From contig NZ_MEHJ01000001.1 of NCBI RefSeq assembly GCF_001746415.1, forward strand, positions 8,190,501 through 8,254,500: a stretch of DNA of 64,000 nt, written 5' to 3'. The position numbers and the translations under genes were made by a program. Of this stretch, positions 1-64,000 are shown one piece after another. Below the pieces are notes generated by a model. The model had not been told where the DNA came from, made no database searches, and worked only from the letters and a program-made list of their open reading frames with translations. The DNA comes from Streptomyces agglomeratus (GTDB taxonomy: Bacteria; Actinomycetota; Actinomycetes; Streptomycetales; Streptomycetaceae). Position 1 is the stretch's first letter. The number at the start of each line of letters is the position of its first letter.

Positions 1-66
1 CTGAAGAGGTGGGCCCACGGCCAGCACCTCTACGACGTCCTTGGTATCCAGAGCACGACGCAGTGA
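1..66 (+). CDS. C-terminal end of an unidentified protein (partial)
   Basis: The first 21 codons of the window are open and end at TGA 64-66. The peptide (starting LKRWAHGQHL) has plausible composition, but it is too short to identify and the gene begins outside the window. It could be a chance open frame. Confidence 0.25.
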   Translation: MKRWAHGQHLYDVLGIQSTTQ

Positions 67-581
67 TCCGAGACCGGCCCCGCCCTGCTGCTGGTCGGCA
101 CGCACGCCTCACCTCCGCGTGGCGGGAGCGGCGCGGGTAGGGCTAATCCCGTTCCGGGGACGGCAGGACCGCTATGCCTTTGCGGCCAATCCAGGGTGAG
201 GTTCTCGGCCTAGAGGTTCGCGTCACCGTGGCGAGGGCGTCGAGTTTGCCTTGGGTGTGTGCGGCTTGCTCCCGCCCGGGATACCGGTGCGCCGGGTGGC
301 GGGAGTGGGGTGCATGGTGCCCGCCCTCAGGGCTCGCTGGCCAAGGCCGCGGTGGTGGGGCCCGGCCGAGGAGCGGACTGTTGGAGGTCGGCTGACGGCC
401 GGGGCGGGGTTGAGCGTGGGTCCGCAGACGGCGGCCCGGGTCACAGGGGGGCCGGGCCGCCGTTGCGTCGTCCTGAGCCGGTACGAGGTGACGGCTGCTC
501 TGGTGGGTAACCCCCACTGGACATTCTGGTGGGATTGAAAGGCCGACCCGCGTCGGTTCGGCGGGCTGCCATCATGCTCAG
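67..581. other. Stretch without a convincing gene
   Basis: Open frames on both strands overlap each other and have Arg/Pro-rich antisense-type composition. No terminator or RNA gene stands out. The last 60 bases should hold the promoter of the gene starting at 582. Confidence 0.4.
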
Positions 582-1034
582 ATGGCCCACGACATAGTGT
601 TCTTCCTCGCCGCCGACGACGAGACCGCTGCTGCCACGCGCCCGCGGGGACCTGGTGAGGCTTTTGAGTCAGTGACCTGCCGTTTCATTGAGCCGGACAG
701 TGCCATCGCCGAATGGGACATGTACTTCGAGGAGCCTTCGGCCGATGCCCCGCCGGTTGATCAGCTCCTTGGGTGGGCGTGGCCAGACTGGGTCACTGCC
801 CCCTTGAACGACGGCGTTGAGGTGTTCGCTCTGCCGCAGCGGTTGACCCGGGCGCTGGCCAACGCGAGCTCCGCCGAGCTGGAAGAGCTTGCAGGCCGCT
901 GGACCACGCGCCTCCGATCCGAGGACAGAGACGACATGACCGACGATGACATGCTGGCTGTCCTGCAAGGCGTTGCCCGCCTCGCAGCGTCTGCGGTGAA
1001 TACGGGCGGCGGCCTCTACAGCTGGAGCTTCTGA
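582..1034 (+). CDS. Hypothetical protein, 150 aa
   Basis: I do not recognise the family. The protein is acidic and soluble, with no signal peptide or membrane segment. It has a Trp-rich middle (LGWAWPDWV, residues about 64-72) and a helical C-terminal third ending in GGGLYSWSF. Its length and composition resemble small cytosolic accessory proteins of Streptomyces such as immunity-type proteins, but nothing in the sequence fixes a role. It converges with the next gene and the two 3-prime ends overlap by 19 bases. Confidence 0.6.
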   Translation: MAHDIVFFLAADDETAAATRPRGPGEAFESVTCRFIEPDSAIAEWDMYFEEPSADAPPVDQLLGWAWPDWVTAPLNDGVEVFALPQRLTRALANASSAELEELAGRWTTRLRSEDRDDMTDDDMLAVLQGVARLAASAVNTGGGLYSWSF

Positions 1035-1438
1035 CCGTCCCTCCGCAAGGGGCGCTCGTTCTTGACGCCGCTGCACGCCAGGAGCTCGGTCCCGGTCGCG
1101 TCGAAGTACAAGGTGAAGAACCAGGACCGGTCTGCAGCGACGATGTTGCCCGTACGCAGTTGCTCGTCGCAGTGCCGAGCGCGGAGGATCTCAACGGTCT
1201 CGTCGAGGCCGAGGGTTGTCAGGCCGATCTTCAACGACCGCTTCAGCCTTGTCGCAGCGATGCCAAGGACCATCCACTGTGGCGGCTGTCCGTCGTAGAG
1301 CATGACCTCGCCGCCGGCGGCGATGGCGTCGCGCGCTGCCTTGCAGGCACTGGTCTGGTCTTTGAGCATCGCAGTGATGTCGCGCTGGCTTGGATTCTTG
1401 TCTTCGGTGGCCACGCGGCGACTGTAGAGACCGAACAC
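1016..1438 (-). CDS. Hypothetical protein, 140 aa
   Basis: Leftward gene converging on the previous one. The product is a small soluble mixed alpha/beta protein. The C-terminal part (residues about 80-125) includes ILRARHCDEQL, a run of aromatic residues (SWFFTLYFD) and a Cys near the end. No catalytic motif or signal peptide is visible and I do not recognise the family. The upstream side is separated by 82 bases from the cassette that starts at 1521. Confidence 0.5.
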   Translation of the reverse strand: MFGLYSRRVATEDKNPSQRDITAMLKDQTSACKAARDAIAAGGEVMLYDGQPPQWMVLGIAATRLKRSLKIGLTTLGLDETVEILRARHCDEQLRTGNIVAADRSWFFTLYFDATGTELLACSGVKNERPLRRDGQKLQL

Positions 1439-1520
1439 AGGCGTTGCTACAGGATTCGGCGTGACCTGCGCAGGGCTTTGGGACAGCGGCGGTCGTGACA
1501 GGTAGAGCTGGAGACCGGCA

Positions 1521-1599
1521 TGTCAACGATCAAGTAATTCCCCACGTTCTGCCTGATCAGCGTCAGGTACCTCGCCACCCTGGCGGTCACGATTCCCCA
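1521..1599. repeat. Left terminal repeats of the HEAT cassette
   Basis: Outer copy 1521-1544 begins TGTCAACG and ends AATTCCCCA; inner copy 1581-1599 ends GATTCCCCA. They face the right-end copies in inverted orientation. Confidence 0.7.
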
Positions 1600-1727
1600 G
1601 GGGGACGCTGACCGTTGATGGTGCTCGTAACAAAAGCTGCCGGAGTAATGCCGAGATGATCTGGTATCCGACCGACCGCGAGGAAAACCCGTTGGCTGTC
1701 GGTGTTCCCTGCTGGAACGATCCTGGG

Positions 1728-2879
1728 ATGACCGACCACCGTGATGCCGTCCTCCGCCTGTGGGGTCGCCAGCTCTACGAGCGTCAGGGCGAGCCACTGG
1801 CCTGGGCGGAGGCGGTCCTGGAGGCCACCGGTCGCCCGCCGACCGCCGTTACCGCGGCGATGTCCGGCCGACTCGACGCCCTCGCTGATTCCCCATCGGA
1901 CCGCGCATGGCTGCTGTTCCGTACGGTCGCCAAGCTGGCCGCGAACCTGCGGGGCGACGGCCGCTACGACGCGGACGTCGGCACCCGAATCAGCCCACTG
2001 GCCCTGTGGCTGGGCGAGCTCGAACCACCGCTCGCCGGCCCGCTCGGGGACGCACTCGGCCACCCGCCGGACGGGCCGACATCCCTCGTCACCGTCCACG
2101 CCGCCGAGTTGAGCAGGAACCGCACGATCGGGCTGCGGGCGATCGACGCCCTGCTGGAGTGGGCCGAGCTCGGCCATCCGCAGGCCCGGGCGGCCCTGTC
2201 CGAGGTCGCCTCCGACCACCGGACGCAGGATGTCACCGTCTGGACCAAGGCACTCAACCGGATCGCCCTGTTCGGCGACGCGAGCGTCGAACCGGGCCTA
2301 CTGCGCGCGCTCGCCGACACCGGGCACCGCGGGGTGCGGTGGTCGGCGCTCGCATGTGCCGAACTCGGCTTCCGCCGGGCCGTTCCGCTGATCACGGCCC
2401 TGCTGGAGCATCCCGATCCGATGGTCCGCGAGGGTGCCTGCGAGGCGCTCGGCCTCCTTGAGGAACACGCCGCCGTGCCCGCGCTGGCAGCCCGGCTGAA
2501 CGACGAGACCAACTGGGTACGCAGCAGGGCCGCCCTGGCGCTCGGCCAAATCGGCGGCGACCGGGCACTCGCTGTGCTCTGGCAGGCCATGATGGAACGC
2601 CGGAACCCGAAGGCCAGTCATCTCGCCTCAGCGATCGCCGCCTTCGGCCCGCCGGTTGTGGACGACCTGATCGCCCTCACCACCGATCCCGACCCGGACC
2701 TCCGAGCACTGGCCTGCCGCGCTCTCGGCTCCACCGCCGACGACCGGGCCCTGCCAGCACTGGAACGCCTCGCCGCCCACGACCTCGCCAGAACCACCCT
2801 CGGCGGCCTCGTGGCAACCGCCGCCAAGCAGGGACTGCGGACCGCGCACCGCATTCGCGCGCGCACCGCATCGACCTGA
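1728..2879 (+). CDS. HEAT-repeat / PBS-lyase-type repeat protein, 383 aa
   Basis: The C-terminal two thirds (residues about 190-370) is a series of roughly 31-residue helical repeats with the pattern VRxxAxxALGxxGDxxAxxxL (for example around residues 210, 240, 270 and 325). This is the signature of HEAT/PBS-lyase scaffolds that bind protein or nucleic acid partners. The first 180 residues are a non-repetitive helical domain. I chose the ATG at 1728; an in-frame ATG at 1656 would add 24 unlikely residues. It is the sole passenger of the cassette with IS21-like ends. Its partner is unknown; a role in accessory or defence functions is inference. Confidence 0.75.
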   Translation: MTDHRDAVLRLWGRQLYERQGEPLAWAEAVLEATGRPPTAVTAAMSGRLDALADSPSDRAWLLFRTVAKLAANLRGDGRYDADVGTRISPLALWLGELEPPLAGPLGDALGHPPDGPTSLVTVHAAELSRNRTIGLRAIDALLEWAELGHPQARAALSEVASDHRTQDVTVWTKALNRIALFGDASVEPGLLRALADTGHRGVRWSALACAELGFRRAVPLITALLEHPDPMVREGACEALGLLEEHAAVPALAARLNDETNWVRSRAALALGQIGGDRALAVLWQAMMERRNPKASHLASAIAAFGPPVVDDLIALTTDPDPDLRALACRALGSTADDRALPALERLAAHDLARTTLGGLVATAAKQGLRTAHRIRARTAST

Positions 2880-2957
2880 GCTCGACGCTCGTCTCGACTG
2901 ACGTTCACTCTGAACGCCGTCGGTCGACCTGACCGTACAGCGGCTGGCGTGAGACGG

Positions 2958-3005
2958 TGGGGAATTGTCTGACGTTTGGTATGGGGAATTGACTGACCGT
3001 CGGCA
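2958..3005. repeat. Right terminal repeats of the HEAT cassette
   Basis: Two direct copies of TGGGGAATTG(T/A)CTGAC at 2958-2980 and 2982-3005. The outer copy ends in CA at 3005 and is immediately followed by the CGGCA target duplication. Confidence 0.7.
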
Positions 3006-3029
3006 CGGCAACATAGCGGTCAATCGGTC

Positions 3030-3589
3030 AATGCCAAACCCTGGCTGCAACAAGCCCTCGACGCCCGCCGCTCCCCACGCCGGGTCCAACCAGGTGCGGG
3101 CCGTCGCGGCATCGGCGGTCTGCGGGCACAGCGTCCAGGGCGCCGCGAGTCCGAGGGACGCGAGGAGGTTCTCCAGCGCGCTCCTGCGCTGGTGCAGGGG
3201 CTGGTCCATGAGGACGGCGCCGGAGACCTCCAGCAGATCAAAGGTGATCAGGTGGGCGGGCTGCTCCCGGGCGGCCCGCTCGGCCCTGGCACCGCGGAGC
3301 CGGGCCCGGTGCTGAAGTGCTGTGAAGTCCAGCCTGCCGTTGTGCCAGACCACCAGCTCGGCGTCGACGACGGCCTCGACGCCGAGCGCGGCCGCGGCCC
3401 GGGTGATCTCCGGGAAGGCCGGGCCAAGATCGGCGCCGCGCTTGGACTGGAGGTACGGCTTGGGGCCGGTGAACACGAGGACGCGGACCCGTCCGCCGTC
3501 TGCTCGAACAGCACCGGCCTTGCCCCGGACGACGGCAGAGCCGTCACAGAGCGGGCCAGCATCGGCTCGACCGGCGGTGAGAGGTGCAC
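3030..3589 (-). pseudogene. Dead ATP-dependent DNA ligase remnant
   Basis: The N terminus (VEPMLARSVT) lies in the frame starting at 3589. The rest (PYLQSKRGADLGPAFPEI, DAELVVWHNGRLDFTALQHR, PAHLITFDLLEVSG, GVEGLL) lies in the next frame, so one base has been lost at the junction near 3489. The adenylated lysine motif, normally EQKADGFR in this family, reads EQTADG here (AAG to ACG), directly beside the missing T of the following Phe codon. Homology stops after GVEGLL, so the C-terminal catalytic motifs and OB domain are also missing. The gene cannot make an active ligase. The family is the small LigD-ligase-like type common in Streptomyces. Confidence 0.8.
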
Positions 3590-3833
3590 TCTCCACTCCT
3601 ACGCCTTCCGCGCCCCGCCCGCACGCCGCGCGGCCCGCGGCTCACCAGCAGCGCAGCACTCGGGCCGGAGGTGCTCGGCGGCCCCAGCCCGCGGCTGACG
3701 GACGACGGCGGTTTGCCCTCCACCCTGGGCTCCCAGGGGCGGCGCGGCGCGACCAGGGCCACGGTCACAGAAGTCGCTGGCCTGTCAGATCCCGCATCTA
3801 GGCTGTTGCAGAGATCGATCAAGGAGCAGGGCA

Positions 3834-5591
3834 GTGCGAATAGAGCGTCACCAGGTGAGCGGGGCAGCAGTGTCGGCAGCGCGCGAGGATTTCACGAACC
3901 GGATCGGGGGTCAGGTGCGGTCCATGTCGAGGGCCGGCCGGATGGCCACCTACGAATGGCAGTCGATCGCCGACGAGTTCCTCGACTACCTGGGCGCCCT
4001 CTCCGTCGCGACACCCGACCTCGACACCTCGGAGGCCAAGGCGGCCCTCAAGGACGCCTCGGAGGCCGCGGCCGGCGCCGTCGCCTACGCCGCCTACCAC
4101 CCGCACTGCAGCTTCCAGGTGTTCCTGGAGTACGTGAATTTCGGCATGAGCTACGACCCGGGTGAGGACGCACCCGAGGAGAGCGTCACGACCGGGGAGT
4201 GGATCGACGCGCTCTGCCTGGCCGTCCTCAGGGACAAGGCCAAGTGGCACGGCGAGGCCTTCCACTTCGCCCGCGACAAGTTCGCCGCACAGGCGCAGGG
4301 CACGCCTGCCGGCGAACTCGTCACCGGATTGATGGCCGTGGTCCTGGACGACACCGGCGACGACGAGGAGTACCCGCCGAGCGCGCAGGCCAAGCTCGCC
4401 GCCATCGATGCGGCCCTGGACCGTATCCGCACCCGCGCCGCAGAGACCGGCGAGTCCCTTCTGGAGCGGCCGGACAGCGCGGCCCTCCGCGCGTTGCGCG
4501 CCCTTGTCGTCGAGGACCGGGAGGCCTTCGATGCCGCGCTCGCCGATCTTCTGGCCAGGCACGCCGCCCTGCAGGGCCCCGCGGCCTCTCCGAGCACTCT
4601 GCTCCCGCTCGTCCCCATCGCTCTCGCCGCGCTCGGGTACCGGACGCTGGGCTGGGCGCCGGCCGTCCGCACCGACTACCTCCCGCACGCGCTGATCACC
4701 GGCTTCGAGACCCGGGGCCCCAGGGTCGGAGGGTTCGGCCGGGACCGGCGGCCGGACGCGGTCGCCGCGCTTGCCGCAGGCCCGCTGGTGGTGGAGCGGC
4801 CTGCCTGTGAGCGCGAGGGGATCCCGCGGATCGAGGCCATGTACGAGGAGCACCTGCGGGAGGCGTTCGCCCCCGCCGACGGGGAGCCCCTCGCCGTCTG
4901 GCACCTCGGCAGCGTGATGGACGATCAGAAGCGCCTCTTCCAGTGGCGGGCGGGGAATCCCGGCGACACCGAGGACGCCCAGCTCGCCACCCTTTGGCTG
5001 GCCTCTCGCGCGGGGGCGGCCCTGTTCCGTATCGCCCTGGCGGAGCCGGGCACCGAGGTCGAGGTCAACATCGACGGCCGCACGCTGCGCTACCAGGCCA
5101 AGCGCGGCGAGGATGCCGGTGCCGGGCGCTGGCAGACGGCCACCGCCTTCGCCCTGATCAGCGGCGCACGCGAGGACCTCGCCCCGCTGGTCCTCACCGG
5201 CCCAACCTTCGCCCGCCCGGACGGCTCCGCCTTCACCGCGTACCGCGAGGCCCTTCACGCCTATCTGAAGGGCGCCGAGCCCGAAGCGGCGGCGCAGCGG
5301 GCGCTGCAAGAGGCCGAGAAGGCCAAGGACTGGGGCTTCGCGATGCCGCCGGCCGTGCTGCTCTCGCAACTGGTGGAGGGCGACGAGGAGAGCTTCAACC
5401 TGGCCCTGGCCGACGCCCTGGAAGCCCACCGCGCGTACTACGAAGTCGCCGACCGCTCCGACTATCCGGAGGTCTCCGTCAACCTCGACGTCCTCGCGCT
5501 GGCCTGCCACGCCCGCCGCCGCGGCTGGGCTATCCGCGTGGAGTCCCCCTACCTGCCGCAGTACCTCCTGCGGGCTGCTGAACCCTTCTAG
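3834..5591 (+). CDS. Immunity 49 (Imm49)-family protein, 585 aa
   Basis: The first 180 residues, with FTNRIGGQVRSMSRAGRM, AAYHPHCSFQVFLEYVNFGMSYDP and DALCLAVLRDKAKWHGEAFHF, are typical of the Imm49 proteins found next to polymorphic toxins in actinobacteria. Two further all-helical modules (about 210-330 and 470-585) share the pattern of a large helix with FNxALAxALxxHR followed by LALACxARRxGWxIxVESxYLPxxLL, suggesting internal duplication. There is no signal peptide. The GTG start at 3834 has AAGGAG 8 bases upstream. No cognate toxin lies beside it, so it may be an orphan immunity gene. Family confidence is good; function is inferred. Confidence 0.75.
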   Translation: MRIERHQVSGAAVSAAREDFTNRIGGQVRSMSRAGRMATYEWQSIADEFLDYLGALSVATPDLDTSEAKAALKDASEAAAGAVAYAAYHPHCSFQVFLEYVNFGMSYDPGEDAPEESVTTGEWIDALCLAVLRDKAKWHGEAFHFARDKFAAQAQGTPAGELVTGLMAVVLDDTGDDEEYPPSAQAKLAAIDAALDRIRTRAAETGESLLERPDSAALRALRALVVEDREAFDAALADLLARHAALQGPAASPSTLLPLVPIALAALGYRTLGWAPAVRTDYLPHALITGFETRGPRVGGFGRDRRPDAVAALAAGPLVVERPACEREGIPRIEAMYEEHLREAFAPADGEPLAVWHLGSVMDDQKRLFQWRAGNPGDTEDAQLATLWLASRAGAALFRIALAEPGTEVEVNIDGRTLRYQAKRGEDAGAGRWQTATAFALISGAREDLAPLVLTGPTFARPDGSAFTAYREALHAYLKGAEPEAAAQRALQEAEKAKDWGFAMPPAVLLSQLVEGDEESFNLALADALEAHRAYYEVADRSDYPEVSVNLDVLALACHARRRGWAIRVESPYLPQYLLRAAEPF

Positions 5592-5710
5592 GGTGCGCCC
5601 CACGCCGAAGGGCTGCAGCAACCGAAATGCAGGGCCGGCAGTCCTTCGTACTCATCATGCCCAGGCGCGCGACCGCGACGAGGCATTCGAACACGTGATG
5701 GAATTGTGTC

Positions 5711-5944
5711 ATGGAGCAGCACACCTATCCCACCGACCTCGTCCAGGCACAGATCGACTACCACCGCGCATACCAGGCGCTCGCAGCCGACCCCTACGGC
5801 TTCCACACCGAGCGGCGGCGCCGTCTGCTGCACCTGTCCGCCCAAGTCCTCTTTCACCCCTACTGGGAGAAGACCGGCGGGAGGGGCCGCCTTGAGGGCT
5901 TGCGAAGGCAGGCCCGCACGCTGGAGCCGGCCCCCACGGCGTAG
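5711..5944 (+). CDS. Small hypothetical protein, 77 aa
   Basis: Basic, helical, soluble protein with Tyr/His-rich N terminus (DYHRAYQALAADPYGFHTERRRRLLHLSA is helical with two Arg clusters). It ends 3 bases before the DUF6233 start, so the two were probably one operon before the element at 6.1 kb inserted. No known domain is recognised. Confidence 0.5.
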   Translation: MEQHTYPTDLVQAQIDYHRAYQALAADPYGFHTERRRRLLHLSAQVLFHPYWEKTGGRGRLEGLRRQARTLEPAPTA

Positions 5945-5947
5945 CCG

Positions 5948-6105
5948 GTGAACGACCGCCCCAGGACCCTGCCCGCCCGGATACTGCTGGTCCTTCCCGA
6001 CGAGCAGACCGTGGAGGTGCGCCTGTACGAGAAATTCATCAGCGCCCAGGGACACCCGTGGCGCTACCGCATTGGCGTGCCGTCATGGGTGGCTAAGGAA
6101 AACGG
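5948..6105 (+). pseudogene. DUF6233-family gene, 5-prime half (split by integrative element)
   Basis: From GTG 5948 the frame encodes MNDRPRTLPARILLVLPDEQ... GVPSWVAKENG, the usual N terminus of DUF6233 proteins. It then runs into unrelated DNA and a stop at 6175. The missing part begins at 12254. Joining 6105 to 12254 (removing one AAAACGG copy) restores an open frame of 161 aa reading VAKENG-AEAAEYSVWV. The gene is therefore cut by the 6.15-kb element. DUF6233 proteins are of unknown function and common in Streptomyces accessory DNA. Confidence 0.85.
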
Positions 6106-6230
6106 GATGAATTGCACTGAATGCAACATCCCGTATGCCGTGGCAACTCTTGATACTGCTGGTCGATCGCGATGAGGTCGCCTTCGCCGGAAGTTCACTC
6201 TTGGCGGTGACCTGGGGGCCGAGTAGTCGT

Positions 6231-6245
6231 CGCAACAATGTTGCG
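6231..6245. repeat. 15-bp perfect palindrome upstream of the recombinase
   Basis: CGCAACAATGTTGCG, two 7-base arms around a central A, lies 17 bases before the GTG of the recombinase gene. It could be an operator for the XRE repressor encoded two genes on, or a recombinase binding site. Which of these applies cannot be decided from sequence. Confidence 0.5.
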
Positions 6246-6262
6246 TTGGCTACAACAGCTTC

Positions 6263-7378
6263 GTGGTTACCGAGGCCCCGGGGTCAGCACGGCTTGTTCT
6301 GGCCCGAAATGTGGTGCATCTCGACCCGGCAGCGGCGGTGTTCGAGGGGATGCAGGAAGGCTGGGCCCGTCAGCAGGCGGCTCGCTTCCTGAAGGCGAAG
6401 ACGATCGATCCGCGTCTGCGTCTGGTGAAGCGTCTGGAGGAGTTCACCGGGTTGTATCCGTGGCAGTGGACGCCGGCGGAGGGGGAGGCGTTCATCGCGC
6501 ACCTGCGCAGCGGCACGCAGCCGATCCAGATGTCCACGGCCCGCACGTACGAGGTGACGATCGCGCTCTTCCTGGAGTATCTGCTCGACCGGCGTTACGG
6601 CTGGGCCGATACCTGTCTGGAGAGGTTCGGCGAGGCCCCGCAAGAGGTCTTCCACGAGGGCAACTCAGTTCTGCACACCGTGGAGTACGAGGCGGACCCT
6701 CGTCGGCGCCCGCTGGACTACGACGAGGTCCAGGCGCTGTTCGACGCGGCCGATGCGCGCCCGGCCAAGGTGCGCGGTCAGGGCCGGAAGGGGGCCTTGA
6801 CCGCGCTGCGGGATGCGGCGGTGCTGAAGACGATCTACGCCTTCGGCACCCGGCGTACCGAGTCGTCGCGGGTCGACCTGGTGGATCTGCGGCGTAATCG
6901 GAGAGCCCCGAAGTTCGGTGCCTACGGCAGCATGATGGTGCGTTTCGGGAAGTCCTCGAAGGGCTCTCCGCCCAAGCGGCGCACGGTGCTGACGGTTCCG
7001 GAGATGGACTGGGTGGTCGATGTCCTCGACGAGTGGATCACGGAGATCCGGCCGCACTTCTCACCGGGCCGGCACCCGGCTCTGTGGATTACTGAACGGG
7101 TTGGACGGCTCTCGCCCCGCTCGGTTAACGAAGCCTTCGTCGCTGCCCGCCAGGACGCGGGCCTGGACGAGGACCTCGACCTGCACTGTCTGCGCCACAG
7201 CTACATCACGCACCTGACCGAGTTCGGTTACCCGGCCCGGTTCGTACAGGAGCAGGTCGGCCACTCTCACGCGGCCACCACCGCCATTTACATGGGCGTC
7301 TCGAACGAGTACCGCAACCAGCTGCTGGAGGCTTCGTTGAAGGGCCGCCTGGGCGACGACTGGAGCGTGACGGTGTGA
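6263..7378 (+). CDS. Tyrosine site-specific recombinase / integrase, 371 aa
   Basis: Residues about 40-125 form a SAM-like core-binding domain. Residues 150-350 are the catalytic domain with the expected residues: Arg in GTRRTE (about 197), Lys near 233, HCLR (308-311), GHSHA (His about 334) and Tyr in AIYMG (343). All catalytic residues are therefore present. The GTG start at 6263 is the first in frame after the palindrome at 6231. The stop overlaps the GTG of the XRE gene (GTGA), and that gene overlaps the next, so the three are translationally coupled. It presumably integrates and excises the surrounding 6.15-kb element at the AAAACGG core. Confidence 0.9.
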   Translation: MVTEAPGSARLVLARNVVHLDPAAAVFEGMQEGWARQQAARFLKAKTIDPRLRLVKRLEEFTGLYPWQWTPAEGEAFIAHLRSGTQPIQMSTARTYEVTIALFLEYLLDRRYGWADTCLERFGEAPQEVFHEGNSVLHTVEYEADPRRRPLDYDEVQALFDAADARPAKVRGQGRKGALTALRDAAVLKTIYAFGTRRTESSRVDLVDLRRNRRAPKFGAYGSMMVRFGKSSKGSPPKRRTVLTVPEMDWVVDVLDEWITEIRPHFSPGRHPALWITERVGRLSPRSVNEAFVAARQDAGLDEDLDLHCLRHSYITHLTEFGYPARFVQEQVGHSHAATTAIYMGVSNEYRNQLLEASLKGRLGDDWSVTV

Positions 7379-7701
7379 TCAAGAAAATGGGCTACCAGTG
7401 GAAGTTGCGCCAGCTCATGGCGGACCAGGGCATGTTCCAGACCTCGGACCTGGTTCCGCTGCTCGCCGAGCGCGGTATCACGCTCTCGCGTGAACAGGTC
7501 TACCGGCTGGTCACGCAGCCGCCGCAGCGTCTGAGCATGGACACCCTCGTCGCGTTGTGCGACATCCTGGGCTGCACGCCGAACGACCTGATCAAGCCCG
7601 AGGTCGTCAACGCGCAGGTCCGCAAGAGCGCCGACGGCACGCCGGGGCCAGCCCCGGCGGCTCCGCGGCGTACTGTCGTCCGCCGACCGGGACAGTCATG
7701 A
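7375..7701 (+). CDS. XRE-type helix-turn-helix regulator, 108 aa
   Basis: Residues 5-75 match a Cro/CI-like HTH (LRQLMADQGMFQTSDLVPLL, then REQVYRLVTQPPQRLSMDTLVALCDILGCTPNDLI). The C-terminal 30 residues are a basic, Pro-rich tail. It overlaps the recombinase stop by 4 bases and the next gene's start by 4. It probably controls recombinase expression; the palindrome at 6231 is a candidate operator. Confidence 0.85.
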   Translation: MIKKMGYQWKLRQLMADQGMFQTSDLVPLLAERGITLSREQVYRLVTQPPQRLSMDTLVALCDILGCTPNDLIKPEVVNAQVRKSADGTPGPAPAAPRRTVVRRPGQS

Positions 7702-10277
7702 GCTACCGCACCCCGCGGCAGCGGACAGCCCGGCAGGAACTGGAGAGCACCCGCGCGTGGGTGGTGGCCCACCTGTGTGAGGCCGTCAAGCCAGGCTTGA
7801 CGGCTCAGGCCGCGCAGGTCGCCGTCGAACAGGCGAAGGGGTGGGGGCCCCTGCCGGTCCGGGAGCTCGCCGGGTATCTGGAGCAGACGCCGGACGGGTT
7901 GACCGTCCGGGTGGTCACCGGCCCGCTGAGTGTCGTCAGGCTGCGGCACTTGCTGCACGCCGCCGGCCATGGGGAGAAGGTCACGAGGGTGACGTGCGTC
8001 CGCTGCGGGCGCACGGATCCGCTGCCCACTGAGCGTTCACCTGAAGGGCGTTGTTGTGGCTGGTGCTGGGCCCGGATGAACTTCCGTCCGTGTGGGCGCT
8101 GCGGGCGGGTCGACCAGATTGTCACCCGCCGCCAGGACGGGCCTATTTGCCGGCGCTGCTACCGCAGCGATCCCTTGGTCGTCACGGAGTGCGCGGGGTG
8201 TCACCGGATGCGGCCTCCGGGGTACAGATCCGAGGACGGGACGGCGCTGTGCTGCAACTGCGCGCCGAGGACCAAGAGGAAGTGCGTCGGCTGCGGCCGG
8301 GTACGCAAGGTCAACGCCCGGACCCCGGCGGGCCCGGTCTGCGGCGCCTGCTACGAGGGGCCGAAACGCCGGTGCGGCGTGTGCGGCGAGATCGAGCAGA
8401 TTCAGGTGCGTGCCACTGACGGGCAGCCGGAGGTCTGCATCCGCTGCTACCGCGGCCCGAAAGGCGAATGCAGCGTCTGCGGCCGGTGGCGTCACGGCGG
8501 GCAGGTCAGCCAGCGGGGCGGAGCCTTTCACTGCCGTTCCTGCTGGCCGCGTCCGGTCCGTACCTGCGGGTTGTGCGGCCACGACCGGCGCACCAAAACC
8601 ATCTGGCCTCTTGGGCCGGTCTGCTCGGGCTGCTACCAGACCCGGCGTGCGACGCCGGCGCCCTGCTCCTCATGTGGTGCCCGGCGCATAATGATCGGCC
8701 GCGCGGCCGACGGCAGCGACCTGTGTGCCACCTGCTGCGGACGCGATGACCCTGGCGCACGCTGCGGCAGGTGTGATCAGCCCGGTGATCTCTTCGATGA
8801 CGGTCAGTGTCCCCGCTGCGTCCTGGGCGAGCGGGTCCGTGATCTGCTCAGCGGTGACCACGGCGCCGTCCCGGACCATTTGCAGGCGATGGCTGACGCC
8901 CTGACCAGCGCGGAAAACCCCTACCCCGTGCTGGGCTGGTTGCGCCGCAGCCCGTCTGCCAAAGCCCTCGCTCAGCTCGCCGGCCGGGCCGAGCCGCTCA
9001 CCCACGATCTGCTCGACGCCCTCCCGCAAGGCACCACCATCCGGCACGTCCGCTCCCTGCTCGTCATCGCCGGCGTCCTGCCCGAGCGCAACGAACACCT
9101 CGCCCGGCTGGAACGATGGGTGACCAGCGAACTCCCCCGGCTGCCCAACCACCAGGCCACGGTCATCCGGCCGTTCGCCGAGTGGCACGTAGTCCGCGAC
9201 GCCCGCCGCCGGGCTGCCCGAGGCCGCTACGCCTACGGTGCCGCCTCCGGAGATATCAAGGACATCCAGGCCGCCATCACGTTCCTGACCTGGCTCGACG
9301 AACGCGAACAGCAACTGGACTCCTTGAACCAGGCGGACTTCGACCTCTGGCTCACCAGCCACCCGACCCAGCACGTCGTGATCGGTTCCTTCATCCGCTG
9401 GGCCATGGCCCGGCGCCTAACCGGCCCACTCGAACTGCCCAAGCGGGGCCGCCCATTCGCGGTCACCTTCCAGACGGCCGACGAGTACGACCAGCAGCTA
9501 CGCCGCTGCCTCAACGACACCACGCTGCCCCGCGAGGTGCGCATCATCGGTGCGCTGGTCCGGCTCTACGCCCTGCCCGTCACCAAGATCATCGAAATCA
9601 CCACGGACCGGTTCCACCAGGACGACACCGGCTCCTACCTCACCATCGACCGGCACCCCGTGCTGCTCCCGCCCAGACTGGGCCAGCTCATCAAAGAGCA
9701 GATCGCCCAGCCCCGCACCACCACCCGGATGCGCCGGGCTCTGGACGAAGCCTCCCCCTACCTGCTGCCCGGCAAGTTCCCTCACCGTCCCCGCAACCCC
9801 CACGGGGTGGGCAACCTGCTGAAACAGCACGGCCTGCCTGTGCTCAGCGCCAGGAACACCGCGATGATCGAGGCCGTCACTACACTGCCGCCCATGGTCG
9901 TCGCCGACCTGTTCGGCCTCCACCCCTCCACCGCGGAGACATGGGCGAAATACGCGAACGACAGCTGGACGCATTTCTCGCAGCCCGGCAGACACCACAT
10001 CCGGACCCTGAGCCGATGCGCCGTTCAGGCGGGCGGGCGCGATACGGCTGACGCGCCGTCGACGATGCCGGTGAGCATCTGCACTCCCGCGACGACCTCG
10101 CGGGCGTCGGGGGCATGGGCGGGGTCGGTGAGCCACTGCGTCATCAGGCCGGTGAACAGGGCCATTTGTGCGGCGCCCAGGGTACGGGAGGAGGCATCGG
10201 TGACCTCGTCTTCGGGCGAGTTCAGCAGCAGGGCGGCCAGTCCACGGCGCCCCTGGGCCTGGCTGCCAGCGAGGTAG
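7698..10277 (+). CDS. Multi-zinc-ribbon recombinase-associated protein, about 790-859 aa
   Basis: Start ATG 7698 overlaps the previous stop (ATGA). Residues about 100-375 contain some sixteen CxxC knuckles in tandem (CVRCGR, CGRCGR, CRRCYR, CVGCGR, CGVCGE, CSVCGR, CGLCGH, CSSCGA, CGRCDQ), a DNA-binding zinc array. Residues about 400-780 are all-helical and resemble a degenerate tyrosine-recombinase fold, with no clear catalytic set. Homologues always follow a recombinase plus HTH gene, so it is likely an accessory factor for site recognition. The frame runs 250 bases antisense into the TetR gene; a one-base shift near 9980 would instead give ...DAFLAARQTPHP and stop at 10051, which looks more natural. 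Confidence 0.75.
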   Translation: MSYRTPRQRTARQELESTRAWVVAHLCEAVKPGLTAQAAQVAVEQAKGWGPLPVRELAGYLEQTPDGLTVRVVTGPLSVVRLRHLLHAAGHGEKVTRVTCVRCGRTDPLPTERSPEGRCCGWCWARMNFRPCGRCGRVDQIVTRRQDGPICRRCYRSDPLVVTECAGCHRMRPPGYRSEDGTALCCNCAPRTKRKCVGCGRVRKVNARTPAGPVCGACYEGPKRRCGVCGEIEQIQVRATDGQPEVCIRCYRGPKGECSVCGRWRHGGQVSQRGGAFHCRSCWPRPVRTCGLCGHDRRTKTIWPLGPVCSGCYQTRRATPAPCSSCGARRIMIGRAADGSDLCATCCGRDDPGARCGRCDQPGDLFDDGQCPRCVLGERVRDLLSGDHGAVPDHLQAMADALTSAENPYPVLGWLRRSPSAKALAQLAGRAEPLTHDLLDALPQGTTIRHVRSLLVIAGVLPERNEHLARLERWVTSELPRLPNHQATVIRPFAEWHVVRDARRRAARGRYAYGAASGDIKDIQAAITFLTWLDEREQQLDSLNQADFDLWLTSHPTQHVVIGSFIRWAMARRLTGPLELPKRGRPFAVTFQTADEYDQQLRRCLNDTTLPREVRIIGALVRLYALPVTKIIEITTDRFHQDDTGSYLTIDRHPVLLPPRLGQLIKEQIAQPRTTTRMRRALDEASPYLLPGKFPHRPRNPHGVGNLLKQHGLPVLSARNTAMIEAVTTLPPMVVADLFGLHPSTAETWAKYANDSWTHFSQPGRHHIRTLSRCAVQAGGRDTADAPSTMPVSICTPATTSRASGAWAGSVSHCVIRPVNRAICAAPRVREEASVTSSSGEFSSRAASPRRPWAWLPAR

Positions 10278-10636
10278 CGGCGCAGTTCGTCGGAGTGTTC
10301 GGCCTGGATCAGGGCCTCAAGGGTGGCCAGCCACAGCGTCCGCTCGTCCTGGAAGGACTTGATGATCGCTGCCCACATCGCCTCGTAGCGGTCGGCCGGG
10401 CTGCTCTTGGAGTCGCCGAAGGAGGCCAGTGCGCGGCCCATTCGTGTACCCCACTCGTCGATCGCCTCGATGAGAGCGGCGTTCAGCAGCACCTCGCGGG
10501 AGCCGAAGTGATAGCCGATGGCGGCCATGCTGACGCCACCCGCAGCGGTGGTGATGTCGCGCACCGTGGTCCGGGCCCAGCCCTTCTCCTGCAGGCAACG
10601 CCTTGCCCCGGCAAGCAGATCCTCGCGGTTTCCCAT
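10025..10636 (-). CDS. TetR-family transcriptional regulator, 203 aa
   Basis: Residues 1-55 form the TetR HTH (REDLLAGARRCLQEKGWARTTVRDIT, then MAAIGYHFGSREVLL), followed by an all-helical ligand-binding domain. I chose the ATG at 10636; GTG 10645 and TTG 10657 are in frame upstream. It is divergent from the erythromycin esterase gene across 121 bases that contain repeated CGCATTA motifs, the usual arrangement for a repressor controlling its neighbour. The ligand is unknown; a macrolide or other esterase substrate is inference. Confidence 0.85.
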   Translation of the reverse strand: MGNREDLLAGARRCLQEKGWARTTVRDITTAAGGVSMAAIGYHFGSREVLLNAALIEAIDEWGTRMGRALASFGDSKSSPADRYEAMWAAIIKSFQDERTLWLATLEALIQAEHSDELRRYLAGSQAQGRRGLAALLLNSPEDEVTDASSRTLGAAQMALFTGLMTQWLTDPAHAPDAREVVAGVQMLTGIVDGASAVSRPPA

Positions 10637-10660
10637 GCGGGGCACCCTACCCGACAACTA

Positions 10661-10727
10661 AGGCGAACGCATTACGCATGCGCATTAGGCAAACGTCTTG
10701 TGCAAGCGCCCAAATCTTGGTTACGGT
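10661..10727 (+). promoter_or_regulatory. Promoter and probable TetR operator between tetR and the esterase gene
   Basis: CGCATTA occurs at 10668-10674 and 10681-10687 around the 8-bp palindrome CGCATGCG (10675-10682), a plausible TetR operator. Downstream, TTGTGC (10698-10703) and TACGGT (10722-10727) are 18 bases apart and could be the -35 and -10 of the esterase gene. The Shine-Dalgarno AGGGAG is at 10747. Confidence 0.45.
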
Positions 10728-10757
10728 CAATCACACCAATCAGCTCAGGGAGACGAC

Positions 10758-12089
10758 ATGAATCAAGCTCGTCCGATCAGCCGCCGCCTGCTCGGTCTCG
10801 CCACCGCCGGCGTCCTCACCGCAGGCGTGCTGGGTAGCGGCACGGCCAGAGCCAAGACCTCACCGGTCGGCCCCGTTGACGCCCTCAACCGCAGCGCACG
10901 ACCGCTGGGCGACCTGACCGCCCTCGGCCACATGGTCGGCGGCGCCCGCATCGTCGGCCTGGGCGAGGCCAGCCACAGCGCCCACGAGTTCTTCACCCTC
11001 AAGCACCGCGTCTTCCGCCACCTCGTCACCACCAAGGGCTTCAGATCCTTCGCCCTGGAAACGAGCTGGAGCACCGGGCTGCGCCTGGACGCCTACGTCA
11101 CGCGTGGCATCGGCGACCCCGCGCAGATCATGCGGGACGACTTCCAGGGCCAGTACGCGTTCTGGAACACCCAGGAGTACCTCGACCTGATCCACTGGAT
11201 GCGCCGCTACAACCTCGCCCACCCCGGCCGGCCACAGCTCCGCTTCGTCGGCAACGACCTCGGCTTCCCGGGCAAGGCAGCCTTCGACCAGGTCACCGCT
11301 TACCTCACTGCGCACCGCCCGGACCTGGCGGACACCATCGAGACCTCCTACCAGTCGCTGCGACCGGAAGAGAACAGCCAAGCCGGCGAATGGATGAGGA
11401 CCCAGCTGTTCGGCAAAAGCGCCGAGGAGCAGAAGGCCGACGCTGAGGCGGCCTCCCACGCCCTCACGCTACTGCGCGAACAGGGCCGCCCGAACGGAGA
11501 CGACCGCAGGAGCCAGGAGGCGTACGCCTGGGCGGTGCAGAACGCCACCGCAATCACACAGAGCTTCACCGGCTATGCCTTCGAGGACTTCCCCGAGCGG
11601 ATGCGCTATCGCGACCAGGCCATGGCCGACAACACCGCCTGGTGGTTGCAGCACCAAGGCGGCAAGATCCTGCTCGCCTCCAACAACGGCCATATCGCCT
11701 ACGTCAGCGACAACCCAGCCGAATTCCCCGAACCCACCGGCTCATTCCTGCGTCGCAGCCTCGGCGACGAGTACATCAACATCGGTCTGACCTTCAACCA
11801 GGGCACCGTCAACGCATACCCCGACTTCACCACACCACAGCCCAAGACCTACACCGTCCGCCCCGCCCCGGAAAACCACAACGAGAACACCCTCGACAAG
11901 GTCCACTACCGCGACTTCACCATCGACATGCGCACCGCCCTCCCGGCGGCGCACACGTGGCTCCAAGCAGCCCGCCCCACCCGCTCCTACGGCCTGTACT
12001 GGTCGAATGACGACCCGAAAACCGCCCTCGGCCGCTCCTACGACATCCTCATCCACCTCCACCAGGTCGAAGCGGCACACCTGCGGTGA
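10758..12089 (+). CDS. Erythromycin esterase family protein, exported (Tat-type signal), 443 aa
   Basis: The N terminus has a twin-arginine signal (SRRLLGLATAGVLTAG, then Ala-rich, cleavage after ARA about residue 33). The mature part carries erythromycin esterase family hallmarks: GLGEASHSAHEFF (about 75-87) with the catalytic-type His and Glu residues, FALETSWS, LDLIHWMRRYN, LRFVGNDLGF and ILLASNNGHIAY. The family hydrolyses macrolide lactones or related esters, with a metal- or His-based mechanism, although many Streptomyces members have no proven resistance role. AGGGAG precedes the ATG. The gene is cargo of the integrative element and probably TetR-controlled. Confidence 0.85.
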   Translation: MNQARPISRRLLGLATAGVLTAGVLGSGTARAKTSPVGPVDALNRSARPLGDLTALGHMVGGARIVGLGEASHSAHEFFTLKHRVFRHLVTTKGFRSFALETSWSTGLRLDAYVTRGIGDPAQIMRDDFQGQYAFWNTQEYLDLIHWMRRYNLAHPGRPQLRFVGNDLGFPGKAAFDQVTAYLTAHRPDLADTIETSYQSLRPEENSQAGEWMRTQLFGKSAEEQKADAEAASHALTLLREQGRPNGDDRRSQEAYAWAVQNATAITQSFTGYAFEDFPERMRYRDQAMADNTAWWLQHQGGKILLASNNGHIAYVSDNPAEFPEPTGSFLRRSLGDEYINIGLTFNQGTVNAYPDFTTPQPKTYTVRPAPENHNENTLDKVHYRDFTIDMRTALPAAHTWLQAARPTRSYGLYWSNDDPKTALGRSYDILIHLHQVEAAHLR

Positions 12090-12253
12090 TCAACTCACGG
12101 AATCGAGACGACGGCCTTCAACAAGGCACGCCGCCTCCACCCCCAGGCAGTCAGTCAAGGCAGCCAGGCACGACAAGCATCGATCCCAACTCTGCCGTGC
12201 CATACATACACATAGCGCAACATTGGAACACTGCCTCTTTCCCAGTAAAACGG

Positions 12254-12581
12254 CGCCGAAGCTGCCGAATACTCGGTGTGGGTCACCGACCAGCAGCTGC
12301 GGCCGATCGACGGGGTCGACCTGTCGGGCGTCCCGACGCACCGCGACCCGCGGACACTGCCTCCGCCCAGACCGACCGGCTGGGTCGTCCGCCCTGGGGC
12401 CGGCCGCCGCGGCACCGTCATTCACGATGCCGCCTGCGCTGCGGCTGCCGGAGGGGGACACGAGGTCGGCACGCTCGAAGCACTGGACGCTCTGATGCGG
12501 CCCGGAGCGAGGGCATGTCACGACTGCCCGGCCGCCGAGATCCTCGTCCCCGCCCTTGAACTGGGCCAGGGCCACGGCTGA
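12254..12581 (+). pseudogene. DUF6233-family gene, 3-prime half
   Basis: In frame with the half at 5948-6105 after excision of the element. It encodes AEAAEYSVWVTDQQLRP, DLSGVPTHRDPR and PTGWVVRPG, then the C-terminal HDAAC...ARACHDC motif with paired Cys residues that is typical of DUF6233. An internal GTG at 12276 could start a 101-aa fragment, but no good ribosome site precedes it. Confidence 0.8.
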
Positions 12582-12734
12582 ACCTCGCCGGCCTCCGGGC
12601 TCCGAGCGTTCCAGGTCAGCACCCGTGCTCGTCCAGCACCGCCCGGGTCGCTCGGTCCAGTGGGCGCAGCGGGTGCGTGCTGCCGTCCTGGGCCGGGCCC
12701 AGCCGCAACGTCGCTACCCGCACGGTCCGACACG

Positions 12735-12772
12735 GCGCTCTCCCCGGCTCGGACACCGGCCGGGGAGAGCGC
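12735..12772 (-). terminator. Hairpin downstream of the DUF2637 gene
   Basis: A perfect 14-bp stem (GCGCTCTCCCCGGC at 12735-12748 with its complement at 12759-12772) and a 10-base loop, 10 bases after the stop at 12783. It probably ends the leftward Tad-locus transcript. There is no U-tract, as usual in Streptomyces. Confidence 0.65.
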
Positions 12773-12782
12773 AGCCATGCGC

Positions 12783-14255
12783 TCAGGCCGCCACCGCGTG
12801 GCCGGAGTCGGCCCGCTCCTCTTGGTGGGACCAGTTCAGGTCGACGTGGGTGGCACCCTCGCGGACCAGGATGGGTCCGTGTGTCTTCTCCAGCCTGCGG
12901 TACTCGTTGCCGCCGGAGTTCGGATTCTTGTAGCCGGCCCACTTGCCCAGGTCAGCATGCGACAGGGCTACGCCGGCGGCCTGGTGGGCGATGTATATCC
13001 GCTCGGCCCGCTGCCGCTGGGACAAGTTCGCAGGGAGCACCGAAAGGTCGATCTCGATTCGTAGTCGCTCTCGTGCCTCCTGGTCGCCTTCGTCGTCCGG
13101 CGGGGTGTCGTGCTCCGGGTCCGGCTCCTCATCGTCCTCGTCACCGGGCAGCGGCTCGTCCTCGCCTGGCGGGTCCAGGGGCGCGCCCTTCCCGATGGGC
13201 TCGACGGGGTCTGCCGTAGATCCCGGGCCTTCGTCCGCCTCAGCCTCAGCCTCGGCCTCCGGCTCGGGTTCCGGCTCCGGTTCCGGGCGGGGCTCGCGCA
13301 CTGCGGGCGGTACCGGGGCCTCTTCGTTCTTCGCGGCCGGCTCCTGCGAGCCCTGCGGCGCGACGACGGGCTGGGGCGCGGCGGCCGGCGTCGTGGCGGT
13401 GGGTTCCTCAGCCTTTTCGGCGGTGGGCAGCGGGGAGCCGGCCGGCAGCGCGTTCGCCGGTGCTGTGTCGGCTGCGGTGGTGACGGTGGGTGCGGCGGTG
13501 TCGGCCCGTTCCACGGTCATCTCGCCTACGGCCTCCGTCGGGTGGGGGCGCTGGGAGCCAATCACGCGGACGTTGTCGACGGTCTTCAACAGCTCGGTTC
13601 GCCACGCCTTCCACATCTTCACCGGCGCGCCGATCGGCCAGGGCAGCCACAGCAGCAGGCTGTAGCCGCGGTCCTGGTCGGCCTTGCGGCGCTTCTGCCG
13701 GCCCATGATGACCTGCTCGACCTTGAAGAGCAGCATCTCGAGCAGGATCGCGTAGACCAGCGGCGGCACGACGGCGAGGAAGGCGCTGCCGGCGCCCTTG
13801 CCCGGGGCGTGCAGCAGATTCATCGCCGCCGAAGCGCTGACGAAGCCGAGCAGCAGGATCCGCGTGAGGGCGGAGGAGCGCAGGGTGAGAGCTTCGAAGA
13901 AGCGGATCAAGGACAGGCTCAGCGCGCCGGCATCGAGGAGCAGCGCGAACCCTGTGGCCTGATCCCAATTTCCGCCGTTGTGGGCGTGGGCGTACTCGCG
14001 CTGCGCCCCGAAGCTCAGCCAGGCGGCGATGCCCGCGAGGACGAACATCATCAGGCAGCCGACGCCGAGGGCGATCACGGCGAGGCGGCGCTGCCAGGCG
14101 TTGCGGCGCTGGACGGCGAGCTGGGCGCGTTCCTCGGCTGTGGCGTTGTGTTCCTCGGCCCTGCGGCGGTTGCCGACCAGCAGGGCGACGACAGCGGCGG
14201 CGCCGATCCCGGCCACGGCGAGGCCGGCGGGCAGCGCCCAGGGGGAGATGTTCAT
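12783..14255 (-). CDS. DUF2637-family membrane protein with acidic tail, 490 aa
   Basis: Four to five hydrophobic helices occupy residues 5-200 (AGLAVAGIGAAAVVALLVG, LAVIALGVGCLMMFVLAGIAAW, GFALLLDAGALSLSLI, LLLGFVSASAAMNL, VPPLVYAILLEMLLF), as in DUF2637 proteins. Residues 260-420 are a disordered Pro/Glu-rich stretch. The last 80 residues are a folded basic/acidic domain (QRAERIYIAHQAAGVALSHADLGKW) that looks like a winged-helix. GGAAGGAG precedes the ATG. An in-frame GTG at 14384 lies exactly at a conserved promoter-like element and could give a leaderless, 43-residue longer form. DUF2637 proteins are frequent on Streptomyces mobile elements; function unknown. Confidence 0.75.
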   Translation of the reverse strand: MNISPWALPAGLAVAGIGAAAVVALLVGNRRRAEEHNATAEERAQLAVQRRNAWQRRLAVIALGVGCLMMFVLAGIAAWLSFGAQREYAHAHNGGNWDQATGFALLLDAGALSLSLIRFFEALTLRSSALTRILLLGFVSASAAMNLLHAPGKGAGSAFLAVVPPLVYAILLEMLLFKVEQVIMGRQKRRKADQDRGYSLLLWLPWPIGAPVKMWKAWRTELLKTVDNVRVIGSQRPHPTEAVGEMTVERADTAAPTVTTAADTAPANALPAGSPLPTAEKAEEPTATTPAAAPQPVVAPQGSQEPAAKNEEAPVPPAVREPRPEPEPEPEPEAEAEAEADEGPGSTADPVEPIGKGAPLDPPGEDEPLPGDEDDEEPDPEHDTPPDDEGDQEARERLRIEIDLSVLPANLSQRQRAERIYIAHQAAGVALSHADLGKWAGYKNPNSGGNEYRRLEKTHGPILVREGATHVDLNWSHQEERADSGHAVAA

Positions 14256-14338
14256 CGCCGGTCTCCTTCCTGGGCGTGGCCCACCGGGGTGGTGGGCCCG
14301 GCGGGCGGGACGGCGGCGTGCTGCCGGCGGCGGCTCAT
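14252..14338 (-). CDS. 28-residue ORF coupled to the DUF2637 gene
   Basis: ATG 14338 is preceded by GAAGGAG at good spacing. The frame encodes a 28-residue, Arg- and Pro-rich peptide (starting MSRRRQHAAV, ending EGDRR), and its TGA overlaps the DUF2637 ATG (ATGA). Both genes thus have strong ribosome sites and are translationally coupled. It may be a leader controlling DUF2637 translation or a small protein in its own right. Confidence 0.45.
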   Translation of the reverse strand: MSRRRQHAAVPPAGPTTPVGHAQEGDRR

Positions 14339-14381
14339 GTGCGCGGTCTCCTTCGTCGGATGGTCGGCCGAAGAGGCCCCT

Positions 14382-14419
14382 CACTCTCTACAGGTGTGAT
14401 CGAGCGGTGCGGTGTGACA
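14382..14419 (-). promoter_or_regulatory. Conserved promoter-like element B with leaderless GTG
   Basis: On the minus strand TGTCACACCG is followed, at the same 32-base overall length as at 31347-31378, by ACCTGTAG, then three bases and a GTG (14384). The two sites are otherwise unrelated loci. The conservation and identical spacing suggest a shared sigma factor or regulator site. Confidence 0.5.
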
Positions 14420-14445
14420 CCGGAGGTCGGTGAATCTGGGTCGGC

Positions 14446-17400
14446 TCATGAGGCGGCGGACCCCAAAGTGGGTTGGATCCTCTCGCCCTTGAGGAGGGTG
14501 CGCAGCAGGCCGACGGTCTCGGGCGAGGAGTCCACGCCCTCCTCCATATTGATCCGGGCCAGTTGGGCGGCGGCGCGCTCCAGGCCCTTCCGGTCGCCCA
14601 TCTCGTGACAGATCGTGAAAAGGTCCCGGTAGAGCAGCTCGCTCTGGTTGTCGACGAGCATGCCCTTCGTGACTGCTTGGGCCGCTGCCCGGTAGTCGCG
14701 GACCTGGCGGCGCCGTTCGGCGAGTTCGTGGGCGACGTCGACGATCGCGCTGATCATCTCCTGGATGTCCGCCTCCGCCCATGTGTACTTGGACGGGTCG
14801 ATGTCGGCGAAGGGGCGGCCGCGTACGAGGGCCAGGGCGTGGGCGAGGGCGATGTCGGCGTCCTGTCCGTCGTGGTGCATGCCCTGCTGGTACAGCTCCT
14901 TGAACCGGTCCCAGTCCGAGGTGACGGCGGGGCCGAGCCGGTAGATGCCGTCCGTGACCGCGGGAAGGTAGGACGCCTGGGGGTCCTCGGCGGGCAGGTG
15001 GGGGTTCTGGCCGAGCCAGGAACGCAGCCGCGAGATCGCCGTGTTGCGGGTACCGGAGGTCTTGCGCAGCCCGGGCCAGATCGCGTTGTCGAGGTCCACA
15101 CGGCCCAGGCCCGGGTGCAGCACGAGCCAGGCGGCGATCTCCAACAGGTGGTTGCGCCGGTTGGTGCCCACCCGGCCCTGCGCGCCGACCAGCGTCACCG
15201 GGCCCAGGACCTGGATCTGAGGGCCTGCGGGCTCGGCCGGCGGGGCGGCCAGCGCGGCCAGGACGGTGGAGGTCGCGGCGCTGGGCCGGGGGATGATCCG
15301 CGCCTCGGGTGCCGTCACGGCTGTGGCGCCATCGCCGAGCGCGGCCGCGGACAGGCCGGACTCGGCCTCTTCGTCGTCATCGGCCAGGGCAGCGTCCGCC
15401 TCCGGCGCTTCCTCCTCGTCCCCGTCCTCGCCAAACGCGGCGGCGGACAGGCCGGAGTCGGCCTCATCGCCGTCCGGCTGAAGGGGTGAGCCGTCTTCCT
15501 GCTCGGCCAGCACTTCGCCGAGAACCGTCTCGAAGTCCTCCCCCGGCTCGGCTGTGCCCCACACGTCGGCACCCAGCGCGGACGCCTCCTCGGGGTCGTC
15601 GTCCTCTGCGGCCTCCGGCTCGTCCCAACCGGCGGAAGCCTCGCCCTCGACGTTGCCGTCGGCCTGCTCGTCGTACGCCTCCCCGACAGTGGGGGAACCG
15701 GCGACCGCGGGGGACAGGGCGCTGCCGTCCCCCTCTTCGTGCAGAGCGCTGCTGCCGTCGGCCGGGTCAACGTGGTCGGAGGTGAGGGCGGGGGACAGTG
15801 CAGTGAAGCTCGGCAGCGCGGCCGCCAGGCCGCTGCCCTGCACGGAGATGGTGACCGGTGCCTGAGGGGCTCCGGTGGTCTCCGGGGCAAGCGCGGAGTC
15901 CGTGCCGGCGGGGACGCTGCGCCGGGGGCCGTTGGTGTCGACCGGGCCGGTGTGCCCGGTCCAGGGCGGCGGGGGCACGTCGTCGGTGCGGCTGGAGGTG
16001 GCCAGGAGCTGGACGAGCCGGTCGTAGGAGGCGTCGTCCAGGTGCTGCAGCTTGACCGCCAGGTCCAGGTCGGGGAGTTCGACGGTGGCGCCGGGCTGGG
16101 CGGGCAGCGTCCAGGCGCCGGGCAGGTCGAGTTCGCCGCCCGCAGCGGTGACGACCGCAACCGAGGTGCGGGGGCGCGAGGCGAGGAGGTCCTCGAGCTC
16201 GGTGGCCGCCGGGCCGGTGGGCGGGTCGGTGGCGATGAGGATGCGGGGAATCCAGGTGTCCCCGCCGTCCTCGTCGAGCCGGGCGGCTCGCAGATGGTCG
16301 TGGCCGCCGTCTGCGAGGGCCTGGCGCTGGAAGGCGTCGTGGGCCCGCAGTTCAGGGATCGCTCCGACGAGGTCCGGGTGGTGCTCGATCTGGTCGGAGT
16401 AGAGGCGGTGCAGGTCGCTGCCGACGCCGGCGAGGACGATCTGCGTGTCGGGCGCCAGCTTGGAGGACGCAAGTTCGACGGCGAGCGCGAGCATCACCGC
16501 GCGTACGTCGGCCGGGCTGCCGGCCAAGCGCAGCAGGCCGATGCTCTCCAGGTTGACCAGGACCGCGTCGCCGTCCTCGGTCTCGCCGAGGCTCACCAGG
16601 GCCGGGTAGGGCGGGTTGATGTCGGCGGCCTCATCCTCGTCGAGGAGGGCCGCGCCTCGTGCGGGGCAGCCCCACACCATCGGGTTGTCCTCGTTCTCGG
16701 TGAACGGCTCGAGGGGCGGGGTGGCGGCGGCCAGGTGAAGGTCGATGCCGCGCGCGGTGATGCGCATCGCCTCGACCTCCGGCAGCGGCCGGCCGGCCCG
16801 GCGGCAGTTGGCGGCCAGGGTGCGCAGGGCGCGGTCGGCGAGCGTGGTGCCGGTGAAGTCGGACGCGACCCGCAGCTGCTTTTCGAAGTCGGCGGTCGCG
16901 CCGGAGGGCATGGGGATGCGCCGCTTGGCGCGGCGCCGTCGCTGCTGGCGGGCGCGGCGGGTCGCAACCACGGCGAGGACGGCCGCGGCCAGGATGCTCC
17001 CGGCCGCGGCGATCGTCTGCACGCTCTGGTCTTCGCTGTCGGAGGCCTCCGCGGCGTCGTGCGGCTGGGGCGCCAGCTCGGTGGGCGTGCCGTGGGACGG
17101 ACGTTCGTGGTCGGGCGCGGTGGGCTGCTGGACGGAGGGGGCCGGCCGGATGGTCGGCTGCCCGCCGCCCCGGCCGTCCTTGTCCTTGCCGCTGTCTTTG
17201 CCCGCGTCCTGACCGGGAGTCTGGGCGCGGTCGGCTTTCTCCTCGCCCTGGCCCGGCTTGTCCTGGCCGTGCGGCTGCGCCGGATCGGCACGGGGCCGCT
17301 CGTCGGTCTTGCCCTGGTCGGCGGGCTGCTCCTCGCGCGGCGGTTGTGCGTCGTCCGGGCCGGAGTCGCTCCGGTCGCTGCCGGGCGCGGCGGGGATCTG

Positions 17401-18306
17401 CAGCTTCCAGCCGGGGTAGATCTCGTCGGGGTCGCCGAGGGTGCGCCCGTCGGCCTGCTTCAGGCCCTTGTTCGCTTCGACGATCCGGGGATAGTCCTCG
17501 GCGTCGCCGAGCTCGTCCTCGGCGATGCCGGTCAGCGTCTCGCCGGCACGGACGGTGTGGGTCGACGCGCTGGCCGTGGAGCCGGCAGTCTGCGCACGCG
17601 TTCCGCCCTGGTCGGCCGGGGGGCCGGGTATGGCGTCGGCGGGCAGGCGCAGGGTCCAACCGGGCTGCAGGATGGTGGTGTCGGCGGTGACGAGGGAGCC
17701 GTCTGCCTGGCGGACGCCCTCGTTGGCGTCGACGATCCGGTGCCACTCGATACCGGCACCCAGGCGCTGCTCCGCGATGTCCCAGAGCGTGTCGCCGTCC
17801 TGGACGTGGTGGACGGGGCCGTTCCAGGAGGTCGAGGACGAAGCCGAAGCGGGAGCCGCGGTGTTCGCCGTGGTGTGCGTGTCGGCCGTCACGGTGGCTG
17901 TGGCCACGGTGACAGAAGCGGCGGTGGCGGGGGTGGCCATCGCGGTACCGGCCGGCAGCAGGACGAGGATCCCGCCGACGAGGGCGCCAGCGAGCTGCTG
18001 GGAGCCGCCAAGCATGCGGATCCGGGGCGCGCGGACGTGGCGCAGCGCGGCGCCCGTCTCCAGCACGACCGAAATCACGAACGTGATCCAGCCGTACCAG
18101 CCGATCAAGGTGATCGCCCCGAGGAACAGCGCTCCGCTGTCCGGGCTGGTCAGTGCTGTGCCGACTTCCTCCAGGCTCGGCAGGTGCTCGGGGAGTACAC
18201 CCACGGTGAGTAGCGCGTAAGGCACGCCAGCCAGGAGAACGGTGAGGGCGGCCAGGGCGGCGAGCGCGCGCAGGATCGTGGTGGTGGTGGTGCTTCGGTT
18301 GTTCAT
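14446..18306 (-). CDS. Membrane LysM-BTAD regulator-like protein of the Tad locus, 1286 aa
   Basis: Three hydrophobic segments lie in residues 12-130. Two LysM modules follow (about 167-222, VQDGDTLWDIAEQRLG, and about 245-312, VRAGETLTGIAEDELG), which bind peptidoglycan or chitin-like glycans. Next come a Pro/Asp/Lys-rich linker, another TM (about 435-455, SILAAAVLAVVATRRARQQ) and a large cytoplasmic part with acidic low-complexity repeats (SGLSAAA/F motifs). The C-terminal 230 residues form a winged-helix plus BTAD domain (IQVLGPVTLVG, LLEIAAWLVLHPG, RLRSWLGQ, WDRFKELYQQG), as in SARP regulators. It may couple cell-wall sensing to a regulatory output. This fusion is characteristic of Streptomyces Tad loci. 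Confidence 0.85.
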   Translation of the reverse strand: MNNRSTTTTTILRALAALAALTVLLAGVPYALLTVGVLPEHLPSLEEVGTALTSPDSGALFLGAITLIGWYGWITFVISVVLETGAALRHVRAPRIRMLGGSQQLAGALVGGILVLLPAGTAMATPATAASVTVATATVTADTHTTANTAAPASASSSTSWNGPVHHVQDGDTLWDIAEQRLGAGIEWHRIVDANEGVRQADGSLVTADTTILQPGWTLRLPADAIPGPPADQGGTRAQTAGSTASASTHTVRAGETLTGIAEDELGDAEDYPRIVEANKGLKQADGRTLGDPDEIYPGWKLQIPAAPGSDRSDSGPDDAQPPREEQPADQGKTDERPRADPAQPHGQDKPGQGEEKADRAQTPGQDAGKDSGKDKDGRGGGQPTIRPAPSVQQPTAPDHERPSHGTPTELAPQPHDAAEASDSEDQSVQTIAAAGSILAAAVLAVVATRRARQQRRRRAKRRIPMPSGATADFEKQLRVASDFTGTTLADRALRTLAANCRRAGRPLPEVEAMRITARGIDLHLAAATPPLEPFTENEDNPMVWGCPARGAALLDEDEAADINPPYPALVSLGETEDGDAVLVNLESIGLLRLAGSPADVRAVMLALAVELASSKLAPDTQIVLAGVGSDLHRLYSDQIEHHPDLVGAIPELRAHDAFQRQALADGGHDHLRAARLDEDGGDTWIPRILIATDPPTGPAATELEDLLASRPRTSVAVVTAAGGELDLPGAWTLPAQPGATVELPDLDLAVKLQHLDDASYDRLVQLLATSSRTDDVPPPPWTGHTGPVDTNGPRRSVPAGTDSALAPETTGAPQAPVTISVQGSGLAAALPSFTALSPALTSDHVDPADGSSALHEEGDGSALSPAVAGSPTVGEAYDEQADGNVEGEASAGWDEPEAAEDDDPEEASALGADVWGTAEPGEDFETVLGEVLAEQEDGSPLQPDGDEADSGLSAAAFGEDGDEEEAPEADAALADDDEEAESGLSAAALGDGATAVTAPEARIIPRPSAATSTVLAALAAPPAEPAGPQIQVLGPVTLVGAQGRVGTNRRNHLLEIAAWLVLHPGLGRVDLDNAIWPGLRKTSGTRNTAISRLRSWLGQNPHLPAEDPQASYLPAVTDGIYRLGPAVTSDWDRFKELYQQGMHHDGQDADIALAHALALVRGRPFADIDPSKYTWAEADIQEMISAIVDVAHELAERRRQVRDYRAAAQAVTKGMLVDNQSELLYRDLFTICHEMGDRKGLERAAAQLARINMEEGVDSSPETVGLLRTLLKGERIQPTLGSAAS

Positions 18307-18311
18307 CGTTG

Positions 18312-18737
18312 CTACCCCCGGTAGACCAGGCTCGCGCGGCCCTGGCCGGTGACGGACCAGCTGCCACTTCCGAGGAAGATGGGCTGGTAGTGCTCGTTGA
18401 CGGTGACCTCCAGGGAGCCCCCGTCCTCGCTGACGTTCACCGATCCGCTGACTCCCGCGCTGCTCAGGTAGGAGCGGGCGGCAGCGACGGCGGCGTTACG
18501 GTCCACGCTCACCCCGCCGCCGGAGATGGCCTTCCCGGCGTCGACGGCCTGCCCGCCCGCCCTGGCCGCCTCATGGGCCACGCCCTCGGCATGCGTTCGG
18601 GCACGCAGTTTGCCCCCGCCGTCGACCACGAGCGCCGCGACGGCGAGCAGCGCCACGATGGTGACGAGGACGAACAGACTCATCGAGCCGCGGTCACTCA
18701 GCAAGGCGCGGCGTACGCGTGGGGCGAGGGCTTTCAT
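18312..18737 (-). CDS. TadG-like pseudopilin / pilus assembly protein, 141 aa
   Basis: Short basic leader, then DRGSMSLFVLVTIVALLAVAALVVDGGGKLRARTHAE: one N-terminal TM after a conserved DRG, with an Asp-Gly-Gly turn as in TadG/TadE-like proteins. The remainder is a small extracytoplasmic beta domain. It sits 13 bases from the TadE-like gene and 5 bases before the LysM-BTAD gene, in the same operon. Much shorter than proteobacterial TadG, as usual in actinobacteria. Confidence 0.8.
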   Translation of the reverse strand: MKALAPRVRRALLSDRGSMSLFVLVTIVALLAVAALVVDGGGKLRARTHAEGVAHEAARAGGQAVDAGKAISGGGVSVDRNAAVAAARSYLSSAGVSGSVNVSEDGGSLEVTVNEHYQPIFLGSGSWSVTGQGRASLVYRG

Positions 18738-18750
18738 GCGTTCTTCCTGG

Positions 18751-19200
18751 TCAGCCGCGCTGGCGGTACGAGTCGATCGGCGAAGTGAACGAACTGGTCA
18801 GGGTCTTGGCCCCAGGCAGCCCGGGCAGCGCGATATCGGACAGATTTACGACGCAGGTCACCGTTGCGGTGGTGGACGAGGTCTCACCGATGCGCGCGGA
18901 GAACCCGCCGGTGCTGATGGACACCGACGTGCTCGTGCACTGCAGCCCCTGCTGACCCAGCACCTCGCGCGCCGTCGCCTGGCCCGCGCTGCTCGCCGAC
19001 CCCCCGATTCGTTCGAGGGAAGCGGCACGGGCCGCGTTGCGCGCGGCCGCGTCGACCGCGTTGTGGGACGACGTCACGCGACCGAAGGCCACCACGAGCA
19101 GCAGCACCATGATCAGCACGGGGAAGAGCACCATCGCCTCAAGCGACAACGCCCCGCGGTCGCTTGGTGCGCGCCGCAGCCGCAGAGCGAAGGTCCTCAT
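18751..19200 (-). CDS. TadE-like pseudopilin 2, 149 aa
   Basis: Start ATG 19200 overlaps the upstream stop (ATGA). The N terminus SDRGALSLEAMVLFPVLIMVLLLVVAFG is the TadE-type class-III signal/TM segment with a Glu five residues after Gly. The rest is a small extracytoplasmic domain with two Cys residues (QCTSTSVS and VTCVVN) that could form a disulphide. Minor pilin of the Tad system. Confidence 0.85.
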   Translation of the reverse strand: MRTFALRLRRAPSDRGALSLEAMVLFPVLIMVLLLVVAFGRVTSSHNAVDAAARNAARAASLERIGGSASSAGQATAREVLGQQGLQCTSTSVSISTGGFSARIGETSSTTATVTCVVNLSDIALPGLPGAKTLTSSFTSPIDSYRQRG

Positions 19201-19619
19201 CGTGCCTCCGTGACGCGCTCGGCGGCGGCATCCGCATGCTGGTCGATCTTCAGGCGGAGCCCGGGAACCATGGTGTCGACGTAGCCGGTGACGCGGATCC
19301 GCACCGTCGCCCCCTTGCTGCCGCTCACGGAGGTTCCCGAGATGCTGCCGCCCGCCCTTGACAGGAAGTCGCGTGCCTCCGCAGTGCCGGTGCCGATCGA
19401 TGCGCCACGGACCCGCGAGGACTCGACACCCAGCTGCGCCGCGGACATCGCCACGTTCCGGGCATGCCACCACAGTCCGACGTGGACGACGAGCAGGATG
19501 ATCAGCAGCACGACGGGGAACACGATGAGCATTTCAAGGCTCATCCCACCGCGGTCCCGCGCACCGCGGTCGGCGAGCGCGCGGGACCAGCGTCGGACAG
19601 CCCTGCGGGGCCAGGTCAC
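19197..19619 (-). CDS. TadE-like pseudopilin 1, 140 aa
   Basis: GTG 19619 overlaps the Flp gene stop (GTGA). RDRGGMSLEMLIVFPVVLLIILLVVHVGLWWHARNVA is a textbook TadE N terminus. The C-terminal 80 residues (GASIGTGTAEARDFLSRAGG, ATVRIRVTGYVDTMVPGL) match the extracytoplasmic domain of actinobacterial TadE. It lies between the Flp pilin and the second TadE. Confidence 0.85.
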   Translation of the reverse strand: MTWPRRAVRRWSRALADRGARDRGGMSLEMLIVFPVVLLIILLVVHVGLWWHARNVAMSAAQLGVESSRVRGASIGTGTAEARDFLSRAGGSISGTSVSGSKGATVRIRVTGYVDTMVPGLRLKIDQHADAAAERVTEAR

Positions 19620-19813
19620 TTGATCTCTTTCGCCTTCTCGTTGACCTTGGTCAGGATGACGCCGGCGGCTATGGCCGCGACGACGACGAGTCCAGCGACG
19701 ATCATCATCGTCTCGATGGAGATCGCCCCGCGGTCGTCGCGGACCTGCCGCAGCCGCTCCAGGCGTGCCCCGAAGTAGACCTTGAAGAAGTCGAGGGTCG
19801 AGTCTTTCTGCAT
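19616..19813 (-). CDS. Flp-type prepilin, 65 aa
   Basis: Basic N-terminal 28 residues, then DDRGAISIETMMIVAGLVVVAAIAAGVILTKVNEKAKEIK: a single TM with Glu after the DRGAIS motif, and a short Lys-rich tail. Size and layout are those of the major Flp pilin in actinobacterial Tad loci. It is the first small gene after tadC (27 bases apart). A prepilin peptidase to process it is not encoded in the locus. Confidence 0.8.
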   Translation of the reverse strand: MQKDSTLDFFKVYFGARLERLRQVRDDRGAISIETMMIVAGLVVVAAIAAGVILTKVNEKAKEIK

Positions 19814-19840
19814 GGCGAAGTTCCTTGTCTTTTCCGGGAG

Positions 19841-20743
19841 TTAGCTGGCCATGATCCGCGAGAGCGCGGGATAGCCGATGTAGACGGTCATGATCAGGAC
19901 GAGCATCGCCACAGGCATGACCATCTTTTCGCTGGCCGTGTTGGCCTGCGCTTTTGCCGCGGTGACGAGCGCTCCTGACAGGGAGCGCGCCTGCGCGCCG
20001 AGGGTGTCCCCGACGGCCGCGCCCTCCTCACCGGCGATGGCGATGATGTCGGCGGGGGCACCGAGCTCTGGGACGTCGAGTTCGACGGAGAGCCGCTTGA
20101 GGCCCTCCCAGGGGCTGATGCCTTCAAGCTCGGCGCGGGTGATGGTGTCGCGGATCCTCGCGAACACCCAGCCGTCGCCCACCTCCGCCGCCTTCTTCAG
20201 CGCCTGCGTGGGCGCCGCGTCCGCCGCACGCTCCAGCTGGACCAACCTCAGGTACGCCTTGATGGCATGACGGAAGTCCTCGCGCGCCTCGGTGGCCTGC
20301 TGCTTGAGCTGCAGGTCCGGGAGCAGCCAGAACACCACCGCCAGGGCGAGGCCGGCGATCGCGGGAATCGCGAAGGGGATCGGGAAGCCGGCGATGCTGG
20401 CCAGACTCACGCCCAGGACGGGCAGGAGCAGTCCGTAGAGGGCGAGCCCGATTTTGCGGCCCAGGTGGGCAGCGGGGGAACGGCCGACGAGTTCCAGCTG
20501 CTGGCGGGGCATACGGAGGGTGCCCTCGCCGGCGGACCGCAGCAGGGCGTCGCCTGCCTTCTCCATCAGCGAATCCGGATTGCCTGCGCGGCGGTTGCGT
20601 TCGAGGTTCTCCAGGCGGCTGGCGTCCATACGGGCCAGCACGTCTTTGAGGTCGGGCCGGCCGGGCATGATCCCGCGGGCGGCGATCACCAGGCCGAGGC
20701 CGACGATGGCGCCGCCGACCACGGCGTACGGGGAGAGGATCAC
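19841..20743 (-). CDS. tadC: TadC-like inner-membrane platform protein, 300 aa
   Basis: GTG 20743 overlaps the tadB stop (GTGA). There is one TM at the N terminus (VVGGAIVGLGLVIAARGI), two in the middle (about 108-160) and one at the C terminus (PVAMLVLIMTVYIGYPAL). The cytoplasmic segment between them (residues 165-270) is a T2SSF domain with the expected helices (AIKAYLRLVQLERAADAAPTQAL, GAPADIIAIAGEEGAAVGDTL). It forms the assembly platform with TadB. Confidence 0.85.
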   Translation of the reverse strand: MILSPYAVVGGAIVGLGLVIAARGIMPGRPDLKDVLARMDASRLENLERNRRAGNPDSLMEKAGDALLRSAGEGTLRMPRQQLELVGRSPAAHLGRKIGLALYGLLLPVLGVSLASIAGFPIPFAIPAIAGLALAVVFWLLPDLQLKQQATEAREDFRHAIKAYLRLVQLERAADAAPTQALKKAAEVGDGWVFARIRDTITRAELEGISPWEGLKRLSVELDVPELGAPADIIAIAGEEGAAVGDTLGAQARSLSGALVTAAKAQANTASEKMVMPVAMLVLIMTVYIGYPALSRIMAS

Positions 20744-21672
20744 GAGGACTCCTCCAGGCTGAGGCCGGCGCCGGAGCGGTCGGCGGAGGAGAGGAACCGC
20801 GGGGCGGGCTCGATGATGGCCATCTTCCGCATCCAGATCTTCACCAGCACGAAGCCGACTCCGACTCCGACCAGGACGACCTGGCCCATCACCGTGTTGT
20901 AGGGCTCGACGTATCCGCCGGAGAGCATCGTCATCCCGAAGATGCCGAGGCAGAAAATGGTCACCCACCGGTCGTTGGTCCTGGGCTTCTGCCGGTCGGC
21001 CTCCACCTCACGGCGCATGAGCACCTCGTGGCTGAGCGCTTCGGCGAGTTCCCGCATGGCCCGGCTCAGGCCGGCTCCGCGGTCCTCGACGTGGAGGATG
21101 AGCAGGGCGACGACTTCGTCGACGGTGGCGTCGTTGAGGTCGTCGGCGAAGGCGCGGTAGGCGTCCTGGGGCAGCCAACCGGCAGTCAGGCGCGACACCA
21201 GGAGGGTGACGTCGTCCTTGATCGCCTTCGGGACGGTCTCCAGACTGCGCTGGACGGACGCCTCCAGGCTGACACCCACGGTGTGGATGTCGGACATGCG
21301 CCGCACCCACTCCTCGACGCCCTCCAGTTTCGCGATCTGTGCCTTGCCCGATCCGCTCGTGTTGAGCAGCCAGGGCAGGCCGACAACGACGGCAACGGTG
21401 ATCAGGCCGCCCATGGGCCAGCCCGTGAACAGCCATACCCCCATGCCGACGAGGACGGCCGCGCCCAGCCGGAAGCTGCCCTGCGCCCACCAGGCGGTCT
21501 TGGACCGGGGGTCCTTGCCGAAGAAGGCTCGGAGCTTCTGCTCGGTACGGCTGCGACGCCGTACCGTAGCGGAGGGGGCCCAGCCGATGCCGCCGGCGAC
21601 GGCGAGCGCGAGCCCCCCTGTGGCGGCGAGGCCGGCGAGGGCTGCGACCAGGGATGAGAGTGTGAGCCTCAC
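20740..21672 (-). CDS. tadB: TadB-like inner-membrane platform protein, 310 aa
   Basis: GTG 21672 overlaps the tadA stop (GTGA). TM segments lie at residues 5-30, 68-105 and 245-295, with a T2SSF domain (about 115-235: EEWVRRMSDIHTVGVSLEASVQ, VDEVVALLILHVEDRGAGLSRAM). Part of the platform that couples the TadA motor to pilin assembly. Confidence 0.85.
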   Translation of the reverse strand: MRLTLSSLVAALAGLAATGGLALAVAGGIGWAPSATVRRRSRTEQKLRAFFGKDPRSKTAWWAQGSFRLGAAVLVGMGVWLFTGWPMGGLITVAVVVGLPWLLNTSGSGKAQIAKLEGVEEWVRRMSDIHTVGVSLEASVQRSLETVPKAIKDDVTLLVSRLTAGWLPQDAYRAFADDLNDATVDEVVALLILHVEDRGAGLSRAMRELAEALSHEVLMRREVEADRQKPRTNDRWVTIFCLGIFGMTMLSGGYVEPYNTVMGQVVLVGVGVGFVLVKIWMRKMAIIEPAPRFLSSADRSGAGLSLEESS

Positions 21673-23237
21673 AGCGGCATCACCGTGTTCAGCGGTGCGC
21701 CCCAGGTCCCCCACCGGTTGTGCAGGATCCTGCGGTCGAGGCCGGCGCGAACCATGTCTTCCAGGCGGCCCTGCGAGATGTTGCCGTGCGGCACCGCCCG
21801 GGCCTCCCGGCGGCCGTCCTCGTCACGGGGGGCGAAGACCATCTGGTGGCTGGGACGTCCGCCCTCACCGATGCCGGTGATCTCCATAACGTGGCTGACA
21901 AACCTGTGCTTACGGCCCGTCTTGCCGTCCGGTCCGACGAGCTCGGTCTCGTCGACCAGGCGCACGTACACGACCAGGTTGATGGCCTGGGCGATGAGCC
22001 GGTAGGCCAGTGCCTCGGTCATGCCGATGCCGGCCTCCAGGCAGAGCGTGGCCAGGCGTTCGATGGACAGCTGCGGGCTGCGGGCGTGCAACGTCGCCAT
22101 GCTGCCGCCTTCGCCTTCGTTCATGGCGTGCAGCATGGGCACGACTTCTTTGGAGCGCACCTCGCCGACCATGACCCGCCGCAGGCTCATACGCAGCAGC
22201 TGCGGGAAGAGATCGGACAGGGTCAGTTCGCCCTGGAGCTTGCCGTCGGGGCCGCGCTCGCCGTTGGATTCGCGTCCCTCGTAGGCGACGACTTCCGGCC
22301 CCTCGGGGTCCTCGTGGAGGTAGAGCTCGTACTCGCTCTCCAGGGTGCCGACTCGTTCGTTGCGGGGGATCTCACGGGCCATGGCCCTCAGCAGTGACGT
22401 TTTTCCAACTCCCTGGGATCCGACGACGACGATGTTCTGGCGGGCCTTGACCGCGGCGCGCAGGAAGTGGGCGAGGGTTGTGTCGATAGTGCCCCAGCGC
22501 ACGAGGTCGTCCAGGCTCTGCCCGCGCGTGCGGTGTCGGCGGATGACGACCTGCGGGCTGGGCGTGACCCAGGCCGAGGCGGCCAGACGGGAGCCGTCGG
22601 CAAGGCGCATGTTCAGATTCGGGGTGGCCGGGGTGAGGGCCCTCTCGCCCTGACCCTGCATGCGGGAGATGTGGTTGATCAGCCCGATGAGGTCCTTGTC
22701 GTTGGCCGCGACAGGATCCCACCTTCGGGAAGGGCGGTCGGCGTAGTCGACCCGCACTTGGTCCCCGTTGATGATGATGTTCTCGACGTTCGGGTCGTCC
22801 AGCAGCGGCTGGAGCCGGCCGGCCCTGAAGAGCTCGTCGAACACCGCCTTCTTGAGCCGGGCTTCCTGGGCAGAGGACAGGGGTGTGGCTGTGGCGGCGT
22901 ACTTCGTCGCCCACTGGGAGACGACCTCGTTGATGATCGACTGTCCCCGCTGGCGGCGGTCCTGATCGCTCATTCCGGCCTCGGCCGCAGCGGCCTCGCC
23001 GATCCGGACGCTGGCCCGGCCGCGGAGTTCGGTGATGACCTCGTGTCCGACGGGCAGGGTGCCAGGGGTGGCTCCGTCCAGCGCCGATGCCGAGGGCACC
23101 GGGAGGGCTGTGGGCGCGGCGGCCGGACCGGGCACGGCGGTGAGCTTCGGTGCCGGAGCGGGTGTCTGGTTCAGCGCCTGGACGAAGAGGTGCTCAAGGT
23201 TAGGAATCGCCGGGGTCTCCGGTCGGGTGCTGGTCAT
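21669..23237 (-). CDS. tadA: TadA/CpaF pilus assembly ATPase, 522 aa
   Basis: N-terminal 100 residues are Pro/Ala-rich. Residues 130-240 are the TadA N domain (AVFDELFRAGRLQPLLDDPNVENIIINGDQVRV). The ATPase core has Walker A GSQGVGKTS (about 278-286), Asp box NERVGTLESEYEL, Walker B RRVMVGEVR (about 352-360) and the His box MATLHARS (about 380). All motor motifs are present. ATGA overlap with tadZ. It powers secretion or assembly of the Flp pilus. Confidence 0.9.
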   Translation of the reverse strand: MTSTRPETPAIPNLEHLFVQALNQTPAPAPKLTAVPGPAAAPTALPVPSASALDGATPGTLPVGHEVITELRGRASVRIGEAAAAEAGMSDQDRRQRGQSIINEVVSQWATKYAATATPLSSAQEARLKKAVFDELFRAGRLQPLLDDPNVENIIINGDQVRVDYADRPSRRWDPVAANDKDLIGLINHISRMQGQGERALTPATPNLNMRLADGSRLAASAWVTPSPQVVIRRHRTRGQSLDDLVRWGTIDTTLAHFLRAAVKARQNIVVVGSQGVGKTSLLRAMAREIPRNERVGTLESEYELYLHEDPEGPEVVAYEGRESNGERGPDGKLQGELTLSDLFPQLLRMSLRRVMVGEVRSKEVVPMLHAMNEGEGGSMATLHARSPQLSIERLATLCLEAGIGMTEALAYRLIAQAINLVVYVRLVDETELVGPDGKTGRKHRFVSHVMEITGIGEGGRPSHQMVFAPRDEDGRREARAVPHGNISQGRLEDMVRAGLDRRILHNRWGTWGAPLNTVMPL

Positions 23238-24058
23238 GAGGCCCTCCCTGCCACCGCAGGCACTCCGGCAAGCCGCAGTTGGACCCTGCGCCTGGTGACG
23301 AGTTCGTTGATGGGGCCCTCGAGCGCGGTCCGGGCCGAGCGCAGCAGTGCCTTCGGTGTCCTCTTGTAGTTGCCGTGGGTGAATACGTCGGCGGTGTCGG
23401 GGTCCCAGGCGAGCATGCCGATGACCGGGGTCTGTAGCTCCTGCTGCACATTGCTGGAAGAGAAGGACCCCTCCTCGATGAGGAGCAGGCCAAGGGCGTC
23501 GGCCCCGGTGCCGTTGTGGGACAGTTCCTCGCGCAAAATCCGCACGGCAGGCGCTGCGGAAGTGATCGACGCCTGCGTGGTCCGTACGACGAGCAGAACA
23601 GCGTCGGCTCGGCGCAGCATCGGCGTCGGGTAGGCGGTGGTGCTCAGGCGGGTCTCCGACTCGGCGATGATCCGTCCGGCGTCGATGATCACGTCGTAGC
23701 CGCTCTGGTCCATGACGCCCAGGAGCGTGGCGATTTGGTCCCAGGTCCGCGCGAGCGAAGGGGCCTGCGAGGGATCGGTCAGGCCCGGGAGCAGCATCCG
23801 GTTGCCGGTGTGGTCCCGGTCCAGGCTGACGAAGTGCTGGGCGAACTCCCGGGCCAGGGTGGACTGCCGGTCGGCGGCAGCCAGCCGGTGCATGCCGAAC
23901 GCGGCGCTGCCCTCGCCGGCGAGGTACCCGGCACGGACAGTACCGCCGGCCGGGTCAGCTTCAACGAGCAGGGACGGCCTGGGGGAGGCCAGAGCCAGGG
24001 CGAGAGCCGAGCAGGTGACGCCGCTCGACTTTCCTGACACGAGCGCGATGACGGCCAT
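23234..24058 (-). CDS. tadZ: TadZ/CpaE-like MinD-superfamily protein, 274 aa
   Basis: The fold follows the MinD/ParA pattern: MAVIALVSGKSSGVTCSALALALA at the N terminus, DVIIDAGRI (about 125) and a late strand ADALGLLLIEEGS. The deviant Walker A is degenerate (GKSSGVTCS, lacking the usual second GKT), so ATP hydrolysis is doubtful, as in several TadZ/CpaE proteins. It probably localises the pilus machine. Overlaps cpaB's stop by one base (TGATG). Confidence 0.8.
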   Translation of the reverse strand: MAVIALVSGKSSGVTCSALALALASPRPSLLVEADPAGGTVRAGYLAGEGSAAFGMHRLAAADRQSTLAREFAQHFVSLDRDHTGNRMLLPGLTDPSQAPSLARTWDQIATLLGVMDQSGYDVIIDAGRIIAESETRLSTTAYPTPMLRRADAVLLVVRTTQASITSAAPAVRILREELSHNGTGADALGLLLIEEGSFSSSNVQQELQTPVIGMLAWDPDTADVFTHGNYKRTPKALLRSARTALEGPINELVTRRRVQLRLAGVPAVAGRAS

Positions 24059-24753
24059 CAGTTCCTCGCCTTCAGCACGATCGCCGCACTGCCGCGAGCA
24101 GCCCAGGTGGCCAGCGGGGCGCTGTCCGTGGGGGCGACGGCCACATCGACGACCTGCGCTCCGTTCGCGTCGGGAGCGGACACGCCGACGACGACGGCGC
24201 TGATGCTGTCCGGCGTTGCCAGCTTCTGGCCGCTCTTCGTCGGGTCAGCGTTGTCCTGCGGCGTGTTGACGACCATCACGGCATACCCCGCCCGCAGCCT
24301 CTGGGCCGGGAGCTGACCGGGCTTGGCCAGGAGCCCGACGGTGTCACGGCCCTTTGCCACGTTGGCGCCCTCGCTGACCGAGGCTCCGGTGACGAGCGTG
24401 CCCTTGGGGAGATCGGCGGCTGCGGTCTTGCCCACGATCTCCTTGCTCCGGCTCACGGGCACCGGATTGAGGGCCGGGTCGGGAGCGACCTCGGCGGCCA
24501 CGAGGTCACTGGCCTTGACGACCTCGCCGGCCTTGACATCGTGGGCCACCGCAATGACGGCAACCCGGTTGCCGGCCTCGTTGACCTGCCAGACCGCCAC
24601 GAGCGCGCCGACAGCCGCCAGCGCCAGGCCGGCGCCCACCACGACGGGCCGGCGGCGGCGCCGCGGTGCCTCCTGGGTGATCGGCAGCGGACCGGTCGGA
24701 GCGGCCTGCTGCTCGGATCCCTTGGACTTCCTGGATGTGATCGTCGTTGCCAT
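24058..24753 (-). CDS. cpaB: CpaB/RcpC-like SAF-domain protein, 231 aa
   Basis: Poly-basic segment (PRRRRRP) before a single TM (VVVGAGLALAAVGALVAVWQV, about 36-56), then a SAF domain (VIAVAHDVKAGEVVKASDLVAAEV; about 70-140) and a C-terminal beta domain. CpaB/RcpC proteins act in the periplasm or wall side of the pilus channel. Confidence 0.85.
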   Translation of the reverse strand: MATTITSRKSKGSEQQAAPTGPLPITQEAPRRRRRPVVVGAGLALAAVGALVAVWQVNEAGNRVAVIAVAHDVKAGEVVKASDLVAAEVAPDPALNPVPVSRSKEIVGKTAAADLPKGTLVTGASVSEGANVAKGRDTVGLLAKPGQLPAQRLRAGYAVMVVNTPQDNADPTKSGQKLATPDSISAVVVGVSAPDANGAQVVDVAVAPTDSAPLATWAARGSAAIVLKARN

Positions 24754-24774
24754 CGTCTTGTGCCGTTCCTCGAG

Positions 24775-25710
24775 CTAGTTGACGACCTGCAACTCGCCGA
24801 TGCGAGCCGTGGTCGTGGAGGTGCGGGTGGTGTCCGCCAGCGTGCCGGTCTCGCCGTTGGTGGCGGTCCAGTCCACCGTCCACGTGCTGGTGGCCGTGAT
24901 CGTGAAGTTGCCGACCTTCGTGTAGCGGTGCCCGCAGTCCGGGGAGTCCGCCTTGCCGTAGCCCTTCTGGTACGGGGTTCCGGGCTTGGTGCAGTTCACG
25001 GTGGTGCCGTCGCCCATGGACCAGCCGATGTTCTTCACCTTGGCTGTCACCGTGACGGACAGGCCGCCGGCGGACACCGTCATCGTCTGCGGTCCCCAGG
25101 TCTGCGGGGACTGAGTGGTCCACAGCCACACGGGGAGTCCGACGAGCCCCTCTGAGCCGGCTGGCGGAGCGGAGCCGATCTGCGCCCCGTTCAGGCGCAT
25201 CCGGCTGAAGGCCTGCTGGGCGAGCTCGGCTGCCGACGGGCCTGTTCCCAGGGGGTCCGTGGCGTGCCACGCCATGAAGCCGCCGTTCTGCTCGTTGGGC
25301 AGCCCGTTGGTTTGCGACAGGCAGGCGTAGTAGTAGATCGCGCCGTCAGTGTGTCCCTGCCAGATCGGGTCGGACTTGGCCGGCTGGGGGTTGGCGAGAC
25401 CGATGTAGCACTGGCGGTTCTCATCGAACCGCCCGATGCCTGGGATCTCGCACGGCCAAGGACCTGAGTGCGTGGCGCCGGTGCCGCAGGTCTTGCCATC
25501 CTGACCCCCACCTCCGCCGCCACCTCCGCCACCGCCGCCACCGCCGGTGGGAGGCTTTCCGGGCACGGTGACACCGCTGCACACCCACGAATTACAGTGA
25601 CCGACATCGGGGTCGCCATCAGCCCAGGCGGGGGTCGTCGGCTGGATCAGGACCGCTATGACCGCGAGGAAGCCGATGAAGACTGCCGGCAAGGCGCGTG
25701 ATCTCAGCAT
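24775..25710 (-). CDS. Secreted protein of the Tad locus with polyglycine linker, 311 aa
   Basis: Signal peptide LPAVFIGFLAVIAVLIQPTTPAWA (cleavage about residue 30). Then a Cys-containing segment, an uninterrupted 14-Gly run (about 59-72), and a C-terminal region with Trp-rich and Cys-containing strands (PVWLWTTQSPQTWGP, VNCTKPGTP, DCGHRYTKVG) resembling a PKD/Ig-like fold. ATG 25710 overlaps the upstream stop by 7 bases. Always seen with Tad genes in Streptomyces; exact role unknown, possibly an exported pilus-associated protein. Confidence 0.75.
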   Translation of the reverse strand: MLRSRALPAVFIGFLAVIAVLIQPTTPAWADGDPDVGHCNSWVCSGVTVPGKPPTGGGGGGGGGGGGGGQDGKTCGTGATHSGPWPCEIPGIGRFDENRQCYIGLANPQPAKSDPIWQGHTDGAIYYYACLSQTNGLPNEQNGGFMAWHATDPLGTGPSAAELAQQAFSRMRLNGAQIGSAPPAGSEGLVGLPVWLWTTQSPQTWGPQTMTVSAGGLSVTVTAKVKNIGWSMGDGTTVNCTKPGTPYQKGYGKADSPDCGHRYTKVGNFTITATSTWTVDWTATNGETGTLADTTRTSTTTARIGELQVVN

Positions 25711-26282
25711 GCGCGGTCCTGCTGCTCGACGGAGACGATCTTCCACTCGCCACCGACGGTGCGCGCCTCGAACTTCGTGACGAAGCGCTTCAGACGCTCG
25801 GGCGGCAAGGGGAATTCCTTGCCCGTCTTCGGGTCGACGACCTTCCAGTTCCTGACATCGACGCAGTCGCTGATGGAGGCCTTCTTCGGGTCCTGGTCGA
25901 GACTCACTGCCGTCACCTCGGGCGTGATCTGCGGCTTCCCCGTCATCACGCTTCCGTTCACCTTCATCGTGGCCACGTCCGCGAGGGTCTTGCTGTAGGC
26001 CTCGTCGAAGGCATACTTCTCCAGGCCCGTGTCGCGGACATCCGCCTTCGCGAAGGCCGCGATCTGGGCATCCCAGTAGCTCCGGTAGACCGCGGCCACT
26101 TCTGCTTTCGCGGCGGCCTGCGGGTCTGCGCTTGCGGACGGCGAGGCGGAAGCCTTCGTCGAGGGCTTCTTCTCGGCCGACCCGCTGGTGCAGCCGACCA
26201 GCACCGCAACCGCGGCGGAGCCGGCGGCGAGAGCGAGACCCGCGCGGCGTATGTCGGTCTGAATCAGGTGTGCCACTGGCAT
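25704..26282 (-). CDS. Lipoprotein at the start of the Tad operon, 192 aa
   Basis: Start ATG 26282 is preceded by GCGGGGAT. Signal with lipobox AVLVGC (Cys about 31), then a Ser/Lys-rich tether and a soluble domain (AAVYRSYWDAQIAAFAKADVRDTGLEKY, about 55-90, then a VKNGKWKI-like strand set). It is the first gene of the leftward Tad operon. Confidence 0.8.
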   Translation of the reverse strand: MPVAHLIQTDIRRAGLALAAGSAAVAVLVGCTSGSAEKKPSTKASASPSASADPQAAAKAEVAAVYRSYWDAQIAAFAKADVRDTGLEKYAFDEAYSKTLADVATMKVNGSVMTGKPQITPEVTAVSLDQDPKKASISDCVDVRNWKVVDPKTGKEFPLPPERLKRFVTKFEARTVGGEWKIVSVEQQDRAC

Positions 26283-26898
26283 ATCCCCGCATGTGTTGTG
26301 GTCGAAAGAGTGGTTTGTGGCGTTCGACGACATCGCAGTGACGGGCCCGGGCGGGCGGACGTCAGCGGGGTCATGAGCCCAAAACGAGACAGGGGCCGGT
26401 GGCACGCGCTTTTAGCCGCAGCGAGGCTCGGCGAAGCAGCGGTCCGCCATGGCGGTACGTCACGGCTGTTCCGCGGCGGCCTTGCAGGCCGGTGCCGCTG
26501 CCGGTTGGGAGGCGGCGCGCAGGGACGCGTCGCGTCCGGTTCCGCTCCGGGGCCAAGTAGGTCTGGGCGACGCACAGGAGGCTGGCCCGGCCGCTGTCGG
26601 GCCGATGGGCGGGCATGGTGTTTCGCGTCAGGTCGGCCGACGGGAGCGCCGGCAGAAAAACGGCGTGCTGCATCATGCTTCCCCCTGCTCGCAGTGCCGC
26701 CCGCAGACGGCGTACACCAAAACATGCACCTTCGACGCAAGTTGACCGAAGAAAGACGATCCGATCATCTACACCCGTCGCCCCAACTGTCAACTAAAGT
26801 GATCGGTGTACGAGGGGCTGCTGCACGGAGACGGCGTTGGTGAAATTCTCAACAATGGGATGCGGGCGGCCTTCACTCACTGATATTGATCGGTACCA
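26283..26898. other. Divergent intergenic region between the Tad operon and an XRE gene
   Basis: 616 bases with only mutually overlapping open frames of antisense character. It must hold the leftward promoter of the Tad operon and the rightward promoter of the XRE gene. I saw no strong consensus promoter or hairpin. Confidence 0.4.
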
Positions 26899-27408
26899 AT
26901 GCTGACTCTCGCCGCCAAGCTCACCTTCCTCCTGCGCCGACGCCCAGGACCTGACGGAGAGCCTCCCTCCAACCAGACGCTGTCGGCTGAGATCCGCGCG
27001 CTACCAGGTCATAGCCGTGGCGGTTCCAAGGGTCAGCTATCCAAACTGCGGCGTGGTGACGACAAGAACCCCACGCTCGACACCATCTGTGCCCTCGCAA
27101 CCGTGCTCGGCGCCCCCGCCCCGTTTCTCCTGCCGGGCTGGGACGAGTTCGATGTGCTTTCGGTCATAGAGGGCAACCCCAAGGCCCGTGATGTAGTCAG
27201 ACATCTCGATGGCCTCTCACCAGCCGATCTCGACGCGCTCCTGAAACATCTCCGCGAGCGTCGGAGCCAACTCGGCCTCGCTCACGACGTCCCCGCGACG
27301 GTGATCGATGCCGAGTCCGACTCCGGGGATGTCAACCGTCGCCACCGCCGGCGTCGCAGTATGGAGGAGGCCGCGAAGTACGCCGCCGACTCCCTGGAAG
27401 GGCTTTAA
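26899..27408 (+). CDS. XRE-type HTH regulator, 169 aa
   Basis: Residues 5-75 form an HTH (LAAKLTFLLRRRPGPDG, LSAEIRAL, KGQLSKLRRGDDKNPTLDTICALATVLGAPAPFLL). The C-terminal half is helical and basic. It is followed 6 bases later by the MAB_1171c-type gene; this pairing recurs widely in Streptomyces, so it probably regulates the three-gene operon. Confidence 0.8.
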   Translation: MLTLAAKLTFLLRRRPGPDGEPPSNQTLSAEIRALPGHSRGGSKGQLSKLRRGDDKNPTLDTICALATVLGAPAPFLLPGWDEFDVLSVIEGNPKARDVVRHLDGLSPADLDALLKHLRERRSQLGLAHDVPATVIDAESDSGDVNRRHRRRRSMEEAAKYAADSLEGL

Positions 27409-27414
27409 CCCCCG

Positions 27415-28197
27415 GTGAACAGCACCAGCAGCTCCACACCGCTCGATGGCCTCATATTCGGCGTGTGCGCCGTTCTGGGAGCGGTGGTGACCGCAGCCTG
27501 CCTGTACCGGGCCCGCACGACGCCCACCGTCGCCAACCGGTGCATCACCACCGCCTTCGGCATCTGCACAGTCGGAGTGGCCTTTGCCATCCCCGCCGTC
27601 GCCTCGTGGGCGGAGGAGCTGACCGGCGTCGACAACGTCGCCAAGTTGATCGCCCACATCTGCGCCATCCTCTGGTGCGCCAGCCTCCAGCTCACCATGG
27701 TCGACATCGCCTACGACCCGGAATACCTCAGGACGGCGATCTACCAGCGCGCCACCGTGGCCTCCATCGTTCTCCTGGTGATGATCCCGCTCTGGCTCAA
27801 GGCAAACACACCCGGAGTCGAGTTCACGACGGCGTTCGCCGCGAACGTGCCGGTCCGCGTCTACCTGCTTGTCTACCTCGGCTATGTGTTCCTGACCTGC
27901 TGCGAGCTGGCGTTCATGTGCGGCAAGAGCGCCAACCTCAACTGGCCCGAACGCCCATGGAGCTCCTTCGGCTACGGATCGTCCGCAACCGCCGCCGTCG
28001 CTGGCATCGGCTACACCGCATCCAAGGGCGGCTACCTCCTCGCCTACACCGCCGGCAGCCCGTGGTCGCTCGGGGTGGAGGAGAGGCTTTCTCCCTCGCT
28101 GTCCGGCATCGCCATCGTCTTCCTCTTCATCGGTCTCACCCTGCCGGTATTCGGGCTTGCCTTCCGTAAGGTGCGGCGCCGCCTCTCCCGGGCCTGA
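27415..28197 (+). CDS. MAB_1171c-family multi-TM membrane protein, 260 aa
   Basis: Seven to eight hydrophobic helices spread over the whole length (starting IFGVCAVLGAVVTAACLYRAR, ending IAIVFLFIGLTLPVFGLAF). The pattern and the XRE neighbour match the MAB_1171c family, annotated as putative transporters without a known substrate. GTG start at 27415. The next gene is a P450, 82 bases on. Confidence 0.8.
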   Translation: MNSTSSSTPLDGLIFGVCAVLGAVVTAACLYRARTTPTVANRCITTAFGICTVGVAFAIPAVASWAEELTGVDNVAKLIAHICAILWCASLQLTMVDIAYDPEYLRTAIYQRATVASIVLLVMIPLWLKANTPGVEFTTAFAANVPVRVYLLVYLGYVFLTCCELAFMCGKSANLNWPERPWSSFGYGSSATAAVAGIGYTASKGGYLLAYTAGSPWSLGVEERLSPSLSGIAIVFLFIGLTLPVFGLAFRKVRRRLSRA

Positions 28198-28279
28198 CCG
28201 ACGCCGGCGGCCATCCGACGAAGCAACCGCTCGACCTGACCGATACGACGCCGCAGACCCAGTTCGCGAGGAAAAACGC

Positions 28280-29512
28280 ATGACCCACGACTCCAGCACG
28301 CCTCTTGCCCAGCCCTTCGGGCCCGACTTCCAAGCCGACCCGCACGCCGTGTTCGCGCAGTTGAGGGAGAAGGGGCCGGCCCACCGGATCGCCCTCCCCG
28401 ACGGGTCGCCCGTGTGGCTCATCACGCGCGAATGCGACGTGCGGCGCGGCTTGGCGGACCCCCGCTTCTCGGTCGACAAGCAGCACTCTGGTTCCGGGTT
28501 CAAGGGCTTCTCGCTCCCTCCGGCTCTGGATGCCAACCTCCTCAACTTGGACGCGGGCGACCATCTGCGGCTGCGCCGCCTGGTCGCACAAGGGTTCACC
28601 CCGCGGCACGTCGACGGCATGCGGAATCACATCCAGCGCGCGGTGGACACCTTCGTGCGCCAGCTCCTCGGACGCCTGGAAACCGACGGGCCGGCCGACC
28701 TGGTGGCCGAGTTCGCCAAGCCACTCCCCTTGAAGGTCATCGGAGACCTGTTCGTCATACCGGCCGAGGAGCAGGGACCGTTCTCGGAGTGGATATCCGG
28801 CATGCTCACGCCCACCAGCGGGGAGGAGCTGGTCCAATCGATCGGCAGCATCCACCGGTACCTCGTCGACCTCGTAGCCAGTCGCCGAGCAAACCCCGGA
28901 AACGACATCCTGTCGGGTCTCATCGCGGCCCGTGACGAAGAGGATCGGCTCACGGAAGACGAGCTGGTCTCCTTGGCGTTCCTGATCCTGGGTGCCGGCA
29001 GCGAGAATGTCCAGCACCAGATCAGCAACGCCGTGATGACGCTCCTGGACCACCCTGACCAGCTGTCCGAGCTGCGGGAGAAGCCCGAACTGCTGCCCGC
29101 CGCCGTCGAGGAACTGCTCCGATACGCCCATCCGAATCTGAGCGCCATCCGCCGCTTCCCGACGGAGCCGGTCGACGTCGGCGAGGTCCGTATCCCCGCA
29201 GGCGACACGGTGCTCTTCTCGCTCGCATCCGCACACCGAGACCCGGCCCGATACCCGCAGCCCGACCGGTTCGACATCCACCGCCTGGACAAGGACCACC
29301 TGGCCCTCGGCCACGGCCTCCACTACTGCCTTGGTGCTTCCTTGGCACGCACCCAAATCACCCTCGCCCTCAACGCCCTGCTGCGCCGTTTGCCCGGGCT
29401 ACGGCTCGCCTCCGCTCCCGAGGATGTCCGCTGGACGACCACGTTCCGATTCCGTGCACCGCGGGAACTGCCCGTCATTCTCGGCCCCGGGGGACCCACC
29501 GCGACGTCCTAA
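28280..29512 (+). CDS. Cytochrome P450, 410 aa
   Basis: Full-length soluble bacterial P450. ExxR helix (ELLRYAHPN region with R at SAIRRF), heme-binding LGHGLHYCLGASLAR (Cys about 350) with Leu replacing the usual Phe, and I-helix LILGAGSENVQHQ (about 242). The I-helix Thr of AGxET is Asn here, as in some biosynthetic P450s that do not use the standard proton relay. ATG 28280 has GAGGAA upstream. The XRE/MAB_1171c/P450 order suggests one operon; the substrate is unknown and no ferredoxin gene is adjacent. Confidence 0.9.
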   Translation: MTHDSSTPLAQPFGPDFQADPHAVFAQLREKGPAHRIALPDGSPVWLITRECDVRRGLADPRFSVDKQHSGSGFKGFSLPPALDANLLNLDAGDHLRLRRLVAQGFTPRHVDGMRNHIQRAVDTFVRQLLGRLETDGPADLVAEFAKPLPLKVIGDLFVIPAEEQGPFSEWISGMLTPTSGEELVQSIGSIHRYLVDLVASRRANPGNDILSGLIAARDEEDRLTEDELVSLAFLILGAGSENVQHQISNAVMTLLDHPDQLSELREKPELLPAAVEELLRYAHPNLSAIRRFPTEPVDVGEVRIPAGDTVLFSLASAHRDPARYPQPDRFDIHRLDKDHLALGHGLHYCLGASLARTQITLALNALLRRLPGLRLASAPEDVRWTTTFRFRAPRELPVILGPGGPTATS

Positions 29513-29797
29513 CCGCTGGCCCTACCCGAAGTCGCCGCGAACACCAGCAGCTGAGCGATCCCCATGCGCGCAGAGCGCCTGCCGCCAGGCCAGGTTCTCC
29601 GCGCGCGCACGGGCGGGCACGTACCTGAACGGCGCCTCACCTTCGCCGAGTGGGAGGCCGTCTGCGACGCCAGGGACCGAGCCCCCTGGAGGCCCCGCGC
29701 CCGCCCCGGCTGCGCACGTACGGCACGCACCAGGCCACGGCACCGACGACGAACCCGACGGCGAAGCTCTCGAACCGGAACACGGCTCCCCTTCCGT

Positions 29798-30169
29798 TCA
29801 GGATCCCGCAGCCGGCGTGGCCTCGGGCAGGTTGTCCTCGGCAGCCGCGACATGCGTCTCGCGGTCGGCTCCGCGACGGCCCGTACGGATGACCGCCCGC
29901 ACTGACCGGAACAGGGCACGGACCAGCCGCCACAGGCCGACCACGCCGCAGCCGACCGCCGCCAGGCTCGCCCCAAGGCGCACCGAGGCCTCCAGCCACC
30001 CCGACAGATGCAGGTAGCCCACGGTCAGCGACGTGCCGATCAGGCTCAGACTGAGCACCATGAGGACACTGCTGTGCCCGATTACCCCCCAGGTGCGTTT
30101 CAGCTCCGCGAAGGCCTCCGGATGGGCCTCCCGCCATGAAGCCGACCGGTCGCGCTGGTGCTCACTCAT
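29798..30169 (-). CDS. Small two-TM membrane protein, 123 aa
   Basis: Start ATG 30169 with GGAGAG 6 bases upstream. The N terminus is cytoplasmic and charged (SWREAHPEAFAELKRTWG), followed by two TM helices (about 30-55 and 63-80) and a basic tail. It overlaps the upstream gene by 8 bases (ATGAGTGA), so the two are coupled. Family not recognised. Confidence 0.65.
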   Translation of the reverse strand: MSEHQRDRSASWREAHPEAFAELKRTWGVIGHSSVLMVLSLSLIGTSLTVGYLHLSGWLEASVRLGASLAAVGCGVVGLWRLVRALFRSVRAVIRTGRRGADRETHVAAAEDNLPEATPAAGS

Positions 30170-31028
30170 GTATCTCTCCGCTTCTCGCGTCGGCATCAGC
30201 GCCGCCCAGGACTTCCCGGGCATGATGCAGTCCCTGTCCCAGCTCCCCGAGGCAGGCCCGGGGCAGCAGCCCGTCCGGTAGCGCAGGCCCGGTCGGCTCC
30301 GCGAACGCGTGGTCGTCACGGATCGCCGACTCGACCGCATCCTCCTGCCGCTCCACCGCGACGGCCTGGTTGACCAAAAGCGCGACCGACTGCTCGTAGC
30401 CGAGGAGGAGTTCACGCGCCTCCGGATCCCCCGCCGCTAAGGGCACCAACCCGGCCGTGTCGCACAGCAGCCGCGGCAACACCGCCGACGCCCGGGTCAG
30501 CTTGGAGCGCCCGCTGCGCCCGGCGAGCATGCGCAACTGCTGCTCGCTGGCCAGCAGCCGGAAGAAGACCGCCGCGTACGTCTCGACATCCTTCACCACG
30601 CGCACCCGGCGCCGGGTGCGGTGCCGGATGGCAGCAGGCAGTCCTGCTGCCACAGCCGCGCCGAGCGCACCGGCCGCAAGTAGACGGGCGGACGTCGGCA
30701 GCACCGACGTCACAGGGCCCAGTGCGGCGAAGGCGGTAGCGGTGAACACAGCAGCCCGGCCGACCTGTAGGGGACGCGGAAGCTCAAGGCCCGCGAGCGT
30801 CCAGATACACAGGGGAGCACGACGTCCCCACACCATCCGGCAGAACCACCGCCCCACCGCGTTCTGCCCGGGATCGAAGACGCCCGCCTGGCGCAGCACG
30901 CCTGCAGGGCGCAGCCGGCCAGCGGAGAGCACGCCCCAGCGCAGCCACCCTCCCCGAGCCCGCTCCCGGATCTGCAGCTGCGCCTCGGCCGCGGCCCGTG
31001 CGGCACCCGAGGAGGGACGGCGGGCCAA
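30162..31028 (-). CDS. Hypothetical membrane-associated protein, 288 aa or longer
   Basis: Residues 75-130 contain two hydrophobic helices (VFTATAFAALGPVTSVLP, LLAAGALGAAVAAGLPAA). The C-terminal half is a soluble helical domain (VKDVETYAAVFFRLLASEQQLRML). The only standard start is TTG 31028, but the same frame stays coding-like further upstream (PFDADREWWADVLREAVPLRYAARAAL) to a TGA at 31146, with no ATG, GTG or TTG. The true start is therefore non-standard (ATT 31130 follows GAGGCGG) or the gene is damaged at its 5-prime end. Confidence 0.55.
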   Translation of the reverse strand: MARRPSSGAARAAAEAQLQIRERARGGWLRWGVLSAGRLRPAGVLRQAGVFDPGQNAVGRWFCRMVWGRRAPLCIWTLAGLELPRPLQVGRAAVFTATAFAALGPVTSVLPTSARLLAAGALGAAVAAGLPAAIRHRTRRRVRVVKDVETYAAVFFRLLASEQQLRMLAGRSGRSKLTRASAVLPRLLCDTAGLVPLAAGDPEARELLLGYEQSVALLVNQAVAVERQEDAVESAIRDDHAFAEPTGPALPDGLLPRACLGELGQGLHHAREVLGGADADARSGEIHE

Positions 31029-31039
31029 CGCGGCCCGCG

Positions 31040-31343
31040 CCGCGTACCGGAGGGGGACCGCCTCCCGAAGAACATCGGCCCACCACTCACGATCTGCGTC
31101 GAACGGCAGGGGCTGTGTAGTCGGCCTAATCGCTGGTCCGCCTCAGCGAGGCCGGAGCGGGCCCCCGGGCAGGAAGCCCGCGACAGCTCGACGGCGCCCT
31201 GGGCGGGGGCGGCCTCGGCGGTGGAGACGAGGGCGGAGAGTGGGCCGCAGGCGGAGACCGCGCCGGTGAGCACGAGGTTGGCGGCCAGGAGGCGAGGGGC
31301 CGTGAAGGGGGTCCTGTTTCGGGTCGGAGGAAGCGCCGTTCAC
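31040..31343 (-). pseudogene. Frame-shifting coding-like stretch upstream of the previous gene
   Basis: From GTG 31343 (directly after promoter-like element A) one frame reads MNGASSDPKQDP; the adjacent frame reads TAPRLLAANLVLTGAVSACGP... AEAAPAQGAVELSRAS, which has a TM-like segment; the third frame then leads into the downstream gene. The pattern suggests an N-terminal region broken by one or two indels. I cannot identify the family. Confidence 0.3.
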
Positions 31344-31378
31344 CTGCTACAGGTATGGCGCGGGCCGCCGGTGTGACA
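31341..31378 (-). promoter_or_regulatory. Conserved promoter-like element A with leaderless GTG
   Basis: Minus strand: TGTCACACCG ... ACCTGTAG, 32 bases overall, then CAG and GTG 31343. This is the same layout as element B at 14382-14419. With TGTCAC as -35 and TACCTG as -10 the spacing is 17. Confidence 0.5.
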
Positions 31379-31405
31379 CTCCGCCCGAAACCTTTGTGAC
31401 CTCCT

Positions 31406-32386
31406 TCAGCCGAGCGTGCCCTCGAAGGTGATCCTTGAGCCGCCCGCGTCGACGGCCTCCACCGTCACCGGGCCGCCGACGGCCGCCTCTGGGGCGCGGA
31501 AGGAGACGCTCTGCGTGGCGGTGCGGTACGGGGCGATCGCGGCGTCGCGGTACCCGAACACCGGACGGACGGTGGCGGCCAGGTGCAGGTCCTGGCCGGT
31601 CAGGATCCGCAGGGTGGTGCCCAGGCCGGGCATCGGGTCGCCGGAGCGGTTGACCACGCTGAGTTCCAGGCTCCCGGTGCGCGCGGCTCCTTCGCCGCTC
31701 ACCGTCACCTTGCCCACGCGCACGTGGCCGTTCCACTGCCCAAGCGGCATGACCGGCTGCCGGGCCGGCGCACCCTGCGGCGCCTGGGCGTCCGGGGAGG
31801 CGGCGGCACCGCCCGGCAGGGCGCCTTCGAAGAACAGCAGTTCCGGCTCGGCCAACCCCTCCTCGGTTGCTTCCACGGTCACCGTGACCGGCAGGCCCTG
31901 GGCCTGGTCGGGGAGCACCACCTTCACGTCCCTGTCGACGGACCCGTTGGGGCGCACCTGCTGCGGTTCGTCCTTGGCGGAGGTCGTGCTGCTATCGGTG
32001 GCCTCGGCAGCGGTGCGGCCGAGAGCTCCGTAGCGGACGGTGACGGCGGTCCGCGGCGCGGTTGCGACCTGTGCCCGCTGGTTGGCCACGGTCACCCGCG
32101 CCGTGTACGCGCTCGAGCCGGCCAGCACGCCGGGCACGGCCCCGGCCGGCAGCCGCTCGAAGCCCTGCAGCGTCACCGTCCATGCCCCGTCGCCGACCGG
32201 CTGCGCGGTTCCCGGCTTCACGATGCCGTCCGGCAGCACCGTGGAGGGCGAAGGCCGGGCCCCCGGGGCGCTGTTCGTCGGCTTGCCATCGGCCTTGGGC
32301 TCGCTGTCGGAGTCGGCGCAGCCGGAGACCAGGACTGCGCCGGCCAGGAGCACGGTCGGAAGGGCGTGGCGCAGGCGCATGGACAT
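31406..32386 (-). CDS. Lipoprotein, 326 aa
   Basis: AGGGGGA precedes ATG 32386. Signal peptide with lipobox VLVSGC (Cys about 23), a Pro/Ser tether, then two beta-rich domains of about 130 residues each (WTVTLQGFERLPAGAVPG..., and HVRVGKVTVSGEGAARTGSLELSVVN), resembling the immunoglobulin-like fold of DUF4352-type lipoproteins. Surface exposed; function unknown. Confidence 0.75.
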   Translation of the reverse strand: MSMRLRHALPTVLLAGAVLVSGCADSDSEPKADGKPTNSAPGARPSPSTVLPDGIVKPGTAQPVGDGAWTVTLQGFERLPAGAVPGVLAGSSAYTARVTVANQRAQVATAPRTAVTVRYGALGRTAAEATDSSTTSAKDEPQQVRPNGSVDRDVKVVLPDQAQGLPVTVTVEATEEGLAEPELLFFEGALPGGAAASPDAQAPQGAPARQPVMPLGQWNGHVRVGKVTVSGEGAARTGSLELSVVNRSGDPMPGLGTTLRILTGQDLHLAATVRPVFGYRDAAIAPYRTATQSVSFRAPEAAVGGPVTVEAVDAGGSRITFEGTLG

Positions 32387-32434
32387 GGTTCCCCCTGTCA
32401 GGTACCGGATCTCGGTCGAGAGGGATCATGCCAA

Positions 32435-32462
32435 AACGCGCCCGGCCGGGGCCGGGCGCGTT
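32435..32462 (-). terminator. 13-bp perfect hairpin terminator
   Basis: AACGCGCCCGGCC at 32435-32447 pairs with its complement at 32450-32462. It lies 49 bases after the stop of the gene at 32512 and before the lipoprotein gene, so it should end the upstream transcript. Confidence 0.7.
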
Positions 32463-32511
32463 GGTGAGGGATGTCTGATTCGGGCCGCCCGCCGCGTGTG
32501 CGGGCGGCGGG

Positions 32512-32868
32512 TCACAGCGTGATGGGGATGGGGACCAGGAAGTACTCGGCGTCGCCGACGCGGACCCGCACCGGGTGCCCGGGAACCAGGGTGAACAGCC
32601 GATGGTGCGCGGTCGCGGGGGAGTTGCGCACGGACAACGCGGGCTCCAGCGCGGCACGGACGGCGGCGCGGGAGGTGTCGGACAGCGGGTTGCGCTCGGC
32701 GATCTCCGCGCACTGGTCGAGCTGGGTGTCGGTCAGGTCGGGCCCTAGGCCCTGGCGGAGGGCCTCGACGGCGACGGCGGGGGCCAGGACCGCCCGGTTG
32801 TGGTCGCGGCATACGTGGCCGGGCGTGCCGTGGGGCTGGAAGTGACGGGCGGTGCCGATGGAGGTCAA
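32512..32868 (-). CDS. Hypothetical protein, 118 aa
   Basis: Small protein with N-terminal HGTPGHVCRDHNRAVL (Cys/His cluster), a helical centre (LTDTQLDQCAEIAERNPLSDTSRAAVRAAL) and a C-terminal strand set (PVRVRVGDAEYFLVPIPITL). Family not recognised. Last gene of the leftward cluster that starts at the promoter at 34.55 kb. Confidence 0.55.
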   Translation of the reverse strand: MTSIGTARHFQPHGTPGHVCRDHNRAVLAPAVAVEALRQGLGPDLTDTQLDQCAEIAERNPLSDTSRAAVRAALEPALSVRNSPATAHHRLFTLVPGHPVRVRVGDAEYFLVPIPITL

Positions 32869-32897
32869 GGGGGACTCCCGTGTGGAGGAGGGTGGCG

Positions 32898-33294
32898 TCA
32901 GTGCGCGCGGATCGTCGCGGTCTCGGCGACGGTCAGGACGTGCGCGGGAGGGTCTGGCGGCCTTCGGCCGTCGCCCGGTACATGCGGTGCACTCCGTCGA
33001 TCAGCAGGCGAGTCGGGCCACTGTCGAACTCCAGGGTGGCGATGATCAACGGCTGGTCGAGGTCGGTGCGCATGGCGTGTTCGACGTTGAAATGGGACTG
33101 GTCCGGGCCGAAGATCGGGCACCAGGACGGGCCGTCGTACTCCGGCCTGAGCAGGTCAGGTGGTAGGCGGCCGACCAGTCGGCCACGGGGGTCTGCTCGA
33201 CGGCTCGGGGGTGCTCGTCCAGGAGGCGCATGGCCCGGTCGACGTCGACCAACCAGCCTCCGTACTTGAACATCTGGCGGGAAGGGGTGGTCAC
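32898..33294 (-). pseudogene. Frameshifted ParB-like/small accessory gene
   Basis: Three frames give one continuous protein: MTTPSRQMFKYGGWLVDVDRA... ADWSAAYHL (start frame), then EYDGPSWCPIFGPDQSHF... FDSGPTRLLIDGVHRMYRATAEGRQ, then LPAHVLTVAETATIRAH. Two single-base losses (near 33155 and 32948) explain both shifts. The IDGVHR...AEGR...LPAHVL pattern resembles ParB-nuclease-like folds. Either decayed or a sequencing artefact. Confidence 0.65.
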
Positions 33295-33408
33295 GGTTCC
33301 TCGCTGACGGGTCGGGGATCGGTGATGGGAAGGGGCGGCCTGCAGTGGCCGGCAGGCACCAAGGCCGCTCGGGCGCCGCCCAGGAGCGAGCCGGGGTGGC
33401 GAGCCGGT

Positions 33409-33789
33409 TCAGCGCGGGGCGAGAGGGATGACCAGGACGCCGACGTGAGGCAGGCTCATCTCGGCCAGCAGCCGGGCGGCGCGGCCGCCAGGGCTGCTTG
33501 GATCGCTGGGGTCCAGGCGTATGGCGCCCCGGTGGGGGCCGCGCACGGGGTAGAGGTGCACCGTGTTCTCCGGTGCGTTGCGCTCGAAGACGCTGACGGT
33601 GGCGTACCCGAACCCGCCGAGGTTCGGGTACCGCTCGGCGACGGCCGCAGACAGGGCGGTGACGAGTTCGGGGCCTGGCGAGGCGACCGAGAGGGGGAGC
33701 AAGGGGTGGCGCGGCCGGATGCGCAGAGCAAGGGCGCGGATCGGGACGCCGAGGCCGAAGCCGATGGCGAGAGAGGCTGGCTGGATCAC
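33409..33789 (-). CDS. Hypothetical protein, 126 aa
   Basis: Short soluble alpha/beta protein (AERYPNLGGFGYATVSVFERN, VGVLVIPLAP). It is the second gene of the cluster downstream of the TetR gene. Family not recognised. Confidence 0.5.
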   Translation of the reverse strand: MIQPASLAIGFGLGVPIRALALRIRPRHPLLPLSVASPGPELVTALSAAVAERYPNLGGFGYATVSVFERNAPENTVHLYPVRGPHRGAIRLDPSDPSSPGGRAARLLAEMSLPHVGVLVIPLAPR

Positions 33790-33835
33790 GGTGTTCCCCT
33801 GGGGTTGCGGCCGGGCTGGTGGCGGAGGGTGGCTT

Positions 33836-34423
33836 CTAGGCGTCGGCGGTGGTCACGGCGGCGTGGACGAGGCGGGCGAGTCCCCGGCGTCGCTGGCGCT
33901 TGGTCAGCCCCTGGACGCTTCCGGCGTTCTCGTGTCCGGCGGCGGCGGTCAGCCCGGACACGAGGGCGTGGACCAGTTCCTTGCCCTCGCCGTTGGGCGT
34001 GGTCGTCTGGGCGGCCGCCGTCAGGGCCCGGACGACGGGCCTGGTGGCCGCGAAGTACGCCTTGACGAAGCGGGGGTCCCGCTCGGCCGCGACGGCGGTC
34101 AGCACCCGCATGACCGGGAGGTGACCGCTCCAGCCGTCGAGTACGGCGTCGACGAGCCGGGTGGCGCCGGGCAGTCCGTCCGAGGACCAGGAGCCGTCCT
34201 CGAAGCCGTCGAGCGCCGCGTTCGTCTCCTCGGCCAGGAGCCGGGACGCTTCAAGGACGACGCCCTCGATGTCGGGGAAGTACTGGTAGAACGTCGCGGG
34301 CGACGTGCCCACCACGTGGGCGATGTCCATCACCTTGATGTCGCGGTAGGACCGGGTGGCGAGGAGCTCGATCGTCGCGTCCATCAGCTTCTGGCGGGTC
34401 TGGAGGCCGCGCTCGTTGGGCAC
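33836..34423 (-). CDS. TetR-family regulator, 195 aa
   Basis: HTH in residues 5-50 (RQKLMDATIELLATRSYRDIKVMDIAHVVGTSPATFYQYF), then an all-helical ligand domain and a basic C terminus. The in-frame start is GTG 34423. A better-looking GTG with AGGAGA lies upstream at 34460, but in a frame that hits TGA after 26 codons, suggesting a one-base loss near 34427. First gene after the AT-rich promoter at 34539; it may control that promoter and its two relatives at 49.8 and 55.3 kb. Confidence 0.8.
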   Translation of the reverse strand: MPNERGLQTRQKLMDATIELLATRSYRDIKVMDIAHVVGTSPATFYQYFPDIEGVVLEASRLLAEETNAALDGFEDGSWSSDGLPGATRLVDAVLDGWSGHLPVMRVLTAVAAERDPRFVKAYFAATRPVVRALTAAAQTTTPNGEGKELVHALVSGLTAAAGHENAGSVQGLTKRQRRRGLARLVHAAVTTADA

Positions 34424-34538
34424 GCGGCGGTCGGGGTGCGGGTCACGACACGGGTGGGCACAGTCGTCTCCTGAGCTGGGGGAAGAAAAGGGGGGTGGTC
34501 CAGGTCTGGGGCGGTGCCGCCGGACCCGACGTGCAATC

Positions 34539-34567
34539 ACATTACACATTGAAATACAAATACACAA
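34539..34567 (-). promoter_or_regulatory. AT-rich promoter P1 (TTGTGT-17-TAATGT)
   Basis: Minus strand -35 TTGTGT (34562-34567), 17-base spacer ending CAATGTG, -10 TAATGT (34539-34544). Near-identical to P2 (49770) and P3 (55278), in an otherwise 70% GC context. Confidence 0.7.
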
Positions 34568-34624
34568 CGCGCTGCGTGGGGGATCTCAGAACCCATCTTT
34601 GAACCTGTACAGCCGGATGAGCCC

Positions 34625-34768
34625 GTGAGTGAAGAGATAAGCGACCGCGAGTGGAAGGCGTTTATGAACAAAGCCTTCGGCCTCAGCATCTCTGAGAGCG
34701 GGCTCCTCATCGACGTCGACTCAGGACGCCACGCCATGGGCTTCCTGAAGCAGGACCAGGCGGACTAA
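34625..34768 (+). CDS. Small ORF, 47 aa
   Basis: GTG 34625 to TAA 34766-34768, acidic peptide (DREWKAFMNKAFGLSISESG, then LLIDVDSGRHAMGFLKQDQAD). Lower GC than its surroundings. Possibly the C-terminal remnant of a longer protein; no strong ribosome site. Confidence 0.35.
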   Translation: MSEEISDREWKAFMNKAFGLSISESGLLIDVDSGRHAMGFLKQDQAD

Positions 34769-34969
34769 CACCCTTTTTGGCTACGGCCCGGGAGCTGTCG
34801 GCCGATGCCGCACCGCTTGGGTGAAAGGCCCCCTCTCCACCCGATGACCGGCTGCGCTGGTAGCGAGCACCTGGCGCTCAAGTTCGGCCAACGGCGGTCT
34901 GGTTCCGCAGCCCCGCGTGCCCATGAGTGGCTATCCTCGTCCCGCGATGATCACTAGAGGGGGAACTGT

Positions 34970-36280
34970 ATGAAGCGCAGGTCTATGCGAACGGGGGGAC
35001 TGGCTGCTGCAGTCGCCCTCATGCTCGTGGCAGGGTGCGGCGGCTCGGACGGAGACGACAAGGGAGCTGCGCGCGGCGGGGATCCGCGCGACCCGGCCGG
35101 CACCCAGGGCCCCGCGATGCGTGAAGTGAAGGCACCAGTGCACTTCTCGACGGGAAAGGCCGTCGCCCTGCCCGAGTCCGCAGGGGCCGGCAACATTTCC
35201 ATCGGAGGGCTGCAGCATCCGCTGCCCCTCGCCCTGCACAGAGGCATGGCCTACATCGCCCGCCCCGACGGCATGGAGATCGCCAGCGGCTTGCGGAAGG
35301 CGGCCCCGGTGCTGCTCACGCCCAAGCACGAACCCCTTACCACCATGGACGACTTGGGGTTGACGGTCGGCTCGAACCCCGCGCGGCGGCCGGTCATCGC
35401 GGAGTCCAAAGGCGAGACCTTGGCCATGAGCAGCGTGGTCACCAAGGTGCCCGGCTCGGGCACCACCAAGGGGCACCACGAGGTTGAGCTCCTCGTGGCA
35501 GACACGGACACGGCTGCCATGGCATGGTCGGCGCGGATCCCTTTGGGAGAGATGGAGTACGCCCTGGACGTGAAGGAGGAGGATACCGAGGTCGTCGGGC
35601 TCTACGGGGACACCGTGGCGCTGTACGCCCAGGGAAGGCTCTTTGGCGTGAACGTGGACAGCCACCAGAAGGTGTGGACGGCGCCAGGGACGTACGCCGC
35701 AGGGGCGGTCCTGGCCGCGGGGAAGTTGGTGGCCTTGCGAGACGACGCGGACGGCGACAGGCGCCCGGTGGGGCTAAATCCGGCCGACGGGAGCCAGAAG
35801 TGGGCCATCGACGACGTTTCCGCCGAGACGCTGAATGCGGCGAGCCCCGGCACCGTCATCGTGGGCGGGTATTTGAGCAGTGAGGACAGCAGGGACGGGT
35901 CTGTCCTGCTCGAAGCTGCGAGCAGCAAGCGCATCGAAACCTACGACGGGATTATGAAGGCCGACAGCTGCGACTATGACGGCCGCTCCACGACGATCTG
36001 CGCCGGCGCGGACGCGGTGACCGCCTACGACACCCAGACCGGCAAGGCGCGGTGGACGCTCCCCGACAAGTCGGGCAACCGGGTGGCCCCCGAGGTCACG
36101 CTGGTGCGCGCGGGCCTGGTCTACGGGACCACGGAAAACGGCCCTGTCGTCCTGGACTCCACCACCGGCGCAGACAAAGAAGACCAGCCCGGCATCGCGC
36201 CGTACTTCAGCGACGGGTATGTCGGCATCGCCCTCACGGATTCCGACCACACGGTGACGGCCTACCGCACCGAGAACTGA
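34970..36280 (+). CDS. PQQ-like beta-propeller lipoprotein, 436 aa
   Basis: AGGGGGA upstream of ATG 34970. Signal with lipobox LVAGC (Cys about 23), then six to seven blade repeats with the PQQ/BamB pattern of strand, turn and Trp (for example MAWSARIPL, HQKVWTAPG, SQKWAIDDV, GKARWTLPD). The fold is a membrane-anchored beta-propeller, used for protein interactions; no enzyme motif seen. Confidence 0.8.
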   Translation: MKRRSMRTGGLAAAVALMLVAGCGGSDGDDKGAARGGDPRDPAGTQGPAMREVKAPVHFSTGKAVALPESAGAGNISIGGLQHPLPLALHRGMAYIARPDGMEIASGLRKAAPVLLTPKHEPLTTMDDLGLTVGSNPARRPVIAESKGETLAMSSVVTKVPGSGTTKGHHEVELLVADTDTAAMAWSARIPLGEMEYALDVKEEDTEVVGLYGDTVALYAQGRLFGVNVDSHQKVWTAPGTYAAGAVLAAGKLVALRDDADGDRRPVGLNPADGSQKWAIDDVSAETLNAASPGTVIVGGYLSSEDSRDGSVLLEAASSKRIETYDGIMKADSCDYDGRSTTICAGADAVTAYDTQTGKARWTLPDKSGNRVAPEVTLVRAGLVYGTTENGPVVLDSTTGADKEDQPGIAPYFSDGYVGIALTDSDHTVTAYRTEN

Positions 36281-36290
36281 CCGTCGCCCG

Positions 36291-36420
36291 GCCCCTGCGA
36301 ACGCAGAGCACAGTGGGGACCGCGCCCTCCACCGCGGCGTATGTACGGCGGAGCCCCAGTTGGGTTGAGCGCCACGGTGGAGGGCTCTGTACCCACACGG
36401 CTCTCCGTTCGCAGGGGTCC
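36291..36420. repeat. Large imperfect inverted repeat, about 49-bp arms
   Basis: Arm 36291-36339 (CCCCTGCGAACG..., GCCCTCCACCG...) is repeated inverted at 36371-36420, with about 80% identity and a 31-base centre. It lies 10 bases after the propeller gene and can form a long hairpin: a terminator or the relic of a foldback element. The rest of 36281-36577 shows no gene. Confidence 0.6.
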
Positions 36421-36577
36421 GGCAGCGGGCTTTGCGGAGAGCGTTCGGGTGCTCCGCGTTCCGTGTCGGTACGCCTTTGCGGGAGGGGTCGGCGGGCGCA
36501 TTCTGCCGGTACCGGGTGGGTCGGGGTTCCTCTTCACGGCCACGGGCGCCGTGCTCCGGCCCGGCAGGGGGTGGGTT

Positions 36578-37204
36578 GTGGTAACCAGTTCGGAGATGGT
36601 CGGCAGCGTCAGCGTGGACCGGTACGAGCGGATCGTGGCACGGCTGAGTGATGCAGTCGAGAAGTTGTCGAAGAGTCAGTTCATCATCGGCGACAGGGCT
36701 CTGGAGGTGTGCCCGATGCAGGATCACGGCGGCCGGTCCGCGGGCGATGACCTGTTTGGGGTGTCGGCGTGGCTGCACCGTCTGTCGGAGGACATCGACG
36801 TTCCCTACAACACCCTGAAGTCGTACCGGTGGGTGGCCAGCCGGTGGCCTGAGCAGCACCGATGCCCTGAAGTGGCGTTCAGCACCCCCCAGACTCTGGC
36901 CGCGATCTCTGATGACGAGGAACGGTGGGAGGCGATCAAGAATCCGCCCGTGGGTGAGCGGACGGGCAGGCGGCGGTGGACGCCGGAGACGTCCTGGCGG
37001 CGGGTGGGCTACCACGGGTCGGGCCCGGAGACGGCGCAGGAGAAGGTCGAGGCCGTGCACGACCTGGTCGCCGATGAACAGGTCGCCGCACAGGTGGCGA
37101 CCGATCTGCTGCGCCGTCCGTCGGTGGCGTTCAAGGCCATGACCGACGATTATCCGGACTACGGGCCGCAGGAAGCCGAACCTGCCCTTGCTCGTGCGGT
37201 GTGA
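36578..37204 (+). CDS. DUF6192-family protein, 208 aa
   Basis: VSVDRYERIVARLSDAVEKLSKSQFIIGD, then GDDLFGVSAWLHRLSEDIDVPYNTLKSYRWVASRWP and ISDDEERWEAIKNPPVGERTG match DUF6192 proteins (linked in Streptomyces to RacO-type hypothetical regulators). The C-terminal half found in longer members is missing. Start GTG 36578 or ATG 36596 (both in frame). Likely DNA-binding, helical; function unknown. Confidence 0.75.
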   Translation: MVTSSEMVGSVSVDRYERIVARLSDAVEKLSKSQFIIGDRALEVCPMQDHGGRSAGDDLFGVSAWLHRLSEDIDVPYNTLKSYRWVASRWPEQHRCPEVAFSTPQTLAAISDDEERWEAIKNPPVGERTGRRRWTPETSWRRVGYHGSGPETAQEKVEAVHDLVADEQVAAQVATDLLRRPSVAFKAMTDDYPDYGPQEAEPALARAV

Positions 37205-37257
37205 ATCCGAAATTGGTTGGCATCACCCCAGGTCAGGGAGGTTACTGTTCGAGGGTG

Positions 37258-37857
37258 ATGACGCCCGAGGGAGTGAAGCTAGGGCTGGAGGCCGCGCGCC
37301 TGCTCGCCGCCGCCGACTGCTGTGAGATTGAGCCCGGATTGACCGATGCCGAGTTCCGCCGCATCGAGGAGGAGTACGGCTTCGAGTTTTCCGACGACCA
37401 TCGGGCATTTCTGGCTGTGGGGCTTCCGGTGAGGCAGCCGCCTGAGGAGGGGGACACGTGGGAGAACCCGTGGCCCGACTGGCGGCATGGGGATCCGGCG
37501 AAGCTTCGGGAACACCTTGAATGGCCGGTCGAAGGCGTCCTTGGAGCAGTTCAGCACGGCTACTGGCATCCGACGTGGGGGCAGCGGCCTGCGGATGCGG
37601 ATGAAGCGCACAAAGAAACTACGTTGATGCTGGACCAGGTGCCGAAGCTCGTGCCCGTGTACGCGCACCGCTTCTTGCCTGCCGGTCACGGCTCCCACGG
37701 GCATCCAGTCATGTCCATTTGGGGCACCGACATCATCTACTACGGCGCTGACTTGGCCGATTACATCAACCACGAATTCGACGACTTCAGCGCGCACACC
37801 CCTGACGGCTGGAACCCCAGAGCAACTGTGGCCTTTTGGCAGGACTTCCTGGCGTAG
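37258..37857 (+). CDS. SMI1/KNR4 (SUKH)-like protein, 199 aa
   Basis: DAEFRRIEEEYGFEFSDDHRAFLAVGLPV is the SUKH N-terminal helix-loop. Trp-rich middle, and PVMSIWGTDIIYYGADLADYINHEF follow the family. SUKH proteins are immunity proteins against polymorphic toxins. GTG 37255 immediately precedes the ATG; AGGGAGG lies 20 bases upstream. No toxin adjacent. Confidence 0.75.
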   Translation: MTPEGVKLGLEAARLLAAADCCEIEPGLTDAEFRRIEEEYGFEFSDDHRAFLAVGLPVRQPPEEGDTWENPWPDWRHGDPAKLREHLEWPVEGVLGAVQHGYWHPTWGQRPADADEAHKETTLMLDQVPKLVPVYAHRFLPAGHGSHGHPVMSIWGTDIIYYGADLADYINHEFDDFSAHTPDGWNPRATVAFWQDFLA

Positions 37858-37895
37858 CCTCTCCGGATCGGAAGACACCGGCTTGGGCAGCGCCG

Positions 37896-38779
37896 TCATT
37901 GCGGCCTGGTGATTACTGGCATGCCAAGGTCGGTAGGGCCGCCCTGGCCAACCTCACGTGTCCGCTGCAAACTACGGTCGAGAGCGACAAGCTTCTCCTT
38001 GGCCTTGGTGAGGCTGACCTGGAGTCCTTGGACTTCTCCGAGCCAGCCGTTGTCCCGTGCTTCTGCGATGCGCTCGGCGAGGTTGCGGATGATCTCGATC
38101 AGCCGGGGCCGCTGTCTGGGGGAAACCCGCAGCATCGGGCAGCGCAGGCACGAGTGCTCATGCTGGCACGGGGTTCCGTAGGGCCGTGCGCAGTCGCCGA
38201 GCTCCAGCTTGCGGGTGTGGAAGTGTTCCTGGATTCCCGCCATTCATCGGCCGTGGGTTCGCGGTATTCCTCCGCGGGGCGTGTCGCTCGCCGCTGGTCG
38301 AGGAAGGCCCGGTAGGAGCGGATCAGGTCCTCCTGGAAGACGGCCAGGTATGCCTCCGTGGTGCTCGTACTGGTATGGCCGAGCAAACGGGCGGCGATAT
38401 GGACGGGCAGTCCGCCGGCGACGGCCTCGGTAGCGAAGATCCTTCGGAAATCGTGCGGCGTGAAGTGCAGGGGCTCGCCTGTCTGGTCGGTGAGGGCGGC
38501 TCGGGCCAGAGTGTCGTTGAGTAGCTGGTAGAGCGTGTTCGTGCTGATGACGTCGCGTTTCCAGCCGATCCGGCGCTGGAAGAGGTGTGGCAGAGGCGGC
38601 CCAGTGACCAGCTCGTGGTAGTCGTAGCGCGCGACGAGAGGGATCGTGCCGGCGTTGTCCCCGCCGGGCTGCTCCATCAGGATGCCGAAGCCGGCGAGCA
38701 GCGCCACCAACCCGTAGACGGTTTGCAGCAGCTGGCAACGGCGGTGCTGCACGGTGCAGGGACGGAAGTCTTCGGACAT
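37896..38779 (-). pseudogene. Truncated, frameshifted tyrosine integrase (C-terminal part)
   Basis: The frame from 38779 carries the C-terminal catalytic domain (HFTPHDFRRIFATEAV, ARLLGHTSTSTTEAYLAVF) up to PTADEWRE; the frame then shifts by one base near 38236 and continues as QEHFHTRKLELGDCARPYGTPC... RQRPRLIEIIRNLAERIAEARDNGWLGE, the normal Cys-rich tail of this integrase type. The N-terminal several hundred residues are missing, lost next to the IS110 element. Confidence 0.8.
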
Positions 38780-38984
38780 GGCTCTCCGTAAGTTGTTAGG
38801 CGGCCCGGGAGGGCCGGGTGTGGCTTATGGTTCTCTGCCTTCAGTGGCTTCCGAGGAGTGGCCGCCCGGCTCTCCGGGGCGCCCTGGCTGCTGATTGAGA
38901 TGTGCGCTTCGGTCGCTTTTTACGGAGATGACAGCGGGGTGTTCCTCGGGCCGACGGCATGCTGTTCGGAGCGAGGAGGGGCGA

Positions 38985-40187
38985 GTGAGCGAGCGACGGG
39001 ACCATGCCTGGGCCGGCATCGACGCGGGCAAGGGGCATCACTGGGCGGCGGCGGTCGATGAGACCGGTGCGACGCTGTGGTCGAAGAAGGTCGACAACGA
39101 CGAGTCGGCGATCCTGACCGCCATGGGCGAGATCCTGGACCTGGCCGACGAGGTCCACTGGGCGGTGGACATCTCCGGCACGTCCTCCGCACTCCTGCTG
39201 GCCCTGCTCGCGGCCCACGGCCAGCAGGCCGTCTACGTGCCCGGCCGCACGGTCAACCGCATGTCGGGCGCTTACCGGGGCGAGGCGAAGACCGACGCTC
39301 GCGACGCCTACGTCATCGCCGAAACCGCCCGCAACCGCCGGGACTTCGCGGCGATCGACGTGCCGGCCCAGCTGGCCGCCGACCTCGCACTGCTGACCGC
39401 TCACCGCTCCGACCTGGTGGCCGACCGAGTCCGGATGATCAACCGTCTTCGCGACACGCTGACTGGCGTCTTCCCCGCGCTGGAGCGGGCCTTCGACTAC
39501 AGCTCGCAGAAGGGCGCGCTGGTCCTGCTGACGGGCTACCAGACGCCCGCCGCGATCCGCGGTCGCGGCCGGGCAAGGCTGACGGCCTGGCTGGCCAACC
39601 GCAGCGTGCGCGGCGCCGACGCGGTCGCAGCGACCGCCTTGGAGGCGGCCCAGGCCCAGCAGACTGCGCTGCCCGGCGAGAACGTCGCCGCTCAGATCGT
39701 GGCCGACCTGGCGGGGCACATCCTGGCCCTGGACGACCGGCTGAAGCGGATCGACCAGCAGATCCGCGAGACGTTCCGAAGCCATCCGCAGGCGGAGATC
39801 ATCGAGTCCCTGCCCGGCATGGGACCGATCCTCGGCGCCGAGTTCGTCGTCGCCGCCGGCGATCTCACGGCCTACGCCGACGCCGGGCATCTCGCCTCGG
39901 CGGCCGGGCTGGTGCCCGTCCCGCGCGACTCCGGCCGCCGGACCGGCAACATGCACCGGCCAAAGCGCTACAGCCGCCGCCTGCGCAGGGTGTTCTACAT
40001 GTCCGCACAGACCAGCATGATGCGCGAGGGGCCGAACCGGGACTTCTACCTCAAGAAGCGCGGCGAGGGTTGCAAACACGTACAAGCCGTCATCGCCCTG
40101 GCCCGGCGCCGGGCCAGCGTCCTGTGGGCTCTCCTGCGCGACAACCGGGTCTTCACCCCCGAGCTGCCAGTCGCGCAAGCGGCTTGA
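38985..40187 (+). CDS. IS110-family DEDD transposase, 400 aa
   Basis: GTG 38985 follows AGGAGG. N-terminal DEDD (RuvC-like) domain: AGIDAGKGHHW (Asp 11-12), VHWAVDISGT, KTDARDAYVIAETAR (Asp pair). C-terminal Tnp20 domain: IESLPGMGPILGAEFV (about 265), AGLVPVPRDSGRRTG and the late Ser-containing YMSAQTS. Intact. IS110 recombinases are guided by a bridge RNA encoded next to the gene. Confidence 0.9.
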   Translation: MSERRDHAWAGIDAGKGHHWAAAVDETGATLWSKKVDNDESAILTAMGEILDLADEVHWAVDISGTSSALLLALLAAHGQQAVYVPGRTVNRMSGAYRGEAKTDARDAYVIAETARNRRDFAAIDVPAQLAADLALLTAHRSDLVADRVRMINRLRDTLTGVFPALERAFDYSSQKGALVLLTGYQTPAAIRGRGRARLTAWLANRSVRGADAVAATALEAAQAQQTALPGENVAAQIVADLAGHILALDDRLKRIDQQIRETFRSHPQAEIIESLPGMGPILGAEFVVAAGDLTAYADAGHLASAAGLVPVPRDSGRRTGNMHRPKRYSRRLRRVFYMSAQTSMMREGPNRDFYLKKRGEGCKHVQAVIALARRRASVLWALLRDNRVFTPELPVAQAA

Positions 40188-40255
40188 CTTCATCATTGAG
40201 ACTCCTCGGCTGAAGACGATCGGGATGCTGGGCTTGATGCACGGGCCGTGCGCTC

Positions 40256-40289
40256 TGTGGCCGGGCGGGACGGGGCCCGCCCGGCCACA
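40256..40289 (+). terminator. 14-bp perfect hairpin after the IS110 transposase
   Basis: TGTGGCCGGGCGGG (40256-40269) and its exact complement (40276-40289) with a 6-base loop. Probable transposase terminator or structure of the IS end. Confidence 0.7.
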
Positions 40290-40390
40290 GGGGACTGTTA
40301 AGCGTTCGCGGCGCGCCGGGGCGCCGCCGAGGGGCGGAGCCGGGCGCGGCGCAGCCGGTCGGACCACGGAGCGTCGGCGGGCCCTACGGG

Positions 40391-41083
40391 GTGCTCGGGG
40401 ATGGTGATGCCATGAAAGGGGTGCTTTCCTACATCGAGGGCCCCAGGGCGGCGGCGGTCCGGCGAGCCCAGGCCGCAGGTCGCTACGAGCGGGTGAAGGG
40501 GAAGCGCCTGGTCCTCGCTGTTCACGGGACCGAAGCTGTGACGCTGGAGGGTGCCCGCGGCGGGGTGGAGGAGAGACTGTGGAACGAGGTCGGTCCGCGC
40601 ACCCGGCTTCGGCTGTTCCGTCGAACAGATCAGGGACTCGAGCCCGTGGCTCTCTGGCTGAACGAGGACGGCCTGCCCAGGGACGGGCGAGGCTGGGAGC
40701 ACACCTTCGCCGTCGCCAACGAGCGGATTGCGGCGCTGGGCCTGGAGCATTTCTCGTGCACTGCCCACATGCTGCGGCACTCGTTCGCGCTGAAGTGGTA
40801 CGCGATCGGCAAGCTGGTGCAGGCCGCTCGGCTCGGACATCTCAGCGAGACGGAGTGGATGGACTTCCGGGAACAGTTCGGCGACACCTGGCATCTGGTT
40901 CAGACGATGATCGGGCATCGCCGGGTCGAGACGACGAAAGAGGTCTACCTGGAGCCGTTCCGGAGCCTGGACGTGGAGATTCTGCTGGCTCACGCGGACG
41001 GCTTTCCCTTGGAGGTATTCATGGCGAATGTCTTCACCGGCCATCCGAGGGTCCGCACCGATCCGCTGGCAGAGAGCTCATGA
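40391..41083 (+). pseudogene. Recombinase trio gene 1, N-terminally truncated
   Basis: The frame encodes only the C-terminal part of a tyrosine recombinase: SYIEGPRAAAVRRAQAAGRYERV, CTAHMLRHSFALKWYAIG (HxxR), then MIGHRRVETTKEVYLEP (GH and catalytic Tyr). The Arg-I half and the N-terminal domain are lacking, replaced by IS110 DNA. The TGA overlaps the next ATG (ATGA). GTG 40391 may be an accidental start. Confidence 0.7.
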
Positions 41084-42978
41084 GCGGCAGAGGCCGACGA
41101 GCATCCTTTCCAGGCGGCGGACCCAGGACCGAACGCGGCCGGTTGACCGGGTCGGATGAACGCTGGGTGGTGCGATGCTTCAGCCAGGATGGTGAGGAGC
41201 ACCGGGACTTCGACTTGTCGAAGCTGAGCATGCCCACGGAGCTGAGGGATGCGTTCGGATCCGCCTTCGTCAAGCGCACGGCTCCCGGAGCGGGACTGGC
41301 CTCGCTGCACTCGATGGACAAGGTCTACCGGACGTTGCTGCAGTTCGACCGGTATCTGGCGACCTTGCGCTGGCCGCCTCGATCAGTGCCGCAGTTGACC
41401 CCGGAACATGTCGATGCCTTCTACGACAGACGCAAGCACCTTGCGCAGGCAGCCGATGAGATGGGCGAACTGAAGCGGCTGCTGGCGAGGACCGAGGGTG
41501 TCAGCGACGCCGTCGCCGGGCGGATCGCGGCGGCACTGCCGCGGGTGAGACGTGGCAACGGCCGGCAGAGCTACAGCCGGGCGGAGTTCAAGCGCATCGC
41601 GGATGCCGCCCGCACAGACCTACGAGCGGCCGCCCGGCGGATCCGGGAGAACCGGGACCTTCTCCAGCGGTTCCGGCAGGGGCAAGTCGTGTCCGGCGAC
41701 GACCTGGATCTGGCCCGGCGTCTGGAGCTGCTGGACTCGGTGGAGCGATTCGCGGACGTTCCCCGCCACGTCAGGACCGTGGGGCTCACCGCCGGCAAGA
41801 GCGAACCCATGGCCTGGGTGAAGAAGGTCGGCACTGTCAAAGAGATCATGTCCTGGCTCCATCTGACCGTGGACGAGACGGCAGCTGGCGCGATCCTGCT
41901 GGCAGCCATGACAGGCGAGAACCCGGACGTGATCCACAAGACCCCGGCGGCCCATCACCGAGCAGACGGTTACAGCGGGGACGGCGGCACGGCCATCGTG
42001 GACCTGCGCAAGCTCCGGCGGGGACGACGCGCCTACATGAACCTCGCCCTGTCGGACATCCCCGAGTGGATCAGCATCCCGGGCAAGCCGGAAGAGATCT
42101 CGACGCGCGATGAACTGCACACCCCCTTCGGCCTCTACGTGCTCCTCCATGAACTCACCGCAGCCTCACGAGCCCACATTGGGGGCAACCGACTGCTGAT
42201 CGGCTATGCCAATACCGGGGCTGCGGACGGCGGCCGGGGGCTGCGGCCGATCACCACCAGCGAATGCGTCCTTCGGCTCGGCAGGCGCTGGGGTCTTCCT
42301 TCGGACACCCTGGATGAGCAGGGAAAACCGGTGCCGCTGGCGGTCCGGCTGGACCTGCTACGGCTCACCTACATCGAACTCAACCAGAGGCCCGTGGCGC
42401 ACACCGAGCGCACCGCGGCAACGACCTACATGGCCCGCAACCGAGGCAACGTCGCCGAGTACCGGAAAGTCGTCGCTCAGGCTCTGGCCTCGGAAGTCGA
42501 CAAGGCCCGCGCTCGCGGTTCGGTGGCCGTGATGTCCCCGCAGGAGGTAGAGCGGGCCCGCACCGAACCTGAGACAGTCGCCGCTGAGCAGGGGCTTGAT
42601 CCAGTGACTCTCAAGCGCATGATCGCGGGCGAACTCGACACCGTGCTTGCCGCTTGCGCCGACAACAAGAACAGCCCTCACGCACCCCCCGGCCAGCCCT
42701 GTCCAGCCTCGTTCATGCTCTGCCTGGGATGCGAATGCGCGCGAGCACTGCCCCGGCACCTTCCAGTCCAAGTGCTGGTCCACGACCGGCTCCAGGCCGG
42801 CCGCGCTCAGATGGAGGCGCTGAGGTGGGCCCATCGCTTCGCGGCGCCCCACGCTCAGCTTGCTGATCTTCTCGACCAGCACGACGCCGAGACAGTCGCC
42901 GACGCCCGTCGAAGTGCCACCGCAACCGACCACGCTGTCGTGGAGCGCTTCCTGAGCCGGGAGCTCGACCTGAGATGA
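41080..42978 (+). CDS. Recombinase trio gene 2: large accessory protein, 632 aa
   Basis: Starts by ATGA overlap with gene 1 and ends by overlap with gene 3 (ATGA at 42975). The N-terminal 90 residues resemble a core-binding domain (KVYRTLLQFDRYLATLRWPP). The middle is helical, with TGENPDVIH and PITTSECVLRLGRRWGLP; near the C terminus are clustered Cys residues (CPASFMLCLGCECARALPRHL). No full catalytic RKHRY set is visible. In Tn554/RIT-like trios the second protein is a related recombinase-like partner. This copy is intact. Confidence 0.75.
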   Translation: MSGRGRRASFPGGGPRTERGRLTGSDERWVVRCFSQDGEEHRDFDLSKLSMPTELRDAFGSAFVKRTAPGAGLASLHSMDKVYRTLLQFDRYLATLRWPPRSVPQLTPEHVDAFYDRRKHLAQAADEMGELKRLLARTEGVSDAVAGRIAAALPRVRRGNGRQSYSRAEFKRIADAARTDLRAAARRIRENRDLLQRFRQGQVVSGDDLDLARRLELLDSVERFADVPRHVRTVGLTAGKSEPMAWVKKVGTVKEIMSWLHLTVDETAAGAILLAAMTGENPDVIHKTPAAHHRADGYSGDGGTAIVDLRKLRRGRRAYMNLALSDIPEWISIPGKPEEISTRDELHTPFGLYVLLHELTAASRAHIGGNRLLIGYANTGAADGGRGLRPITTSECVLRLGRRWGLPSDTLDEQGKPVPLAVRLDLLRLTYIELNQRPVAHTERTAATTYMARNRGNVAEYRKVVAQALASEVDKARARGSVAVMSPQEVERARTEPETVAAEQGLDPVTLKRMIAGELDTVLAACADNKNSPHAPPGQPCPASFMLCLGCECARALPRHLPVQVLVHDRLQAGRAQMEALRWAHRFAAPHAQLADLLDQHDAETVADARRSATATDHAVVERFLSRELDLR

Positions 42979-45140
42979 CCACAGCCGAAGCACTTCCGAT
43001 CTGGGGCGAAGTCCCGGCGGGCACCCAGTGGCCCGAGCCCGACACACTGGTCTTGGCCAACCGAGACCTGAGGCCAGGAACCGATCTCTCGACGCTGTCC
43101 CGCTTCCGTGACGAGCGCTGGGATCTCAACCCCGCGATCTTCGAGGACCACTACCGCTCGACCACGCTCAACTTCACCCTGGCCCCCCACCGGCTACGGC
43201 CCGCGGCGAAGTTCTACCTGTGGCAACTGCTGAACCACGAAGATCCCCGCGATGCACGGGGCAGGACAGGACGCCGCACGGCGGTCAGCACCATCCACTT
43301 CGCCTTCGTCAGCGGCTTGCGGTTCGTCCTCGACTGGCTGGACGGCCAAGGGGTCACGGAGTTCAGTCAGGTCACCAACGCAATGCTGGACGACTATCTC
43401 GACTCGCTCGAAGACGAGGAGGTGCCCCTGGACAGTCGCTACCGACGGCTGACCGAAGTACGCAGACTATGGGCCTACCGCGACACGCTCCCCGCCAGCA
43501 TGAGGCTCCCCGGCGCCCCGCCCTGGGCCGGCGGGGACACCCAGGATCTGCTGACAGGCTCCCGCCGCAGCAGCCGGGACAATCGCACCCGCCGCATCGC
43601 GGAGCCAACCATGCAGATGCTCCTGCGCTGGGCAATCCGGTTCGTCGAGGACTTCGCCGACGACATCCTGACGGCCCACGCAGCAGGCGTGGAACTGCAT
43701 GCGAGGACCACCATGGGCAGACGGCGGTCCGCCGGCCTGCCAAGGCAACCGCGATACCGATCGGGAGAACTCCGCCTCAAGATCCCTGCTTTCCTGGACG
43801 ACCTGCGGAAGCGAGGCGAGGCCCTTCCCGGCAAGCGCCTCGAGAACGGCGAGCTTACGGTCAACTGGCGGCATCTGGCTGCCATCTTGAAACTGCGCGG
43901 AGACCTTCAAACAGACCTCCACCGCCCACCTGGTGACCGAATCCGGCCTGCCGATCAGCGAGCACACCTACCTTGGAGGCGAGATCACCGGGCTCCTCGA
44001 CGGACAGCCCTGGCGACAAGAACGCATCCGCTTCGAAGAGGGGCCCGGCCTCGCCCGGCTGCTTAGCACGGCCTGCTTCATCGTCATCGCCTACTTGTCC
44101 GGCGCCCGAGTCGGAGAGGTGCTCAACCTCCGGCGCGGCTGCATCAAGCACGACAAGAACGCCAACCTGTGGCTGATGGAAGGTCTCTACTTCAAGGGAG
44201 CCGAGGACGAGAACGGCAACAAGATTCCCGAGGGCCAGCCCCGCGAGGACCCGTGGGTCGTCCTCGAAATCGTCGCCCGCGCAGTCACCGTCCTCGAACG
44301 GCTTCACCCGCACCCCTTGCTGTTTCCACCAGAATCGAACCGCACCGGCGACGCCCGCAGGGCGAAAAGCGACTGGGTAACGCACGACGAGACCAGTCGA
44401 TCACCGGTGACCTGGCAGCCTTCGTGACCTGGGTCAACAACGAGTGCCACCTACTTGGTCGCAGCGACCACATCCCCGAGGACGGCCGCGACCGACTCAA
44501 AGCCAGCCGCTTCCGCCGCACCCTCGCGTGGTTCATCCGGCGCCGTCCGAGAGGCTTGGTCGCCGCATCGATTCAGTACGGCCATGCCCACACGCAAATG
44601 CTCCAGGGCTACGCGGGGAGCTACGAATCCGGCTTTCCCGATGAGTACGCGTTCGAGGACTGGCTCTACCGCATCGAGTGCCTGAGCGACGACGAACAAG
44701 CCCTCAGCAGCGGCGAACACGTCAGCGGCCCCGCCGCCGACACCTACCGAAACCGCATCACCGCCGCCAACCGCGAATTCGCCGGCCGCGTCCTCACCAA
44801 AGAGCGCCATGCCCGCGACCTGCTCGGCAATCCACTGCTGCAGATCCACCACGGCGAAGGAATGACCTGCGTCCTCAACCCCGCCACAGCAGCATGCCAG
44901 CTCCGCGGAACCATGGACGACCCCCAGGTCACCCCCGACACCGACGACTGCCGCCCTCAATGCCCGAACATCGCCCGAACCGATCGCGACATCGCCTACG
45001 TCCGACAGCGAGCGGCTGAGCTCGCCGACATCGTCGCTGATCCACTGGCGCCACCCATCCGCCACGAACGCGAGCGACGCGAACTCGACCGCCTTAAGTC
45101 GATCATCAGCAACCACGAGCGAGGGGCCACGGACACGTGA
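42975..45140 (+). pseudogene. Recombinase trio gene 3, frameshifted tyrosine recombinase
   Basis: Reading starts at 42975 (LRPAAKFYLWQLLNHEDPRD...), changes frame near 43900 into TFKQTSTAHLVTESGLPISEHTYLGGE... LSGARVGEVLNLRRGC, and changes back near 44400 into SITGDLAAFVTWVNNECHLLG... ASIQYGHAHTQMLQGYAGSYES. Together the parts make one protein of about 720 aa with Arg-I (SGARVGEV), a degenerate HxxR and GH...Y, plus a Cys-containing tail. The two opposite one-base shifts inactivate it unless they are sequencing errors. Confidence 0.75.
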
Positions 45141-45347
45141 ACAGCATCCCGTTCGACAACGAGCAGGACCCCACCCGCCGGGCAATCATCAGCGCGATGA
45201 ACCGCCTCTTCGCCGGCACCCCGCAGCGGTCGAACGGACGTCTCAACATCTCTCAACTGGCCATCGAAGCCAACGTCAAGCGCTGGCACCTGACTCACCA
45301 GCACCCCGACCTCCGACAATTCTTTCAGACCAAGACCGCCGAGCTAG
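45137..45347 (+). pseudogene. Recombinase trio accessory gene, 5-prime part (cut by IS1380)
   Basis: GTG 45137 overlaps the previous stop. The part encodes a short HTH-like region (AIISAMNRLFAGTPQRSNGRLNISQLAIEANVKRWHLTHQHPDL) and stops in IS DNA after TAEL. Its continuation is at 47016-47231. Confidence 0.8.
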
Positions 45348-45395
45348 CCTCGCCGTTTCGGTTGGGGTGCGGCTGAGGGGTTGGGTAGAAGCGCA

Positions 45396-45465
45396 AAAGT
45401 GCCTTCCTGAGCTGGGACGATGGACCTTGTCTAGGGGTTCTGTCGTCGCCAGAGGAAGGCACTTT
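45396..45465. repeat. 13-bp inverted repeat over the transposase ribosome site
   Basis: AAAGTGCCTTCCT (45396-45408) and its exact complement (45453-45465). The right arm contains AGGAAGG, the Shine-Dalgarno of the transposase at 45470. Read-through mRNA from outside would form the hairpin and hide the ribosome site. Confidence 0.7.
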
Positions 45466-45469
45466 CTGC

Positions 45470-46876
45470 GTGAAGGATATCGGTTCACGGCCCCGGCTTG
45501 TGGTGTCCACCGACGGGTCGGGGGTGGTCGGGCACGCCGGAGCACGTTTGCTGGCGGACCTCGCCGAAGCGACCAGGCTGACGGCGGCCTATTCCACCGT
45601 GCTCCGGCCGCTTCGGCCGCGCGGCACCGGCCATGACCCAGGCCGGATCGCCACCGATCTCGCAGTGATGCTCGCCGACGGCGGCGAGGCGATCGCGGAT
45701 CTGGCCGTTCTGCGGGACCAGCGCGAGGTGTTCGGACCGGTAGCCTCCACCCCGACGGCTTGGCGGCTGCTGGCCGCCGTCGACGAACGCATACTGGACC
45801 GCCTGCGGTCGGCCCGCGCCGCAGCCCGGGAGGTGGCCTGGCTACAGGCCGCCGAGACCCGCACCGCGATACCCGCAGTGAAGGCCGGCGGACGCGAACT
45901 GCCCGGCCTGGTCCTGGACCTCGACGCCACGCTGGTCACCTGCCACTCCGAGAAAGACCAGGCCGCACCCACCTACAAAGGCGGCTTCGGGTTCCACCCG
46001 TTGCTGTGTTTCCTGGCCAACACCGGCGAGGCGATGTCCGGGCTGCTCCGGCCTGGCAACGCCGGAGCCAACACCGCCGCCGATCACATCACCGTGCTCG
46101 ACCAGGCCCTCGCGCAGATCCCCGACGCCCACCGGCACGGCACCGACATCCTGGTCCGCACCGACAGCGCGGGCAGCGCAAAGGCGTTCCTCACGCATCT
46201 ACGCGCCTTGCGTGACAACGGCCTTCACCTGCGTTTCTCGGTCGGATACGCCGTCACCGCACCGGTCCGCCGCGCGATCCGCGCCCTGCCCGAACAGGTC
46301 TGGCACCCCGCCCTGGACGCCGACGGGACCCTGCGTGAGTCCGCCGAGGTCGCAGAGCTGACCGGCATGGTCGACCTGAACGGCTACCCGGCCGGCACCC
46401 GCATCATCGTGCGCCGCGAACGCCCGCACCCCGGCGCCCAGCTGTCCCTGTTCGACAGTGACGAGGGCCTGCGGCACCAGGTCTTCCTCACCGACACCCC
46501 GTACTCCGGCGGCGGCTCGGCCCAGTTCCTGGAGATCCGCCACCGCGGACACGCCACCGTCGAGGACCACATCCGGTGCGGCAAGACCACCGGCTTCGGA
46601 CGCTTCCCATCCCGCCTGTTCTCCGTCAACGCCGCCTGGCTCGAGCTCAGCCTCGCGGCCATCGACCTTCTGGCCTGGACCCGCGTCCTGCTGCTGGATG
46701 GCGAGCTGGCTATCGCCGAACCCAAGAAACTCCGCTACCGGATCCTGCACGTCGCTGCCCGTCTCACCCGCGGCGGCCGTCGCCTCCACCTGCGGATCGC
46801 AGCAACCTGGCCCTGGCGACACCAACTCGCCGCCGCCTTCCACCGTCTGGCCGCCCTACCCCGCCCCGCCAACTGA
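45470..46876 (+). CDS. IS1380-family DDE transposase, 468 aa
   Basis: GTG 45470. N-terminal helical DNA-binding domain, then the RNase-H-like core with catalytic acids in LVLDLDATLVTCHSEK (Asp about 148), LVRTDSAGSAKAFL (Asp about 229) and GHATVEDHIRCGKTTGFGRFPS (Glu about 363). Length typical. Intact, so the element may be active. Confidence 0.9.
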   Translation: MKDIGSRPRLVVSTDGSGVVGHAGARLLADLAEATRLTAAYSTVLRPLRPRGTGHDPGRIATDLAVMLADGGEAIADLAVLRDQREVFGPVASTPTAWRLLAAVDERILDRLRSARAAAREVAWLQAAETRTAIPAVKAGGRELPGLVLDLDATLVTCHSEKDQAAPTYKGGFGFHPLLCFLANTGEAMSGLLRPGNAGANTAADHITVLDQALAQIPDAHRHGTDILVRTDSAGSAKAFLTHLRALRDNGLHLRFSVGYAVTAPVRRAIRALPEQVWHPALDADGTLRESAEVAELTGMVDLNGYPAGTRIIVRRERPHPGAQLSLFDSDEGLRHQVFLTDTPYSGGGSAQFLEIRHRGHATVEDHIRCGKTTGFGRFPSRLFSVNAAWLELSLAAIDLLAWTRVLLLDGELAIAEPKKLRYRILHVAARLTRGGRRLHLRIAATWPWRHQLAAAFHRLAALPRPAN

Positions 46877-47015
46877 CCAGCCGCCCCGGCCACCTACGAC
46901 ACGAAAGACCTTGGAGAACCCGACCAACGCGCCGGGTCCCCACCATGCCCACCGCCCGATACCACCTCGATCGACCCCACAGCGCCACCTCGTCACCCCA
47001 AGCGAAACAGCGAGG

Positions 47016-47231
47016 CTAGAGACGAGAAGGACCTCGAACGCGCAGTCCATGGACGCCTTCGAGGAGCTGAAGAAGAAGCACAAAGAGCTGCAGGCCCACT
47101 GCAGAATCTTGGAAACGCGTCTTCAGCTCTACGCGACCACCTTGAACCTGCTGTCCCTGGAGAACGCTGCCCTCTCAGGCCGAGACGCTGACGCGGCCAA
47201 GGTCCGAGCCATGCCACAGCACATGCCCTGA
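47016..47231 (+). pseudogene. Recombinase trio accessory gene, 3-prime part
   Basis: In frame with 45137-45347 after removing the IS and one CTAG (...TAEL-ETRRTSNAQSMDAFEELKKKHKELQ...). It encodes a coiled coil (EELKKKHKELQAHCRILETRLQLYATTLNLLSLENAAL). The rebuilt protein is 140 aa: HTH-like head plus coiled coil, the layout of the TnpC-type small protein of Tn554-like elements. Confidence 0.8.
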
Positions 47232-47258
47232 CAAGCACCGGAAGACACCCGATTCAGA

Positions 47259-47274
47259 GCAACAGTGCTGTTGC
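47259..47274. repeat. Near-palindrome, copy A
   Basis: GCAACAGTGCTGTTGC, 7-base arms around TG. Identical for 15 bases to copy B at 48149-48163. It is 23 bases past the end of the SUKH-3-like gene and 28 bases after the recombinase-trio accessory gene, so it could be the right attachment core of the trio element. Confidence 0.7.
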
Positions 47275-47297
47275 GCGACAAGCGATGGCGACTCACC

Positions 47298-48098
47298 TCA
47301 ACCGATACGCCGTGGAGATATGCCCAGGACGAGCTTCTCCAGTGCCTCCCGGACCGGGCCGAACGTCGCCACCCAGGTCTCGATCAGATAGATCTCGCTG
47401 GTCTCGTCGATACCGAGGAAGAATCGGCCCTCGTCGAGCTCACCGATGGGGAAGATGTCCCGCCCAACCGTCGAGCTCCAGTCTGCGAATCGATCCTCCT
47501 CGCCCACCGCGAGTTCGGGATCAAAGTTGAAGGGCGTCCTTGCACAGGTGATGCCCGGCCCGCTGATCTGTACGTCCAAGCCTCCGAACTCAGTCAAGAA
47601 GCGTTCGGCGGCCTCATGCATACGGGCCAGCCCAGTTGCCTCCAGCATCTCGCGCCACTGCTGAACCGGGACGCGTCGCCCCGGCTGCCATCCGGCCGCA
47701 CGCAGCGTCTCCTCAACCTCACCGGCATCCCGCCGGACCGCCGCAGCCGCCTCAACCCACGCCTGATCCACGGGTACGTTCTCAGGCCAGCCCGGCCGCC
47801 ACTGGGCCAGCCACTCGTCGAAGTCCTCGCGCAAGAACTGGCGCTCTACGGGCTTGAGTCGCACCTGCGGCCGTTCATCGGCCCACCAGACCTCGAACTC
47901 CGCCACGGTCCCTATCGCGGGCCAACGCTCCGCGGCGAACGGAAGCAGCAGCACGTCGACGAACCCTCCAACCGGAAGGCCGATGTCAACGAAGATCCCC
48001 GTCGCACCCGGATTCGGGACCGCGGCCACCGTCCCTGAAAGCCTCTGTCCCAACCGCAGGCCTCTCCGGGCCTGGATCCACTCCTCAACGCTGAACAT
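47298..48098 (-). CDS. S1-like / SUKH-3 domain fusion protein, 266 aa
   Basis: Residues 10-85 look like an S1/OB beta-barrel (LRLGQRLSGTVAAVPNPGATGIFVDIGLPVGGFVDV). Residues 140-266 carry the SUKH-3 pattern (LRAAGWQPGRRVPVQQWREML, MHEAAERFLTEFGGLDVQISGPG, FDPELAVGEEDRFADWS, IFPIGELDEGRFFLGIDE, IYLIETWVATFG). SUKH-3 proteins are immunity proteins; the S1-like head could bind RNA or the toxin. I chose ATG 48098 (GAGG 9 bases upstream). The gene is tightly bracketed by the two near-palindromes. Confidence 0.75.
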   Translation of the reverse strand: MFSVEEWIQARRGLRLGQRLSGTVAAVPNPGATGIFVDIGLPVGGFVDVLLLPFAAERWPAIGTVAEFEVWWADERPQVRLKPVERQFLREDFDEWLAQWRPGWPENVPVDQAWVEAAAAVRRDAGEVEETLRAAGWQPGRRVPVQQWREMLEATGLARMHEAAERFLTEFGGLDVQISGPGITCARTPFNFDPELAVGEEDRFADWSSTVGRDIFPIGELDEGRFFLGIDETSEIYLIETWVATFGPVREALEKLVLGISPRRIG

Positions 48099-48148
48099 GA
48101 AGCACATCCTCGCAGCGGAAGACATCACCGCAACGGGGTTAAGCGGTT

Positions 48149-48163
48149 GCAACAGTGCTGTTG
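48149..48163. repeat. Near-palindrome, copy B
   Basis: GCAACAGTGCTGTTG, same orientation and sequence as copy A, 51 bases before the start of the SUKH-3-like gene. Together the sites bracket one gene, like dif-type module sites or recombinase core sites. Confidence 0.7.
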
Positions 48164-48220
48164 TCTCGATGCCAGACACAACAGCAGGTCAGCCGCCGCC
48201 AGACGAAGAGTAGTAGCAAC

Positions 48221-49222
48221 TCAAACTGGCGGAAGAACGGGGAGCTTGACCGCGATGGCCCAGTGAGGGAAGCGTGAGCCGAACCCGGCCGCCGTCTGCT
48301 CTCCCGTGTCGTTCATCTTGATCACCACCCCGTCGATTCCGACGGGCAGGTCCGCACGCATGTCGGCGATCGCGTCAACCCGCTCCTGTGCTGCGGCCAA
48401 GTCGGCGACGACGTGGAGCCCGGCCGGGGAGTCCGCGGTCGTCTGGATGCCAGCTGCGGCCACGACGGCCAGGGTTTCGGCGTGCGTGGCTCCGGCGGGC
48501 AGGAACGATACGCCGTCCAGTTCGACCGCGCCGTAGGCTCAGAACGTCATCTGGAGCCGGTACGGCCGGTCCTTCGCCCGCAGCGTGCCGGCCGTGCCGT
48601 TGCGGGGATTGGCGAAGACCTGTGCGTTGTGCGCGGCCCGGATCTCGTTCGCCTTCTCAAACTGCTCCTGTGTAAAGGCGACCTCGCCGCGGACCTCGAT
48701 GGTGACCGGATCGGTCAGCTGCTCGGGGAGGCCGTCGATCTGGCCGATGACATGGCTGATGTCCTCGCCGTGACTGCCGTCCCCGCGGGTGATGATCTGA
48801 ACCAGACGGCCGTCGCGGTATCGAGCGGCCACGGCAGCGCCGTCGATCTTCGGCTCCACGGCGAACCCGCCCTGCGGCGCGTGGCCCAGACGGCGCTGGA
48901 CCGAAGCACCTCATGCCACCAGGCCCTCGGCGTCGAAGACGTTGTCCAGGCTCAGGAGGCGGGTGGTGTGCGCGACGTCGCCGATGGGTGCTGCACCGTC
49001 GCCCACGAGTCCGGTGGGGGAGTCCGGGGAAACCTCGGCGGGATTCTCCTGCTCTCATGCCTGCACCGACCGACGGCGCTGATCGTAGGAGGCGTCGTCC
49101 ATGACGCTGACGCCGTCACCGTAGTACGCCTGCGAGGCATAGCGCAGCGACTGGAGCGCGGCCTCGTATTCGGTGCGGCTGGACACGGCGGACTGCGCCT
49201 GAGGGGCGGGAAGCGTCGTCAT
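48221..49222 (-). pseudogene. ligA: NAD-dependent DNA ligase (LigA-type) remnant with three in-frame TGA codons
   Basis: One frame from ATG 49222 to 48221 reads as a LigA N terminus and adenylation domain: [36 protein letters not shown], the active-site [18 protein letters not shown] (Lys intact), [32 protein letters not shown] and RFPHWAIAVKLP. It is interrupted only by TGA at three places (SVQA-TGA-EQENP, GLVA-TGA-GASVQRR, QMTF-TGA-AYGAV). At least the first two are Trp positions in relatives. The OB, zinc, HhH and BRCT domains are absent. No indel is present in 1 kb. Confidence 0.85.
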
Positions 49223-49389
49223 GAGGATGATCCTGTCGTAGAGGTCTGACAATGAGGGGCAGAGGCGGGAGGGGCGGTTGGGGCCGGATATGGGAGCCGC
49301 CGGGTGGGGCTGCTGTGGCTCTGGGACGGGGCCCAGGAGCTGTCCTGCTGATCGGACTCGGAAGGCTGCGGGTGGGCGTTACCGCGCGT

Positions 49390-49617
49390 GGTCCCCAACT
49401 CGACTTCGGAGAGAGCGCGTCGGCTCCAGCACGGTCACAAACTTCGATCCCATCGGCGATCCGGAATTTCTGGACGAAGACGCCGTTGTCCACGTAGGCG
49501 TACTCGCGGCCCATCTTCGAGATAGTGACGTCCTCGCGGTGCCAGCTGCCAGCTGCCAGCGCAGTAGAAGGTCACTTCAGCCGTGTCACCGGCCTTCATG
49601 CCCTTGAGATCTGCCAT
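49390..49617 (-). pseudogene. Small accessory gene frameshifted by a 7-bp triplication
   Basis: From ATG 49617: MADLKGMKAGDTAEVTFYCAGSW, then the frame is lost. The other frame continues HREDVTISKMGREYAYVDNGVFVQKFRIADGIEV. The junction carries three tandem GCTGGCA units; with two units the protein reads through (...CAGSWHREDV...). So one extra 7-bp repeat broke the gene. Family not recognised; first gene downstream of promoter P2. Confidence 0.7.
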
Positions 49618-49769
49618 CTTCAGTCCTGAGTTGTCGTGCTGCACGGGATGTCGCGGACGTCATCAAGGCGGCGGCATTCTGCGAGAACCCGCCACGGCCA
49701 GGGCGAGCCGCGCGAAGCGGCTGTTCTGTATTGGCTTGGACTTGGGAGACTTCCCGCCCCATGGCAACT

Positions 49770-49798
49770 ACAATACACATTGAAAAAAAAAGACACAA
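49770..49798 (-). promoter_or_regulatory. AT-rich promoter P2 (TTGTGT-17-TATTGT)
   Basis: -35 TTGTGT (49793-49798), 17-base spacer with a T9 run and CAATGTG, -10 TATTGT (49770-49775). Same as P1 and P3. ATG 49762 lies near the expected start point, so a leaderless product of about 58 aa is possible in another frame. Confidence 0.7.
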
Positions 49799-49875
49799 CG
49801 CTGTTGGAGTTCCGTCACCGGCACCTGACCGCCGGCGCCTTGCGGTGATCCTGGGCGCCGGCCCCCTGCGGCCGC

Positions 49876-50533
49876 CTACGCCACGCCGTCCTGGGCCTGG
49901 TTCTCGACGCGATGCAGGACGTGGGGGGCGACGAGGTCAGCGCCGCCGTCATCCCACCGCACGGCCTGGAAGCAGTACGGGGCGGCGCCCTCCGCCAGGC
50001 CGAAGGCGTGCCCGGAGCGTTCCGTCCCCTGGGCCCGCATGACCACGTGCGTTCCGTCCGCGTAGTAGGTGAGCGCGGGATCGAACATGGTCGCGGGGCG
50101 GGTCACGTCCGATGTCAGAGGGCGCGCCCGGATCACGATGTCGGCGACCTTGTCCTCGTCGACCCCGGGGATGTTCATGCGCCGGTCGGGCTCGACCTTC
50201 CAGGACAGGTCGGGGAACAGGCGGTTCACCTGCGCGGACCCACTGCCACGCCTCGTCCGAGGCTTCCTCGGTGGGCTCGTTCGCAGAGGAGTGCCAGCCT
50301 TCGGCGCAGTCCGCGCCTTGTTCACCGAGCAGGGCCATCACCTCGGCGCGGGTGATCTCGTCCGTGAGCTGGGTGCCGTTCCACAAGCGGTGGACGTACC
50401 GGTGGAAGAGCTGGAAGGCCAAGGACTCGCCGTCCAGGTGGTGGGCGTAGACGATCCGCAGGACCGTCCCGTGTCCCTCGGAGTCGGGGACCAATGTGGC
50501 GATGGCGGGCGGCGGTGTGGTGTTGATGACCAT
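49876..50533 (-). pseudogene. Frameshifted hypothetical gene, about 218 aa when repaired
   Basis: Start frame from 50533: MVINTTPPPAIATLVPDSEGHGT... DEAWQWVRA; a one-base loss near 50234 shifts to QVNRLFPDLSWKVEPDRRMN... AVRWDDGGADLVAPHVLHR. Both halves have good coding composition. Family not recognised. Confidence 0.65.
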
Positions 50534-50612
50534 GGGAGGGCTCCGTTTTCGTGCAGAGGGCGAGGGGAGAGCGGCGGCCCGCCGCGGGATGCGGCACGGC
50601 CGCCGTGCCGGG

Positions 50613-50990
50613 TCAGGAGGGCGGAACGAACTGCCACGGCCAGAACGGCGAGCGGGTCCTGGTGGGGTACAGCACCGGCCGGGCCTTCTGCTCGGCGCTC
50701 GCCCGCTCGGCGCGCTCCCGTACGGCCTCCTCCAGGAGTCGGGGATGGTTCAGGGCGTCGCCGCAGGAGACGGTCATCTGCCGGCCGAGCCTCCAGAGCT
50801 GGGCGTTCACGGCGCAGCACGCGGCGTTGAGCGGGTCGATGTCGTTCAGCCACCAGCGGCATGCGGTGGGGTCGGTGCCGAAGAACCGCATCGTGGCGGC
50901 GGCGGACCGTGCCATCGTGCCGGTCCCGGCGGCGGGTTCGAGCATCAGTTCGCCGGGTCTGCGGTCGGTGAAGAGAAGGATGTCGCCCAT
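50613..50990 (-). pseudogene. Truncated DNA methyltransferase-like protein, 125 aa
   Basis: LMLEPAAGTGTMARSAA is the SAM-binding motif I of DNA methylases, followed by WLNDIDPLNAACCAVNAQLWRLG and VSCGDALNHP. The frame stays open upstream (IPIVTNAM) to a TAG at 51012-51014. The N-terminal part and the catalytic (N/D)PPF/Y motif are missing. Resembles the N-6 DNA methylase-like proteins in Streptomyces accessory DNA near Mom genes. Confidence 0.6.
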
Positions 50991-51015
50991 GGCGTTCGTG
51001 ACGATCGGTATCTAG

Positions 51016-51575
51016 GGTTGTCAAGTCATTGGGCAGATCAGAGCCATGGAATGTAGTGAGGGACATTAGGCATGTTGCTTCATGCCTGATCCCAAGAGAG
51101 TGCCAGCCTGACCCTGCGGGAAGGCTCTGGCCGACGGCATCACCTCGGAACACCCGACCGGCCCGCCGCCCCCCTGAGCATGCGGACGAGGCCGAAGTGT
51201 CGGCGGACCTCCACGGCCGCGCACCGCGCCACAACACGCACCACGGCGCCGCCCTCCTTCCCGCGTGCGCGGGTCGCGCAGTCGGTCTGTCCAGGAGGGC
51301 AGCCGATCGCCTGCAGCATCGAGCGGCGCAGTTGTGATCCCACGACCCCGTCGCGGAGGGCGAACGCCACATCCCAGTGATCGGAACTCAGAATAGGCCC
51401 TAGGAGACCTGGACAGTGTGGAGAATCGGTTCCCCGCACGTCCACGCTGTACCTCGCCACAGTCAAACGTGTCGGCGGCTGCCTCGAGATACCGGAATAC
51501 GCCTTCAAAGCAGACCCGCTGGGTGTCTAATCGTCCATGCGACGGCCCCGGGGGTGGGCCCTTGGCAGGGGGGCA
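51016..51575. other. Stretch without a convincing gene
   Basis: A leftward open frame (51140-51508) exists, with weak coding character and no ribosome site. This is probably the promoter region of the kinase gene plus degraded DNA. Confidence 0.35.
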
Positions 51576-53561
51576 GTGTTGCAAGAGCTGTCGGCGGAGG
51601 ACCCGAGCTGGGTGGGGCGGTACCGCATCGTGGGGCGGCTGGGCGCCGGTGGAATGGGCCGCGTCTATCTAGGGCGTTCGCCGAGTGGTCGGGCTGTGGC
51701 GGTTAAGGTGATTCGTGCTGAACTGGCCGAGGATGCCGACTTTCGGAGACGGTTCGCCAGGGAAATCTCGGCAGCTCGCCGGGTGACCGGATTCTTCACT
51801 GCTGCGGTAGTGGATGCGGACGCTGAGAAGTCCCCAGCGTGGCTTGCCACTGCCTACATTCCCGGGATGTCGCTGGAGGAGGCGGTGCGCGCCCACGGGT
51901 GCTGGACAGAGAGTTCGGTCCTGGCCTTGGGGGCGGGTCTAGCCGAGGCCTTAGAAGCCATTCACAGTGCCGGGGTGATTCATCGCGATCTGAAACCCTC
52001 GAATGTGTTGCTCGCCATTGATGGGCCGAGGGTGATCGACTTTGGCATCTCAGTTGCCGCCGAGAATAGTGTTCTGACCCGAACGGGGATGATGGTCGGC
52101 ACACCTGGATACATGTCCCCCGAGCAGGTGACTGGAAAGGCTGTCGGTCGGGCCAGCGATGTGTTCGCCTTGGGGGCGGTGCTGACTTTTGCAGCCACCG
52201 GCGCCGGCCCATTTGGGTCCGGATCCGCGCACGGAGTGAACTTCCGAGCCGTGTACGAAGAGCCTGCCCTCAACCAACTCCCACCGGCCCTAAAGGGCAT
52301 TGTGGGCAGTTGTCTAGCCAAGGAACCTGGGCGCCGACCCACCGTCGCCGCGCTGCTGGACCAGACCGCAGCAGCTCGAGAGGGCGCTGCGGAAGTTCCT
52401 ACTAACCCGGATTGGTTGCCTCCCCCGGTCGCCAAGACTGTCCGCACACGGACCGCTGAGCCTCCGTTGCGCCACATCTACGCACCGTCGGTGGCTCCTC
52501 CCCCCCGACAGGGCCTTGCAGCCGATGAGACTACCGCGGCCTATGAACCCTCTCTGGCAGAGTCGGAGTCAACCACGGACGCGCCTAGCACTCTGATAAA
52601 CCCAGCGGGGTCTGCGGCACCGACCGGACCAGGCGCCCAGCCAGCAGATCCTCCCACTAAGCACGCAGGCCAGAGCACCGTCGTACGCACTATTGCCTGG
52701 ACCACTCTCTTTACAACCTGGCTCTACGGACTGGCTCAACTAGCGGTGCCGATTTCAGTGATGATCGAGGCATTAGCAAGCCCGACCCTCGAGCTAAGCT
52801 TCCGAGAACTTGCCACGGGAAGCCGTGATCACGGAGTAACCCTGATCGATATCATAGTGCCACTTTTCAACATGCTCACGGGATTCCTTGTTTGGCGATT
52901 CGCGCGCCGGCCAAGTATATATTCATGGACGGCCGTCGGCGCCATACTAGGATATGGCCTTGCCGACGCGGCGGGTATCCCACTTGCCAATTCTGCATAT
53001 CTGTATAGCCAGGTTGCCGCCTACGGTGACCATTGGTTGGCTGATGTAATCGTATCCGCAAGGACAGTCCTAGGGTTAGTAGCCGTCACAGGCCTTATAG
53101 CTGCAATCCGGATGCGCCCACGATTCAAAATTACTCGCCCCGCCGGATACGCCACCCCTATCGCCATCCTCATACTTTCACTCGGCAGTGCATACGTCGG
53201 GTTCTTTATCGCCTTGAATACCGAGATTGGGATCGGAGGACTAGTCGAGTATGAGCCTTCCGGGAAATTCGCACGAGCATTGGTGATTGCACTTCTTGCG
53301 TCACTTCTACCCGTATTCGGGATTATCGTTCAACCACACCGATTCGCGGCCGGACTGTTCGTCGGCTGGATGCTTTTCGCCCTCTCAATCGAAGTTCAAT
53401 TCCTTTTCAGTCTGGGATACGACGACGCAATTCTTCCGACCGACACATTCATGACTGCCGAATACTCACTATTTGGACTCATGAGTCTTGGGCTGTGCTG
53501 CGCGTACTGGAAACACCAAAGGGAAAAGCGCCATCGGGATCAATTGCAGACGCTGCGATGA
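51576..53561 (+). CDS. Membrane-anchored Ser/Thr protein kinase, 661 aa
   Basis: Kinase domain in residues 15-270: glycine loop LGAGGMGRVYLG, Lys44 in VAVKVI, HRDLKPSNVLL, DFG (IDFGIS) and GTPGYMSPEQ, so catalytically complete. A Pro/Thr-rich linker follows (about 280-380), then about eight TM helices to the end. The membrane half is clearly lower in GC, with ATA and two TTA codons (at about 52763 and 53083), so expression may need bldA and the gene was probably acquired. GTG 51576 follows GGCAGGGG. Target unknown. Confidence 0.9.
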   Translation: MLQELSAEDPSWVGRYRIVGRLGAGGMGRVYLGRSPSGRAVAVKVIRAELAEDADFRRRFAREISAARRVTGFFTAAVVDADAEKSPAWLATAYIPGMSLEEAVRAHGCWTESSVLALGAGLAEALEAIHSAGVIHRDLKPSNVLLAIDGPRVIDFGISVAAENSVLTRTGMMVGTPGYMSPEQVTGKAVGRASDVFALGAVLTFAATGAGPFGSGSAHGVNFRAVYEEPALNQLPPALKGIVGSCLAKEPGRRPTVAALLDQTAAAREGAAEVPTNPDWLPPPVAKTVRTRTAEPPLRHIYAPSVAPPPRQGLAADETTAAYEPSLAESESTTDAPSTLINPAGSAAPTGPGAQPADPPTKHAGQSTVVRTIAWTTLFTTWLYGLAQLAVPISVMIEALASPTLELSFRELATGSRDHGVTLIDIIVPLFNMLTGFLVWRFARRPSIYSWTAVGAILGYGLADAAGIPLANSAYLYSQVAAYGDHWLADVIVSARTVLGLVAVTGLIAAIRMRPRFKITRPAGYATPIAILILSLGSAYVGFFIALNTEIGIGGLVEYEPSGKFARALVIALLASLLPVFGIIVQPHRFAAGLFVGWMLFALSIEVQFLFSLGYDDAILPTDTFMTAEYSLFGLMSLGLCCAYWKHQREKRHRDQLQTLR

Positions 53562-53644
53562 CGCTTCGGCTCAGGCCAAGACAGGGGCACCCCAGGGCTG
53601 TTGCCGCCGATGGTCTTCTTGATCAGTCGTGCAGTCGGTGTCGT

Positions 53645-53974
53645 TCACCATTCCCGCAGCAGCCAGTCTGGATCGAAGTCGGGGTGGTCCTGGTAGGCCA
53701 TCGCGACTGCGCTCACCGCGTCCCGAAGAGCGTCCTTTTCGGGGCTGCCGGCCGCCGCGGCCTCGGACAGGTCCACGATCAGACGGCGGGACTCGATGTT
53801 GGCCCAGACGCGTGGCGGGTCCCAGGTCTCCAGGTGGGTGGCGATGTCCCGCTGGGTGTGCACCACGGGTTCGTCGTGGTCGTCGAGGACGGTGCCGCCA
53901 GGAAGTCCCGTCGCCCGAGGTGCCTTGGTCGTCTTCGTCGAGGCGCGCGTGCACGAACGCAGCAAGAGGATCAT
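53645..53974 (-). pseudogene. DUF6221-family gene, frameshifted
   Basis: The 5-prime part in one frame reads DPLAAFVHARLDEDDQ, the usual DUF6221 start. The rest in the adjacent frame is GGTVLDDHDEPVVHTQRDIATHLETWDPPRVWANIESRRLIVDL... AMAYQDHPDFDPDWLLREW, the usual C terminus. At least one indel lies near 53910, and one at the start codon. DUF6221 function unknown. Confidence 0.7.
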
Positions 53975-54197
53975 GGCGTCTCTGGTCTGGATCGCGGGAC
54001 TCAAGGACCAGGCCCGGGTGTTGCGGGTCAGGGGCTTCGGAGGGGCAGTAGGTCAGCCAGCCAGTCCGCCCCCGACGCAACGCCCCGGCTCCTGGCGGCA
54101 GCAGGCGTCGACAATGCGCGCAGGTGTCCTCGCATGGTGTCCATGGGGGCCCTTCCTGGGGACGGCGGGTGCTGGCGCATGGTCCGCGGCCAGCGAG

Positions 54198-54560
54198 TCA
54201 GTTCGTGGGTGCGGCGTGGCGGCGGGGCCGGCCGCGGTGGACGCCGATGACGGCGCCGACCTCGAAGCCGCGGGCCAGGCCGAAGACTTCGGCCGTGTGC
54301 CTGCGGGTCTCCGTGCTCTGCCGCTCACGTCCGGGCACGTAGAAGCCGTCCTGGGTGAGGAGGTTGATGATCTTGGCTGTGACCTCGTCGCGGGTGACGT
54401 CGAGTGCGGTGACCCGGCCGTGGGTGGTGTAGCGGCAGCTGTCGATGCCGACGAAGGCGTCGTCGGTGCCGATGGTGAGGATCTCTCCGGGGCCGGTCCA
54501 GGCGTAGTCCGTGGCGGATGCGCGGTAGTGCTGGTCGAAGGCGGGGACGATCAGCTTCAT
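54198..54560 (-). CDS. Hypothetical protein, 120 aa
   Basis: Beta-rich protein (IVPAFDQHYRASATDYAWTGPGEILTIGTDDAFVGIDS) with helical basic C terminus. Second gene after promoter P3, 75 bases from the previous one. Family not recognised. Confidence 0.6.
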   Translation of the reverse strand: MKLIVPAFDQHYRASATDYAWTGPGEILTIGTDDAFVGIDSCRYTTHGRVTALDVTRDEVTAKIINLLTQDGFYVPGRERQSTETRRHTAEVFGLARGFEVGAVIGVHRGRPRRHAAPTN

Positions 54561-54635
54561 CAGTGGTGTTCCGTGGCGGCCCTGCCGGGAGCGAGCGCGG
54601 CCGCCAGGGCTGCGGCCCTCGCTCCCGGACGTTGC

Positions 54636-55208
54636 TCAGGCGCGTGCCGCGTCGGCCTCCTCGTCCTCGGCCTTGAGCTCTTCGAAGTAGGCGCGGGCGC
54701 TGTCGACCATGCCGGGGACGTCGCACCCGAAGGACTGGGCCGCGTCCAGGAGCGCCGCGAGCATGGCGGCCTCTCGTTCAGCCCCGGCGGCAACGACGGC
54801 GCACAGGACATCAAGCCTCACGGGGTACGCGTCGCTGCGCAGTCTCTCGGCGGCCTGGTGGAGCTCATGGGCGGTGACCCGCCCGTCCGTCAGGCAGAAG
54901 ACCTGAGCGACCAGATCACCGATGACGCGGTCGGCGCGTTCCTGGTCGTCCACGACCCGGTCGCCGGGGATGTTGAAGGCGATCTGGGCCATGGCCTCGG
55001 CCGCGAGGACGCCGAGTCGTACCCGCTCGGCCAGCTCGGGAACGGGCAACAGGGCCTTGGGGGCCTGCCTGTTGTACGCCTTCAGCGCCGCATTGGCCCA
55101 TGCGGCGCGGTCCGCGAGGGTGCACTCGCGGATGGGGGTCATGTTGACGCCGGAGTTCAGCGCCGCGGTGAAGCGAGCAGCCTTGCGTTCGGAGAGGGGC
55201 TTGTCCAC
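54636..55208 (-). CDS. Hypothetical protein, 190 aa
   Basis: GTG 55208 with AGAGGAA upstream; first gene after promoter P3, with a leader of about 65 bases. All-helical protein (RAAWANAALKAYNRQAPKALLPVPELAERVRLGVLAAEAMAQIAFN) with acidic C terminus. Family not recognised; similar unknown genes recur in this type of cluster. Confidence 0.65.
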   Translation of the reverse strand: MDKPLSERKAARFTAALNSGVNMTPIRECTLADRAAWANAALKAYNRQAPKALLPVPELAERVRLGVLAAEAMAQIAFNIPGDRVVDDQERADRVIGDLVAQVFCLTDGRVTAHELHQAAERLRSDAYPVRLDVLCAVVAAGAEREAAMLAALLDAAQSFGCDVPGMVDSARAYFEELKAEDEEADAARA

Positions 55209-55277
55209 GGTCGTTCCTCTGGGTGAGGTTCCAAGATGACGGTGTGAGAGCGAAGGCGTCGCTCAACCACGACAACC

Positions 55278-55306
55278 ACAATACATATAGATATATGAAT
55301 ACGCAA
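55278..55306 (-). promoter_or_regulatory. AT-rich promoter P3 (TTGCGT-17-TATTGT)
   Basis: -35 TTGCGT (55301-55306), 17-base A/T-rich spacer, -10 TATTGT (55278-55283); third member of the P1/P2 family. It lies right after the end of the mom-like gene. Confidence 0.7.
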
Positions 55307-55310
55307 CATG

Positions 55311-55730
55311 CTAGATGGTGTGACCGGAGTCTGCCCACTTCGGGTACGCAAGTGCGGGCATGCCGAAGACCGCCCTCGACCGCTCGGCCCGGCTACGCCC
55401 CACGGGCAGGGCATACCTGTGGGTCCCAGGGTGCCGCTGGCGCCTGGCCCCGATCTGCTCCAGCGCGGTGCGCAGCCAGGCGCGCCGGTCGGCCCCCGCA
55501 GGGCGCTCCGAGGCGCCCATCGCCACGATGCGCCGCTCGAACCCGTCGGCACCGCAGTCTCCGGTGACGAACTTCGCGATCGACCGCGCCGGGAGCACCT
55601 GGCCATCCGTCAGCACGATGACCGTCCTCGCCGTGCTGCGGCCCGTATAAGTCGCGGAGAGGGCCTGGTAGGTGACCCCGAGATGCCCTCGGGGCGAGCC
55701 GGCCGTGCGCCCGTCCGGCAGGGTCCGAAG
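55311..55730 (-). pseudogene. mom-like gene, 3-prime part (cut by the NLR cassette)
   Basis: C-terminal 139 codons of a Mom-type adenine methylcarbamoylation family protein: GHLGVTYQALSATYTGRSTARTVIVLTDGQVLPARSIAKF, WLRTALEQIGARRQRHPGTHRYALPVG. The frame is open leftward from the cassette edge and continues exactly in frame into the half at 59504-59818 when the cassette and one CCGTG are removed. Confidence 0.85.
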
Positions 55731-55735
55731 CCGTG

Positions 55736-55786
55736 TGAGAATTTCAGCGCGACATGGCACTTTTCAGTGAGAGGTGGCACCGCCCT
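55736..55786. repeat. Left end repeats of the NLR cassette
   Basis: TGAGAATTTCAGC, then TGGCAC (55755-55760), TTTTCAGT, TGGCACC (55775-55781). Confidence 0.8.
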
Positions 55787-55865
55787 GAGGTCGACTGGTC
55801 TCGGCCTTGGGTGTAGACAATAAAGCTGTGGGTCCTCGGCGTCGTTGTGCTGTGGACCCGGCGCA

Positions 55866-58658
55866 TCAGGCCAGCCCAAGGGCGCGAGCTAGTGCTCCTC
55901 CTGCTTTGCTGAACGGGCCAAGCTGCTCAGGCACTGAAAGAGAAGCGATCAGGGTGAGGAAGGGCAGAAGTCTGGGCATGCAGCCAATCTGCGTCCTCAC
56001 GGTCTGCCCCACCTGCCCGGGACTGCCATCGGTCCCTGGGTAGGGCCTAAAGCGAATGAAGCCTGTGATGACCAGCCCAGCAGTGCAGTAGAGCATCAGC
56101 AGCCACAGCGATGTGCTCGCTTGGCGCGCGTGATAGAAGCCGCACCAGACCACGGCGACCCAGGCGGACTGGAACAGTGTCACGACACGATGACGGGAGA
56201 GTCGTCGCCCCCGTCGCCGAACGGGTGGCGTGGGGATTGAGCCGAGGAGTGCTTCGAGTTGGCGTCGAATCAACGCGTTCTTCTTACCTCCCCCCAAACT
56301 CTGGAGGATTCTGACGGCAGTGAAGCGGGCCGCTGTCAGGTTGACTGCCGGGGCGCCGGGGATCTGCTCGAAGAGGGTAAGTGCTTCGTGGACTGCGGCT
56401 GCGGCCTCAGGCAGATGCTTGCGCGAGCGGTACAACGCCTCTGCGTACGCAGTGAGCGCCCCGGCGAAGCCGAGAGAGGGAATATGGCTGCCGCTCTCCT
56501 GCGCCGCCCGGCGGCTGAGATCAACCGCGCTGCAGCTGGCCGAGAGAGCTTCCTTGTTCCTTCGGGCGCGCAACAGGGTCCAGCTGAGGTTGCCCAGCGC
56601 CACCGCTTCGTGGAAGTTCGCTCCGAGCGTGTGCCAGGTCGCGGCCGCTGTGCGGAAGCAGGTGATCGCTTCGTCCAGCCTGCCGACTCGTCCCAGGGCA
56701 ATGCCCCTGGTCATTACCACGGCTGCGGATCTTGATTCGTCTCCGTGCTGGCGGTAGATGCGGTCGGCGTGCTTGAGAGCGTCGAACACATCACCAGACG
56801 CGTCTGCTTGCATCAAAGCCTGTGCAATGTTCGTCCAGGCTGCCGCCTCGCCGTACTGGTCCTCTAGTTCCTTGAACAAGTGAAGCGCCTGCCTGTGGCA
56901 GGCGAGGCCGCGTTCTCCTTTGTTGAACGCTACGGCGAGATTACCGATGTCGGTGAGTACCAGCGCCTCAAGTTCGCGGTTGCGTGTGGTTCGAGAGATC
57001 TTTAAGGCGTGTTCGAGTGTCTTATTGGCCTCGTGCTCCCGGCGCAGAATGCCGAGGGCTGCTCCATAGGCTTCCAGAGCAACGCCTTCCGCGTCCCGGT
57101 CGGCGACGTCGCGTGCCGCCTGGCGGGCGGCCTGGGAGATGGTGAGCCATTCGTCGATATGGCCAGACGTGTTGAGGTAGCTTGCTAAGGCGCGCGGCAG
57201 GCCAAGGATGATGCGCTTTTGTTCCTGGGACGTGCTGTCTGTTGAAGCGGCGACGAGGTTGGGTAACTCCGCGTCGAGCCACTTCACAGCCTGCTCTTTG
57301 GTTTCGAAGCGTGGCGATCTGGTCGCGGACGGGTTGGGATCGAGGTGGGTGCCAGCAGCCTGCGCACTCGTTGCGTAGTACTCCAGCAGTTGGCGTCTAG
57401 CCTGTTCGTAGAGACGTTTGGCCTGGGGGTGGCTTCGACCGTAGGCATCGGCCTGTTCGCTGGCGTAAGCCCGGATCAGGTCGTGCATCCGCCACCGGTC
57501 CTGAGCTGGTACCTGCTCCAGGAGATGGGTCTGCGCGAGTTCGAGCAGGAGGGACCGTATCTCATCGGGGTGCTGGTCCGTCAGGACAGCGGCGGCCTCG
57601 GTGGAGATGTCCGAGCCGGGGTTGAGTGCCAGGAGCCGGAAGGTCTCGGTCAAGGGGCCGGACAGGTGGCGACTGGACAGGTCGAAGGACGCGCGCACAG
57701 CGCGTTCCCCGTCGTCGAGATGCTCCAGACGAGTGCGCTCCTGCTTGAACTCGGTGGCCAGTCCGGCCACCTGCCGGCCCCGGTCGGCGATGAGGCGGGC
57801 AGCAGAAATCTGCAGGGCGAGCGGCAGGTATCCGCACAGCAAGGCCAGACTCTGCGCCGTGGTTGCGTCTTGGGAGATGCGCGAGTCGGCAGGGTCGGCG
57901 GTGCGCAGCGCGGTGTCCAGCAGGTTCACTGCCGCCTCGGGCGACAGGACGGGGAGGTCGAGTAGGCGGGCGCCCAGGGTGGCGAGCGTGTCCCGAGAGG
58001 TCACGAGCAGCCGATGGCGACCAGAGGCCGGCCGTAGCGGGCGCACTTGTTCAGCCCTGGAGGCGTTGTCCGCCACCACCAGAACACGGCGGCCCTCGGC
58101 GGCCAGGGCACTCAGCCGAGAATGATAGAGCCCTTGTCGTTCTTCCAAGGTATGTGGGATGAACTCCTGGGCGACGCCCAAGCCGCGCAGCAGTCTCTCC
58201 AGAGCCTGGGAGGGCTGGAGGGGGGTCTCGTCGTAGCCGTGCAGGTCCACGAAGAGCGTTCCGTCGAACTGGCCCTCCTCGCACCCGGTGTGACCAGCTG
58301 CCAGAGCGAGAGAGGTCTTGCCGACGCCGGGCAGCCCGGCCACCGAGACGATGACTCCCTGCCGAGTCGGATTGCCCGTGCTTGTGTCCAGCGCCTGAAG
58401 CAGCTCGGCCAGTTCCCGGTCTCGACCGGTAAAGCCTGCTGGAGGAGGAGGCAAGGACGCCAGAGCGGTCGGGGCGGCCGGTCCGGTGAACGTGATGTTC
58501 ACATCACCGGCGGTGTTGTTGACCATGGCCAGCGATCCGTACACGACCGAGTCGACCACCCACTGACCCGCCCCCGGCTCCTGGCCAGCGTCGGGCGTGG
58601 GGGTGTCAGCCGCCGACGGGCCGCGGCGCTGCCGCGTGCGGCGTCGGAAGGACCTCAC
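55866..58658 (-). CDS. STAND NTPase: N-terminal amyloid-like motif, NB-ARC, TPR, C-terminal TM (NLR-like), 930 aa
   Basis: Residues 36-55 carry the motif shared with the upstream gene (D36-S37...G41...V46...T49, G51-D52-V53...I55). NB-ARC core: FTGRDRELAELL (76-87), Walker A GLPGVGKTS (108-116), Walker B VLVVADNA (192-199), sensor LLVTSRD (217-223), and MHDLIRAYA (about 400). Then about eight TPR-like helical hairpins (about 520-800) for ligand sensing, and two C-terminal hydrophobic helices (about 840-880). GTG 58658 overlaps the stop of the membrane gene (GTGA), so the pair is coupled. Likely a stress or phage sensor; no enzymatic effector domain is attached. Confidence 0.9.
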   Translation of the reverse strand: MRSFRRRTRQRRGPSAADTPTPDAGQEPGAGQWVVDSVVYGSLAMVNNTAGDVNITFTGPAAPTALASLPPPPAGFTGRDRELAELLQALDTSTGNPTRQGVIVSVAGLPGVGKTSLALAAGHTGCEEGQFDGTLFVDLHGYDETPLQPSQALERLLRGLGVAQEFIPHTLEERQGLYHSRLSALAAEGRRVLVVADNASRAEQVRPLRPASGRHRLLVTSRDTLATLGARLLDLPVLSPEAAVNLLDTALRTADPADSRISQDATTAQSLALLCGYLPLALQISAARLIADRGRQVAGLATEFKQERTRLEHLDDGERAVRASFDLSSRHLSGPLTETFRLLALNPGSDISTEAAAVLTDQHPDEIRSLLLELAQTHLLEQVPAQDRWRMHDLIRAYASEQADAYGRSHPQAKRLYEQARRQLLEYYATSAQAAGTHLDPNPSATRSPRFETKEQAVKWLDAELPNLVAASTDSTSQEQKRIILGLPRALASYLNTSGHIDEWLTISQAARQAARDVADRDAEGVALEAYGAALGILRREHEANKTLEHALKISRTTRNRELEALVLTDIGNLAVAFNKGERGLACHRQALHLFKELEDQYGEAAAWTNIAQALMQADASGDVFDALKHADRIYRQHGDESRSAAVVMTRGIALGRVGRLDEAITCFRTAAATWHTLGANFHEAVALGNLSWTLLRARRNKEALSASCSAVDLSRRAAQESGSHIPSLGFAGALTAYAEALYRSRKHLPEAAAAVHEALTLFEQIPGAPAVNLTAARFTAVRILQSLGGGKKNALIRRQLEALLGSIPTPPVRRRGRRLSRHRVVTLFQSAWVAVVWCGFYHARQASTSLWLLMLYCTAGLVITGFIRFRPYPGTDGSPGQVGQTVRTQIGCMPRLLPFLTLIASLSVPEQLGPFSKAGGALARALGLA

Positions 58659-59095
58659 GGGCCCTCGATCTCCACATTCCCGTCCGTGCTCTGCACCTGG
58701 TCGACCGGCCCGGACGTCTGGGAGTTACGAACGGACTGTCCGCCATCCGGTACGGGGGGCATGCCGACGGGCGGAACAGCGCCTGTGGGCGGACCTGTGG
58801 CCGGCAGGGATGCGGGAGCGTGGTGGTTGATGCGCACATTTCCGCCGGTCCGGGCGACCTGAGTGGCAGCTCCGCCGAGCGTGCTGTTCTCCACGGACTG
58901 ACTGCCGCCCTCTTGTCGGTTTTGTCGGAGTCCGGCCATTGCCACCCCCAGGCCGGCCAGGGCCACGAACAAGCCCAGCACACTGGCCCATTTGTCCGCG
59001 GCATCCAGCCCCACCAGCATTAGATGCACGGCAAGCCCCACCACGGCGACGGCCGCAACCGTCCCACCAACCCATACCTGAACGCGCCCAGTCAT
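58655..59095 (-). CDS. Two-TM protein with two amyloid-like signalling motifs, 146 aa
   Basis: Two TM helices (about 7-30 and 36-56), then a cytoplasmic tail with two gapless copies of one motif: N70-S71, G75, V80, T83, G85-N86-V87, I89, and N124-S125, G129, V134, T137, G139-N140-V141, I143. The NB-ARC protein has the same spacing at its N terminus. Conserved polar/Gly positions alternating with hydrophobic ones are typical of RHIM/BASS-type amyloid motifs. The protein is a candidate membrane effector or anchor triggered by templating from the NLR; that role is inference. Confidence 0.7.
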   Translation of the reverse strand: MTGRVQVWVGGTVAAVAVVGLAVHLMLVGLDAADKWASVLGLFVALAGLGVAMAGLRQNRQEGGSQSVENSTLGGAATQVARTGGNVRINHHAPASLPATGPPTGAVPPVGMPPVPDGGQSVRNSQTSGPVDQVQSTDGNVEIEGP

Positions 59096-59370
59096 CGTCT
59101 CATCGTCCCTCCACGGGCCCGACGACGGACCTCCTCATGCACAACCGGTGACAACCTTGTTACACAGAGCCCGTCGCCTTGCGCGAGGAACAGTGGCCGG
59201 GGCGTACACGGTGGTGTCCCGCCCTGGCCCACGCGCAATCCCGCGTCGACCGGGGTCGTTGGCTCAGGCGAGTAAGCGCTCAACTGCCCTTGACGGCCCA
59301 TCCATGCTGATCTGTCTCATGGGTACAGAAGACACAGGCAAAGGTCCTGTACAGATGTATTCGATCAAAG

Positions 59371-59503
59371 CGGTGCCAGAAGGACTGAAAGGCCAGTAAG
59401 GTGCCATCCCTTATCGAAATCCGGTGCCAAGTCACCCTGACAGAACTTGCCAAATTCGCAGATCAACGCCCACTTCTAGCGCCAGCCTCTGCTGAAATTC
59501 TCA
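59371..59503. repeat. Right end repeats of the NLR cassette
   Basis: GGTGCCA at 59372-59378, 59400-59406 and 59423-59429, ACTGAAA at 59384-59390, and the terminal GCTGAAATTCTCA at 59491-59503. The rest of 59096-59503 has no gene and should contain the promoter of the two-gene operon. Confidence 0.8.
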
Positions 59504-59818
59504 CCGTGCGACGGGGTCCGCGTAGGTGACCACTCCCCGCACGCCGCGGCCTGCGGCCAGACGCAGGGCACCCGCGACGGCGAAGCTCTCCCCGTTGCTC
59601 GCCACCGAGGGGGACAAGCACACCCTCGACATTTCCAACGCCTCCGTATACGGGCACAGCGACGGGAAAACCCTGGTCAGAGCACGACGGCTCATCGGGA
59701 CGCCCAGGACGACGACACCCACCAGCAGGCTGCCGTCGACCACCTGGCCGTCGTCGCCCCCTGCGGGCTCGAGGTCCAGCAGCCCGAACCGGTGGACCGC
59801 CGCGGGGATTATCTGCAT
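59504..59818 (-). pseudogene. mom-like gene, 5-prime part
   Basis: From ATG 59818: IIPAAVHRFGLLDLEPAGG, VVVLGVPMSRRALTRVFP, PYTEALEMSRVCLSPSVASNGESFAVAGALRLAAGRGVRGV, VTYADPVAR, then the cassette. These are the GNAT-like core motifs of Mom family proteins (LSR, N-ESW-like position, FSDP-like YADP). Joined to 55730 the frame is exact, giving 244 aa. The usual N-terminal 60-70 residues are absent; coding-like sequence upstream (HDLQWYLT) is in another frame, so the gene may also be damaged there. Confidence 0.8.
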
Positions 59819-60069
59819 CTGTCAAGTACCACTGCAGGTCATGGGGTTGAAGCTCGTGCAGGCATGTAAGGCACGGCTCCGGTCTGGACAGGACGCGTCG
59901 GCGCCGCAAACGGCCGTTGCTGCCTTCTACGGAAGAGTGGCCGAAGACGCTTCTTGATGTTCGTCGGCCCCCACAGTCGCGCGGGTGAGGTACGTGAGCC
60001 TGCTGCGGCAGCGACCGATCCTGATCCTTTGGCTCGCTGAGACGCTGTCCGTTTTCGGCGACCGCTTCT

Positions 60070-60570
60070 TCAAAAACCGGCCTGGACCAGCATGGCGGCC
60101 ACGGCAAGGGACAGCAGAGAGACCGCGGCCACTTCCAGGGCAAGCGAGCACAGGAGCAACCGGGCCGCGGAGCGGTTCGTGCCGCGCAGGCTGTCGAGCA
60201 GGTCCAGTCGGGCATTATGCGATGCCGAGAATGGATCTGGGCCGGAGTTGTCCCAGACTTCCCGCAGCCATTGCGTACTGAGAGCGGATTGGCGGCGCGG
60301 GGTGCTCACGGTCAGCGCTGTGACGGCGGCGGCGACGAACAGAGCCAGTGCGGCTATGGTCAGGACTGTCACGGTTGCTGGCAGGTGGCCTTTGGGGTCC
60401 CGGCCGCTAACCGAAGCGGCTCCCAGGGCGAGCGCGACCAGCACGCCGCTGCTGCTCACCACCGCGTTGCCGCGCTGGATCAGTGATTCCTTGATCTTGC
60501 GCTCCTCATTGAGCTGATCCTCCAATAGTGCGCCGAGGACCTGTCTGGCGTTGCTTTCCGGCGTAGCCAT
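60070..60570 (-). CDS. Integral membrane protein, 166 aa
   Basis: AT 60570, with GGAGGGTGG upstream. Short N-terminal helix rich in charge (LEDQLNEERKIKESLIQRGNAVVSSSGVLVALALGA), then two TM helices and a third near the C terminus (LLLCSLALEVAAVSLLSLAVAAML). The helix-RG-VV-SG-TM pattern recurs in small Streptomyces membrane proteins linked with effector modules. It is 22 bases after the coiled-coil gene and likely co-transcribed. Confidence 0.7.
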   Translation of the reverse strand: MATPESNARQVLGALLEDQLNEERKIKESLIQRGNAVVSSSGVLVALALGAASVSGRDPKGHLPATVTVLTIAALALFVAAAVTALTVSTPRRQSALSTQWLREVWDNSGPDPFSASHNARLDLLDSLRGTNRSAARLLLCSLALEVAAVSLLSLAVAAMLVQAGF

Positions 60571-60592
60571 AATCCCACCCTCCGCAGCTTTG

Positions 60593-61840
60593 TCAGGCAG
60601 ATCGCATTGCTGTCGGAGATGTCCGACCTGCACGGCGTTTTAGGTGAGTGAAGGACCAGTCAGCGAGGGATCGAGGTGAGGCCAGACGCTGCCTATCCAG
60701 AGGGGCCAGGAGCTCTTCCCCCACACTGAGTACGGCATCCGAGAGACTCGCCGACTCCACCAGCCGCCTCAACGACATTATTTCATCGCGTAGTCCGGCA
60801 AGCCGTTCGCGCAATAGGGGAATTTCGTCCAGTCCGTCCGGGCGGACACCCCGTGGACACCCTTCTGTTCCCCCAGGATGGCCGTTCTCGATTTTGGAAA
60901 TGACGCGTATTAGCCGTCTGCGAATACCACTCCGAATGTTCTGCCGGTGCAGCTCCGACTCCGGGGGAAGTGCGTCGATCGCCTCGCGCAGCTTCTCAGC
61001 AAGGCCCCAATCCGATGCCCCAGTATCCCTGATGGCGGCGAGCCGACCGCGGCAGTCCACAATCAGCTCAGGGGCCAAGTTCTCCACCTCTCCGAGGTGA
61101 CGCCAAAGGGCATCGATCTGCACGGGCCACTCTATAGGAACGCGCCTGAGTTCGATTCTCCACTGCTGCTCAGCAATCCGCAGATGGGCCAGTCTCCGTT
61201 CCGCTGATTCTTGCTCCCGCAGCAGCTCGGCGAGTTGGATGTGGGCAGGTCCTATGTGCACGATGAGTCGCTTGAATAGACGGTAGACGGAAAGGTGTTC
61301 CTCGATGTCGAGAACCATGCCGCGCCGCTCCCGCATGCTCAGTACGAGGAGGCAGGGCAGGAGCGACTCAGGGATTTCGAATAATGCTGCCGCGCTGGTA
61401 GTCGCCTGCGTCCACCCCCTTTCATGCACTTCGGCGGAATGCGGCCTCGTCCCAGCCGCCTGAACGAATGGGGAATACGAGCCCTCCAATTCCACGGATT
61501 GCCAGAACGCGCGTTCGAAGTATCCGTCGGGCGAGGAAGGCAGGTGAAGCCTCATGCCCTCGGCCCCCGCGACTCTCCCCCCGCCCTGGGGGTGCGGGAC
61601 GCCGCCGACCTGCCCCATATTCGGCTGATCGCGATCCGGAAGCACCACAGGGGACAGCACCGCCAGCGACGCACCGGTCAGATCGTGAACGCTCGTCCAG
61701 TCTTGGTTGAGCTCTTCATGCTGGGCGCGGGCGTCAGCTGTGCGGGCCAGCAGCAGCACCGTACCCAAGTAGCCGCTCGTAGCGGACGCGGACAGCAGAT
61801 GCCTGAGAAAAACGTTGATCGGTAACGGAGTTACCAGCAC
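60593..61840 (-). CDS. Hypothetical coiled-coil-containing protein, 415 aa
   Basis: N-terminal 120 residues form a mixed fold (PLPINVFLRHLLSASATSGYLGTVLLLART). Residues 170-410 are helical with heptads (LAELLREQESAERRLAHLRIAEQQW, IPLLRERLAGLRDEIMSLRRLVE). No catalytic motif is visible. Operon with the membrane protein at 60070. Family not recognised. Confidence 0.65.
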   Translation of the reverse strand: MLVTPLPINVFLRHLLSASATSGYLGTVLLLARTADARAQHEELNQDWTSVHDLTGASLAVLSPVVLPDRDQPNMGQVGGVPHPQGGGRVAGAEGMRLHLPSSPDGYFERAFWQSVELEGSYSPFVQAAGTRPHSAEVHERGWTQATTSAAALFEIPESLLPCLLVLSMRERRGMVLDIEEHLSVYRLFKRLIVHIGPAHIQLAELLREQESAERRLAHLRIAEQQWRIELRRVPIEWPVQIDALWRHLGEVENLAPELIVDCRGRLAAIRDTGASDWGLAEKLREAIDALPPESELHRQNIRSGIRRRLIRVISKIENGHPGGTEGCPRGVRPDGLDEIPLLRERLAGLRDEIMSLRRLVESASLSDAVLSVGEELLAPLDRQRLASPRSLADWSFTHLKRRAGRTSPTAMRSA

Positions 61841-62570
61841 CGATCCCCCCTCATCGGCCAGACGAGTGCAGCCCGGCTGCGCACTCCCTCAGTAGCAGTA
61901 TTTCAGTAGCATGATTGGGGAGTGCTGCGATCGGCAAAAGAGGTGGTCGGTTATGGTCGAATCCCGGGCGCCTCGCTGACTGCCGGGTGGTAGTCGCCGC
62001 GCAACAGAGCAGCGAGGACATCCCGATTAGTGCTGAGCGGCCGCAAGTGCGCACGGAGCACGGGAAGGCGCGCAGGTTCCCAGAATCCTGGACGGCGTCA
62101 GCGTGGAACCCGTACATCAGCGACCACATTCTGCCGCCTGAGTGACGGGTTCGGAGCCAGGTATGACTTCGGGCATCTTCGTTCGGGGACCGGGAGGTTT
62201 GGCTGCACATGGGTCCCTGGTCCACCACGGCGCTGGCCGCGTGACAGCTTCCGTCGACAAGCGCGACTTCGCCGAACTGCCCCACGACCCCGACGACATC
62301 CAGCTTTCGTACGCTCTGGATACGTTGTTGGCCGCCGGTCGGGCCACCGATTCGGTGCAAGCGCCGCCTGGATCGCTGAACGAATCTTGGGTTTGGCCTG
62401 CTCTACGAAGCCGCTGACACAGAGTCGCTCAGATCTGACGGTGTGCGCCGTAGATGTGCGTCTGTGCGCCCCCAGCGGTCGGGAACGGATAGTGGCGCTG
62501 ACTCGTGGCAATGAGTGGCATCACATCGAACGGACGGGCGTCGTACGGCCGAGGGGGCGGGGATCGTGGA
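61841..62570. other. Stretch without a convincing gene
   Basis: Open frames on both strands overlap, none with a ribosome site or recognisable family. The rightward frame 62142-62417 has moderate coding character (VTASVDKRDFAELPHDPDD) and may be a remnant. Confidence 0.35.
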
Positions 62571-62742
62571 GCTGGGGAGGCGGCACAGGTTGCCGCGGAC
62601 GTCTATCGCGCCGTGGCATCCGACGGCGTACTGCACGCCGACCGTGCCGCCGCCGGGCTGCACTATGCCGTACGCCGGCTGCGTGCCGAATCGGCGGACT
62701 GGCCCACCTCGTGGACCGGCGTTCGCGCACATCGGTCCATGA
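62571..62742 (+). pseudogene. CHAT-domain protein C-terminal remnant
   Basis: AAQVAADVYRAVASDGVLHADRAAAGLHYAVRRLRAESADWPTSW resembles the last helices of Streptomyces CHAT-domain proteins, which typically end in ...WAPYVHVGP. The expected ending (AFAHIGP and stop) is present at 62722-62742 in the neighbouring frame. So a fragment with a frameshift, directly before the caspase-like gene. Confidence 0.35.
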
Positions 62743-62774
62743 CCGCGAAAACGCCACGGACAGGAGCTCCATCG

Positions 62775-63638
62775 ATGCCTAAGGTCCATGCCCTGCTGGT
62801 CGGTATCGACACGTACCGGCTGCCGCACCTGAACCTGCGCGGTTGCGTGAACGACGTCAAACTGGCCGAGCGGCTGTTGCGCGACCGGGTCGCGCCAGAG
62901 GACTTGGTCATCGAGAAGCGCTGCGACGAGCAGGCCACCCGCGCCGGCATCATCGAGGCGTTCCGCAGCCACCTCGGCGGTCTCGGCGCCGACGACATCG
63001 CGCTGTTCTGGTACAGCGGTCACGGCTCGACGGGACCGTTACCGGAAGAGATTTGGTACGCCGAAAGCGCCGGCATGTGCCAGACGATGGTGTGCCACGA
63101 CAGCCGCGCCGGCGTCCCGGACCTGTACGACAAGGAACTCGCCATCCTGGCCTACGAGGTGGTCAGTACCGGCGCCACCCTTGTGACGATCCTGGATGCG
63201 TGCCATTCCCGCAGCGCGATGCGTGACGGCCTGCCGCCCGACCTGACCCCGCGGTTTGCTCCCAGGTTGGAAACTCCGCCCGAACTCCGCGATCTGCTGC
63301 CCGAGCTGATTACCGACGCTACGGACCCATCCCGTCCAGTTCCCGGCGCGCAGTTGCCCAGGCATGTGGCGTTCTCCGCGTGCGACGAGTGGGAACTGGC
63401 CAACGAGCGGCCGTTCCCCGACGGTTGGCACGGCGTGTTCACCGAGGCACTCGGTCACGCACTGGCCCGACTCGGCCGCGACGCCACCTACCGCCAAGTG
63501 CTCAATTACGCCCGATGCCGGGTCGAGGGCCGGCTCCTGCGGCAGATACCCAACCTGGAAGCGATCGGGGATCTCGCCGACCGGGAGGTCTTTGGCGGGG
63601 CACTGCGGCCGCGCGCTGCCCGGGTCACCATGCGGTAA
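62775..63638 (+). CDS. Caspase-like (peptidase C14) protein, 287 aa to an in-frame TAA
   Basis: AGGAG precedes ATG 62775. VHALLVGIDTYRLPHLNLRGCVND, then the catalytic His in LFWYSGHGS (about 80) and Cys in LVTILDACHSRS (about 140) form the caspase dyad. Both are intact. The frame stops at TAA 63636-63638, in the position of a Tyr in relatives (MRYLRD...WEVDAGA), and stays open beyond to the window end. It may make a truncated active protease or be a pseudogene. Caspase-like proteases act in bacterial immune and cell-death modules. Confidence 0.85.
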   Translation: MPKVHALLVGIDTYRLPHLNLRGCVNDVKLAERLLRDRVAPEDLVIEKRCDEQATRAGIIEAFRSHLGGLGADDIALFWYSGHGSTGPLPEEIWYAESAGMCQTMVCHDSRAGVPDLYDKELAILAYEVVSTGATLVTILDACHSRSAMRDGLPPDLTPRFAPRLETPPELRDLLPELITDATDPSRPVPGAQLPRHVAFSACDEWELANERPFPDGWHGVFTEALGHALARLGRDATYRQVLNYARCRVEGRLLRQIPNLEAIGDLADREVFGGALRPRAARVTMR

Positions 63639-64000
63639 CTGCGGGACCAGTGGGAGGTGGACGCGGGGGCCATGCATGGCGTCGTCACCGGCTCGCGGTT
63701 CGGGGTGCACCGCACCGCGCCGCTCCGGGAGGTTCACGTTGCCAACGTGTACACCCAACGCAGCGTCGTCGACCCGATCGACTGGACACCCGACGAAGAA
63801 CAGCAGTACGACATGGTCCTGACCGACGTGCCGCTCCCGCCTGCCGCGGTGTCGATCCAGGCGGACCCCGACGTCGTCCTTCGCCTGACCGAGACCGTCC
63901 AGACCACCGGCCCCGGCGGCGGCCCATCACCGCACATTCGCATCGTCCCGACCACCGGCGAGTCCGCGTTCCGGCTCGGGATACGGGTACGCCAAGCCCA
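63639..64000 (+). pseudogene. C-terminal domain of the caspase-like protein, beyond the in-frame stop (runs off the window)
   Basis: Same frame as the caspase gene: LRDQWEVDAGAMHGVVTGSRFGVHR, VDPIDWTPDEEQQYDMVLTDVPLPP, RIVPTTGESAFRLGIRV. A beta-rich domain typical of the C-terminal half of actinobacterial caspase family proteins. No alternative start with a good ribosome site follows the TAA closely; ATG 63672 is possible. Confidence 0.7.

Follow-up and report, generated by a model that had tools for sequence, protein, structure and literature searches.

Within the 64,000-nucleotide stretch of Streptomyces agglomeratus DNA analyzed here (the window), a mom-like gene is split by an insert of 3,768 bp (55736–59503), which raises the question of what kind of element entered this gene, how it may have moved, and what its cargo would do. 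The insert, hereafter the cassette, is bounded by a terminal inverted repeat, TGAGAATTTCAGC, that is the same at 13 of 13 bases when read from 55736 on the + strand and from 59503 on the − strand. Inward of the tips, exact TGGCAC units occur twice at the left end (LE; 55755 and 55775) and three times, on the − strand, at the right end (RE; 59373, 59401, and 59424). A degenerate unit, TGGCGC, lies 19 bases inward of the right tip. A direct repeat of CCGTG borders the cassette on both sides (Table 1). A sequence-only reading had described the inverted ends, the units, and the duplication, all of which are present, and had counted two genes inside without a transposase. Herein, it agrees with open reading frame (ORF) and Pfam analysis: two genes are recognized, both on the − strand, and neither is a tns or transposase gene by ORF, Pfam, and BLAST checks. 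A 45-base left-end pattern, searched with up to three mismatches, occurs four times in 3 of the 392 genomes of the genus, and its reversed control gave 0 matches among the matches listed; given this low frequency and the empty control, the ends are not a product of chance. In 344,024 bases scanned on its chromosome arm, a sum that includes overlaps and leaves two joins of adjacent stretches unbridged, the cassette is the only place at which both ends are complete.

Removal in silico of the cassette and one CCGTG copy yields an ORF with 244 codons ahead of its stop. The joined frame matches Pfam Mom (PF25680) with an E value of 5.4e-14 along profile positions 39 to 202 of 202, scoring 52.8 bits against a cut-off of 27.1. 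Two relatives (G158 and G147) carry the uninterrupted site with a single CCGTG copy at the DNA level, which are the empty sites that had been proposed as a check. The in-frame repair claimed earlier holds for the open frame and its Mom match; the gene was incomplete irrespective of the cassette. Apart from the cassette, profile positions 1 to 38 are missing, DNA similarity to the two relatives begins only at 59802, and the frame of G158 has ∼70 further codons upstream. Mom-like matches were found in at least 30 of 392 genomes, with up to seven candidates scored per genome, and 20 mom-like stretches from 18 genomes were retrieved.

Table 1. Features of the cassette and of the interrupted mom-like gene (window positions)
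Feature	Position	Strand	Evidence
Mom-like gene, 3′ half	55311..55735	-	Joined frame reaches last Pfam Mom position
Target-site duplication CCGTG, left copy	55731..55735	.	Sequence; present once at the empty sites of G158 and G147
Left end (LE): tip TGAGAATTTCAGC, TGGCAC at offsets 19, 39	55736..55780	+	
NB-ARC/TPR protein, 930 aa, GTG start	55866..58658	-	Pfam NB-ARC and TPR_12 over cut-off
N-terminal motif of NB-ARC protein, residues 32–55 (QWVVDSVVYGSLAMVNNTAGDVNI)	58494..58565	-	Partner-repeat scoring
Small two-helix membrane protein, 146 aa, with two motif copies in its tail	58655..59095	-	
Motif repeat 2, small protein residues 120–143	58667..58738	-	
Motif repeat 1, small protein residues 66–89	58829..58900	-	
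Right end (RE): tip TGAGAATTTCAGC, TGGCGC at 19, TGGCAC at 74, 97, 125	59373..59503	-	
Target-site duplication CCGTG, right copy	59504..59508	.	Sequence; empty sites in relatives
Mom-like gene, 5′ half	59509..59818	-	Pfam Mom on half; relatives similar only from 59802 inward

The family of the ends was determined from their occurrence elsewhere. Ends of the cassette type flank TnsA/DDE transposase/TniB/TniQ elements in Streptomyces triculaminicus and Streptomyces sp. PH10-H1. The tips are near-identical to those of the cassette, whose units resemble transposase sites and lie at offsets (left 19 and 39; right 74, 97, and 125) common to all three within one base, and its LE shares 83% identity over 48 bases with the former element and 87% over 45 bases with the latter. 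The S. triculaminicus element spans 9.19 kb with a target-site duplication GGTAC and contains tns genes as well as an NB-ARC gene. The PH10-H1 element shows open frames for all four Tns-type proteins; its LE and RE lie on separate contigs with agreeing flanks (GCAAC/GTTGC). An LE in genome G139 was considered as a solitary end and rejected, since its flank agrees with that of an RE on another contig beside tns genes (GGTCC/GGACC); on this agreement, it is taken as part of an element with its own transposase. A Nocardia element occurs in the same form on two plasmids, over an identical stretch of 5,779 bp and with differing 5-bp duplications; it keeps most of the end geometry, with units at 19/39 on the left and 19/73/96 on the right. 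The protein families in these elements comprise NCBIfam NF033179 (TnsA-like), TniB, and TniQ. Besides the ends, nucleotide BLAST of the cassette against these elements gave only short and weak matches (best 31 bases, E 0.004); the many short tblastx matches had the look of composition noise and were set aside.

Because its ends match the tips and unit offsets of Tn7-like elements, the cassette is, judged by these ends, a non-autonomous element within a Tn7-like family of actinobacteria. It shares with Tn7-like transposons the asymmetric unit arrays at both ends and the 5-bp target-site duplication (CCGTG twice). It differs by encoding neither TnsB nor TnsA/TnsC/TniQ in recognizable form and, with two genes of which neither is tns, it is a non-autonomous derivative and not an autonomous Tn7-like transposon. 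The earlier assignment to IS21 is not borne out. IS21 elements also show multiple internal repeats at inverted ends, so that an IS21-type cassette mobilized by IstA/IstB would share this trait. However, tns genes sit between the same ends elsewhere, and the layout of the ends and the duplication of 5 bp are both consistent with transposition of the Tn7-like type. A search of this genome for an istA/istB element with the same ends, as had been suggested, found none: neither of the two left ends located genome-wide has one of its four IstB-like places nearby, and cassette-type ends are absent from the two IstB regions inspected. An IS21-type origin is thus regarded as extremely improbable.

For mobilization, a DDE transposase (TnsB) together with TnsA, TniB/TnsC, and TniQ, encoded elsewhere, would bind the site arrays of LE and RE, excise the cassette, and paste it into the mom-like gene, creating the 5-bp duplication. 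On these sequence features, the cassette probably moved in trans, a reading that rests on one case, since the searches made turned up no further cassette that has these ends and lacks a transposase. A left end with three mismatches at C1:8027700 was rejected as a second cassette, as no right end occurs in the following stretch or in the rest of the 344 kb scanned on the arm, and is treated as a relic; a right-end-like match at 8253802, with three unit and 11 tip mismatches, is taken as chance. The cassette ends are absent from PLSDB plasmids, where the whole cassette gave weak partial matches in 12 records, mostly to TPR/NB-ARC genes, and one scan of viral contigs for the end pattern returned nothing. 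Counts from the genome searches are lower bounds, with two to 10 candidates scored per genome depending on the search.

Alternatively, an autonomous Tn7-like element may have entered mom and then undergone an internal deletion that removed tnsABC-tniQ but spared ends and cargo. Such a history would agree with the S. triculaminicus relative, in which tns genes accompany an NB-ARC gene, and with the present-day genome, in which no intact matching transposase was found and a DDE query returned one fragment with a stop, a result that weighs against movement in trans. However, 63 and 79 bases separate the LE tip from the tniQ stop in the two autonomous relatives, compared with 130 bases between tip and NB-ARC stop in the cassette. 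Moreover, BLAST similarity of the LE ends directly after the second unit, and the extension found by permissive gapped alignment, at ∼66 to 68% identity, is taken as background; hence, the cassette shows no clear tniQ remnant. Since tips and duplication are perfect, any deletion would have been recent and clean. This course of events is considered unlikely, and movement in trans is retained.

The cargo consists of a cytosolic NB-ARC/TPR protein, the putative sensor, and a small membrane protein, with a short motif in common. The NB-ARC/TPR protein exhibits a P-loop at 108, TSRD at 220, MHD at 391, and two hydrophobic segments close to the C terminus. The gene of the small protein overlaps the NB-ARC gene that follows it by four bases. 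Its product contains hydrophobic segments at residues 12 to 30 and 38 to 56, with helices predicted at 3 to 27 and 33 to 60 in a low-confidence model (mean pLDDT 50.8). It has no Pfam match; at least 18 similar proteins, itself included, occur among the matches listed. Two copies of the 24-residue motif at the N terminus of the NB-ARC protein lie in the small protein's tail. When these repeats were scored against the whole NB-ARC protein, residues 32 to 55 reached 66 and the next place 25, and 0 of 5000 shuffles attained 66; the same motif score has a median of 13 in 120 homologues, taken with their annotated starts.

Proteins related to the small membrane protein are encoded in at least 35 of the 392 genus genomes. 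From the 30 loci obtained, 12 (L104–L115, the window's own included) entered the motif test; L116 (contig end), L117 and L118 (pair reading unclean), and L119–L133 were left out. In all 12, meaning the window and 11 further loci, the reading frame after the small protein begins with a similar motif. For seven representatives, with 24-residue segments chosen by eye, true pairs score 50.7 versus 38.0 for all pairings, and 78 of 5040 permutations are as high; this signal could also come from shared descent of the gene pairs. The window's own pair scores 35, which is less than the 44 reached by its small protein and the sensor of L105, and less than the 50 and 49 reached by its sensor and the small proteins of L105 and L106.

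With a similar motif at the N terminus of the NLR and the C terminus of the neighboring effector candidate, the cargo resembles a bacterial NLR amyloid-signaling pair. The sensor would detect a signal, probably infection, upon which the motif at its N terminus would act as a template for the same motif in the tail of the membrane protein and turn this protein into a membrane-damaging effector; from this likeness, we infer an immune role. Conversely, the cargo could be an AfsR-like signaling regulator module with no immunity function. AfsR is the best solved relative, with structures 8k60 and 8jke matching residues 61 to 670 of the NB-ARC protein (E 5e-63 and 2.5e-62), and also the best, far below cut-off, NCBIfam match. 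In addition, PADLOC assigned no specific anti-phage system to the pair, with only TPR (2.4e-7) and weak mad8 (8e-4) matches for the NB-ARC protein and none for the small one. However, the NCBIfam match starts only at profile position 285, and the N-terminal SARP DNA-binding domain of AfsR is absent. The NB-ARC protein shares the NB-ARC/TPR core with AfsR but has an extra N-terminal motif and a hydrophobic C terminus, and its partner is a membrane protein. Furthermore, among four following frames of related loci scanned with Pfam, one is a NACHT (STAND-type) NTPase over cut-off, those of L105 and L106 give only nSTAND matches below it, and that of L108 has no match. A regulator is thus possible but doubtful. 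The reading as a whole, a Tn7-like cassette moved in trans with a two-gene motif-templating membrane-damage module, is considered likely; the earlier proposal of a mobile cassette that lacks a transposase, carries an NLR-like module, and sits in a mom-like gene is supported by the ends, the genes, and the empty sites.

Mobile insertion cassettes consist of passenger genes between transposon ends without a transposase, with IS231-type ends and other cargo in those of the MIC231 type. The present cassette likewise places passenger genes between the ends of a known element without a transposase; MIC231 is one example of this class (PMC6542083). The tni-defective members of Tn5053/Tn402 and of the class 1 integrons have intact ends and 5-bp repeats and are moved by tni in trans (PMC7765201). 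They belong to a related superfamily and also combine intact ends with the lack of a complete transposition module, but represent another family with res-site targets, resistance or mercury cargo, and often tni remnants (PMC7765201). With these named examples, the earlier remark that no named class of this kind is known was mistaken. NLR-associated bacterial amyloid signaling sequences (BASS; Dyrka 2020) are described with a short motif at the NLR N terminus and the C terminus of the neighboring effector, in pairs found beside Bell-domain effectors (PMC8086366, PMC12261475, PMC9815663); the present pair is likened to them by this described layout, but its candidate effector is a membrane protein of two helices that carries the motif twice. 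The Tn7-like survey of Benler et al. 2021, in which defense cargo is common, scanned around tnsB, a design that would overlook a cassette of this kind, and no NB-ARC/NLR system appears in its Table 1 (PMC8649781). Among the titles and abstract openings listed in a literature search with most subscription papers outside its scope, none described a Tn7-like cassette that lacks a transposase and carries NLR cargo.

Tentatively, transposase-less Tn7-like cassettes could be an overlooked vehicle of immune genes in actinomycetes, with this one spreading a new class of NLR–effector pairs in which a paired tail motif lets a STAND sensor template a membrane effector of two helices. If such cassettes move by a borrowed transposase, tnsB-based cargo surveys undercount mobile immune genes, and end geometry offers a way to find them without any transposase gene. 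The small-protein loci would provide a compact bacterial model of NLR signaling by motif templating beyond Bell-domain effectors, and pairs of sensor and membrane protein may spread by borrowing the machinery of another element.

The genome measures 9.1 Mb, and the window sits towards one end of a contig of 8.3 Mb. The inverted tips, the TGGCAC units at both ends, the CCGTG duplication, and the two cargo genes described by the sequence-only reading are all seen in the cassette. Both tips, read inward, are TGAGAATTTCAGC. A solitary tip-like TGAAATTCTCA occurs at window position 26841, where the expected offsets hold no TGGCAC units.

Coordinates and composition of the cassette, of the further module pairs, and of the mom-like loci aligned across the insertion point
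Feature	Position	Details
Cassette	window 55736-59503	3,768 bp; flanked by CCGTG repeats
Left end units	19 and 39 bases from tip	TGGCAC
Right end units	74, 97, and 125 bases from tip; 19 bases from tip	TGGCAC; TGGCGC at 19
Two cargo genes	inside cassette	- strand; 4-base overlap
L148 pair	G000:C1:7647830-7649590	small membrane protein + NB-ARC
L149 pair	G000:C1:7730120-7731188	small membrane protein + NB-ARC
Loci with alignment across codon 103		L084, L085, L086, L088, L093, L094, L095, L099, L100, L101, L102

The mom-like frame rebuilt by removing the cassette and one CCGTG finds matches in at least 30 of 392 genus genomes. Twenty loci were fetched from 18 of these, and local protein alignments span the insertion point, codon 103, in 11. 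Two loci, from genomes G158 and G147, were compared at the DNA level; each has the sequence GTCGCACGGCTTCGG, in which CACGG (CCGTG on the + strand) stands once and nothing is inserted. Hence, the insertion of the cassette into a mom-like gene is established by alignments across codon 103 and by uninterrupted single-CACGG sites, and the empty sites anticipated in relatives are present. The window gene is damaged apart from the cassette: DNA similarity to both relatives starts at 59802, and the Mom profile matches the joined reading from position 39 only, compared with position 2 for the G158 copy. The stop is sharp in both comparisons, so the gene lost its 5′ side independently of the cassette.

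Mom-like genes appear to be a hotspot for insertions. In G158 (L084, 2321-15689), 13.4 kb interrupts the gene near codon 152; this DNA holds a phage-integrase-type frame as well as an asparagine-synthase gene that may belong to a lasso-peptide cluster. In G147 (L085, 2303-10741), the interruption falls near codon 56 and is 8.4 kb long, with two frames of phage-integrase type, of which one scores just under cut-off. Alignments start or end at codons 151-154 in seven of the 20 loci and near codon 56 in three, these being candidate breaks except in G158 and G147.

A 67-base left end query of the 392 genomes (two candidates scored per genome) returned two sites in S. agglomeratus and one in Streptomyces triculaminicus JCM 4242. 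A degenerate pattern with up to three mismatches gave four sites in three of the 392 genomes; among the rows listed, the reversed control pattern had no hits. Scanned for exact matches, the species-genome collection yielded two records, S. triculaminicus JCM 4242 and Streptomyces sp. PH10-H1. The S. triculaminicus element spans 9.19 kb between its ends, with GGTAC at both flanks, and encodes TniQ, a TniB-type ATPase, a DDE transposase, a TnsA-like endonuclease, and an NB-ARC protein; the transposase is read in two frames (L017, about 11646), owing to a frameshift or a sequencing/draft error. In PH10-H1, four open frames run up to a cassette-type left end: TnsA-like (327 aa, NF033179 over cut-off), DDE (868), TniB-type (427), and TniQ (637). 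Its right end lies on a separate contig, and the 5-bp flanks agree (GCAAC/GTTGC). A second right-end-like cluster just upstream of tnsA (L068, 854-911) keeps the spacing, lacks a tip, and may be either an old end or a regulatory site; a weak match occupies the equivalent place in S. triculaminicus (element bases 6430-6476). Flanks also agree across two contigs for a third element, in G139 (GGTCC/GGACC), whose right end differs in two unit bases.

The cassette left end is 83% identical over 48 bases to that of S. triculaminicus and 87% over 45 to that of PH10-H1; the right end is 72-73% similar over 63-68 bases. Judged by these comparisons, the ends are Tn7-like and not of the proposed IS21 type, since such ends bound TnsA/DDE/TniB/TniQ elements elsewhere. 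TnsA-like matches, including many distant ones, occur in at least 192 of the 392 genomes at E 0.001. Two plasmids of Nocardia sp. NBC_01377 (L134 and L136, 8730-14508) share an identical 5,779-bp stretch with TnsA/DDE/TniB/TniQ and without annotated cargo. Its flanks are TCCGG in one and ACAAG in the other, which suggests recent movement. Its tip deviates (TGTGACGA), with units still at 19/39 and 19/73/96; as a minimal system, the element should suit bench work well.

A DDE query of the S. agglomeratus genome found no intact Tn7-like element of this family, only one fragment, which covers query residues 66-259 of 632, contains a stop, and adjoins a TnsA fragment near 8.017 Mb (both within G000:C1:8016616-8017830). 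A lone cassette-type left end lies 10 kb from these degraded fragments (G000:C1:8027700), and together they are probably relics of older Tn7-like insertions. The mover would thus have been lost, left in the donor, or carried on a since-lost plasmid. With one cassette to judge from, deletion of the tns genes after insertion into the mom-like gene is a less likely alternative. Movement in trans is the simplest reading, and the related Tn5053/Tn402 group offers a precedent: tni-defective elements and class 1 integrons there, which keep intact ends and 5-bp repeats, move when tni is provided in trans (PMC7765201). Elements deficient in transposition but intact at their ends are already known, and the suggestion that no named class exists falls away. 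Defense genes on Tn7-like transposons are likewise known, with known innate systems reported on 26% of transposons (Benler et al. 2021, PMC8649781). Because that survey looks around tnsB, and no NLR system is entered in its Table 1, a cassette of this kind would fall outside it.

In the 930-aa cargo protein, NB-ARC and TPR domains pass their Pfam cut-offs, the motifs P-loop, TSRD, GYLPLAL, and MHD are present, and a pair of hydrophobic segments lies close to the C terminus, which bears out the description of the protein as NLR-like. Its closest solved relative is AfsR, whose SARP part it lacks. The 146-aa partner contains two hydrophobic segments, modeled with low confidence as two helices, and a tail of two 24-residue repeats. 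Residues 32-55 of the NB-ARC protein carry the motif in register, with 9/24 identities to each repeat; this is the best place in the whole protein (score 66, next 25), and shuffling its first 80 residues 5000 times never gave as high a score. Among 120 listed homologues (first 120 residues scanned), the best scores have a median of 13, and one protein, from S. hiroshimensis (82), exceeds the window protein. Annotated starts weaken this control, as those of P0019 (the window's own) and P0020 (S. xantholiticus) fall inside the motif and others may also be cut.

This anatomy resembles described bacterial amyloid signaling pairs, in which motifs lie at NLR N termini and at the C termini of neighboring effectors (PMC8086366, PMC12261475, PMC9815663), whereas those effectors are Bell-domain proteins and here a membrane protein takes that place. 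By analogy, the activated NB-ARC sensor would nucleate the motif and gather the membrane protein, which would damage the membrane in an abortive response. PADLOC did not recognize the pair as a system.

Small-protein matches occur in at least 35 of the 392 genomes. Twelve of 30 delivered loci, window included, were compared, and the other 11 carry a similar-register motif near the beginning of the next reading frame, read without an assigned start codon. Pfam on four of these frames gave one NACHT over cut-off, two nSTAND_NTPase5 below cut-off, and one without a hit. Motif variants tend to be paired by locus (mean score 48.9 versus 38.2 for shuffled pairings, 31/20,000 as high; seven representatives, 50.7 versus 38.0, 78/5040), which is support rather than proof since segments were picked by eye and shared descent contributes. 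The window's own pair scores 35 and is not the best in its row/column (44; 50, 49). S. agglomeratus holds two further pairs of relatives, L148 and L149; in L148, a different common motif variant, repeated, is readable by eye in both proteins. No Tn7-like ends were found at either pair. Hence, as far as these loci indicate, the sensor/membrane-protein module extends more widely through the genus, with the cassette as one of its carriers.
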